Shown: positions 1 to 35,611 of the stretch, in pieces
How the letters are laid out: every line of letters begins with the position of its first letter
Numbering within the stretch: the stretch's first letter is position 1
Assembly: GCA_021646405.1 (NCBI GenBank)
Contig: SOER01000036.1
Span: 1 to 35,611, forward strand
DNA length: 35,611 nucleotides
Direction of reading: 5' to 3'
Source: Candidatus Loosdrechtia aerotolerans
Lineage (GTDB): Bacteria; Planctomycetota; Brocadiia; Brocadiales; Brocadiaceae
The notes under the pieces: model-generated
The model's database searches: none
Seen by the model: the letters and a program-made list of their open reading frames with translations, nothing else
Told to the model about the DNA's origin: nothing
Made by a program: the position numbers and the translations under genes

Positions 1-36
1 CGTTCGTTCTGAGCCAAGATCATACCCTTCATAATT
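1..36 (-). rRNA. 16S rRNA, 5' end only
   Basis: Read on the minus strand this is the universal start of bacterial 16S rRNA: GATCTTGGCTCAG followed by AACGAACG, where most bacteria have GATCCTGGCTCAG. The mature 5' end is placed near 36 by comparison with the usual distance to GGCTCAG. The gene runs out of the left edge, so only its first bases are present. Two promoters lie upstream, near 284-318 and 452-486. Confidence 0.9.
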
Positions 37-237
37 CACTATTATAAAGTCCGCCTGCCGCTTATCACGACCGGCTCTCTTAGCTTCTTCTACTCCTTGG
101 AGGTTTACAGGCCCTCATCTTTATCCGTTTCCTCGTAATATATACGAAGAGTCAGACAAAGGTCGGGCAAAACCCAAGGAATTAACTTGGTTCAAAATAA
201 CTCACACACTTTGGCTTCTCAATTCCCAAAGAACACA

Positions 238-265
238 GTAATTATTACTATTTAGTAATAATTAC
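238..265. repeat. 11-bp inverted repeat in rRNA leader
   Basis: GTAATTATTAC at 238-248 and its exact complement at 255-265 are separated by 6 nt. It lies about 20 nt into the transcript expected from P1. A looser version follows P2. It could be a leader hairpin or a protein-binding palindrome. Confidence 0.6.
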
Positions 266-283
266 TTAATACTCTCAATTGTC

Positions 284-318
284 TGTACATATTATACCCT
301 AAATTTTCGAATTTGCAA
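284..318 (-). promoter_or_regulatory. Proximal rRNA promoter (P1)
   Basis: On the minus strand there is TTGCAA (313-318), a 16-nt spacer and a perfect TATAAT (291-296), about 250 nt upstream of the 16S gene. The first transcribed bases run into an 11-bp perfect hairpin at 238-265. The strength of the -10 and the position ahead of rRNA support a housekeeping-sigma rRNA promoter. Confidence 0.72.
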
Positions 319-451
319 GGTATTGACGCAAATTTATTATTATACATTGTTCGGTATAATAATACAAGCAATAACTTATTTTTACGCACCCTAACCGACA
401 ATATGCACAATTATCATTACATAGTAATCATTACGTCTTACGCTTTATTGT

Positions 452-486
452 TTTTTATATTATACACCTAATTTTCAAATTTGCAA
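452..486 (-). promoter_or_regulatory. Distal rRNA promoter (P2)
   Basis: This is a near copy of P1 about 168 bp further upstream: TTGCAA (481-486), a 16-nt spacer of similar sequence, then TATAAT (459-464) on the minus strand. It too is followed by a palindromic ATTAC/GTAAT stretch (about 410-433). Tandem promoters are common for rRNA operons; the shared spacer suggests a duplication. Confidence 0.65.
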
Positions 487-540
487 GGCATAGTACATCA
501 GAAGCGCAAAACAGCCAATTATAATGATATAATATAAAAT

Positions 541-754
541 TACAATATAAATATTATTTTTTAATAAAAAATATCTTAAACCCCGAAGGATGAAATCAGG
601 AAAAGGATCTGTCGCATGTTCCATCACTCTCCCCTAACCCCTCCCATCGAGGGAGAGGAACTCCTTATACGCCGCTCCTAACGGAGCTTTTCAGGGTTTT
701 TTCAAAGAACTAAATTGTTACTAAGTATTTTACCCTTAGTACTCCGAAAGAGTA
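541..754. repeat. Intergenic stretch with REP-like palindromes
   Basis: No gene is visible. It holds a CCCCGAAGGATG variant (577-589) of the CCCCGAAGGGGTG family found again near 10050 and 12360. It also has the palindromic CGCTCCTAACGGAGCT (672-687), whose complement recurs at 10741-10756. These are short dispersed repeats, not coding sequence. Confidence 0.5.
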
Positions 755-796
755 AATGACAATAGGCAGTCAATGTATTGACTGCCTATTGTCATT
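755..796. repeat. 19-bp perfect inverted repeat, 4-nt loop
   Basis: Arms at 755-773 and 778-796 are exact complements (AATGACAATAGGCAGTCAA and its complement) around TGTA. Neither side carries a clear T-run, so it is not a standard intrinsic terminator. It could be a processing hairpin, a protein site or a minimal mobile palindrome. Confidence 0.75.
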
Positions 797-924
797 ATAA
801 CCTCAAGGCTAAGATGTAAGATATGTAAGGATAAGGTTTGTGAACAGAATGTCAAGAGAAAAACAATGTATACCAACGGGATAGTTTTCGTTAGTTGAAG
901 ATATATTCAGTTTAATACTTTGAT

Positions 925-1489
925 CTGACATTCAAGAGGTTCCGCCAAGTTGTGGAATTTCTTGTAAAGAATGCAGTTGTTGAGACAATCTAATACGTGG
1001 TAGAGGGGATAAAGAGAAAAGATCCCTCCCCCTTCGATAGTGAAATCCGAAATACGAAACAAATTCTCAATTTCATTTTCAAATGTTCAAAGTACGATTT
1101 TTTCCATTGGAATTTTGTATTTTGGAATTTGTTTCGGATTTCGTGCTTCATGTCCAGTTATCGGGTTGAAAATATGTGGGCAAGGATGAGCCGGAGGGAG
1201 ATGAAGGGCATATGCATCAAGCTAAGCCTTATTAGCCTGCTGGCCTGCCACAGGCTTGTTCCCAAACTCTGTTTGGGAACAAGAGGAAGAGGCAGGCTCA
1301 GCGCATGGTTTGGGGGAACAGGCCAGCAACAAGCGAGCAAGTTACTGAAGCTTAGCTTGATGCATATGGGATGAAGGGGAGGGAAAAGGATAGAGTTCCT
1401 TACCAGGTCTCATGGTAACTTTGATGCTATACTCTATCAACTTTTACAAGAAATTTCCTTAACTTGATAAAAAACCTCTTGAATATCAG
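925..1489. mobile_element. MITE-like element, copy 1, with 6-bp target duplication
   Basis: Terminal inverted repeats CTGACATTCAAGAGGTT (925-941) and AACCTCTTGAATATCAG (1473-1489) differ at one base. They are flanked by perfect direct repeats TTTGAT (919-924 and 1490-1495), as expected of a transposed element. The inner end similarity continues to about 50 bp through a GGAATTTCTTGTAAA stretch. Inside is a nested inverted repeat, GAAATCCGAAA (1037-1047) against GGATTTCGTGC near 1135-1145. A 19-bp perfect pair, CATATGCATCAAGCTAAGC, lies at 1209-1227 and 1350-1368. There is no transposase gene. Related copies are at 10684, 11836 and 35351. Confidence 0.75.
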
Positions 1490-1529
1490 TTTGATTACTA
1501 TACTTTTAAAAAAAGAAAATATTACGAAA

Positions 1530-1675
1530 TAGTGTAATTATTCAGGTTCAGGATTCAAGGTTAAAAGAGTTAGGATTAAGACTGTTCAGGGTTATAAAGG
1601 GTTCAGAGGGATTAACTTCGCTCCTTCCCCTGATGAGCCCTTAAACCGGAAACCCTGAACCGTGAACATATAGAG
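1530..1675. repeat. GGTTCAGG / CCCTGAACC repeat patch
   Basis: Short units such as GGTTCAGG, CAGGGTT and CCCTGAACCGTGAAC are scattered in both orientations here. The same words recur at about 6117-6145 and 10880-10905. This is a dispersed-repeat patch with no credible coding frame. Confidence 0.4.
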
Positions 1676-1930
1676 TTACAGAGGTTTTGGTAACGGGTAG
1701 GGCAGTGGCAGCGGTGTTGGTGAAGGTGGATTGGGGAAAGGTCTAGGTGGCGGTACAGGAAATTGTGATAAATTTGAAGCTGAACCCCAAAAAATACGCA
1801 AAGAACGATTCTTATTGGATATCGATAAACTATTATGAATGATGAACGGAGCAATTATCAGAAGTACAATACATAAACGCAAGAGGATTATACATCTCTT
1901 TTTCATAAACCTTAAAAATATTCCTTTCAT
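1676..1930 (-). CDS. Possible small membrane protein with proline-rich tail
   Basis: I do not recognise this 84-residue frame. Residues about 12-35 form one strongly hydrophobic segment after a Lys/Arg-rich start (MKKRC at residue 9), consistent with a single membrane anchor. The last 28 residues are about half proline, with PVPPPRPFPNPP and PLPLPYPLPKPL blocks, as in a wall-spanning or extended periplasmic arm. An AAGGAA element sits 15 nt before the start and a TATATA box lies further up, so expression is plausible. It is flanked by repeat DNA and might be a chance frame; the residue pattern is the main argument for it. Translation could instead begin at the second Met (residue 9). Confidence 0.4.
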   Translation of the reverse strand: MKGIFLRFMKKRCIILLRLCIVLLIIAPFIIHNSLSISNKNRSLRIFWGSASNLSQFPVPPPRPFPNPPSPTPLPLPYPLPKPL

Positions 1931-2103
1931 AATATCTCATCTTCCTTATATATAGACTGAAGTACAGCACCATCCTTTTTCATTATTTGATATCCATCGA
2001 GATTTACTGCGAAGATAATGCCATTGAAAGGAGGCAGGAGATTTTTTTCATTTAAATATAATTTTTACCGGAAATATTGGTCAGCGGAAAAGACGTCTTT
2101 TTC

Positions 2104-2132
2104 TTGACTATAACTATACCTGAAAGTATATT
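2104..2132 (+). promoter_or_regulatory. Promoter ahead of pncB
   Basis: TTGACT (2104-2109), a 17-nt spacer and TATATT (2127-2132) form a good housekeeping promoter. Transcription would start near 2139. The upstream ATG at 2145 would then be almost leaderless, which favours the second ATG at 2190 as the pncB start. Confidence 0.6.
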
Positions 2133-2189
2133 TTATGTTACTACATGAAACACATCTCTGAAAACTTGCGATTCTTATACTACAGGCAT

Positions 2190-3566
2190 ATGAGAGAGCC
2201 AAAATCCCTGTTCTTAACTGAAGATTCACTCGGTATTGTCACTGATCTCTATCAGCTTACCATGGCGGCAGGATACTTTGAGCACGGTATGCATGATACT
2301 GCTACCTTTGAATTATTTGTTCGTAAGCTGCCCAAAAAACGCCCGTATTTACTTGTTGCGGGGCTTGAACAAGCACTCCATTATCTCACACATATTACCT
2401 TTTCAGAGGAAAGTCTCCATTTTCTGAGACAGTTACCTGTTTTTAGTCATGTAAGCGATGACTTCTTTGAATATTTAAAAAATTTTACGTTTAACGGTAC
2501 CGTTTATGCGTTACCCGAGGGAACTGTTGCCTTTCAGGAAGAGCCTCTCCTCCGGATCACGGCACCGATTATTGAGACACAGATTGTTGAAACGTATCTC
2601 CTTTCTATCATTAACTTTCAAACATTAATAGCAACGAAGGCATCAAGGGTCGTGTACGCAGCTCAGGGACGTGATGTAATTGATTTTGGCACACGCCGTG
2701 CGCATGGTCCACAAGCCGGCGTTCTCGCGGCACGATCGAGTTTTATCGGCGGATGCACAAGCACTTCAAATGTGTTTGCCGGGTACCAGTTAGGTATACC
2801 TGTGGTAGGAACTATGGCCCATTCATGGGTTATGGCGTTCAAAAATGAATTAGAATCGTTCTATAAATTTCACGAAGTATTTCCCGATAATACCATACTG
2901 CTTATCGATACCTACGATACACGAACCGGGGCACAACATGCGGCCAAAATTGGCAGCAGACTAAAGAGTGTCCGGCTGGATAGCGGAGATCTGGAACAAC
3001 TGAGCAAGGAAGTACGAAGGTTTTTTGATGCCGAAGGACTACAACATATTAAGATCCTCGCAAGCGGCGACCTGAATGAATACCGTATTGACAGGCTCGT
3101 TAAACACGGAGCACCTATTGATTTCTTTGGAGTTGGTACGGAGATGGTAACCTCAAAGGATGCTCCATCCCTGGGTGGTGTTTATAAGCTCGTTGAAGTA
3201 GAGCGCGGTACACAGTATATTCCCACCCTGAAATTCAGCAAAAAAAAACAGACGTATCCCCATAAAAAGCAGGTCTATCGAATTACCGATATAGACGGCA
3301 GTTACGTAAAAGATATCATTGGGCTTAAGGACGAGGGTATTGAGGGCACACCCCTTTTACTGCCGGTTATTAAAAATGGTACGATATGTTATGACCTGCC
3401 GGCAATCCATGAGATCCGGCACACCGCATCAAGAAACCTCTCCTTACTGCCGGAACCTTTCAAACAGTTAACAGGCGCAGAGATATATCCCGTAATAAAA
3501 AGCCAAAAACTAGAAATAAAGAGACAAGAGGCCGAAGAAAGGATAAAGGCCCGCAACCAGGGATGA
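2190..3566 (+). CDS. pncB: Nicotinate phosphoribosyltransferase
   Basis: It joins nicotinate to PRPP to make nicotinate mononucleotide, the entry step of the Preiss-Handler NAD salvage route in the cytoplasm. Family motifs are in order: DLYQLTMAAGYF near the N-terminus, DFGTRRAHG in the middle, then GGCTSTSN, GTMAHSW, IDTYDT, VRLDSGDL and GVGTEMVTS. The length of 458 residues is normal. An in-frame ATG at 2145 would add 15 residues. I prefer 2190 because the promoter's likely start point leaves 2145 only about 5 nt of leader, and because the distance from Met to DLYQ then matches the family; neither ATG has a good ribosome site. nadE follows after 43 nt, so two steps of one pathway are probably co-transcribed. 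Confidence 0.93.
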   Translation: MREPKSLFLTEDSLGIVTDLYQLTMAAGYFEHGMHDTATFELFVRKLPKKRPYLLVAGLEQALHYLTHITFSEESLHFLRQLPVFSHVSDDFFEYLKNFTFNGTVYALPEGTVAFQEEPLLRITAPIIETQIVETYLLSIINFQTLIATKASRVVYAAQGRDVIDFGTRRAHGPQAGVLAARSSFIGGCTSTSNVFAGYQLGIPVVGTMAHSWVMAFKNELESFYKFHEVFPDNTILLIDTYDTRTGAQHAAKIGSRLKSVRLDSGDLEQLSKEVRRFFDAEGLQHIKILASGDLNEYRIDRLVKHGAPIDFFGVGTEMVTSKDAPSLGGVYKLVEVERGTQYIPTLKFSKKKQTYPHKKQVYRITDIDGSYVKDIIGLKDEGIEGTPLLLPVIKNGTICYDLPAIHEIRHTASRNLSLLPEPFKQLTGAEIYPVIKSQKLEIKRQEAEERIKARNQG

Positions 3567-3609
3567 AAATTCATTTGATAAACTGAAAATTACGTATACA
3601 ATTAAACCC

Positions 3610-5250
3610 ATGAAAATCGCATTAGCACAGATCAACCAAATTGTAGGAAATTTTCGGAAAAATACTGAGAAAATTTGTTCGTATATTAATTGCGCAAAAG
3701 ATCAGGGGGCACATCTTGTCATTTTCCCTGAATTAGCCGTTACCGGTTATCCGCCGAGGGATTTCCTGGATATTCCCGCATTTGTAGATAAAAACTTAGC
3801 AGCCCTCGATGAGATAGCCCATCATACATCAGGTATCTCTGCTATTGTAGGCTTTGTTGATAAAAATAAACAACCGTACGGTAAACTCGTTCACAATGCA
3901 GCAGCATTTATTCAGGACCGGAAGGTTATCTCCGTCCATTATAAAACGCTTCTCCCAACATATGACGTCTTTGATGAACACCGTTATTTTGAACCAGCAC
4001 GTACAGTTTTCCCTGTAAAATTTAGAAATCATCTCCTGGGCCTGTCCATTTGTGAAGATATTTGGAATGACGATGAATTCTGGCCGCGCCCTTTATATGA
4101 AAGAGATCCTATTAAGGACCTGATCTCGCAGGGGGCTACTCTTATCATTAACATTGCTTCGTCTCCCTTTACAGCCGAAAAGCATGAGAAAATACGATTG
4201 CCTATGCTTATTCACGATACCCTGAAATACAGGGTCCCTCTTATTTACGTAAATCAGGTAGGAGGTAGTGACGAACTCGTCTTTGATGGAAACAGTACGG
4301 CAATAAATGCCGAAGGGAAGGTAATCGCACAAGCAGCAGTCTTTGAAGAAGAACTGATGTTTGTCGATATGGCAAACCCGGCTGTACAGGTACCACGAAA
4401 AAGCAGTACCACCATCGAAACGGTTTATAGGGCATTAATCGTAGGGCTCCGTGATTATACGGAAAAGTGTAGATTTAAAAAAGTAGTTATTGGCCTCAGC
4501 GGAGGCATTGACTCTGCAGTTACCTTAGCGCTCGCCGTAGCGTCGCTGGGAAATGAGAATGTAATGGGTGTACTCATGCCGTCGCAATTCACATCAGAAA
4601 GCAGCATCAATGATGCCGTAAAACTCTGTAAAAACCTCTCAGTACCCCATAAAATCATACCAATTAGCACAATATTTGATGTATACAGAGATGCATTGAA
4701 GGAGGAATTTCGGGGAACACCGTTTGATGTTACCGAAGAGAATCTGCAGGCACGCATTCGTAGTAATATTATTATGGCCTTTTCCAATAAATTTGGATAC
4801 CTTGTTCTGACAACGGGGAATAAATCAGAGTTGTCGGTAGGGTACTGTACTCTGTATGGAGATATGAGCGGCGGGTTTGCACTCATCTCTGATGTCCCCA
4901 AGACCATGGTTTATGAATTAGCCCGATATATGAACCGGGAAAAAGAAATCATTCCGCAGAACATTATCAGCAGGGCCCCTTCTGCAGAATTACGACCGAA
5001 TCAATATGACCAGGATACCCTCCCCCCCTACGATATTTTAGACGGTATTTTAAAGGCATATATTGAAGATAATAAGTGTACTGCAGAAATTATTGCTATG
5101 GGATACGATAAAAAAATCGTGCATACTATCGTTAACAAAGTAAAGAAAAATGAGTATAAAAGGCGACAGGCCGCCCCGGGTATTAAAGTAACATCAAAGG
5201 CATTCGGGTCAGGTAGACGAATGCCTATTGCTCATGATTTTATGTGTTAA
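3610..5250 (+). CDS. nadE: Glutamine-dependent NAD+ synthetase
   Basis: It amidates nicotinate adenine dinucleotide to NAD+ using glutamine and ATP, the last step of the pathway that pncB enters. The protein is a two-domain fusion of normal length (546 residues). The N-terminal nitrilase-type glutaminase has the Glu-Lys-Cys triad at E41 (FPELAVTGYPP), K112 (HYKTLLPTYDVFDE) and C148 (SICEDIWND). The C-terminal synthetase has the ATP-pyrophosphatase loop SGGIDS at 297-302. Downstream, the TTGNKSE and GDMSGGFA segments that shape the NaAD site are present. No Shine-Dalgarno is obvious before the ATG. murI begins 2 nt after the stop, so coupling is likely. Confidence 0.95.
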   Translation: MKIALAQINQIVGNFRKNTEKICSYINCAKDQGAHLVIFPELAVTGYPPRDFLDIPAFVDKNLAALDEIAHHTSGISAIVGFVDKNKQPYGKLVHNAAAFIQDRKVISVHYKTLLPTYDVFDEHRYFEPARTVFPVKFRNHLLGLSICEDIWNDDEFWPRPLYERDPIKDLISQGATLIINIASSPFTAEKHEKIRLPMLIHDTLKYRVPLIYVNQVGGSDELVFDGNSTAINAEGKVIAQAAVFEEELMFVDMANPAVQVPRKSSTTIETVYRALIVGLRDYTEKCRFKKVVIGLSGGIDSAVTLALAVASLGNENVMGVLMPSQFTSESSINDAVKLCKNLSVPHKIIPISTIFDVYRDALKEEFRGTPFDVTEENLQARIRSNIIMAFSNKFGYLVLTTGNKSELSVGYCTLYGDMSGGFALISDVPKTMVYELARYMNREKEIIPQNIISRAPSAELRPNQYDQDTLPPYDILDGILKAYIEDNKCTAEIIAMGYDKKIVHTIVNKVKKNEYKRRQAAPGIKVTSKAFGSGRRMPIAHDFMC

Positions 5251-5252
5251 TT

Positions 5253-6068
5253 ATGGAAAATTCAAAAACAAAACTGCCAATAGGAGTTTTTGATTCTGGT
5301 ATTGGGGGCATATCTGTGCTTGCTGAAATAATAAAGATCCTACCCGATGAAGAATTTCTTTATTTTGCGGATACGCTCCATTCCCCTTATGGAATCAAAC
5401 CAGAAGGTAGTATTCAATCCCTGTCGGTCGGAGCTGCCGGATTTTTGGCTTCGAAAGGCATCAAATCTCTCGTTATCGCCTGTAATACAGCTACCAGTGT
5501 CGCTATCGATACCATCAGAAACAGATATACTTTTCCAGTAATTGGAATGGAACCTGCAGTAAAGCCAGCTACAAATCTCGCGACGAAAGGGAAGATTATT
5601 GTTATGGCAACCCCCGTGACGCTCAGGAGCCAGAAATTTACTACACTGCTCCGTAACCACAAACATCAGGCAGATATCATCCCTCTTCCCTGTGCAGAGC
5701 TTGTGGAGATTATTGAGCAGCACTATCCTTGCGAGCGAGAAATCGGGAATTACCTTACCAGTCTGTTCTCCCCGATAAAAAAAGATGATATTACAACGAT
5801 TGTCCTGGGCTGTACCCACTATGTTCTCATAAAAAAAGAGATTGCCAATGTGGTAGGAGATAATGTTACTATTATCGATGGAAACCCTGGAACGGCCAAA
5901 CGTTTGAAGACCGTCCTGTATGAAGAACATCTTCTTATAAATACCGTTGAAGAAACGCCTAAGGCTCCTTTAAAGGCAAAGGTTACATTTTACGCTTCGA
6001 AAGACGGAAACGAGACAATCGGCAGACTGAAACAAGTATTAATCAATGAGGGAACCACTTACGAATAG
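5253..6068 (+). CDS. murI: Glutamate racemase
   Basis: It converts L-glutamate to D-glutamate for peptidoglycan, relevant to planctomycetes because some were long thought to lack a wall. Catalytic motifs are visible: FDSGIGG (D14, S15), the first catalytic cysteine in ACNTATS (C77) and the second in LGCTHYVL (C187). The length of 271 residues is typical. A GTG at 5244 inside the nadE end could extend it by three residues; the ATG at 5253, 2 nt after the nadE stop, fits the MENSKTKLPIGVFDSG start better. It is the third gene of the pncB-nadE-murI run. No clear terminator follows, only repeat DNA. Confidence 0.94.
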   Translation: MENSKTKLPIGVFDSGIGGISVLAEIIKILPDEEFLYFADTLHSPYGIKPEGSIQSLSVGAAGFLASKGIKSLVIACNTATSVAIDTIRNRYTFPVIGMEPAVKPATNLATKGKIIVMATPVTLRSQKFTTLLRNHKHQADIIPLPCAELVEIIEQHYPCEREIGNYLTSLFSPIKKDDITTIVLGCTHYVLIKKEIANVVGDNVTIIDGNPGTAKRLKTVLYEEHLLINTVEETPKAPLKAKVTFYASKDGNETIGRLKQVLINEGTTYE

Positions 6069-6403
6069 GGCTCCCTTATGTTCTTATAAGAGAAATTGTA
6101 ACTACACAGGTTTATGGTTCAGGGTTCCCGGTTTAGAACTCAGGGAAGGGGCAAGGCCATATGCATCAAGTTAAGAAACTTTGCTATACTTTTTTTGGTG
6201 TTTGATCGTGAGTATGCGCAGGCTAAAGACCTGCGGCTACGTGGAGTTGCCTTCGGCAACTGTAGCCGAATCCCTTTAGGGTACGTTTCATGTCAGAATG
6301 CAGAATAGTGCTATACTCTTTTCTGCAAACCTTGAACCCGATTAGTTATAAGAAATGTCCTCTAATCACTAACATATTAATTTAAAAAGAAAGGAGAATT
6401 ACT
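6069..6403. repeat. Gene-free repeat cluster between murI and rubrerythrin
   Basis: It holds a CATATGCATCAAG unit (6160-6172) followed by a TGCTATACTTTTTTTGGTG stretch; both recur in reverse near 12795-12837. A strong hairpin lies at 6234-6268 (CGGCTAC and GTTGCC arms around TTC). A GAATGCAGAATAGTGCTATAC unit starts at 6295 and recurs near 29820. The rubrerythrin ribosome site sits at the right end. No promoter stood out and no coding frame is credible. Confidence 0.5.
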
Positions 6404-6895
6404 ATGGCAACACTGGATGATTTAAAGGCCGCTTTTGCTGGTGAATCGCAGGCAAACAGAAGGTACCTTGCCTTTGCGATAAAGGCAGAGGAAGAAGGTT
6501 ATAAGCAAGTAGCAAAACTCTTCCGCGCCGCCGCCGAAGCCGAGACAGTACATGCATTGAATCACATGCGGATAGCCTGGGGCATTCATAGTACCGCAGA
6601 TAATATCAAGGAAGCTATAGCAGGAGAAACGCATGAGTTTATGAAAATGTATCCACAAATGATTGAAAATGCAAAGGCAGAAGGAAACAAACAGGCCTTG
6701 CGAAGCTTTGAACTTGCTAATAAAGTAGAACAGACCCATTCAAATCTTTTTGAAAAGGCACTGAGTAATCTGGGCAGCAATGAGGAGGTTGATTACTACG
6801 TTTGTCAGGTATGCGGTGATACCGTTGAAAAAACTGCACCAAATGCCTGCCGGGTTTGCGGTGCACCGAGCGACAAGTTTAAAAAAATCTGTTAA
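6404..6895 (+). CDS. Rubrerythrin
   Basis: Rubrerythrins are cytoplasmic non-haem iron peroxidases that reduce hydrogen peroxide in anaerobes. The N-terminal ferritin-like four-helix domain has diiron ligands in AGESQANRRY (E14), EAETVHALNH and the later VEQTHSNLF segment. The C-terminal rubredoxin-like knuckle has two CxxC pairs (CQVCGD and CRVCGAP) for one iron. At 163 residues it is a compact class. AAAGGAG lies 9 nt before the ATG, an excellent ribosome site. A second, related rubrerythrin begins 11 nt after the stop, so the two are almost certainly one transcript. Confidence 0.95.
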   Translation: MATLDDLKAAFAGESQANRRYLAFAIKAEEEGYKQVAKLFRAAAEAETVHALNHMRIAWGIHSTADNIKEAIAGETHEFMKMYPQMIENAKAEGNKQALRSFELANKVEQTHSNLFEKALSNLGSNEEVDYYVCQVCGDTVEKTAPNACRVCGAPSDKFKKIC

Positions 6896-6906
6896 GGAGA
6901 AACACG

Positions 6907-7395
6907 ATGTCTACGATGGATAATCTGAGGAGTGCTTTCGAGGGAGAATCATGGGCCTATAGAAAATATCTGGCATTCGCGAAAAAGGCAGAAGAGGAAG
7001 GTCTCAATCAGGCAGCAAAACTCTTCCGCGCCATGGCTGAATCCGAGGCAGCACATGCCGACTATCATTTAAGACTGTTAGGAGATGTCGTAAGCACGAA
7101 AGAAAATATCACATATGCCCGCGACCTTGAGGCATATGTAAATACCGAAATGTATCCCCGGATGATCGACGAGGCTGAAAAGGAAGGAAACACAGAAGCC
7201 GCACAGAGTTTTACTTACATAAAAGATGTAGAAAAGGGTCATGTAGACCTTTGCCAAAAGGCACTGGATAATTTAGGGAAAAATGAGGCCGTTGATTACC
7301 TTGTATGTCAGGTCTGTGGTAACATCTTTGAAAAGACTGCCCCGGATAAATGTCCCATCTGCACAACTGAGGGCAAATTTACAAAAGTCTGTTGA
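6907..7395 (+). CDS. Second rubrerythrin, tandem paralogue
   Basis: This 162-residue paralogue of the preceding gene aligns with it end to end: EGESWAYRKYLAFAKKAEEEG against GESQANRRYLAFAIKAEEEG, and both end in a rubredoxin-like CQVCGN / CPICTT module. Diiron carboxylates and histidines are kept (ESEAAHADYH, VEKGHVDL). The pair probably arose by tandem duplication and then diverged considerably, which suggests separate substrates or expression roles rather than simple dosage. TAAGGAG overlaps the first gene's stop, so translation is tightly linked. No obvious terminator follows. Confidence 0.95.
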   Translation: MSTMDNLRSAFEGESWAYRKYLAFAKKAEEEGLNQAAKLFRAMAESEAAHADYHLRLLGDVVSTKENITYARDLEAYVNTEMYPRMIDEAEKEGNTEAAQSFTYIKDVEKGHVDLCQKALDNLGKNEAVDYLVCQVCGNIFEKTAPDKCPICTTEGKFTKVC

Positions 7396-7770
7396 TTACA
7401 AATAGAGTCTTCATATGCTCCTCAGTTTCTCTTAACCTTAAAACTACTCTTTACCTGATAGATATGGGTTAAGACCGGGGCCTGATTTAGGTTGCCCTCA
7501 TTGTTAATCATTTGGAAGATACAACTTTTCTATAGATGGTGCGGTAAAATATCATTAATGAGATTCTCATTGACAACAAAATATACTTACTGTACACTTT
7601 TTTAAGGTAATTTGGAGGTGTATTCATATAAAAAATTTTAATCAGATAGTGCTGTACATTATGCCTTTGTGTTTCATCAGCTTGAATGAACGCCAAGTAA
7701 TACAAATATTTACATTCAACAATCTCACAAGAAAACCAATATACATGTGTTTACTGCTCTCTAGAAAAAT
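7396..7770. other. Gene-free region holding the tonB promoter
   Basis: Apart from the promoter and Fur-like palindrome at 7557-7598, I see no coding frame with a ribosome site. There is a leader of about 165 nt from the expected transcript start to the tonB ATG. No riboswitch fold was recognised. Confidence 0.5.
7557..7598 (+). promoter_or_regulatory. Promoter overlapped by Fur-like palindrome
   Basis: TTGACA (7570-7575), a 17-nt spacer and TACACT (7593-7598) form a promoter pointing at the TonB gene. A perfect 7-1-7 palindrome, AATGAGA-T-TCTCATT (7557-7571), overlaps the first two bases of the -35. Its arms resemble Fur-box half-sites, and the genes downstream (tonB, exbB, exbD) are a classic iron-repressed set. 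Assigning it to Fur rather than another dimeric regulator is inference. Confidence 0.6.
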
Positions 7771-9249
7771 ATGTCCTTTAAATCCTGTACAGAGTTTTTT
7801 CATAAAAACCTCTTTTATTTCATTATTGCTGCATCCCTTGCCATTCATGCACTTGTAATCTTCTTATCTCCACAAGCAAATAGAATTCTCAATCTGAGTT
7901 CATTTCGGGAACGCTTCGTCCGTATGCCGGATGAATATGTCGTTACACTAGAGATCGAGAATACCGATACCCGGAAAGAACAAGCATCGGATACCAAACA
8001 AAAAGAGATCGAAAAAGCACAAGAAAAAGAGCTTGAAAAAAAGAAGTACAAAACGTTTACTGATACCTCGGATAATAAAGAGGACGAGGAAACAGAGGTT
8101 GATACAGACAAAATTGGTGAAAAGGGATCTGTAGCAAAGGATAATTTTCCTGATGATAAACAGCCGGTCAATAAAGAACCCCACGCAGAAGGACATACAA
8201 AGGCACCATTACTGGGTAAGGGAAATCCGGCTGATATACAGCAGCCCCGGGAGCAGGAAGCAACACCACAGGTATTGGTAACTGAAGAGGGTACCCGGGA
8301 TAATAATACCCCTCCAAGGTATGCTGATCTACCGAAAGGATTAGAGAAGCAGCCGTTGAGATATTCTCAGACACCTCCGGTTGAAGAATCATTTCAACCT
8401 CAGGAAATTAAAAAAAATATGGTAAAGGAAGAAACGGTTATCTCTGGTGAAACGATACAGAAAGAACGTTCTCTGCAAACACCAAAGATGGAAAAGCTTA
8501 CACTTGGACGCAGTATCGAACAGGAAACAGAATCGATCCCACTGCAGGAAGGTATTGTGTTTACCGATAAACAGGATGAAATAAACAGGGGATCTGAAAC
8601 AAGAGACGAGTCCTTACCATTATTTCAAGAAGAGAAACTAACAGAAAATGAGGCAAATCGAACAACAGAAAAATTGATCGAACAATCGATTGAAAGAAAA
8701 GAGGCAAAAGACCCGGATATCCTTAAACCTGAAACACCTGTACCTTTTATGGAAAAACAGGATATTGAATCTCAGCGTGAATTTGAAAGAGGACTGGATG
8801 AACAGGAAAACCCGTATGCATCAGAAAAACCCAGGGTTACCTTCGGCGTTAAGGCAAAGCCCGAAGAATCAAACAGGGAACCGGTACTTTTTGAGGAAAC
8901 GATATCAAATGCAGCAGTTCCGGGAGCACCGTCTTTCAATGTCAAAAAACATGAATACGCAGATTATTTTAAACACATCCGGGACAGGATTTCACTCTAT
9001 TGGTTCCTGGGATATGGAACCCGCGCAGAAATAAAATTAGAAACAAAAAATAATAAGCCGATTGTTATAGAGTTTAAGGTCTTGCCCGACGGTTCTATCG
9101 ATGAAATAACGATCCTGGATGACGCAGGAAATTTTCCGCTTGCGTCCCGGCTGATATCGTCTGTTAAAAATGCAGCACCATTAAATCCGTTTCCAACAAA
9201 AATCAAAGAACCATCTATTGATGTACGGTTTAACTTTTACTTTTTCTAG
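7771..9249 (+). CDS. tonB: TonB-family energy transducer
   Basis: TonB spans the periplasm and passes proton-motive energy from ExbB-ExbD to outer-membrane receptors for iron complexes or other large ligands. The N-terminus has one membrane helix (about residues 13-34) after a short cytoplasmic piece. Residues about 45-390 are a long, low-complexity Glu/Lys/Gln/Pro spacer with no hydrophobic segments. The last 95 residues form a TonB C-terminal-like domain (HIRDRISLYWFLGYG, then IEFKVLPDGSIDEITIL and the closing SIDVRFNFYFF). At 492 residues it is about twice the E. coli protein, nearly all of it spacer, so it could cross an unusually wide periplasm. The start has only a weak ribosome site. 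exbB follows after 18 nt. The exact TonB/TolA subtype is uncertain. Confidence 0.82.
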   Translation: MSFKSCTEFFHKNLFYFIIAASLAIHALVIFLSPQANRILNLSSFRERFVRMPDEYVVTLEIENTDTRKEQASDTKQKEIEKAQEKELEKKKYKTFTDTSDNKEDEETEVDTDKIGEKGSVAKDNFPDDKQPVNKEPHAEGHTKAPLLGKGNPADIQQPREQEATPQVLVTEEGTRDNNTPPRYADLPKGLEKQPLRYSQTPPVEESFQPQEIKKNMVKEETVISGETIQKERSLQTPKMEKLTLGRSIEQETESIPLQEGIVFTDKQDEINRGSETRDESLPLFQEEKLTENEANRTTEKLIEQSIERKEAKDPDILKPETPVPFMEKQDIESQREFERGLDEQENPYASEKPRVTFGVKAKPEESNREPVLFEETISNAAVPGAPSFNVKKHEYADYFKHIRDRISLYWFLGYGTRAEIKLETKNNKPIVIEFKVLPDGSIDEITILDDAGNFPLASRLISSVKNAAPLNPFPTKIKEPSIDVRFNFYFF

Positions 9250-9267
9250 AGAGGAGGAAATAAGACC

Positions 9268-9870
9268 TTGGAATGGTTAGTAGGCGGTGGTCTTGTGATG
9301 ATACCACTGTTAATTTGCTCCGTTTTAGCACTTGCAGTAATTATTGAAAGGGCAATTAATTTACGCAGGAACAAGATCCTGAAACCAGAGATAATTCAAA
9401 CTATTATGTCAATCCGCACTCCTGATGATATCCCCCTTGCAATCTCCCGATGTGAAGTAATTGCGGGTCCTTTTTCAAATCTTTTAAAACGGATCCTTGT
9501 AAATAATCATCTCTCCCGGGAAGAAAAATTTATCGATATACAGACTGCCGGACGACAGGAGACAAAAATCCTTGAAAAAAGGCTTTTGATATTAGAGGTT
9601 ATTACCGCTGTGGCTCCTTTATTAGGACTGCTGGGAACAGTATTAGGTTTAGAAAACATCTTCGGGATTATATCCGAGCTGGGTCTTGGACAAGCAAAAG
9701 CATTCTCTGGGGGACTTGCAGCGGCGATCAGGACAACGGTATTCGGATTATCCATTGCAATTCCAACCCTGATTGCTTATAGTTATTTTAATAAAAAGGT
9801 GGATAATTTTGCCCTTGAAATGGAAGAATATTCTCTCCATATTCTCAATAAGCTTTATCCACCGAAATGA
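9268..9870 (+). CDS. exbB: ExbB/TolQ-type proton channel subunit
   Basis: ExbB forms the pentameric inner-membrane scaffold that, with ExbD, uses proton flow to power TonB. It has three membrane segments, near residues 8-27, 108-128 (ITAVAPLLGLLGTVLGL) and 150-170, with the large cytoplasmic loop between the first two, as in the MotA/TolQ/ExbB family. Its 200 residues are typical. The start is a TTG preceded at 8 nt by GAGGAGG; no in-frame ATG lies near, so the TTG is well supported. It is 18 nt downstream of tonB. exbD, normally adjacent, is displaced by 337 nt of repeat DNA. Confidence 0.9.
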   Translation: MEWLVGGGLVMIPLLICSVLALAVIIERAINLRRNKILKPEIIQTIMSIRTPDDIPLAISRCEVIAGPFSNLLKRILVNNHLSREEKFIDIQTAGRQETKILEKRLLILEVITAVAPLLGLLGTVLGLENIFGIISELGLGQAKAFSGGLAAAIRTTVFGLSIAIPTLIAYSYFNKKVDNFALEMEEYSLHILNKLYPPK

Positions 9871-9883
9871 CATATGAAAGTAA

Positions 9884-10150
9884 CTTGATTGTATAGGAAT
9901 TTTCATTTTATGTAAGCGGGTTTGCGGGGAGGTGTTGTTATAAGGTTAACGATGTTACTATGATGCAACAGTGATTCTTTATGTTGAATTGTTTTTCATC
10001 CCGAAGGGATGCCATGATTATAGCAAAAGACCTCAGAAGAATTGTAAACCCCGAAGGGGTGACATACTTATAAATAAAAAATGAAAATAACAGCTAACCC
10101 GGAACGGTGGTGCCAAAACACAGCTTCATAATGTCACCCCTTCGGGGTTA
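9884..10150 (+). repeat. 267-bp inverted repeat, copy A
   Basis: This stretch is repeated in reverse at 12410-12676 with about three mismatches. It has internal palindromes: CATCCCGAAGGGATG, then AACCCCGAAGGGGTGAC and its reverse at the right end. It has no coding frame. It fills nearly all the exbB-exbD gap. The high identity points to recent duplication or gene conversion. Confidence 0.9.
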
Positions 10151-10207
10151 AGTACAATTTTTAAACTTGCGCTGGATATCTTTTCTTAATTTTTACCATA
10201 AAAAACC

Positions 10208-10627
10208 ATGCAATTTCGAGAAAAACGTGCTTCAAAACCGATTATAAACCTTACCCCGCTGGTTGATATGTTGTTCCTTATACTCGTGTTTTTTCTGGTT
10301 ACCTCCAGTTTTATAGAACAGCCCAATATTAAACTTGAACTTCCTTCCACCAAATATGCATCCGCGAGTAAAATTGAGGAACGGGTGCTAACAATCTCTG
10401 CAGATGGCAAATTATTCTTTCAGAACATCCCCGTTGACAGAAAGGAGCTTATTTCTGTATTAAAAAATGCCTTTTCTGGCCAGGATGATAAGACCTTGGT
10501 TTTGCGGGCAGATAAAAAAGTCCCCTATGGTGTCATTGTTGATGTCATGGATGCAGCAAAAGGGGCCGGGTTAAAAAGGATTGTTGCCCCTACGGTCCTT
10601 GATTCAGAAAACATACCGGGATCATAA
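10208..10627 (+). CDS. exbD: ExbD/TolR-type energy-transducing subunit
   Basis: ExbD anchors in the inner membrane and carries the proton-binding aspartate of the ExbB-ExbD motor. That residue is visible at the head of the single membrane helix (NLTPLVDMLFLILVFFLV, D19). A periplasmic domain of about 95 residues follows, with the LPSTKYAS linker and LRADKKVPYGVIVDVMDAAKGAG core. The length of 139 residues is typical. The ATG has no Shine-Dalgarno and is 337 nt from exbB, across the repeat at 9884-10150, so the usual exbB-exbD coupling is lost. Expression may need its own promoter or rely on readthrough; I found no convincing promoter within the gap. Confidence 0.9.
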   Translation: MQFREKRASKPIINLTPLVDMLFLILVFFLVTSSFIEQPNIKLELPSTKYASASKIEERVLTISADGKLFFQNIPVDRKELISVLKNAFSGQDDKTLVLRADKKVPYGVIVDVMDAAKGAGLKRIVAPTVLDSENIPGS

Positions 10628-10683
10628 GGTATGGTAACATAAGAAAATATCAATAAAACAATTAAGCGCTTATGGGTATGTAC

Positions 10684-11046
10684 CTGACATTCAAGAGGTT
10701 TTCAGATGAAGGGGTTCTCAAAAATATACCTGCAGTGGAAAGCTCCGTTAGGAGCGATATATGAATAGAAAAACAATGAGTACCACACTATCAAGCTCCG
10801 GAGGAGCAGCATAGAAGGTACGGAAACAAGCGATGCTAATCGTACCGAATCCTTTATAACCTCCAAACAGTCCTTTTCCTAACGCTTTTAACCCTGAACC
10901 CTGAACCTGAGGAGTTACCAACATATCGCTCCTCTGATGCTTACCATGTGGGTAAATTCTCATTCTATTATAATATGCCGCTCCTCCGGAGATTTCCGCC
11001 TTTACAAGAAATTTGCGAACTTAACAGGAAACCTCTTGAATGTCGG
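10684..11046. mobile_element. MITE-like element, copy 2
   Basis: The left end CTGACATTCAAGAGGTT (10684-10700) is mirrored at 11029-11046 (AACCTCTTGAATGTCGG), giving a 363-bp element. The flanks ATGTAC and ATACAC agree at four of six positions, so any target duplication has decayed. The interior differs from copy 1 and carries AGCTCCGTTAGGAGCG and AGCTCCGGAGGAGC hairpins. The left subterminal sequence matches copy 4 at 35351, while the right matches copy 1. Confidence 0.65.
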
Positions 11047-11201
11047 ATACACCACTGCTTTAGGCCATGAAACATCGTTATCGTTATTATTGAAATATTT
11101 TCAAAAAACTACCCTGTTACAAGAAATTTAATTGCAGCACTCTGAGCAATTTTATAAAATAAGACAAATCGTGTTATTTCTTAAATCACGGGAGTATCAT
11201 C

Positions 11202-11630
11202 ATGAAAAAGAAATTCATAAAAGATAAATGTGTTACCTGTAAACAGTGTATGATAGAGTGTGCGGTAAGGCATTCTACATCAATGAACCTGTATGAGGCC
11301 TTTACAGAAACGCCAAAGCCTCGTTACCGCCTGCAGGTTTCTTTACGCAAAGACCGGCCACACATGACCGTATGTCAGAACTGTGCAAAACCCAAGTGTA
11401 GAGAGTCATGTGAATACGGCGCTATAACAAAGTATGAAGATGGCAATGTAATCATTGACACACAGAAATGTGTTGGCTGCTGGGCCTGTGTAGAGGCATG
11501 CCCTTTTGGTGCCATTACCAAAGAGACCGAAATGAATTTTGCCTTCAATTGCGACGATTGTAAGGGATTCGATACTATGGCCTGTGTAGAGGCATGCAAG
11601 ACAGATGCACTGGTGTACGCAGAAAAGTAA
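11202..11630 (+). CDS. Four-cluster [4Fe-4S] ferredoxin-like electron carrier
   Basis: The 142-residue protein has four cysteine groups: CVTCKQCMIEC (from residue 10), CQNCAKPKCRESC, CVGCWACVEACPFG and CDDC...CVEAC. This is the layout of CooF/HycB/DmsB-type subunits that pass electrons to or from an oxidoreductase partner. No signal peptide or membrane segment is visible, so it is cytoplasmic. No catalytic partner gene is adjacent in this window, which leaves its enzyme unknown; it may be a soluble carrier or part of a scattered system. The ribosome site CGGGAG lies 9 nt before the ATG. It lies with exbD between the two inverted repeats at 9884 and 12410. Confidence 0.87.
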   Translation: MKKKFIKDKCVTCKQCMIECAVRHSTSMNLYEAFTETPKPRYRLQVSLRKDRPHMTVCQNCAKPKCRESCEYGAITKYEDGNVIIDTQKCVGCWACVEACPFGAITKETEMNFAFNCDDCKGFDTMACVEACKTDALVYAEK

Positions 11631-11667
11631 TATCCGGTAAACGTACGATAGCATTAATGATTCAATT

Positions 11668-11742
11668 AAATCCCAAATTCCAACAACAAAAATAGGATGC
11701 AGATTTGCGCAGATTTTTTTGATTGGAATTTGGGATTTTTTT
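11668..11742 (+). terminator. Long-stem terminator-like repeat after the ferredoxin
   Basis: AAATCCCAAATTCCA (11668-11682) and its exact complement (11724-11738) form a 15-bp stem with a 41-nt loop, followed at once by a T-run. It starts about 37 nt after the ferredoxin stop. The loop is long for an intrinsic terminator, so this may equally be a repeat that doubles as one. Confidence 0.5.
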
Positions 11743-11791
11743 TTGGAATTTGTTATCGTGAAGTAATCGGGAGGCTAAACCAGGAGAAATC

Positions 11792-11830
11792 ATGGATAAT
11801 CTTACGGTAATCGTGAATCTATACCAGTAA
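11792..11830 (+). pseudogene. 12-codon start fragment with strong ribosome site
   Basis: CCAGGAGAAATC precedes an ATG that opens a 12-codon frame (MDNLTVIVNLYQ, stop). The good ribosome site with so short a frame suggests the leftover start of a gene, possibly cut by the MITE end that begins at 11836. It could instead be a chance or leader peptide. I cannot name the parent gene. Confidence 0.25.
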
Positions 11831-11835
11831 TATAG

Positions 11836-12330
11836 CTGACATTCAAAAGGTTCTCATAAAAAAATTGATATACCCATAAGATGAGATACTCCGGCAGGCT
11901 CAGCGCGTGGTTTGGGAACAAGCAGGGAAACAGACGAGCAGATGGGCAGGCAAACAAACGAGTAAACGTTCTGTGAATGTTGGGTGAGAAGTGGAGGTTG
12001 CCCCTCTGGAGGGGGCGAAAGGCATATGCGTGAACTTACCACCTTCGGCGGACTTTTACTCAACACACTCCATGGTATAGTCGTATACCCCGGACATCCG
12101 GCTTTTGGCATATATCTTATGACAATACATGGTATTACTCTCTCGTGCAGGAATGAATCTCTTTCATCAGGGATGAGACCCTTCGCTCCACTCAGGGTGA
12201 CAGAATACAGGGTGCCATCCTTGAAACCCTTCATTCCACTACAGATGAAACGTCAGCAGGGAATTTGTCATTCTGAGCGGCAGCGAAGAATCTCGTCTTT
12301 TCACGGTGTTAAGAGAGCATCTTAGACTGA
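11836..12330. repeat. MITE end (copy 3) and dispersed-repeat patchwork
   Basis: The region opens with CTGACATTCAAAAGGTT (11836-11852), a variant MITE end with no matching right end found. It continues with CAGGCTCAGCGCGTGGTTTGG near 11894, shared with 1293. From about 12165 to 12310 it carries pieces such as CCCTTCGCTCCACTCAGGGTGACAG and CATTCTGAGCGGCAGCGAAG, resembling a repeat type scattered in many genomes. No credible gene is present. Confidence 0.5.
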
Positions 12331-12337
12331 ACACATG

Positions 12338-12395
12338 AAAATTCCTATACATTGTACTTAACCCCGAAGGGGTGAAATGATTATAGCAAAAGAAT
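12338..12395 (+). repeat. Partial extra copy of the 12410-type repeat
   Basis: GAAAATTCCTATACATTGT followed by AACCCCGAAGGGGTG and TGATTATAGCAAAAG repeats words found in the 267-bp unit that begins at 12410, in a shortened arrangement. It looks like a decayed or recombined copy. Confidence 0.45.
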
Positions 12396-12409
12396 AAAAC
12401 ACAGACTAA

Positions 12410-12676
12410 TAACCCCGAAGGGGTGACATTATGAAGCTGTGTTTTGGCACCACCGTTCCGGGTTAGCTGTTATTTTCATTTTTTATTTACAAGTATGTCA
12501 CCCCTTCGGGGTTTACAATTCTTCTGAGGTCTTTTGCTATAATCATGGCATCCCTTCGGGATGAAAAACAATTCAACATAAAGAATCACTGTTGCATCAT
12601 AGTAACATCATTAACCTTATAACAACACCTCCCCGTAAACCCGCTTACATAAAATGAAAATTCCTATACAATCAAG
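12410..12676 (-). repeat. 267-bp inverted repeat, copy B
   Basis: Reverse complement of copy A (9884-10150) with about three substitutions over 267 bp. Together the copies bracket 2.26 kb with exbD, a MITE and the ferredoxin, so homologous recombination between them could invert that segment. No transposase or recombinase gene is associated. Confidence 0.9.
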
Positions 12677-12910
12677 CTCAGGTACTATTCCTCACTATGC
12701 TATCAGCTATGCGCACCCTTATGCTCTCTCTACATCAAGAAAAAGTACAGCGCTACTCCGCATGCTATCATGGGTGCGCACACCCACGACCAAACGCCAA
12801 AAAAGTACAGCAAATTTCCTTAGCTTGATGCATATGGGACGAAGGGAGAGGGATCTTTTCTCTAGCTCGTATCTGTAGTTTGTATACTAACACGAAACAC
12901 CGGCACTCCA
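12677..12910. repeat. Repeat patch before leuS
   Basis: It contains GCCAAAAAAGTACAGCAAA and CTTAGCTTGATGCATATG (12819-12836), the reverse of the 6160 repeat, and part of the nested pair in MITE copy 1. No gene or clear leuS terminator is present. Confidence 0.45.
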
Positions 12911-15412
12911 TTATCTTGCCACAATATTCACTAACTTCTTTGGTACAACAATCGTATTAACGACCTTCTTGCCGTTCAATAACCCGGCGATACGCTCATC
13001 ACTCAATACACGCCTTTTTAATTCATCATTGCTCACATCAGCAGGTACCGGTAAATGTCCGCGGACCTTGCTGTTAATCTGGATAACAATCTCTACAACC
13101 TCTTCCTGAATGGCGTCCTTATCATAGGCAGGCCATGAATGATAAAAAATACTCGGTCTGTTTCCCATAACCTCCCATAACTCCTCACAAATATGCGGGG
13201 TAAAAGGTGCTATTAATAAAAGGATACTTTCCATTGCATAGCGGAATACGGCAAAGTTCATCTCTTCAGCAGGACTGCCGGGAACGACAACGTTATACGA
13301 ATCCACGTTATTCAGCAATTCCATAATAGCGGCAATAGCAGTATTAAAATGCCAGGAGGTCTCCATATCCTCCGTCACCTTCTTTATCGTTTGATTCGTC
13401 TGCCGGTAAAGAGCCTTCGCCTCACCCGGAAGCTTCTGTATATCGATCTCTACCCTCTTCACCCCGGCATATACTTCTTCGTACTTTACAATCTTCTGCC
13501 AGAGACGGTTCAGGAACCGGAAGGCACCCAGTATCCCGCGCTCATTCCACTCTGCATCCTTTTGCGGCGGGCCAATAAACAGGGTATAAAGACGCTGCGT
13601 GTCAGCACCGTATTTTTCAATAAGGATATCCGGATTTACGATATTACCCTTAGACTTGGACATCTTAGCCCCATCCTTGATAACCATACCCTGAGTAAAG
13701 AGATGCTTGAAAGGCTCCCGGAAATCGATAAAGTGAAGGTCGCAAAGCACCTTGGTGACAAAACGCGAATAAAGCAGGTGAAGGATAGCGTGCTCCACAC
13801 CGCCAATATACTGGTCAACGGGCAGCCAGGCATTCACCTTTTCTCTGTCAAAAGGCCGCTCATTATCTCCGGGAGAAAGGTACCTCAGAAAATACCAGCT
13901 TGAATCCACAAAGGTATCCATCGTATCAACCTCACGCCGTGCCGGCCCCGAACAGGTAGGACACGTTGTATGAACAAACGAATCCACCTCCGCGAGCGGA
14001 CTCATCCCGTGGGTCTTGAACTCCACCTCTTTCGGAAGTACGACAGGAAGCTGCGATTCGGGCACGGGTACAATACCGCATGTTTCACAATAAACAATAG
14101 GAATAGGTGCACCCCAGTAACGCTGTCTGGAAATAAGCCAATCCCTCAACCGGTACGTTACCGTTTTTTCACCGAGCCCCCCCGATTCAAGGAATTCTGT
14201 AATCTTCCCCATTGCTTCGGTATTGGACATACCGTTAAAGATTCCTGAATTAACCTGTAGACCATTATCGGTATATGCCTCTTGCATCGCAGTGGCGTTT
14301 AGCTCCTTATCCTCAGGTTGAATAACAACCTTAATCGGTAAATGATATTTCTTTGCAAAGAGGAAATCCCGCTGATCGTGGGCGGGTACACCCATAACAG
14401 CACCGGTACCATATTCCATAAGGACGTAATTTGCAACCCAGAGGGGGATCTTACTACCATCAACCGGATTCACAGCGTATTTACCTGTAAACATACCTTC
14501 CTTTTCGGTCTCTTCAGCCGTTCGCTCCGTCATTCCCTGATTACGTATCCTGTCCGTAAAATCCATAACGGCCTTTTCCTGCGGTGTACCGGAAACCAAT
14601 TTTTCCACAAGGGGATGTTCTGGTGCGAGAGAAATAAAGGTTACTCCATAAAGCGTATCGGGACGTGTGGTAAAGCAGGTTAATATCGTATCTGAGTTTT
14701 CCAGGGTAAAACGTATGGTAGTACCCTCGCTGCGGCCGATCCAGTTTGCCTGCATAGTCTTGACCCGCTCAGGCCATCCTTCTAACAAAGAGATATCATC
14801 TAACAATCTTTGGGCGTACTGGCTTATCCGAAAGAACCACTGCTCAAGATCCCGTTGCCGGACGGGGGTATCACAGCGTTCGCAACAGCCATTTACCACT
14901 TGTTCATTTGCCAGTACCGTAGCACATGAAGGGCACCAGTTCACGGCAGCCTTCTTTTTATATGCAAGATTATTCTCATAAAGCTTCAGGAATATCCACT
15001 GAGTCCATTTATAATACTCGGGTTCACAGGAGGTAATTTCTCTGGTCCAATCGTATCCTACCCCCCATTGATGGAGTTGCCGTCTCATAACGTGGATATT
15101 ATTCTTTGTCCATATAGCGGGATGAATACCACCCTTAATAGCCGCATTCTCGGCAGGAAGACCAAATGCATCCCAGCCAATAGGAGAGAGAACATTATAG
15201 CCCTTCATAATCTTGTAGCGGGAGACAGCGTCACCGATGATGTAATTTCTCCCGTGACCCACGTGGAGGGTGCCGGAGGGATAGGGGAACATGACCAGGC
15301 AATAGAACTTCTCCTTCGTACTGGTCTCATCCATATGGAAAAGTCTGCAATCTTCCCAGAACCCCTGCCATTTTCTTTCAATATCAGTAAAATTATATTC
15401 CCGATTTACCAT
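12911..15412 (-). CDS. leuS: Leucyl-tRNA synthetase
   Basis: This class I synthetase charges tRNA-Leu. The 833-residue product has the HIGH-type motif HVGHG (residues 50-54) and KMSKS (583-587). The inserted editing domain, about residues 230-410, holds TTRPDTLYG and the GVPAHDQRD segment that hydrolyses mischarged tRNA. Zinc-type cysteines occur in WCPSC and CCERC. The C-terminal anticodon-binding and VRGHLPVPAD segments are intact. An upstream in-frame ATG at 15448 would add 12 residues, but AAGGAGT lies 5 nt before the ATG at 15412, which also matches the MVNREYNFTDIERKWQ start of homologues. It has no operon partners here; the tRNA-Ala gene lies divergently upstream. Confidence 0.97.
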   Translation of the reverse strand: MVNREYNFTDIERKWQGFWEDCRLFHMDETSTKEKFYCLVMFPYPSGTLHVGHGRNYIIGDAVSRYKIMKGYNVLSPIGWDAFGLPAENAAIKGGIHPAIWTKNNIHVMRRQLHQWGVGYDWTREITSCEPEYYKWTQWIFLKLYENNLAYKKKAAVNWCPSCATVLANEQVVNGCCERCDTPVRQRDLEQWFFRISQYAQRLLDDISLLEGWPERVKTMQANWIGRSEGTTIRFTLENSDTILTCFTTRPDTLYGVTFISLAPEHPLVEKLVSGTPQEKAVMDFTDRIRNQGMTERTAEETEKEGMFTGKYAVNPVDGSKIPLWVANYVLMEYGTGAVMGVPAHDQRDFLFAKKYHLPIKVVIQPEDKELNATAMQEAYTDNGLQVNSGIFNGMSNTEAMGKITEFLESGGLGEKTVTYRLRDWLISRQRYWGAPIPIVYCETCGIVPVPESQLPVVLPKEVEFKTHGMSPLAEVDSFVHTTCPTCSGPARREVDTMDTFVDSSWYFLRYLSPGDNERPFDREKVNAWLPVDQYIGGVEHAILHLLYSRFVTKVLCDLHFIDFREPFKHLFTQGMVIKDGAKMSKSKGNIVNPDILIEKYGADTQRLYTLFIGPPQKDAEWNERGILGAFRFLNRLWQKIVKYEEVYAGVKRVEIDIQKLPGEAKALYRQTNQTIKKVTEDMETSWHFNTAIAAIMELLNNVDSYNVVVPGSPAEEMNFAVFRYAMESILLLIAPFTPHICEELWEVMGNRPSIFYHSWPAYDKDAIQEEVVEIVIQINSKVRGHLPVPADVSNDELKRRVLSDERIAGLLNGKKVVNTIVVPKKLVNIVAR

Positions 15413-15510
15413 TGAATACTCCTTAAGACATTTAATCACCGTTAGCACGCCAAAAATAGAATTTTATCAAAAAGTCAATTTTAATCAATTGAAATTCAGG
15501 CCGAAAAGCC

Positions 15511-15539
15511 TTGACAATCCCGGTTCTGCATGTTATGTT
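15511..15539 (+). promoter_or_regulatory. Promoter, probably for tRNA-Ala
   Basis: TTGACA (15511-15516), a 17-nt spacer and TATGTT (15534-15539) point toward the tRNA-Ala gene at 15682. The transcript would carry a leader of about 135 nt. An AAGGAG at about 15559 has no ATG at the right distance, so no leader gene is proposed. Confidence 0.5.
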
Positions 15540-15681
15540 TGTTGTTTAAGTATTTCTTTAAGGAGTAAGTAAGAATAAACGGCCGTTAGACGAACTATCT
15601 GTAACCTTCAATCCATGCATATTATTTTATATATTCGTGTAACTTCGCGGCCGGTCTGAAAGATTTGACAAAAATAGAGGT

Positions 15682-15757
<76 letters not shown>

Positions 15758-15772
15758 GTATTTTTAAGGGTT

Positions 15773-15926
15773 TCAGGCATTTGACACTTCTGGTTTTTGC
15801 TCAACTGTAGTCACATTGTAGTCAACCTCTAAAACTTGTATTCCATCCCTTAGGCTATCCGGACAATGATGAGCATACCTTTGCGTCATTCTAATATCCT
15901 TTGTGACCTAATAACTTTGCTATGAT
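15773..15926 (-). pseudogene. Tyrosine recombinase C-terminal remnant
   Basis: On the minus strand the frame ends ...DIRMTQRYAHH-CPDSLRDGIQVLE before a tail and stop at 15773. Just upstream, in the next frame, is AKLLGHK. Removing one G at the junction gives LLGHKDIRMTQRYAH, the box II region with catalytic H and Y of phage-type integrases. The rest of the gene is missing and a stop precedes the fragment. The remnant ends 16 nt from tRNA-Ala, as expected for an element that once integrated at that tRNA. hicBA now occupies the place of the integrase body. It is unrelated in sequence to the intact integrase at 26144. Confidence 0.75.
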
Positions 15927-15952
15927 TTAAACTATATTAGGAGATAAATAAT

Positions 15953-16168
15953 ATGATTTTCCACATTACGCTTGAAAAGGCAGAAGATGATTGGATTGTT
16001 GTTGAATGTCCGGCACTCCCAGGTTGTATATCACAAGGTAAAGATGAAAAAGAAGCATTAGACAATATAAAAGAGGCAATTACCGCATGGCTTTGGGCTG
16101 AAGACCAAAAAGCCATATCATCTATATCAATAAAACCTGAACAACAGACATTACTGGTAACAGTATAA
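15953..16168 (+). CDS. hicB: HicB-family antitoxin
   Basis: HicB-type antitoxins neutralise the HicA ribonuclease and often repress their own promoter. The 71-residue protein has the partial RNase H-like fold typical of the family, with WIVVECPALPGCISQG (residues 14-29) and the EALDNIKEAITAWLW helix. No separate DNA-binding domain is visible after it, so this is the short form. TTAGGAG lies 9 nt before the ATG. The hicA gene starts 4 nt after the stop. The antitoxin-first order is less usual than toxin-first. Confidence 0.85.
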   Translation: MIFHITLEKAEDDWIVVECPALPGCISQGKDEKEALDNIKEAITAWLWAEDQKAISSISIKPEQQTLLVTV

Positions 16169-16172
16169 CAGC

Positions 16173-16394
16173 ATGGGAAGACTTGGTAATATATCAGGAA
16201 AAGAAGCTGTTAAAGCTTTTCAAAAAGCTGGTTGGCAAACTATTGGACAAGTAGGAAGCCATTTGGTAATGTCAAAACCTGGAGTCCGTGTTAATTTATC
16301 AATACCACAACATAAAGAATTATCTGTTGGTACCCTCCGTGCTCTGATCCGCAATGCAGACTTATCTGTTGAAGATTTTTTAAGTTTACTGTAG
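16173..16394 (+). CDS. hicA: HicA-family mRNA interferase toxin
   Basis: HicA toxins are small double-stranded-RNA-binding-like ribonucleases that cut mRNA and halt growth until HicB is made. The 73-residue protein shows the family pattern: GKEAVKAFQKAGW at the start, the GSHLVM segment with the catalytic histidine (about residue 29), then SIPQHKELSVGTLRALIRNADLS. Nothing looks broken. It lies 4 nt after hicB and both probably come from one transcript. The pair sits between a recombinase remnant and an IS, a typical place for a cargo or addiction module. Confidence 0.87.
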   Translation: MGRLGNISGKEAVKAFQKAGWQTIGQVGSHLVMSKPGVRVNLSIPQHKELSVGTLRALIRNADLSVEDFLSLL

Positions 16395-17200
16395 ATATAT
16401 CCTAACATAAATTATTAATTCACTACTCTCTCATAACTTCTCATAACTACACCATTCCGTCATCCACTCTCACTTCTTCCTTTCAAGTTTCTTCAGTAGC
16501 AATATGATCTATTATTTCTGGTGTATTTACAGCATTACAATGAGCATATGGGAATATAGTAGAGGTTATGGGGTCATGGGGTCATGGGTTATGGGATCAG
16601 TTATGGGGTCACAGTTATGAAAGTTATGAAAGTTATGGAAAGTTATGGGGTCACCCATTAGAAGGCTTGTCACCCATTAGAAGGCTTTTGTCAAGCGAAA
16701 AAAATTCTCCGTAGCAAAATATCACAGATTTTTTGCCTTATTAAATGAAATAACTCTACTATCCAATAAGCATTCATCCCAGGTACCGCACCCGTATTTT
16801 CAGGTTTTTTAGTTACGGATTATAAATCCGCACCAGTCACCCATCCGGATCCAGGCTCGTTCTGAATAAATTCAACACCGATTTTCGCAGCACCTAATGA
16901 TATAAGATTACTATGAATGATAACACTTATTTATACCGAAGAAAACCCTGTATTTTCAGGGAGTTATATACATTCCAACAATTAAGACAGGGCATGTATG
17001 TCTTATACAATATGACGTTTATAGATGAATATATTAAATGTTTAAACTTTCGTGTGATAATTCTAAACCTTGGGTATGACACAGTGACCATCTGTCGTAA
17101 GCCTTATGAATATTGCATGCCAGGCAATAATGTTCTTTTTGTTATTTTTTTGCTTTTTTATGAAGATCATGTTTTAATAATTTTATTCTTGATATTATCA
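16395..17200. repeat. Gene-poor region with short tandem repeats
   Basis: From about 16568 to 16662 there are runs of GGTTATGGGGTCATGG and AAGTTATG words. Two direct copies of GTCACCCATTAGAAGGCTT start at 16650 and 16669. The right part is AT-rich and contains the detached end of the YkgJ gene (17104-17200). A long open frame from 16913 into the transposase is not credible before 17225. Confidence 0.5.
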
Positions 17201-18975
17201 CCGTCATGTAGTATAAGATGTCTGATGCCTGATAGAAAATTCTTCCTCTACCCCAAATTTGACTGGCAACGCCGCTACGAAGCCCTGCGCTCCTCTTTTG
17301 TCGAGCGCCTGCCTGCCAGGATTGTGGCAGAGCGCTTTGGCTACAGTCTGGAATATATCCATCTCCTTCGGCACCAGTTCATATATGGGAAGATAGATTT
17401 CTCCGAGCCGGTTCCGGAGGGAATAACAAAGCGGCATACAGTCAATGCAGAAGTCCGCAAAAAGATAAGGCACTGGCGGGAGCAACGGCTGTCGGCAGGA
17501 GAAATCACCGAACTCCTGAGCGAGGATGGTACTGAAATCTCTGTGCGCACGGTTGAGAGGGTCCTTCGGGAAGAAGGCTTTCCCAGGCTGCCTCGCCGTA
17601 CAAGGCTTAAAACTGGATTCACGGTAAAAGGGGCCGAGGTGCCTGAACGCTCTGCCTCTGTCAACATTGGAGAATTAGAAGGCCAGACCTTTGAGTCCGA
17701 TTCTGCCGGGATATTTATCTTTTCTCCCTTCCTGGCAAAACTGGGTATCGGGGAAATAGCCCAGGCAGCAGGACTTCCTCAGACAAAGGCCATTCCTGCC
17801 AGGAGCTATCTGCTCTCCTTTCTTGCCCTGAAACTCCTTGGAACCGAACGATACGCCCATGTCAGTGATCATGCCTTTGATCCGGCCCTGGGAGTCTTCG
17901 CCGGCCTGAATGTGCTGCCCAAGTGCACCGCTCTGTCTACCTACTCATACTCCCTGGATGATGTTCACATCCTGCGCCTGCAGAAGGCATTTGTTAGCAA
18001 TGCTTCACGGATCGGCCTCTACGATGGCAGGTATGTTAATCTTGATTTCCACACTGTGCCGCATTTTGGAGAGGAATCCGTGCTGGAGGAGCACTGGGCC
18101 GGTGCCCGCAATAAAAGAATGAAAGGCGCCCTTACCCTCTTTGCCCAGGATGGGGAATCAAAGCTGATCCTGTATACGGATGCGGATATAAGGCGCAGTG
18201 AATCCGATGATCAGGTACTGGAATTTCTCTCCTTCTATAGGCACATACGCAGTGGCATAAGGCCGACACTGGTGTTTGATTCCAAGTTCACATCCTACCA
18301 GAAGCTCTCGGAACTCAACGCCAATCACAGGATAAAATTCATTACCCTCAGACGCCGTGGGAAAAATCTCATAGAGGAGGCCGAGGGGTTATCGCCGTGG
18401 AGACGCATTGAAATTCCTCATGTCAGGCGAAAGTATAAAAACCCCCAGGTGCATGAATCCATGATCACTCTGCGGGGATATGAGGGAAAGGTTCGCCAGG
18501 TAGTGCTTCGAGGAAATGGACGCGAGCATCCGGCGTTTCTGATCACCAATGACTTTGATATGCCGGTAGAGCTTGTCGTTGGCAACTACGCCCGGAGATG
18601 GCGTGTGGAGAACAGCATAGCCGAAGCTGTCAAGTTTTTTCATCTGAATGCCCTGTCATCGCCGATACTGGTGAAAGTCCATTTCGATGTAGTCATGACG
18701 ATGATTGCCGACACCCTGTATTCAATGCTTGCAAAGAAGCTACGTGGTTTTGAGGATTGTGATGCCCCTAAAATATACCGCCACTTTGTGCGTGGGAAGG
18801 GCACGATCTCTATCAGGAATCAGACAGTCACAGTAACATATCCCAGAAGGGTGCACAACCCTATCCTGAGAGGCGTGCAATGGGAACAACTGCCGGAAGC
18901 AGTGCCGGGCATGGACAATGCCAGGTTACATTTGAGATTTAAATAATGTCACCAATTCTTATATTTACGTGACGG
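17201..18975 (+). mobile_element. Insertion sequence, IS4/IS1634-like
   Basis: Imperfect terminal inverted repeats start CCGTCA(T/C)GTA and continue into TATAAGA (17201-17217 and the reverse at 18957-18975). The 1775-bp element has one gene that fills it. The flanks TTATCA and TTATAG agree at four of six bases, suggesting a 5-6 bp target duplication that has decayed or been misjudged. It interrupts the YkgJ-family gene. Its base composition is visibly richer in GC than the flanks, suggesting foreign origin. Confidence 0.75.
17225..18946 (+). CDS. DDE transposase, IS4/IS1634-like
   Basis: This 573-residue transposase moves the surrounding IS. It starts with a helix-turn-helix region (RIVAERFGYSLEYIHLLRHQF), then a linker with a second HTH-like part (SAGEITELLSEDGTEISVRTVERVL). 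The catalytic core has aspartates in LDFHTVPHF and LVFDSKFTSYQKL and the glutamate in the YARRWRVENSIAEAVKFF motif, the Y-(2)-R-(3)-E signature of IS4-type enzymes. The ATG at 17225 lies 24 nt inside the left terminal repeat. The open frame extends upstream to 16913, but that part is AT-rich, lies outside the IS and looks non-coding. The gene appears intact. Confidence 0.85.
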   Translation: MPDRKFFLYPKFDWQRRYEALRSSFVERLPARIVAERFGYSLEYIHLLRHQFIYGKIDFSEPVPEGITKRHTVNAEVRKKIRHWREQRLSAGEITELLSEDGTEISVRTVERVLREEGFPRLPRRTRLKTGFTVKGAEVPERSASVNIGELEGQTFESDSAGIFIFSPFLAKLGIGEIAQAAGLPQTKAIPARSYLLSFLALKLLGTERYAHVSDHAFDPALGVFAGLNVLPKCTALSTYSYSLDDVHILRLQKAFVSNASRIGLYDGRYVNLDFHTVPHFGEESVLEEHWAGARNKRMKGALTLFAQDGESKLILYTDADIRRSESDDQVLEFLSFYRHIRSGIRPTLVFDSKFTSYQKLSELNANHRIKFITLRRRGKNLIEEAEGLSPWRRIEIPHVRRKYKNPQVHESMITLRGYEGKVRQVVLRGNGREHPAFLITNDFDMPVELVVGNYARRWRVENSIAEAVKFFHLNALSSPILVKVHFDVVMTMIADTLYSMLAKKLRGFEDCDAPKIYRHFVRGKGTISIRNQTVTVTYPRRVHNPILRGVQWEQLPEAVPGMDNARLHLRFK

Positions 18976-19309
18976 TTATAGCTTTGCGAAAATCGGTGTT
19001 TATTGTCAAGTTTAAATAAAAGGGATACAGACGGCAGGAAATGGGGCGGTGCGTATGAATAAAACATCTTATCCCGTCGGTAAAGTTGCATGTACTGCCT
19101 ATAATTTCAAGCGTTCCTCCAGGTAATTTAAGTCTTTCATTGCATATCTGTTTACCGCTTCGCTTCAAAATAAATTCATCCTCGTAGGGTAATAATACAG
19201 ATAATGGTTTTTGCTCACACCGGCCATCACATTTCTCTATGCAAGGCATGAATCCAAAATTTGCTGCATAAATTTCATCATAAATTTTAAATAATTTTAA
19301 TTTATCCAT
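18965..19309 (-). pseudogene. YkgJ-family Cys-cluster protein, cut by the IS
   Basis: YkgJ-family proteins are small cytoplasmic proteins thought to bind zinc or iron through conserved cysteines; their role is unknown. Visible are CIEKCDGRC near residue 23, a CNFTDGIRCFIH segment and the RPISCRLYPFYLN signature. The present frame ends inside the IS terminal repeat, so its last residues are not native. If the IS and one 6-bp target copy are removed, the frame continues in register on the left side (17200 down to a stop at 17104) for about 33 codons rich in lysine. This supports IS disruption. The start (MDKLKLF) lies next to the attL repeat at 19313, so its promoter is also disturbed. Confidence 0.7.
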
Positions 19310-19312
19310 ATT

Positions 19313-19333
19313 TTTAATAAGTATAAATTATTT
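19313..19333. repeat. Candidate attL
   Basis: This 21-bp AT-rich sequence matches 27387-27407 at 20 of 21 positions in direct orientation; the shared core is GTATAAATTATTT. It lies 4 nt upstream of the YkgJ start and 314 bp before the first element gene. Confidence 0.6.
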
Positions 19334-19468
19334 CAAGGCTTTTTTTAGGTGTTTTTATGATTTCTCGCATGTTCCTGTTTCTTTTGATTCTACCAGCAAT
19401 CATGAGGCTTTCAAAGGAATTTAATCCTTGTTTGTTTTTATCAGTTTTGGTATGTTTCTATGACAGAC

Positions 19469-19489
19469 TACGACATAAGTACGACATAA
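19469..19489. repeat. Candidate integrase arm site, left
   Basis: Two direct ACGACATAA units (19470 and 19481) form a block that matches 27314-27333 at 16 of 20 positions. The two blocks lie just inside the candidate att repeats, the position of arm-type integrase or excisionase binding sites. Confidence 0.4.
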
Positions 19490-19554
19490 AAGGGAAGTAA
19501 ACCGATTACTTACCCTGGGGGATACTGTCAGTGGCAGTACCCTTTTAAACATAA

Positions 19555-19615
19555 TCAAGAGCTAGCTTGACGAGGCGAAGAGCCGCTTTCCTGGGCGGCC
19601 CGCTCTTGACTTTTT
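19555..19615 (+). terminator. Large hairpin with T-run before first element gene
   Basis: Outer arms TCAAGAGC (19555-19562) and GCTCTTGA (19602-19609) are followed by CTTTTT. An inner stem GCCGC/GCGGC sits at 19582-19599. A smaller hairpin precedes it at 19519-19542. It could insulate the element from outside transcription or end a short leader RNA; the first gene begins 31 nt later. The 19334-19554 stretch holds no gene. Confidence 0.6.
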
Positions 19616-19646
19616 CACCAGGAGTCATTTTTTCAGGAGAAATGAC

Positions 19647-20336
19647 ATGAATGAAAGCACAATTCCGGGGCGCGATAGATTACAGGCTTTGCTCAGGATT
19701 CCACAATTCAAAGAGGACCTTAACAAAGTAGCCTCAGGCACTCAAAAACAAAAAGCGAAGCTGAAGCGATTATTTACCAGCAAATACAATGTTACTTATG
19801 AATTGGCACGGCATTTAGCGGGTGGGGAGCCTTCTTTGCTGGGAGAGAACAGGCAGTTTCTTAATAATATATTCAACGGTGGTCCCGTCGAAATCATACC
19901 ATCATGGATGGCTTTAGAGGCAGCAGAGCCCTATATTCCCGAATCACACATTTATAATTTAAGAGAAGAACGGTACCTTACAATCAACATCGACTTATCA
20001 AAAAACAGATCTGAAATTTTATCGCAAGTTGAGAGCATAATTGACTCCGCAGCAGCCCATAACAAGGAAAACTTAGAAGCGTTTCAGTATTTCAATGAAA
20101 ACCGGGGAACGCAAAAGGATTTTCGATTTTCGATATGGACGGTATATGACTTATGTTCCGAGAAGAAAACTCCAAACTTTACTCAGGTTGCCAGATCCTT
20201 GTCTGGAAGGACAGGGCAGGCGCGAGATGATCAACAATTGTCAGCATGCCTGAAAGCTGTTAAAAGAGCTTATAGACGGGCATGCCAAATTATGACATGC
20301 GTAAAAACAGAAATAAACAAAGAGGTGGACGTGTAA
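19647..20336 (+). CDS. Unknown element protein, first gene
   Basis: I do not recognise this 229-residue protein. It is soluble, with no signal peptide or membrane segment. The N-terminal part is basic (QKQKAKLKRLFTSKYNV, about residues 33-49). The C-terminal quarter, from NFTQVARSLSGRTGQARDDQQLSACLKAVKRAYRRA, looks like a helical module that could bind DNA. TCAGGAGA lies 7 nt before the ATG. It stands between two terminators (19555-19615 and 20385-20427), so it appears to be its own transcription unit. Its place at the left edge of the element, apart from the replication block, would fit a regulator or initiator, but nothing proves this. Confidence 0.65.
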   Translation: MNESTIPGRDRLQALLRIPQFKEDLNKVASGTQKQKAKLKRLFTSKYNVTYELARHLAGGEPSLLGENRQFLNNIFNGGPVEIIPSWMALEAAEPYIPESHIYNLREERYLTINIDLSKNRSEILSQVESIIDSAAAHNKENLEAFQYFNENRGTQKDFRFSIWTVYDLCSEKKTPNFTQVARSLSGRTGQARDDQQLSACLKAVKRAYRRACQIMTCVKTEINKEVDV

Positions 20337-20384
20337 AAAGTTTTTATAGCGGGTATCGTTAAATTTTTACTTAACACTATAATA

Positions 20385-20427
20385 AACCCTCATGATCAGC
20401 AATGAAGCTGGTTTTGAGGGTTTTTTT
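20385..20427 (+). terminator. Intrinsic terminator after the first element gene
   Basis: AACCCTCA (20385-20392) pairs with TGAGGGTT, with an inner CAGC/GCTG stem, followed by a run of seven T. It lies about 50 nt after the stop at 20336. Confidence 0.8.
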
Positions 20428-20458
20428 ATTTTCATAAATATTTTTGGAGGTATTTTGA

Positions 20459-20620
20459 ATGAGTGAACCGTGTAAGTTGTTTAGTGTGGTGATACCGTTT
20501 GAAAGGTACAAACAGTTAAAGACGATTGCAAAAGAAAACGATGTGTCGCTAGGAAAAACAATTCGTATTGCCATTGATTCGTTTCTAGATCAAAAGCCAA
20601 AGACCGAAACAAAAGGTTAA
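20459..20620 (+). CDS. Small ribbon-helix-helix-like protein
   Basis: The 53-residue frame reads MSEPCKLFSVVIPFERYKQL then KTIAKENDVSLGKTIRIAID. A short strand (LFSVVIPFE) followed by two helices with SLGKTIRIAI between them is the pattern of CopG/Arc-type ribbon-helix-helix regulators, which bind DNA as dimers. TTTTGGAGG lies about 8 nt before the ATG, a strong ribosome site. It opens the block after the terminator at 20427, and the primase-like gene starts 8 nt after its stop. It may autoregulate the replication genes. The family call rests on pattern only. Confidence 0.65.
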   Translation: MSEPCKLFSVVIPFERYKQLKTIAKENDVSLGKTIRIAIDSFLDQKPKTETKG

Positions 20621-20628
20621 ACCCAAAC

Positions 20629-21171
20629 ATGTCAATACTACCACAAAAACCAGATATTGTTTCTATTCTTGAAAAAGAAGGAATTGAGCTACGGCAGAGA
20701 GGCCGTCATTTTTGGGCGTGTTGTCCTTTGCATGCCGAGAACACGCCGTCTTTTTGTGTAGATCCCAGAAGGCAACGATTTAAATGTTTTGGTTGTCAGG
20801 CTTCAGGGGATGTTATTGATTTCATCCGGAGATCCAAAGGGTTTTCGTTTGGCCAGGCATTGCAACATTTGGGGCTTGACGGTAGTTGTGATAAGCCGTC
20901 AAAACTTGAATCTGAGGAAATGAGGTATCGCAAATTGGTAAAAGCTTTCAATCGTTGGATAGACTCATATACGAAAGAATGCTGTGACCTTGTAAGGATA
21001 TCACGCCAAATTAATGCAACAATCAAAACACCAGAAATGCTAGACATGCCAGAAATCGAAAATATCTACCTAATTCGTGACATAGCAGTATATCACTTAT
21101 CTGTTCTGGAAAGCGATGACATGGAATCGAAACTCAACATCTGGAGGGAGATTACCAGGGATGAGACATAA
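20629..21171 (+). CDS. CHC2 zinc-finger primase-like protein
   Basis: The first 90 residues are a clear CHC2 zinc finger of DnaG-type primases: WACCPLHAENTPSFCV, then RFKCFGCQASGDVIDFI, with C-x2-H...C-x2-C metal ligands. In primases this finger recognises the template start site. The rest of the 180-residue protein is helical and lacks the TOPRIM catalytic domain, so on its own it should not make primers. It probably works with the DUF3987 protein, which it overlaps by 11 bp. Similar split zinc-finger plus DUF3987 arrangements are frequent in prophages and integrative elements. The ATG has no strong Shine-Dalgarno but follows the RHH gene by 8 nt. Confidence 0.85.
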   Translation: MSILPQKPDIVSILEKEGIELRQRGRHFWACCPLHAENTPSFCVDPRRQRFKCFGCQASGDVIDFIRRSKGFSFGQALQHLGLDGSCDKPSKLESEEMRYRKLVKAFNRWIDSYTKECCDLVRISRQINATIKTPEMLDMPEIENIYLIRDIAVYHLSVLESDDMESKLNIWREITRDET

Positions 21172-22747
21172 AGGCATAAATTTAGGAGATCCACTTCTAG
21201 GACTTTCGCAGGAAGAGGCGGCACGGTTATTAGATGATTACGGAACGAAAGCGACACCTACACAACAAGGACCGAGGGAGGACTTATTGTCTACCAAAGA
21301 ATATCCTTTACATGTTTTTCCCGAACAACTCCGGGATCTTATTAAAAGTTTTGCCCATTCCTTTACGGTTAGCGAGGAAGTTGTCGGGACCGTTGCTGCC
21401 ACTATCTTAAGTTCAAGTATTGGTAATTCTATCGAGGTTTGTGTAAAAAACGATTACGCAGTCAGACCGTTTCTATGGGCGGTTTTAATTATGCCTTCCG
21501 GTAGCACAAAATCGCCGCTTATTAATAAATTGTCTGGGCCCGTAAAACAAATGCAGGGTGTAAAGTTTTTCGAGTACACGGAAAAGATGAAAGAATATGA
21601 TCGGTTGGTTGACGTTTATAAAAGTTCACAGAAGGGCAAGAGGAACTTTCTTGAGAACCCTGCGGAAAAACCTGAAATGCCTACCCTTGCGCATTTTTAC
21701 GTAAGCGATATTACCCTGGAGTCTTTAATGGATGTTTTTGAATCGCAACAACGAGGTGTCTTGTCTTACCAGGATGAACTCTCAGGGCTTATTAAAGGTT
21801 TGGACCAGTATAAAAAAAGTGGGAACGACCGACAGAGGTATCTTGAGATATTTAATTGTGCACCAATGAAGATAGACAGGAAGGGGCGACAGCGTTTTGT
21901 ACCTAATACAGGTATAGGCATTATCGGGGGGATTCAGCCGGAAATCTTACCCAGCGTTTTCGGATCTGAGAGTTTTTCCGATGGGCTTCTGCCTAGATTT
22001 ATCTTTTGTTATCCGGAAGTTTACCCAAAGACATGGGTCAAAGAAAGTGTGCCTGAATCACTTATAAGCTACTGGGAGTACCTTGTAAGCTGGTGCTATG
22101 AAATACCGGTGAATTACAACGCGTATGGAGGACTTGTACCGCAAAAGCTGATATTCAGCACTGAGGGTATGAACGTTTGGGAGGATTTCTATAATAGATA
22201 CAGTAGTCTAGAGGTGAAATTGTCCAGCAAGAAGGGTTCAGTGTTTATACCAAAATTGCATTTATATTGTGCTAAGTTTGCGGGGGTTTTACACGTTCTT
22301 AATAGTTTGGAATCAGGCCATATACCGCCAGTGATTAACGAAAAATCCGTAAGGGGGGCGGTTGATCTTGCCGACTACTACCTGGGGCAAGTGGGTAAAC
22401 TTCTCAGGCTGTACGGAAGTGACGATTGTGACGATTGTGACGCAAGTGAGCATGATATAAGAGTAATAAATGTAATTTATAATTTAAGGAATGAAGTGAA
22501 AAAAGGGAGGCTAAATATAAATAGTATAGTAGAGGAATACAATAATAATATAGATAGTCAATTACATTTAGATAATAAGATTATCAGTAATATTATTAGT
22601 AAAAATTTAAATTTATCTACTATACATAGTAATGCTGGTTCTCTCTTATTATGGGAATCTAATAAATTACAGAATTTATTTCTTAAGCATGTACCCTCAC
22701 TATCGTCACTATCGTCACTATCGTCACAAAATGGGGATAAGGTTTAA
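21161..22747 (+). CDS. DUF3987 ATPase/replication protein
   Basis: This 528-residue protein belongs to DUF3987, a P-loop family common in phages and mobile elements beside primase zinc fingers and probably acting as the replicative helicase-like ATPase. A Walker A-like loop reads MPSGSTKSP near residue 115, and a Walker B-like segment reads VLSYQDELSGLI near residue 205. The rest, including LRFIFCYPE-like and AGVLHVLNSLE segments, is intact. The frame opens at 21116, but the ATG at 21161, with GGAGGGA upstream, gives a better start and an 11-bp overlap with the primase gene. The last 110 codons are AT-rich and low-complexity and contain two sets of 9-bp repeats (22419-22442, 22698-22727), possibly an origin. 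Confidence 0.82.
   Translation: MRHKGINLGDPLLGLSQEEAARLLDDYGTKATPTQQGPREDLLSTKEYPLHVFPEQLRDLIKSFAHSFTVSEEVVGTVAATILSSSIGNSIEVCVKNDYAVRPFLWAVLIMPSGSTKSPLINKLSGPVKQMQGVKFFEYTEKMKEYDRLVDVYKSSQKGKRNFLENPAEKPEMPTLAHFYVSDITLESLMDVFESQQRGVLSYQDELSGLIKGLDQYKKSGNDRQRYLEIFNCAPMKIDRKGRQRFVPNTGIGIIGGIQPEILPSVFGSESFSDGLLPRFIFCYPEVYPKTWVKESVPESLISYWEYLVSWCYEIPVNYNAYGGLVPQKLIFSTEGMNVWEDFYNRYSSLEVKLSSKKGSVFIPKLHLYCAKFAGVLHVLNSLESGHIPPVINEKSVRGAVDLADYYLGQVGKLLRLYGSDDCDDCDASEHDIRVINVIYNLRNEVKKGRLNINSIVEEYNNNIDSQLHLDNKIISNIISKNLNLSTIHSNAGSLLLWESNKLQNLFLKHVPSLSSLSSLSSQNGDKV
22419..22727. repeat. Iteron-like repeats around AT-rich core (possible origin)
   Basis: GTGACGATT occurs twice plus a partial third at 22419-22442. 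The complement, TATCGTCAC, occurs three times at 22701-22727, so the sets point at each other. Between them lie about 250 bp that are strongly AT-rich. Direct iterons beside an AT-rich unwinding zone within a replication gene is the layout of many plasmid and satellite origins. The repeats also encode DDCDD and SLSSLSS tracts, so protein-level low complexity is the alternative. Confidence 0.45.
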
Positions 22748-22790
22748 TTCCGGTTACTCTAATTAATCACTTTTTTACGGAGGAAATGAA

Positions 22791-23348
22791 ATGCCAGAAA
22801 AAGCAATAAAACCAGCAATTGCAGAATTAAAAGCAGTACAAAGCCGGGTCCAAGAGGAGCAAAGCAAACTTGCGGTCCTGGACACAAAAGCCAAAGAAAC
22901 ACAAGCCAAAATCGATGCCCTACAAGTGGAGTTGTCGCAGATAAAACCACACACACCAGAACAACTTGAACAGATGATCTTGGATGACTTACAGACCGAC
23001 AACCATATACGCAAGCCAGATGTGATAAAAGGCGAAATTAAGACGCTTTCGGAGAAGCTGGGCGAGATTCGACAGGTTAAGGCCCGTGTTGTGGAACGCT
23101 TGACAGAGTTGAACGCTTCAGAAATGACTTTAGAAAGAAAGGTGTGGGCGGCAATCGCCGGTAAACTTTCCAGAGAGTTAGAAACACACATTGGTGACCG
23201 GGTAAAGCTGTTGTGGGGCTGCGTTCATCGTATGCAAAACTACCACCATTTTCCAGAACTTCCTGAGGTGCTCAAGTGTTTGAAACGCCCCATTGCGGCG
23301 GAGGCACAACTGCTGGCAGCGAAAATACGAGAAAAATACGGATTTTAA
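22791..23348 (+). CDS. Coiled-coil element protein
   Basis: Not recognised. The first 120 of 185 residues are a long coiled coil rich in Ala, Glu, Lys and Gln (AELKAVQSRVQEEQSKL, TKAKETQAKIDALQVEL, EIKTLSEKLGEIRQVKARV). The C-terminal part (LLWGCVHRMQNYHHFPELP and on) is compact and ends in an Ala-rich helix. No membrane segment is seen. TACGGAGG lies 8 nt before the ATG. It follows DUF3987 by 43 nt and is followed by another small helical protein. It might be a scaffold or partner of the replication proteins, but there is no direct evidence. Confidence 0.7.
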   Translation: MPEKAIKPAIAELKAVQSRVQEEQSKLAVLDTKAKETQAKIDALQVELSQIKPHTPEQLEQMILDDLQTDNHIRKPDVIKGEIKTLSEKLGEIRQVKARVVERLTELNASEMTLERKVWAAIAGKLSRELETHIGDRVKLLWGCVHRMQNYHHFPELPEVLKCLKRPIAAEAQLLAAKIREKYGF

Positions 23349-23377
23349 TTTATCACTTTTTTCAAAGGAGGCAGCAC

Positions 23378-23767
23378 ATGAGTTTGACTCTGGAACAATA
23401 CGAGAAGATGCAAATCGACACAAAGGCAATTGACGCCAAGAAACAATCGAGAATCTTGTGTACTGAAGATCTCAGAAGACGTGAGAGGCTTCTCCGGCTG
23501 ACCGGCAAAGGGAAACCTTCATATTTTTTTTTGAAGCAATATATGAAAGATAACGGGCCGTCCGCAGACAGCGAGGAAAGGTTGAGGGCTGAAGCGTTCA
23601 AACGAGCGGACGAACAACGGCAAAAAGAAAAAAAGAAAAAAGAGGCAGAGGAGAAGCGAAGGTTAGATCTTTTAGCGAGTAGCATCTACGACCTGGCCGT
23701 TGGAACGCACGCACAAAGGTTAGCAACGGTGAGACGAGCGTTTGGCTTAAAGGACATATCAGTATGA
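23378..23767 (+). CDS. Small charged helical protein
   Basis: Not recognised. The 129-residue protein is helical and highly charged; a stretch of about 35 residues from ERLRAEAFKRADEQRQ to KKKKEAEEKRR is a lysine/glutamate helix, and the tail ends HAQRLATVRRAFGLKDISV. The frame is open from 23276, but AAAGGAGG lies 7 nt before the ATG at 23378, which fixes the start. It ends in a 4-bp overlap with the next gene, so the two are translationally coupled. Confidence 0.7.
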   Translation: MSLTLEQYEKMQIDTKAIDAKKQSRILCTEDLRRRERLLRLTGKGKPSYFFLKQYMKDNGPSADSEERLRAEAFKRADEQRQKEKKKKEAEEKRRLDLLASSIYDLAVGTHAQRLATVRRAFGLKDISV

Positions 23768-24093
23768 GAACCTGCGGCGATTGTCTCTTTATGCGGGCAA
23801 AGATCCCAGTGAGTATTGACGGAAGGATCCTTTACCGGAAAGCGAAAGCCTCTTGTGTGAAAGGGCAGATCCGGAATAATCAGGGGAATCAGATTCAGTT
23901 TAACGATTCGCAACGACGCTTAATGCATCGGGAATATAACGATGTCTACATATATAAACACTGGATGCGAGCTGCCAGCTGCCACCATTACAACGATAGC
24001 GATATCGGCCAGCTTGACTTTGGGTCCTTCCAGGAGGAAAAGGGTTCGGGTAATAGCACGCCGCAGGAAACATCTAGTGACAGAAATTTTTAA
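23764..24093 (+). CDS. Small cysteine-containing protein
   Basis: Not recognised. The 109-residue protein starts MRTCGDCLFMRAK, with further cysteines in KASCVKGQI and AASCHHYND, a set of four Cys plus adjacent His residues that could bind zinc. It resembles the small zinc-ribbon proteins of prophage regions in spacing only. ATGA overlap with the upstream gene implies coupled translation. The tail (about 35 residues) is Gly/Ser/Gln-rich and probably disordered. Confidence 0.65.
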   Translation: MRTCGDCLFMRAKIPVSIDGRILYRKAKASCVKGQIRNNQGNQIQFNDSQRRLMHREYNDVYIYKHWMRAASCHHYNDSDIGQLDFGSFQEEKGSGNSTPQETSSDRNF

Positions 24094-24114
24094 ACTATTT
24101 TACTTAGGAGGGTT

Positions 24115-24492
24115 ATGACAATGCTAAATCGGGATGAATTGGCCGGGAAGTTTGGAATCTCTCAGACGGTTATATCGAAATACTTAAAGCAGGGCCTACC
24201 GAATACCAGGAAAGGCAAAAATATTTTCTTTGGCGATGACGCAATTCAGTGGATAGAGCAAAATTCTTACAAGTTTATGACAGAAATAGAGGATGAGGAT
24301 CCGGACGAGGAAGATCCAATTCCGTTTATGAAGATACCTGGAGAAGGGCCTTCAAAATTTCTGTTACTTTGTCTTGATAACGATTATGTGAGAGATGGTG
24401 AAATTGTTTTGTCAGAAAAGGGGCACGAAAGTATTCTGCGATTTGCGAAAGCGTTACAGGAAGATTTAGACAACGGCGAGTCTAACAGCTGA
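24115..24492 (+). CDS. HTH protein, possibly Nu1/terminase-small-like
   Basis: The first 50 of 125 residues form a winged or MerR-like helix-turn-helix: LNRDELAGKFGISQTVISKYL, KQGLPNTRKGKNIFFGDDA, IQWIEQN. This resembles the DNA-binding domain of phage Nu1-type small terminase subunits and some excisionases. An acidic linker (EIEDEDPDEEDPIPFM) and a C-terminal helical segment follow. A small terminase with no large subunit nearby would fit a satellite that diverts helper packaging, but simple regulation is equally possible. GGAGGG lies 5 nt before the first ATG; a second ATG two codons on is an alternative start. A 12-bp hairpin follows the gene. Confidence 0.6.
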   Translation: MTMLNRDELAGKFGISQTVISKYLKQGLPNTRKGKNIFFGDDAIQWIEQNSYKFMTEIEDEDPDEEDPIPFMKIPGEGPSKFLLLCLDNDYVRDGEIVLSEKGHESILRFAKALQEDLDNGESNS

Positions 24493-24504
24493 AAATCATT
24501 AACA

Positions 24505-24543
24505 ATGGCCGTTGCCCCCCCGTGGTAAAAAGGCAACGGCCAT
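24505..24543. repeat. 12-bp inverted repeat after the HTH gene
   Basis: ATGGCCGTTGCC (24505-24516) and GGCAACGGCCAT (24532-24543) are exact complements around a 15-nt loop. No T-run follows on either strand, so it is more likely a protective or regulatory hairpin. AAAGGCAACGGC recurs in the terminator at 26069. Confidence 0.6.
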
Positions 24544-24566
24544 AACAAAAAAGGATGCCATGACCT

Positions 24567-24746
24567 ATGATTATAACAAGCAGCAAGCAGCAATACAATA
24601 CTAAACTCCTGGCCTACCTTCACGGGCTGCATAAATTGAGGGTGTCCGGGTGTCCGGATTCTGCCGGGCAAAAGGTGCTCATGGAGGAGGCACGGAGAAT
24701 AAAAGGGAAAATCGATGAATCTTTAAAAAGGGGATGTCAGAGATGA
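24567..24746 (+). CDS. Small 59-residue protein
   Basis: Not recognised. The frame begins MIITSSKQQYNTKLLAYLHG and contains GCPDSAGQKVLMEEARRIKGKI, a soluble helical pattern. Its end overlaps the start of the excisionase-like gene, consistent with a tight phage-style operon. The ribosome site is weak (AAGGATG about 14 nt before). Support is therefore moderate: the packing is good, but there is no family match that I can name. Confidence 0.45.
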   Translation: MIITSSKQQYNTKLLAYLHGLHKLRVSGCPDSAGQKVLMEEARRIKGKIDESLKRGCQR

Positions 24747-24952
24747 AAATTATCAATCCTAGTGAAGGCGGTCTGATGGATATGAAGCAAGCGGCAGAGT
24801 ATCTTAATGTCAAGACTTCTACACTCTATAGTATGTGCATGCGGAGAGAAATTCCATACGTAAAAATTGGAAGATTAAACCGGTTTCGTAAGATTGATTT
24901 AGACACCTGGATAACAGAGCGCATCCAAGAGGCGAACACGAACAATGGCTAG
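24734..24952 (+). CDS. Excisionase-like HTH protein
   Basis: The 72-residue protein carries a MerR-like winged helix of the excisionase/HTH_17 type: LMDMKQAAEYLNVKTSTLY, SMCMRREIPYVKIGRLNRF, RKIDLDTWITERI. Proteins of this kind bind att or promoter DNA and steer the integrase toward excision. Alternative starts are 24734 (after AAAAAGGGG) and 24743, which overlaps the upstream stop as ATGA. The methylase gene begins 8 bp before its stop. Co-occurrence with an integrase on the same strand supports the excisionase role; regulation of the element's own promoter is the alternative. Confidence 0.8.
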   Translation: MSEMKIINPSEGGLMDMKQAAEYLNVKTSTLYSMCMRREIPYVKIGRLNRFRKIDLDTWITERIQEANTNNG

Positions 24953-25784
24953 AACGCTTAAACCTCCCATTAACAGGATTGGCGGCAAACACTTTCTAGC
25001 CAGTTGGATCGCAGAGAAGATGCCGGGACATACGCTTTATTGTGAAGTCTTTAGCGGTGCAGGGCATTTACTCTTTGGTAAGAAACCAGGTCAGATTGAA
25101 GTGTTGAACGATGTTGATAATTACCTGATAGGTTTTTTTCAGGTGATCAAAGACCATGAGAAAAGACAAAAGCTAATCGAAACACTCCGGTATATGCCGT
25201 ATTCCCGGAAGCTATGGCAAGACCTGCGGCATCAATGGAAGACCGGGAACATCCCAGGAGATCCGATAGAGCAAGCTACGCAATGGCTTTACCTTAATAG
25301 AACAACCTTTGCAGGTGATCAGCGGCGAGGTGGTTTTGCTGTACCTTCCGTAACGGGCAGGAACCCGGCACAATCTTTCAGGGCCTCTGTTGATTCCTTT
25401 GAGGGTGTAGCAGAGAGACTACGAAACGTAACTATTGAATGCCTGGACTACCGTGAATGTGTCCGCAGGTATGATAGCGAGGATAGTTTATTTTATATAG
25501 ATCCACCATACTTAAGCAGCGGGCATTATTATAATGATTCTTTCACGCAGGATGACCACAGTGGCCTTACAGGCCTCTTGCACGGGGTAAAAGGTAAAGT
25601 AATGGTTACACACTACCAGAATGACCTATACGACGAACTATACCGAGACTGGCAAAGGTATGAATACCAGTCTTTTAAGGGTAGCCATAAGTCAGATGGT
25701 GAGGAAAAGCCAAAAACTACCGAGGTGCTGTATTGCAATTTCAGGCCAGAAGTCAGAACCAGGAACCTTTTTGAGGGGGTATGA
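24945..25784 (+). CDS. Dam-type DNA adenine methyltransferase (D12 class)
   Basis: It transfers a methyl group from S-adenosylmethionine to adenine N6 in DNA. The family order is visible: INRIGGKHFLASWI at the N-terminus, AdoMet-binding CEVFSGAGHLLFGK (about residues 33-46), and the catalytic DPPY in LFYIDPPYLSSGHYY (near residue 187). The length of 279 residues is normal. No restriction endonuclease gene is near, so it is an orphan, as often found in phages, where it may block host restriction or set replication timing. Its recognition site cannot be read from sequence. It overlaps the excisionase-like gene by 8 bp. Confidence 0.92.
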   Translation: MARTLKPPINRIGGKHFLASWIAEKMPGHTLYCEVFSGAGHLLFGKKPGQIEVLNDVDNYLIGFFQVIKDHEKRQKLIETLRYMPYSRKLWQDLRHQWKTGNIPGDPIEQATQWLYLNRTTFAGDQRRGGFAVPSVTGRNPAQSFRASVDSFEGVAERLRNVTIECLDYRECVRRYDSEDSLFYIDPPYLSSGHYYNDSFTQDDHSGLTGLLHGVKGKVMVTHYQNDLYDELYRDWQRYEYQSFKGSHKSDGEEKPKTTEVLYCNFRPEVRTRNLFEGV

Positions 25785-25787
25785 ATA

Positions 25788-25880
25788 ATGAAGCAATTTT
25801 CTGTTACAGATTTTTGGGTATGGCTATTCTATCTTGAAATATTTTTAACTTATGCCGGAATGGTCTGGATGCTGTTTTAA
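25788..25880 (+). CDS. 30-residue hydrophobic protein
   Basis: A short frame, MKQFSVTDFWVWLFYLEIFL and on to GMVWMLF, is almost entirely hydrophobic and would form one membrane helix. TGAGGGGG lies about 7 nt before the ATG and it starts 3 nt after the methylase stop, both favouring real translation. Tiny membrane proteins at this place in mobile elements can act in host interference or lysis, but no function is claimed. Confidence 0.45.
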   Translation: MKQFSVTDFWVWLFYLEIFLTYAGMVWMLF

Positions 25881-25897
25881 TAGTAATTAAAGGGTTA

Positions 25898-26118
25898 AAG
25901 GGTGTCGCTTCAACAGACACCCTTGGACGTTCAAGTCCGTGACGTCGGTTTAACCGACGTCACAAAAAAAGTCTTGCAATTTTCCGGAAAGTACGATAGT
26001 ACGTACCTATTGATAACAAGGCGTGGTCAGGACGCTATGTATAATATGCCTGGGGGAACTCAGGTAGTAAAGGCAACGGCTGTGAGACCTGACCTCTCAT
26101 GGCTTGTTGCCTTTTTTT
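25898..26118 (+). ncRNA. Chain of hairpins ending in a terminator (candidate RNA)
   Basis: In order: a 9-bp stem at 25898-25924 with a 9-nt loop; a short GGAC/GTCC stem at 25925-25938; a 12-bp perfect inverted repeat with 1-nt centre at 25939-25963; TTTCCGGAAA (25981-25990); a GCGT/ACGC stem (26021-26035); a 6-bp stem with GGAA tetraloop (26049-26064); and an intrinsic terminator, AAAGGCAAC/GTTGCCTTT with seven T (26069-26118). Seven potential stems in 220 nt, closed by a terminator, suggest a structured RNA. A 73-codon frame with GTG start covers it but has no good support. Confidence 0.5.
26069..26118 (+). terminator. Intrinsic terminator before the integrase
   Basis: AAAGGCAAC (26069-26077) pairs with GTTGCCTTT (26106-26114), with an inner TGAGA/TCTCA stem, followed by a T-run to 26118. 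It would stop transcription from the upstream operon before the integrase. Confidence 0.8.
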
Positions 26119-26143
26119 ATTGAAAGGACGGTGATAAGTTTTC

Positions 26144-27307
26144 ATGGGTGTAAGGTATCGGAAGTATCACAAGCAGTGTAAGCCTATTAACTGCAATGGA
26201 AGGCCTCACAAACGCCATTGTCCCGATGATCGGCCCAAGAGGTCTAATGGTGAATACAAAGCCTGTGGTGTCTGGTGTATTGAGTTTTTTGACGATAGCA
26301 AACAGTGGCAGTCTCTTACTTTCAAGGATGTACGGAATAAGACGGATGCCGAAAAGAGACTTGCTCTGTATATCTCAGACCGGGAAAGAGGACAATTAAA
26401 CCTGCCAAAGAAAAAGCTTACTCCTACCCTTACAGAGTATAGCCAGCAATACTTAGCATTCCATAAGAGGGAAAAGGAAAACACAAGACTTGCCAGAATC
26501 CGAGCCATACAGACACTATCACGATACCTGGGCAATTACAAACTGGATAAGTTGACTCCATTTGTCATAGAGAAGTTCAGACTTGAGAGGCAGGAAAAGG
26601 ACCAGGTAGGGGCAAACACTGTCAATGCAGACCTGGCATTTCTCAGGCATATGTTGAATATGGCCTGCAAAGAGGGATTAATCAGTAACAATCCATGCAA
26701 AGAGGTAAAGAGGTCTAAGGCAGCACAAACACGTGACAGGATACTAACCGATGCAGAAATCAAACAGATCCTTGATACGGTACAAGGTAAGGACCGGTTA
26801 ATGATCCTTACGGCATTGTTTACCGGCATGAGACTAAGTGAGGTGTTATCCCTATCATGGCAGAATATAGATTTCAACAGGGGTCTGATAGAGTTTAGCC
26901 AGGGTAAGACCGGTAAGTTAATTGCAGTCCCCTTGTCTGACCTTCTGGCAGAGGAATTGACCGAGTATAAGAACCAGTATGATAACCTTGGTGATAGGGT
27001 TTTTGATAACCGACCGGTAACGCAATCTGTCGTTGCCAGATACAGCAACTACTTCAGTGACCTATTCAAGGGCATGGGCATTTATAACTTTACCTTTCAC
27101 AACCTCAGGCATACCTTTTCTAGTATTCTCCAGGGTGAACTGGGTATAGGTGCTGTAGTGGTACAGACCATGACGGGACATTCCAGCTTGGGCATGCTAC
27201 AGAAATATTCCCATAGTGGATTAGATAACAAACAAAAAGCTATTCAGGCATTAACAGACCATGTCTTAAATATGCATAAGAATACCAACAAAGTGGTGAA
27301 TCTGTGA
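26144..27307 (+). CDS. Tyrosine-type site-specific integrase
   Basis: This 387-residue recombinase would integrate and excise the element. Catalytic residues are all present: R230 (TGMRLSEVL), K255 in SQGKTGKL, H319-x-x-R322 (HNLRHTF), H346 (GHSSLG) and the nucleophile Y355 (LQKYSHSG). Residues about 92-180 are the SAM-like core-binding domain. The N-terminus is unusual: residues 8-45 carry CKPINC, HC and CGVWC, a possible zinc-binding arm domain. It is set apart from the operon by a terminator and starts 25 nt later. The stop lies 7 nt before the right arm-type block (27314) and 80 nt before candidate attR. Confidence 0.95.
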   Translation: MGVRYRKYHKQCKPINCNGRPHKRHCPDDRPKRSNGEYKACGVWCIEFFDDSKQWQSLTFKDVRNKTDAEKRLALYISDRERGQLNLPKKKLTPTLTEYSQQYLAFHKREKENTRLARIRAIQTLSRYLGNYKLDKLTPFVIEKFRLERQEKDQVGANTVNADLAFLRHMLNMACKEGLISNNPCKEVKRSKAAQTRDRILTDAEIKQILDTVQGKDRLMILTALFTGMRLSEVLSLSWQNIDFNRGLIEFSQGKTGKLIAVPLSDLLAEELTEYKNQYDNLGDRVFDNRPVTQSVVARYSNYFSDLFKGMGIYNFTFHNLRHTFSSILQGELGIGAVVVQTMTGHSSLGMLQKYSHSGLDNKQKAIQALTDHVLNMHKNTNKVVNL

Positions 27308-27313
27308 AAATGG

Positions 27314-27333
27314 TACGACGAGAGCACGACATA
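27314..27333. repeat. Candidate integrase arm site, right
   Basis: TACGAC and ACGACATA words match the left block at 19469 in 16 of 20 positions and in the same orientation. The block sits directly after the integrase stop. Confidence 0.4.
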
Positions 27334-27386
27334 GCGAAAACAGGTTTTTTATATCCGTTTGTCACCAAAACACTTGCAATATTTCA

Positions 27387-27407
27387 TTTAATATGTATAA
27401 ATTATTT
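27387..27407. repeat. Candidate attR
   Basis: Direct repeat of 19313-19333 with one mismatch (core GTATAAATTATTT). It lies 80 nt after the integrase stop, the usual place for an attachment site. Confidence 0.6.
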
Positions 27408-27464
27408 ATTATTAATAGCTTAAAAAATATTTTTTAAAAATACTATTGTTGAAAGGAGATAAAT

Positions 27465-27497
27465 ATGAAGTATATTAGCGAGTATTCCGGTACTTAA
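27465..27497 (+). pseudogene. Ten-residue start fragment outside the element
   Basis: GAAAGGAG lies 8 nt before an ATG opening MKYISEYSGT, then a stop. The strong ribosome site suggests the surviving start of a real gene. The MKY-x-EY beginning recalls HypD hydrogenase-maturation proteins, but ten residues prove nothing. The remaining gap to 27650 is AT-rich, with no gene; the word AATTAAGTATGGTGTCCCC at 27570 looks like a transposon end. Confidence 0.25.
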
Positions 27498-27649
27498 TAT
27501 TGATTTAAAAACAAAATATCATAATTTATTTTGGCTAAAATCTCCATGAATAAATAGGAATCTCCAAAATTAAGTATGGTGTCCCCGGGGTTCCAAATCC
27601 AGATTGCAAAGTTTTGTACAGATTACGGCGAATGCGGGCAGGTTGCCGA

Positions 27650-28588
27650 TCAGGAATTACTCATGCGTGGATCAGCTTTGCGCTCCAATGCACTGCGGTC
27701 CCACCCACCGAGATCAGCTGCTGCTTGATAGGTGCTCTGCAAAAAATTTAACAGCACGGTATCAGGTTCATTAGCCGTTCGCACGGCCTCGTAAGGCAGT
27801 ATGAATTCTCTAAGTTCCTTATGATAGTAAGCCGCTTCCGGTTGAACAATGTATTCGCTAAAGCCTTCCGGCTCTGGATAGGCATATGAATAGAAGGCGG
27901 CCTCACCCAATCCTGCACCCGGCCAGAAACCGGCGCTTGATACCTCATGGGAATATGCTTCTTCTACCACCCAATCAGCAATATTAGGAACACCGCCCGG
28001 GTGTTTTGGTGCAGTCCGCCCCGAAAAACGTGTTACAGCCAGATCAAATGCGCCCCAGAAAAAATGTACCGGGCTCACCTTCCCAATGAATTGTGCACGG
28101 AAATCAGTGAAGGTGCGATACACTTGCAGTAAAGTTTGCCAGAATCGCCCGACTGCCTCCGGGTCATACGATGCTTTTTCCTCGATTTCAGGAAAGGGCA
28201 TTACGAGATTAGGGATCTCAACAGGCATTGGCCAGATGTGCGTTTCGATGTCCAGTTCGCCGAGAACCCTAATAATTCTCCGATAGAAGTCTGCCACCGA
28301 TATCGGCTTCAGCCCAAAGGAGCGGCGCTCCCTTTCGGACGTAGTAACATGCAGTCGGTGGTCATTCAAATCAAAGTCGATTTCGAAAGCGCGAGTACCA
28401 TAAGGGATGAGGGATGTTGTCAGCCCTCGCGAGGTAACATAAAAGGGGACGTGCCATGAGTGATTGATCCAGGGCATTTGTGAAAGACGGATTTTCCCTA
28501 CGATTTGGCTCCAAAGGTGGATTGTCTCATAGGTCTCTTGCCACGGCTCTAGTGGTAATCTCGGCCAGCGCTTGTTTTGTATGGTCAT
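27650..28588 (-). CDS. DUF5996 family protein
   Basis: This 312-residue protein matches the DUF5996 pattern: WPRLPLEPWQETYETIHLWSQIVGK at the start, PWINHSWHVPFYVTSRGLTT, an FDLAVTRFSGR segment and the HPGGVPNI / GFWPGAG block in the C-terminal half. Its function is unknown. It is soluble, with no signal peptide and no recognisable cofactor site, but many aromatic and histidine residues. AAGGAGG lies 9 nt before the ATG. It lies downstream of the THEP1 gene on the same strand after an 80-nt gap, and may be independently expressed. Composition differs from neighbours (fewer A/T-rich codons), perhaps from transfer. Confidence 0.85.
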   Translation of the reverse strand: MTIQNKRWPRLPLEPWQETYETIHLWSQIVGKIRLSQMPWINHSWHVPFYVTSRGLTTSLIPYGTRAFEIDFDLNDHRLHVTTSERERRSFGLKPISVADFYRRIIRVLGELDIETHIWPMPVEIPNLVMPFPEIEEKASYDPEAVGRFWQTLLQVYRTFTDFRAQFIGKVSPVHFFWGAFDLAVTRFSGRTAPKHPGGVPNIADWVVEEAYSHEVSSAGFWPGAGLGEAAFYSYAYPEPEGFSEYIVQPEAAYYHKELREFILPYEAVRTANEPDTVLLNFLQSTYQAAADLGGWDRSALERKADPRMSNS

Positions 28589-28667
28589 GACGATTTTCCT
28601 CCTTTATAGGTAAGCTTTATAAGGTAATTAGTCTGTGGTTACCAGAACTTTAATCCACACATATTCA

Positions 28668-29198
28668 TCACGTTTTTCCTATTATTATTTTCAGCATATC
28701 AAGTATTCTTTCTGACAGGTTGTTCCTGTTCTTGTAATCCACTGTTAGCACAGTAACATCCTTACGTTTTTTTATTCTTTCTGTAAATGCATCTCCGTTC
28801 TCTTTTATAACAGAGACAAGAGGCTTTTCACCGTTAAGAATATCACTTACCATTTCTCTGAACCTTGTCGAAAAAAGTTCCATTTTTCCGATTTCATCAA
28901 TAACAATAACTGATTTCGCCTTCATTGCATTTTCTAACGTTGGGATTGCCAGTTTCTCAAAAGAATCCAGATCTACCTGATACTTGCTAACCCGGTAATT
29001 GCTTTTGATATCTACATGAGCCAGGATGCCTTCTACCCCTTCCAATGTAACGATTTTAAATCCCGTACGTTTCCCCATAACCCGAATTTCTTCTGTATAA
29101 AAGCCTCCCGCATTCTCATCTAAAAGGGAAATAACCTTTTTCATTACTGTTGTTTTACCAATACCGGGTTTTCCTGTCAGTAGGATATGTTTTTTCAT
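28668..29198 (-). CDS. THEP1-type nucleoside-triphosphatase
   Basis: THEP1 proteins hydrolyse nucleoside triphosphates; a cellular role is not settled. The 176-residue protein has a Walker A loop at residues 9-17 (GKPGIGKTT), Walker B in VIVIDEIGKMEL (about residues 96-107) and the family segments GGFYTEEIR and GFKIVTLEGVEG. It looks intact and cytoplasmic. It starts 19 nt after the MTH1187-family gene, so the two probably share a transcript; the association of the two families is plausible but its meaning is unknown. No clear ribosome site precedes the ATG. Confidence 0.9.
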   Translation of the reverse strand: MKKHILLTGKPGIGKTTVMKKVISLLDENAGGFYTEEIRVMGKRTGFKIVTLEGVEGILAHVDIKSNYRVSKYQVDLDSFEKLAIPTLENAMKAKSVIVIDEIGKMELFSTRFREMVSDILNGEKPLVSVIKENGDAFTERIKKRKDVTVLTVDYKNRNNLSERILDMLKIIIGKT

Positions 29199-29217
29199 TG
29201 ACGTTGTTCGATTACGG

Positions 29218-29526
29218 TTATTTCTTTAAATCTTTTTCGAGTTCCTTTTCAACAGACCGCACCTTTTGATCTAACAACTTCTCCTTCTTATCCTTTCTTT
29301 CATCAAGCTTTACCACGGTATACACTCTCTCTGCGTTTTCCAGCATTTTATTATGACATTTTCTAATCAAGTCAAATACCTGATCACTATCCCCTTCTAT
29401 CACGGTGCTCATGGCATTTAGCCGGTAATCCAATCCACTCTCATGGATAACTCTGATAACCTTAGCAACCTGACCTGCCAGGTCAATCCCATTCCCGATA
29501 GGCAATACACTAATTTCTGCAATCAT
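29218..29526 (-). CDS. MTH1187/YqgV-family thiamine-binding protein
   Basis: This 102-residue protein belongs to the MTH1187 (DUF77) family, small ferredoxin-fold proteins, some of which bind thiamine or related pyrimidines. The pattern is clear: MIAEISVLPIGNG, LAGQVAKVIRVIHESGLDYRL, NAMSTVIEGDSDQVFDLIRKCH. The last 25 residues form a charged Lys/Glu tail (RKDKKEKLLDQKVRSVEKEL) longer than in typical members. It is soluble. GGAGGTGAAAG precedes the ATG at a good distance. It leads a two-gene unit with the THEP1 NTPase. Confidence 0.9.
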   Translation of the reverse strand: MIAEISVLPIGNGIDLAGQVAKVIRVIHESGLDYRLNAMSTVIEGDSDQVFDLIRKCHNKMLENAERVYTVVKLDERKDKKEKLLDQKVRSVEKELEKDLKK

Positions 29527-30429
29527 CTTTCACCTCCATTTAAAAATTTTTATCTATACAAACACTCTGTATTTTTAATGACGGTGGTTTTCATAATCGG
29601 AGTTACTCTTCCTTATTCAGCAGCCTCAGATATTTTTTTCATACCGGAACTTCTTACCGTAAATCCAGATTCATAGTATATGAGAAATGTACGAATTTCA
29701 AGCGCGAAAGCCGGGCTGCTTCTAATATAGTAAGAAGGACTTGTTGCAGAATACCCTCCTTTTTTCCCTCCCCCTTCACCCCCTGCAGAGCTTATCTTTA
29801 CCCACATCTTTCCCTTCCGGAATGCGGAATAATGCTATACTCGTTCTACTCGTTCCAACGCTCTGCGTCATGTTTCTACCATAAGATGGTAGAGATTCTA
29901 CAGGAATGATTGCCGTTACGAAAATGTCTTTATCTGCCGATCATATTTCAACTATCAAAGGCGGGACGCAGAGCGTCCCAGAGCACATTCCAACGCAGAG
30001 CATTGGAACGAGATATGGAGAACAAAAAGATGTGGGTAAGGATAAGCTCCGGAGGGGGAGAAAACCGTGTTTTGAAAATTTGAAAATTGAAATTGAGAAA
30101 TTGTTTCGTATCCGTTCGCTCCGCTCAGGACAAGTTTCGGATTTAGCATTTCGGATTTCACCATGCTACAAACAGCTGTTCCGATGAAGCCAATTGCATT
30201 TGTGCTTTTATCATAGACATTATTAAATCAAACTATAGTATTGACAAACTATCCAAAAGGTTCTATTAATGACAGAGGAGCAGATGATTATAGCACATAA
30301 AGCCGTAGGCTTCGATTTTCTGTATCCAAAAAAAATATGTAGGATGTAATCCCGGGTAACAAGAATAATTTTTGCTTCTTGTTACTGAAAAGATTGAGTA
30401 GATTATTAGCACAAAGGTATTTCATTCAT
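29527..30429. repeat. Repeat-rich gap before the PRPP synthase gene
   Basis: No credible gene. There is a GAATGCGGAATAATGCTATAC unit near 29820 (shared with 6295). Hairpins of the GCAGAGC type occur: 29963-29979 (GGGACGC/GCGTCCC), 29988-30008 (TTCCAA/TTGGAA), and a related half near 29853. A stretch at about 30060-30163 is the reverse of the MITE interior seen at 35466-35540 (GTTTCGGATTTAGCATTTCGG). The right 190 bp are AT-rich. Confidence 0.5.
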
Positions 30430-31557
30430 ATGTCTCAAGAGCACTGTATAAACCAACAAATTTTTTTCACCCCTGAGAGATTTGCACAGGAGCAGGTTCA
30501 AAAGATGGAACCTCCCCGGGGAAGGCTCTTATTTGCGGGATGCCGATCCAGTACTTATTTATTGACCAGGATCGTTAACCGGTACAAAGAACTCCTTGTA
30601 AAAGGTGGCAGCAAGAATGACATTCTCCACCTCGAGAATATTGATAAACAGTTTTCTGACACAGAAACCTGTGTCCGGCTGGATACCCACGTCAGCGGTT
30701 ACGACGTATTTCTCTTCCAGGCACTTTTTGATCCTATCGCCAGCCGTAGTGTTGACCAGAATTATATGACACTCCTTATTGCAGCCCGAACGTTCAGAGA
30801 ACATGGTGCAAATCATATCACTGCGGTACTGCCTTACCTTGCGTATGCCCGGCAAGATAAACCAACGCGGTTTAAGAGAGAACCAACAACGGCAAGGCTC
30901 ATGGCTGATCTTAGTATAGAAGCCGGCATTGACCGCTTAATCACATGGGCACCGCATAGTAATCAAACTCATGGGTTTTACGCAAATATATCAACAAACC
31001 TCCTTGATGCATTACCGTTATTTATTGAAGAGTATCGTCGTTTTCAGGATCATGACGATGTTATTGCCGTCGCCCCCGATGCCGGAATCTCGAAATTTGT
31101 AGGTCATTTTGGGAGGGTACTCAACTTAAAATGTGCTATTGGATCAAAATACCGTCCGCGTCCGGAAGAAGCTGAAATTTCTGAAGTCATTGGAGATTTT
31201 ACCGGAAAGACAACAGCCATTGTCCTTGATGATATGATAAGCAGCGGCGGTACGGTATATGCAATTATCAAGAAGCTGGTGGAAGAAAAGGGAATTCAAG
31301 ACGTTTATCTGGGAATTTCGCACAATCTCTGTAACGAACGTGCCTATAATTATTTGAAAGATTTACACAAAAATTATCATTTAAAAGAAATGATCGTAAC
31401 CAACAGCATTCCGCAGACAGATGAGTTTCAGTCCCTGCCATTCGTCTCGGTAAAATGTCTCTCAGATATCTTATGCAGAACTATTAATAGGGTCCATTTT
31501 AATCGCTCGGTAAATGAATTACTGTATCGGCCATTAATATCATATCTTAACGATTAA
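30430..31557 (+). CDS. prs: Ribose-phosphate pyrophosphokinase, divergent
   Basis: It makes PRPP from ribose 5-phosphate and ATP, the substrate of the pncB product here and of purine, pyrimidine and histidine synthesis. Motifs: LPYLAYARQDKPTRFKREP (ATP-binding loop), the catalytic histidine in WAPHSNQTHGFY, and the PRPP loop IVLDDMISSGGTVY. With a start at 30430 it has 375 residues, 50-60 more than the classical enzyme; extra sequence lies in the N-terminal half (KELLVKGGSKNDILHLENID) and at the C-terminus. The frame opens at a TTG at 30379, but the first ATG at 30430 (MSQEHC) is preferred; neither has a good ribosome site. The 3' end overlaps the convergent DUF362 gene by 11 bp. Confidence 0.88.
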   Translation: MSQEHCINQQIFFTPERFAQEQVQKMEPPRGRLLFAGCRSSTYLLTRIVNRYKELLVKGGSKNDILHLENIDKQFSDTETCVRLDTHVSGYDVFLFQALFDPIASRSVDQNYMTLLIAARTFREHGANHITAVLPYLAYARQDKPTRFKREPTTARLMADLSIEAGIDRLITWAPHSNQTHGFYANISTNLLDALPLFIEEYRRFQDHDDVIAVAPDAGISKFVGHFGRVLNLKCAIGSKYRPRPEEAEISEVIGDFTGKTTAIVLDDMISSGGTVYAIIKKLVEEKGIQDVYLGISHNLCNERAYNYLKDLHKNYHLKEMIVTNSIPQTDEFQSLPFVSVKCLSDILCRTINRVHFNRSVNELLYRPLISYLND

Positions 31558-32656
31558 TGTTTATTGATTTTCCGTTAAGGCTTCTCCTTATGGGAATGAG
31601 TTCATAATCTGTGCTCCCCAGCCCTATCTCCTGTGCATAATGAAACTGGATTGTGTAATCGATGCCTGGCCAGGCATCCTGAAAAAAATCAGTTCCGGTA
31701 TGTTCCTTAATAATATCCACGGTGGCTTTATCAATAGCCACTGGATCGGTAGATGCCATGATTCCAATATCGGGAATATCTGGCTCGTATGGATTATCCA
31801 TACAATCGCAGTGTTTTGTTATGTGTGTCAGGAAATTGAAAAAGATCGCCTTCCCGTTTTTTCCTTCCAGAATGGCCAAACAATATTCGGCTACTTTTTT
31901 TTGTAAATTAACCGTATTTTCATCCCATGCGATCTCTACAGCACCAAACTGACATACAGCAAGGCACTCGCCACAACCAATGCATCTCCCGGGATCGATA
32001 TTCGCATAGTACCCGCCCATTTTTATTGCTCCGGCCGGACACCACGTATCACATACGCCACAGGTATTGCATTGTTTCTTTAGAATCCGGGGAATTACAC
32101 CTGAATGCTGCGCCAACTTCCCGCCACGCGATGAAAGCCCCATCCCTATATTCTTCAGCGTAGCACCCATTCCTGCCATTACGTGCCCCGTCACATGGGC
32201 AAGAGAAATAATAACATTAGCCGCCCTGGCTACTCCCGCCACATAAGCGTATTTACAGAGCGATTGGTTTATCTCTACCTGTACATCATGTTCGCCGAAG
32301 AGCCCGTCTCCGATTATAACAGGAGCACCTATATTCTCATAGTTGAAGCCATGCTCATGTGCATGTATTATATGATCAACGGCATTCGTACGCCGTCCTG
32401 CATAGAGGGTATTTGTTTCTACTAAGAATGGCTTACCACTGCATTCTTTCACTTTATCTACAACCGCCCTCACAATGGGCGGTTTCAAATGACCAATATT
32501 TCCTTTTTCTCCAAAACTTGTTTTCACTGCAACCATATCGTTTTTCCTGATCACGCTTTCACATCCTGCGACATCGAGTAACTGAATTATTTTCTGCACA
32601 TGAAAAGAAATATCCTCACCATCTTCCACCCTGGTAAAATAGACCCGACTCTTCAT
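31547..32656 (-). CDS. DUF362 iron-sulfur protein
   Basis: This 369-residue protein joins a DUF362 domain (N-terminal KTSFGEKGNIGHLKPPIVR and the GHVMAGMGATLKNIGMG block; C-terminal GIMASTDPVAIDKATVDII) with a two-[4Fe-4S] ferredoxin module in the middle (CNTCGVCDTWCPAGAIKMGG and CIGCGECLAVCQFGAVEIA, about residues 195-245). Function is unknown; such proteins occur in many anaerobes and are thought to act in redox reactions. No signal peptide or membrane helix. GAGG lies 9 nt before the ATG. It converges on prs with an 11-bp overlap. Confidence 0.9.
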   Translation of the reverse strand: MKSRVYFTRVEDGEDISFHVQKIIQLLDVAGCESVIRKNDMVAVKTSFGEKGNIGHLKPPIVRAVVDKVKECSGKPFLVETNTLYAGRRTNAVDHIIHAHEHGFNYENIGAPVIIGDGLFGEHDVQVEINQSLCKYAYVAGVARAANVIISLAHVTGHVMAGMGATLKNIGMGLSSRGGKLAQHSGVIPRILKKQCNTCGVCDTWCPAGAIKMGGYYANIDPGRCIGCGECLAVCQFGAVEIAWDENTVNLQKKVAEYCLAILEGKNGKAIFFNFLTHITKHCDCMDNPYEPDIPDIGIMASTDPVAIDKATVDIIKEHTGTDFFQDAWPGIDYTIQFHYAQEIGLGSTDYELIPIRRSLNGKSININR

Positions 32657-32764
32657 ATCTCTACCTCATATATAACAAAGAAATTTAAATATTCAATTTG
32701 ACAAATACCAACCGTAATTCTATATTTAACTAATGTTTTTCGTATTATTACAGTAAATTTTCTC

Positions 32765-34867
32765 ATGCCTAATACAAAATTTATACCCCATACAGATTTA
32801 CGGCATATAGTAAATCAGCATATTCAGTATTTAAAAGGTGTTGGGCCAAAACGAAGTGAAATCCTTGAACGACTCGGGATACATACGATACGGAATATGC
32901 TGTACTATTTTCCCCGCGATTATAAAGACCATACGAAAATACAAAAAATATCAGAGGCAAAGATAGGCGCAAAAATTACTATTCAGGGTACCGTATGTGG
33001 CATACATACCAGGGTTTCCAGAAACAGGATGCATATCCTTGAAGTCTTTGTTACTGACGGAACAGGCACAATTGCAGCAACATGGTTTAATCAACCCTTT
33101 CTTACCAATAAATTCCATATGGATGATATAGTATTTTTATACGGAAAGGTAGGAGCATATCAATATCTGCAGTTAGTAAGCCCAGAATATGAGATCATTC
33201 GGGAAAAAGAGGATACCCATACACGAGAAGGGGCTATTATCCCTGTATATACATTGAATGAATACATTAGCCAAACGCAATTCAGAAGGATCATGGAAGA
33301 GGCTATACACCAGTTTGCCGACTCTCTTGATGAAATATTACCGGAAGAGCTCATAGAAAGAAATCAATTAGTACCTATCAATACAGCAGTAAGAGATATT
33401 CATTTTCCTAAAACATTTGAACACCTAAAAAATGCAAGATATAAGCTTATATACGACGAGCTCTTTATCCTTGAGATAGCTATGGCACTGAAGAAGCGTA
33501 GTATTAAAGAGGAAACAGGTATTTCGTTCAGAGTGGGACCTAATGTGGATATCCATATCAGAAAGCTCATACCTTTTACCTTAACAAGAGCACAGGAACG
33601 GGTAATTTATGAAATCAAGGAGGATATGAGAAATAGCAAGCCGATGAACCGCTTACTTCAGGGAGATGTCGGTTCTGGCAAAACCATTGTGGCAATTTAT
33701 GCAATCCTTGCCGCAATTGCCAATGGATATCAAACTGCTTTTATGGCTCCTACAGAGATATTAGCCGAACAACATTTCCAGACGGTAAGAAAATATCTTA
33801 ATCATTCTTCTGTACAGATACGACTGTTGACAAGGGAGACCTGTTCTCAACAAAAAAAAACCGATTTAGAACTGATCAGAAACGGAGATGTAGATTTAGT
33901 CATTGGAACGCATGCCCTTATTGAAGAAACCGTTCAGTTTAAAAAATTAGGTCTTGCAGTTATTGATGAACAGCATAAATTCGGTGTAGTACAGCGATTG
34001 AAACTGAAAGAAAAAGGATCTTACCCGGACGTGCTTATCATGACGGCAACACCAATTCCACGCACCCTTTCTCTTACCGTATTTGGTGACCTGGATATTT
34101 CAATACTGGACGAAGTACCACCCGGACGTTCACCCATTAAGACATTATGGATACTCAATGGAAAAGAACGCGATGCCTACAATCTCATGAGAAGTGAGGT
34201 TGCTAAAGGCAGACAAATCTTTATTGTCTACCCCCTCGTTGAAAAATCAGATATCCTTAACTTGAAAGCCGCTGTTATTGAAGCAAAAAGGCTTCAAAAA
34301 GAGATATTTCCGGATCTCAGGATAGGCCTGCTTCACGGTCAGATGAAATCTGCAGAAAAAGAAAAGACCATGGTAGATTTTAAAGAGAAACAATATGATA
34401 TCCTCGTTTCTACCATAATCGTTGAGGTAGGAATCGATATACCGAATGCTACGGTAATGGTTATAGAACATGCAGAACGATTCGGACTTGCACAGCTTCA
34501 TCAACTCCGCGGACGTATTGGAAGAGGCAGCGACCAATCCTACTGTCTCCTTTTCGGATATCCCAAAACCCATATATCACGGGAACGGCTTAAAATTATG
34601 ACACAAACCTGTGATGGTTTCAGGATTGCAGAAATGGATTTTCAATTACGGGGACCCGGAGAATTTTTCGGCACACGGCAGCATGGATTGCCAGAATTAA
34701 GAATAGCTAATCTCATAAAGGATTTTCCAATACTCGAAAAGGCCCGCAAGGATGCTTTTGAGATTATTTCCCTGGATCCACATCTTACCTCCTGCCATCA
34801 TCTTAAAATAAGAAAAGAGATACTCGAAACCTTTACAGACAGGTTAGAACTCATTCATATTGGATAG
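32765..34867 (+). CDS. recG: ATP-dependent DNA helicase RecG
   Basis: RecG remodels stalled replication forks and branched DNA. The 700-residue protein has the N-terminal wedge/OB domain (YLKGVGPKRSEILERLGI; TIQGTVCGIHTRVSRNRM), then the helicase domains with Walker A GDVGSGKT, DEQH (VIDEQHKFGV), TATPIPRTL (motif III) and the QLRGRIGRG motif VI. The C-terminal RecG-specific region (FGTRQHGLPELRIANL) is intact. Length is normal. The ATG has no clear Shine-Dalgarno; it lies 108 nt from the divergent DUF362 start. No terminator is evident after it. Confidence 0.96.
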   Translation: MPNTKFIPHTDLRHIVNQHIQYLKGVGPKRSEILERLGIHTIRNMLYYFPRDYKDHTKIQKISEAKIGAKITIQGTVCGIHTRVSRNRMHILEVFVTDGTGTIAATWFNQPFLTNKFHMDDIVFLYGKVGAYQYLQLVSPEYEIIREKEDTHTREGAIIPVYTLNEYISQTQFRRIMEEAIHQFADSLDEILPEELIERNQLVPINTAVRDIHFPKTFEHLKNARYKLIYDELFILEIAMALKKRSIKEETGISFRVGPNVDIHIRKLIPFTLTRAQERVIYEIKEDMRNSKPMNRLLQGDVGSGKTIVAIYAILAAIANGYQTAFMAPTEILAEQHFQTVRKYLNHSSVQIRLLTRETCSQQKKTDLELIRNGDVDLVIGTHALIEETVQFKKLGLAVIDEQHKFGVVQRLKLKEKGSYPDVLIMTATPIPRTLSLTVFGDLDISILDEVPPGRSPIKTLWILNGKERDAYNLMRSEVAKGRQIFIVYPLVEKSDILNLKAAVIEAKRLQKEIFPDLRIGLLHGQMKSAEKEKTMVDFKEKQYDILVSTIIVEVGIDIPNATVMVIEHAERFGLAQLHQLRGRIGRGSDQSYCLLFGYPKTHISRERLKIMTQTCDGFRIAEMDFQLRGPGEFFGTRQHGLPELRIANLIKDFPILEKARKDAFEIISLDPHLTSCHHLKIRKEILETFTDRLELIHIG

Positions 34868-35350
34868 CAGATATTCTATAATCCCTCCTGTTCCAATTAC
34901 ATGTTCCTACTTTGCTGTGTAATCACATCAGGGTTATGCCATGTCACATACGTGTGTTGACACAGATAGTGTACAGGCACATTTCATAGTACAATGACCA
35001 ATTTTTAAATCAAGATCCTCGGTTTTATCACGATAAAAAACACATAAAAAGATTTAATACTTCAGAAATAATAACATCGAAATGGTATACCAATCTCTTC
35101 TTTGATAAAATTTGATAGAAGGTAAATAAAGGGTGGTATGCATAGTATTCTTAAGTGTTAACTATAATATGGCTTATATAATTTTCCATATATATCTATA
35201 CAATATGCATAAAATCAACTCCTCGTTAATGATTTTAAAGTTTAACTCATTATATTAACATTGCTTATAGAATTTTAAATATAAACTATTCGGGCATTCG
35301 TTTTGCGATTCTTACCTTAAGTGAATAAGTAAAGAAAATATCTACTTTAA
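34868..35350. other. AT-rich gene-free stretch
   Basis: No frame with a ribosome site, no RNA gene and no clear terminator is visible between the recG stop and the MITE end at 35351. Confidence 0.5.
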
Positions 35351-35611
35351 CTGACATTCAAGAGGTTTTTCAGATGAGGAGGATCTTAAGAATATACATG
35401 CAGGTGCTGAGATAATTCAGTGTATGGGAGAGGAGAGAGAAAAAATCCCTCCCCCTTCGATAGTGAAATCCGAAATGCTAAATCCGAAACAAATTCTCAA
35501 TTTCAATTTTCAAATGTTCAAAACACGGTTTTTTCCATTGGAATTTTGTATTTTGGAATTTGTTTCGGATTTCGTGCTTCATATCCAGTTATCGGGTTGA
35601 AAATATGTGGG
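35351..35611. mobile_element. MITE-like element, copy 4, cut by window edge
   Basis: CTGACATTCAAGAGGTT (35351-35367) is the family end. The next 50 bp match copy 2 (TTTTCAGATGA, then AATATAC and TGCAG). From 35446 to the last base the interior matches copy 1 (about 1022-1181), including ATCCCTCCCCCTTCGATAG and the GAAATCCGAAAT inverted repeat. The right end lies outside the window. Confidence 0.7.

Follow-up and report, generated by a model that had tools for sequence, protein, structure and literature searches.

A probable PICI-like phage satellite carrying an int-alpA RNA in the anammox bacterium Candidatus Loosdrechtia aerotolerans

The window analysed here is a stretch of 35,611 nucleotides of Candidatus Loosdrechtia aerotolerans (assembly GCA_021646405.1, contig SOER01000036.1). 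At 19313-27407 it contains a compact block of genes for integration and replication, in which a sequence-only reading had seen a satellite or autonomous element. The question is what kind of mobile element this block is, and how its first gene may be controlled.

Limits and gene content of the element

All genes of the block lie on one strand and are flanked by 21-bp direct repeats that are identical at 20 of 21 positions. The repeat scores 18; when the two 200-bp ends were shuffled 400 times with dinucleotides preserved, the highest score was 14. GC skew is elevated across the block. The ends are organized as follows:

19313-19333 (no strand): attL-side direct repeat TTTAATAAGTATAAATTATTT, directly 5' of the ATG of a ykgJ-like gene
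19334-19500, + strand: conserved left end with arm-type sites AAGTACGACATAAA
27313-27336 (no strand): right-end arm-type sites GTACGAC and GCACGACATAG
27387-27407 (no strand): attR-side direct repeat TTTAATATGTATAAATTATTT

Relatives of the left end occur in 28 of the 33 family genomes, with six copies within the genome itself. An exact empty site for 19313-27407 was not found among the family genomes, and reconstruction of the empty site at the window junction failed, other mobile DNA having rearranged the sequence on either side. The ykgJ-like gene at the left repeat is cut in its 3' part at about 19003, beside an IS-type transposase ORF. The left-flank gene ykgJ normally neighbours selB in relatives; here selB and its other neighbour are located on contig C32, without ykgJ. 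The right flank starts with a dispersed repeat, and the right-flank gene had no DNA-search match in other family genomes.

The following genes and one conserved non-coding stretch were identified within these limits:

19647-20336, + strand: gene 1, 229 aa, without a Pfam or PHROG family
20459-20620, + strand: 53-aa ribbon-helix-helix-like protein (weak match, E 0.063)
20629-21171, + strand: CHC2 zinc-finger primase part (Pfam, 9.7e-26)
21116-22747, + strand: DUF3987 primase/helicase-type replication protein (Pfam, 4.3e-49)
22791-23348, + strand: 185-aa coiled-coil protein
23372-23767, + strand: 131-aa protein with no assigned function, its slot filled by proteins of 130-170 aa in siblings
23764-24093, + strand: 109-aa protein with no assigned function
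24115-24492, + strand: 125-aa protein with a TerS (phage lambda Nu1)-type winged helix
24734-24952, + strand: AlpA/Xis-like HTH_17 protein (HTH_17, 2.9e-14; phrog_66, excisionase/regulator, 1.7e-9)
24945-25784, + strand: orphan Dam-type adenine methyltransferase
25940-26125, + strand: conserved non-coding stretch between dam and int, with hairpins and a terminator-like end
26144-27307, + strand: tyrosine integrase

Pfam and PHROG matches bear out the one-strand order from CHC2 through DUF3987 and Dam to the tyrosine integrase, as well as the gaps in it that had been claimed: no window protein matched a capsid, portal, large terminase, tail, lysis or relaxase family, and partition genes were not seen in the same searches. 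Two points of the sequence-only reading need correction. One of its two HTH proteins is of the AlpA-type HTH_17 family, while the 125-aa one is TerS-like (phrog_57 and fold matches) and not a generic regulator. Its list also lacked the int-alpA RNA at 19555-19623.

Gene 1 is fast-evolving and has relatives in other elements. Its structure model is poor (pLDDT 59) and a fold search gave no match; the C terminus is probably helical in this low-confidence model. The slot of the 53-aa protein is occupied in siblings by small proteins of family F6. A copy of the stretch at 25940-26125, 89% identical, is located on contig C45 of the same genome.

Sibling elements and terminase small subunits

Integrase relatives were found in 23 of the 33 family genomes, one being that of Ca. 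Brocadia pituitae, which identifies the family as the anammox Brocadiaceae. The search for the same block in related genomes that had been suggested earlier yielded at least 12 further elements, each traced from its conserved left end as far as the integrase; they are 6-12 kb long and identical in orientation. Limits and gene order of these homologous Brocadiaceae blocks are kept as in the window element. In 9 of the 12, both ends carry clear direct repeats of 17-35 bp, different in each element. The repeats of L102 and L109 are longer because a second left end follows, and L104 has a weak repeat only. The bulk scan of the siblings gave mainly replication families and no structural ones among the 25 listed of 80 matches; structural genes inside the same limits, named beforehand as evidence against a satellite, were not seen there. 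The window block thereby belongs to a family of small mobile islands in anammox bacteria that resemble phage parasites and had not been listed before. CRISPR spacers from 62 genomes of the order did not match the element, and degenerate-pattern searches of genome and viral contigs gave no match for the DUF3987 protein. Integrase matches in a phage collection were set aside as remote (identity at most about 25% among the matches listed).

Full-length genes for the terminase small subunit (TerS), with which PICIs hijack packaging, are present in several siblings, with phrog_57 matches of 7e-27 to 5e-32 in L160, L161, L162 and L164 and of 7.5e-28 in L106; L110 has a Terminase_4 match (1.1e-16). 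These genes follow the replication genes and precede alpA or dam, the slot of the window's 125-aa protein, and two unrelated TerS families are represented in this interval across several siblings. Large terminase, portal or capsid genes were not found in scans of the siblings with TerS (for structural genes, among the 25 listed of 80 matches). The 125-aa protein itself matches phrog_57 at 9.1e-5 and is 35-44% identical to ORFs of the siblings over 34-50 aa. In structure comparison it is closest to viral TerS DNA-binding domains and to a chain of 6hn7, the entry on packaging redirection by an E. coli PICI (E 0.008-0.02, probability 1.0). The resemblance covers the first 50 or so residues only, the C terminus being unlike full TerS, and the protein is a candidate for a packaging-redirecting function. 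By sequence, the 185-aa protein may be distantly related to the coiled-coil protein encoded ahead of TerS in siblings (21-26% identity); pairwise BLAST against the L106 counterpart alone was not significant.

Comparison with known satellites and alternative explanations

Of the traits of PICIs, the window holds an integrase with specific att sites, an AlpA-type regulator, a primase/replication module and no structural or lytic genes. PICIs of Gram-negatives (EcCICFT073 type) share with it the tyrosine integrase, AlpA, a primase-replicase, short att repeats and the lack of lysis genes. Their size, about 10-15 kb, is similar to the 6-12 kb of the window family. PICIs have TerS in some cases or another packaging signal; in the window family full-length TerS is seen in siblings, while the window protein is TerS-like in its N domain. 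In described PICIs int lies at one end and the other modules are read away from it, whereas all window genes are on the + strand with the integrase last. The window element further differs from the EcCICFT073 type in its CHC2/DUF3987-type primase, orphan Dam, int-alpA RNA with gene 1, and host phylum; EcCICFT073 was tested for the int-alpA RNA, which is absent. Satellite phage P4 shares the integrase, an AlpA-like excisionase/regulator, a primase and a regulatory RNA with a closing stem and two hairpins; its hallmark genes psu, sid and delta had no PHROG match in the window. By general description, PICMIs and tycheposons are also like the window family, being small satellites or integrative elements of reduced gene content (PMC10803314, PMC11389934).

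The block is probably a PICI-like phage satellite integrated in the genome of an anammox bacterium, in which the int-alpA RNA holds gene 1 off while the element is dormant. A satellite-type element in a planctomycete, as first proposed, is the best fit, with sibling blocks that share limits and order and several that add TerS. The architecture, the family and the sibling TerS genes are read directly; excision, helper-phage dependence and packaging we infer. It is unlikely that the block is instead an autonomous integrating and excising replicon, like an integrated plasmid, that uses no phage particles and whose sibling TerS-like genes are chance cargo. Plasmids do carry DUF3987-type proteins (45 records), the window element is without a full-length TerS, and no helper phage is known; against this stand the recurrence of two unrelated TerS families in one interval, the set of integrase, AlpA, primase and TerS, which is the PICI set (PMC6092414), and the relaxase and partition genes not seen among the window proteins. 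A decayed prophage that has lost its structural genes is very improbable: integrase, Dam and primase are phage genes too, but the same compact order, lacking structural genes, is repeated in at least 12 elements of 6-12 kb, at different sites and with shared genes, which random decay would not produce.

As a satellite, the element would be excised at the 21-bp repeats by the integrase and the AlpA/Xis-like protein, and the excised circle would be replicated by the CHC2 and DUF3987 proteins. The Dam methylase may mark satellite DNA, and the TerS-like protein (24115-24492) may bias the packaging motor of a helper phage towards the satellite.

The int-alpA RNA and its proposed control of gene 1

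The leader of gene 1 contains the following features:

19555-19623, + strand: int-alpA RNA (Rfam RF02996; 48.1 bits, gathering 35.8)
19555-19562/19602-19609, + strand: closing stem of the RNA
19565-19576, + strand: hairpin A
19582-19599, + strand: hairpin B, with its loop at 19587-19594
19589-19594, + strand: anti-target TCCTGG in the hairpin B loop
19618-19623, + strand: target CCAGGA, complementary to the hairpin B loop
19624-19646, + strand: hairpin GTCATTT / AAATGAC enclosing the Shine-Dalgarno sequence AGGAG of gene 1 (19635-19639)

RF02996 had 27 matches above cut-off in the family and none in 14 control genomes. Its Rfam model leaves loop and target unpaired. The hairpin-loop sequence co-varies with a complementary target just upstream of the RBS hairpin in 31 loci from Brocadiaceae and E. 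coli/Klebsiella. Loop-target complementarity, scored per sequence and not from an alignment, is 5.39 bp against 3.80 +/- 0.20 when permuted, a value reached in 0 of 2000 permutations, and the result stands with unique loops only; the enterobacterial loci taken alone show weak covariation, the observed value being reached in 38 of 2000 permutations. The pairing was not seen in the family loci L131 and L132. L126 and L137 were not parsed by the strict pairing test, and L126 pairs well in a looser one. An RBS hairpin upstream of gene 1 is present in 25 of 26 loci, against 4.9 +/- 2.0 in shuffles.

The order RNA, gene 1, AlpA is found in all seven E. coli and Klebsiella loci, with loop-target pairing as in the window family. 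E. coli elements at yicC (L173-L177, L179) have the order int, RNA, gene 1, AlpA in six of six cases; they share the loop-target pairing, the RBS hairpin and, where read that far, Toprim/DUF927, and differ in a gene 1 without recognisable homology, an integrase in first position and Icd/ash-type genes. TerS is not annotated within the stretches read. The RNA consensus pattern had no match in viral contigs, and in genome contigs it matched two planctomycete records only; in one of them, L151, integrase, AlpA and primase were not apparent by eye in 8 kb.

The int-alpA fold resembles the C4 antisense RNA of P1 and P4: in P4, C4 has a closing stem, a hairpin with a 4-nt loop and a long-loop hairpin, the same arrangement. 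The C4 model (RF01695) did not match the window RNA, RF02996 being the only match at the site. Target positions differ, downstream beside the gene 1 RBS for int-alpA and, for the P4 a1/b1 target match, upstream of C4.

In the window and in similar E. coli islands, the int-alpA RNA looks built to switch gene 1 off by base-pairing. RNA family membership, the co-varying loop and target and the RBS hairpin are seen in the sequence; the direction and mode of action we infer, and silencing of gene 1 during dormancy by the RNA just upstream is proposed. The anti-Shine-Dalgarno-like loop of hairpin B would pair with the purine-rich target beside the RBS hairpin. The RNA would act either in trans, once freed from the leader like C4 of P1 and P4, or in cis, by forming a pseudoknot. 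Tentatively, RF02996 may represent a second, independent C4-like class of antisense immunity RNA of phage satellites in Pseudomonadota and Planctomycetota, in which loop/target codes of about six bases would define superinfection-immunity groups and which would control gene 1 as the fast-evolving master gene of a family of satellites that is found widely among anammox bacteria. It is also possible that the leader acts in cis only, with a loop-target pseudoknot by which gene 1 translation is either activated or repressed, and no trans-acting immunity RNA. Loop and target share one leader and co-vary within each locus, the target lies directly 5' of the RBS hairpin, and pseudoknot control of translation of this kind is known from the repA leaders of IncB/IncI plasmids. 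Co-variation is, however, expected in cis-only and trans models alike, RF02996 is classed as sRNA in Rfam, and a free RNA could be released at the U-rich run that lies 3' of the closing stem in the window and in most family loci. Some E. coli copies have a weak run or none, and release by intrinsic termination is therefore not general. The cis-only model concerns the RNA alone and is compatible with a satellite.

Most known phage satellites come from Gammaproteobacteria, from Gram-positive cocci and from some bacteria of sea or soil. Among the open-access full texts searched, no paper was found that mentions both phage satellites and planctomycetes. The co-varying loop and target, together with the RBS hairpin, give a precise and testable regulatory hypothesis for the orphan Rfam family RF02996, one that is open to checking in laboratory E. 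coli. With the element family present in most Brocadiaceae genomes, anammox sludge, which is of industrial importance, would contain a layer of phage satellites that has gone unstudied.

Limits and gene content of the element

The sequence-only reading had described a 21-bp direct repeat with one mismatch enclosing a one-strand gene block, and both descriptions hold. The two copies are identical at 20 of 21 positions and score 18, against a maximum of 14 in 400 shuffled pairs. All credible genes between them lie on the + strand, and GC skew is elevated across the interval (19313-27407). The features of the element discussed here are as follows.

19313-19333, left copy of the direct repeat
19555-19623, int-alpA RNA (Rfam RF02996), 48.1 bits
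19647-20336 (+), gene 1, 229 aa, first gene downstream of the RNA
21116-22747 (+), DUF3987 protein
25940-26125, conserved non-coding stretch between dam and int
27387-27407, right copy of the direct repeat

A gene set of CHC2 primase, DUF3987, AlpA-type HTH_17, Dam methylase and tyrosine integrase was recovered with Pfam, PHROGs and NCBIfam, and the same searches agree with the reported absence of structural, lysis and relaxase genes from the window element. The remaining element proteins, a 125-aa HTH protein excepted, gave no informative family in these three databases. The P-loop-like motif of the DUF3987 protein is PSGSTKS where the sibling element L108 has PPGAGKS; the protein may therefore be altered in its use of ATP. 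The conserved non-coding stretch contains hairpins and a terminator-like end, has an 89% identical copy on contig C45, and has no match in Rfam.

Related elements and the integration site

The window is the complete contig C29 of a 3.26 Mb genome in 61 contigs. The same block was sought in related genomes and was found: 12 further elements could be followed from their left end through to the integrase, all in the same orientation and 6-12 kb in size. Integrases related to that of the window are present in 23 of the 33 Brocadiaceae genomes, and the left-end DNA in 28. The host is an anammox planctomycete, as the family includes Candidatus Brocadia pituitae (AP021856.1). The common order is attL, arms, variable cargo, int-alpA RNA (where found), gene 1, a small RHH/HTH protein, CHC2/primase-helicase, small genes, AlpA, Dam, integrase, arms and attR, with arm-type GTACGACAT sites inside both ends. 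Nine of the 12 elements are bounded by direct repeats of 17-35 bp, which differ in sequence from element to element; L102 and L109 have longer repeats, owing to a second left end behind them, and that of L104 is only weak. A second left end after the right repeat in L102, L105 and L109 suggests tandem or repeated integration at one site. Some siblings match the defence-candidate families PDC-S05 and mads_8, or carry toxin-antitoxin-like cargo near attL.

The genome of the window holds a second related element (L113, contig C45, 349-5811) with AlpA, Dam and integrase; its Dam gene has 70% DNA identity to that of the window element, and its integrase protein is 90% identical with one in-frame stop. 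At 129-1130 of contig C1 (L117), a conserved left end is almost directly joined to an integrase fragment, resembling an internally deleted mini-element.

The left repeat directly adjoins the start codon of a ykgJ-like gene, and a degenerate relative of the element (L033) occupies exactly this junction in another genome of the family. In relatives the ykgJ-like gene lies between selB and an amidohydrolase gene. In the window it is cut at about 19003, against an IS-type transposase ORF (677 aa, in the interval 16913-19003) that has no PHROG match, while contig C32 carries selB and the amidohydrolase gene but no ykgJ. On the right, the flank includes a short dispersed repeat (27552-27588) that recurs in many Brocadiaceae genomes and may be the terminus of a transposable element, and a gene for which DNA searches gave no match in other family genomes. 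The locus is thus rearranged and offers no clean empty site. Further dispersed-repeat copies lie at 9881-10156 and 12353-12695, and also on contigs C33 and C44 at about 89-96% identity.

Candidate packaging genes

TerS (terminase small subunit) unaccompanied by a large terminase, portal or capsid gene is a signature of PICIs (PMC6092414). Five siblings (L106, L160, L161, L162 and L164) encode a full-length TerS between primase and AlpA/Dam (phrog_57, E 7e-27 to 5e-32), and L110 encodes one of a different family (Terminase_4, 1.1e-16). When 84 element proteins were scanned in bulk against PHROGs, the 25 listed of 80 belonged mainly to replication families, and none to a structural one. The equivalent slot of the window holds the 125-aa protein, which resembles TerS over its first ~50 residues. 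Its model has low overall confidence and a good N domain, and this predicted domain is matched (E about 0.01-0.02) by DNA-binding domains of viral TerS and by one chain of 6hn7, a structure entry concerned with E. coli islands and their redirection of helper packaging. The coiled-coil protein encoded upstream may, judged by sequence, correspond to that of the siblings; pairwise comparison with the L106 counterpart alone was not significant.

The int-alpA RNA and gene 1

The RNA gave 33 matches (27 above the cut-off) in 21 of the 33 family genomes; 14 control genomes gave none. Most of the family loci have an ORF that begins about 17-28 nt downstream of the RNA. The RNA folds into a closed stem with two hairpins, and hairpin B carries a loop complementary to a stretch shortly after the closing stem. 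Loop and target co-vary: the pair is TCCTGG/CCAGGA in the window and CCTTG/CAAGG, TCTCCA/TGGAGA, TCCTTAG/CTAAGGA, CCCTAG/CTAGGG or CCTCTA/TAGAGG at other loci. Mean pairing over 31 loci is 5.39 bp, against 3.80 ± 0.20 with permuted loops and targets (0/2000), and 5.45 against 3.76 ± 0.23 with unique loops only; these figures are not strict probabilities, because permutation keeps base composition and not shared descent, an effect that the unique-loop version lessens and does not abolish. The Rfam model leaves the 3' strand unpaired, yet its consensus (CCuU, AgGG) permits the pairing. The target is followed by a hairpin whose loop contains or borders on the Shine-Dalgarno sequence; 25 of 26 family loci have it, against 4.9 ± 2.0 after mononucleotide shuffling.

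The Rfam consensus, used as a query, matched 198 E. coli genomes. Six E. coli loci that were read have the order int, RNA, gene 1, AlpA and are sited at yicC, with Toprim/DUF927 present where the stretch is long enough; on a Klebsiella plasmid the order is RNA, gene 1, AlpA. The direct neighbour of the RNA in these loci is gene 1, not alpA. All seven have the same loop-target pairing and a similar hairpin at the ribosome-binding site. Their gene 1 products (272-317 aa) gave one PHROG of unknown function and no significant Pfam family.

C4-type RNAs repress in trans. The C4 RNA of P4 has a closing stem and hairpins with loops of 4 and 12 nt, comparable to the stem and two hairpins of the int-alpA RNA. 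On the simplest reading, the int-alpA RNA would silence gene 1 in dormancy, and it may confer loop-specific immunity. A purely cis-acting pseudoknot of the leader, in place of a trans-acting RNA, is nearly as likely. Roles of gene 1 in replication initiation, derepression or induction are each compatible with these observations. Gene 1 itself would, tentatively, start the lytic programme of the satellite, as it stands first in the replication operon and under a dedicated switch.
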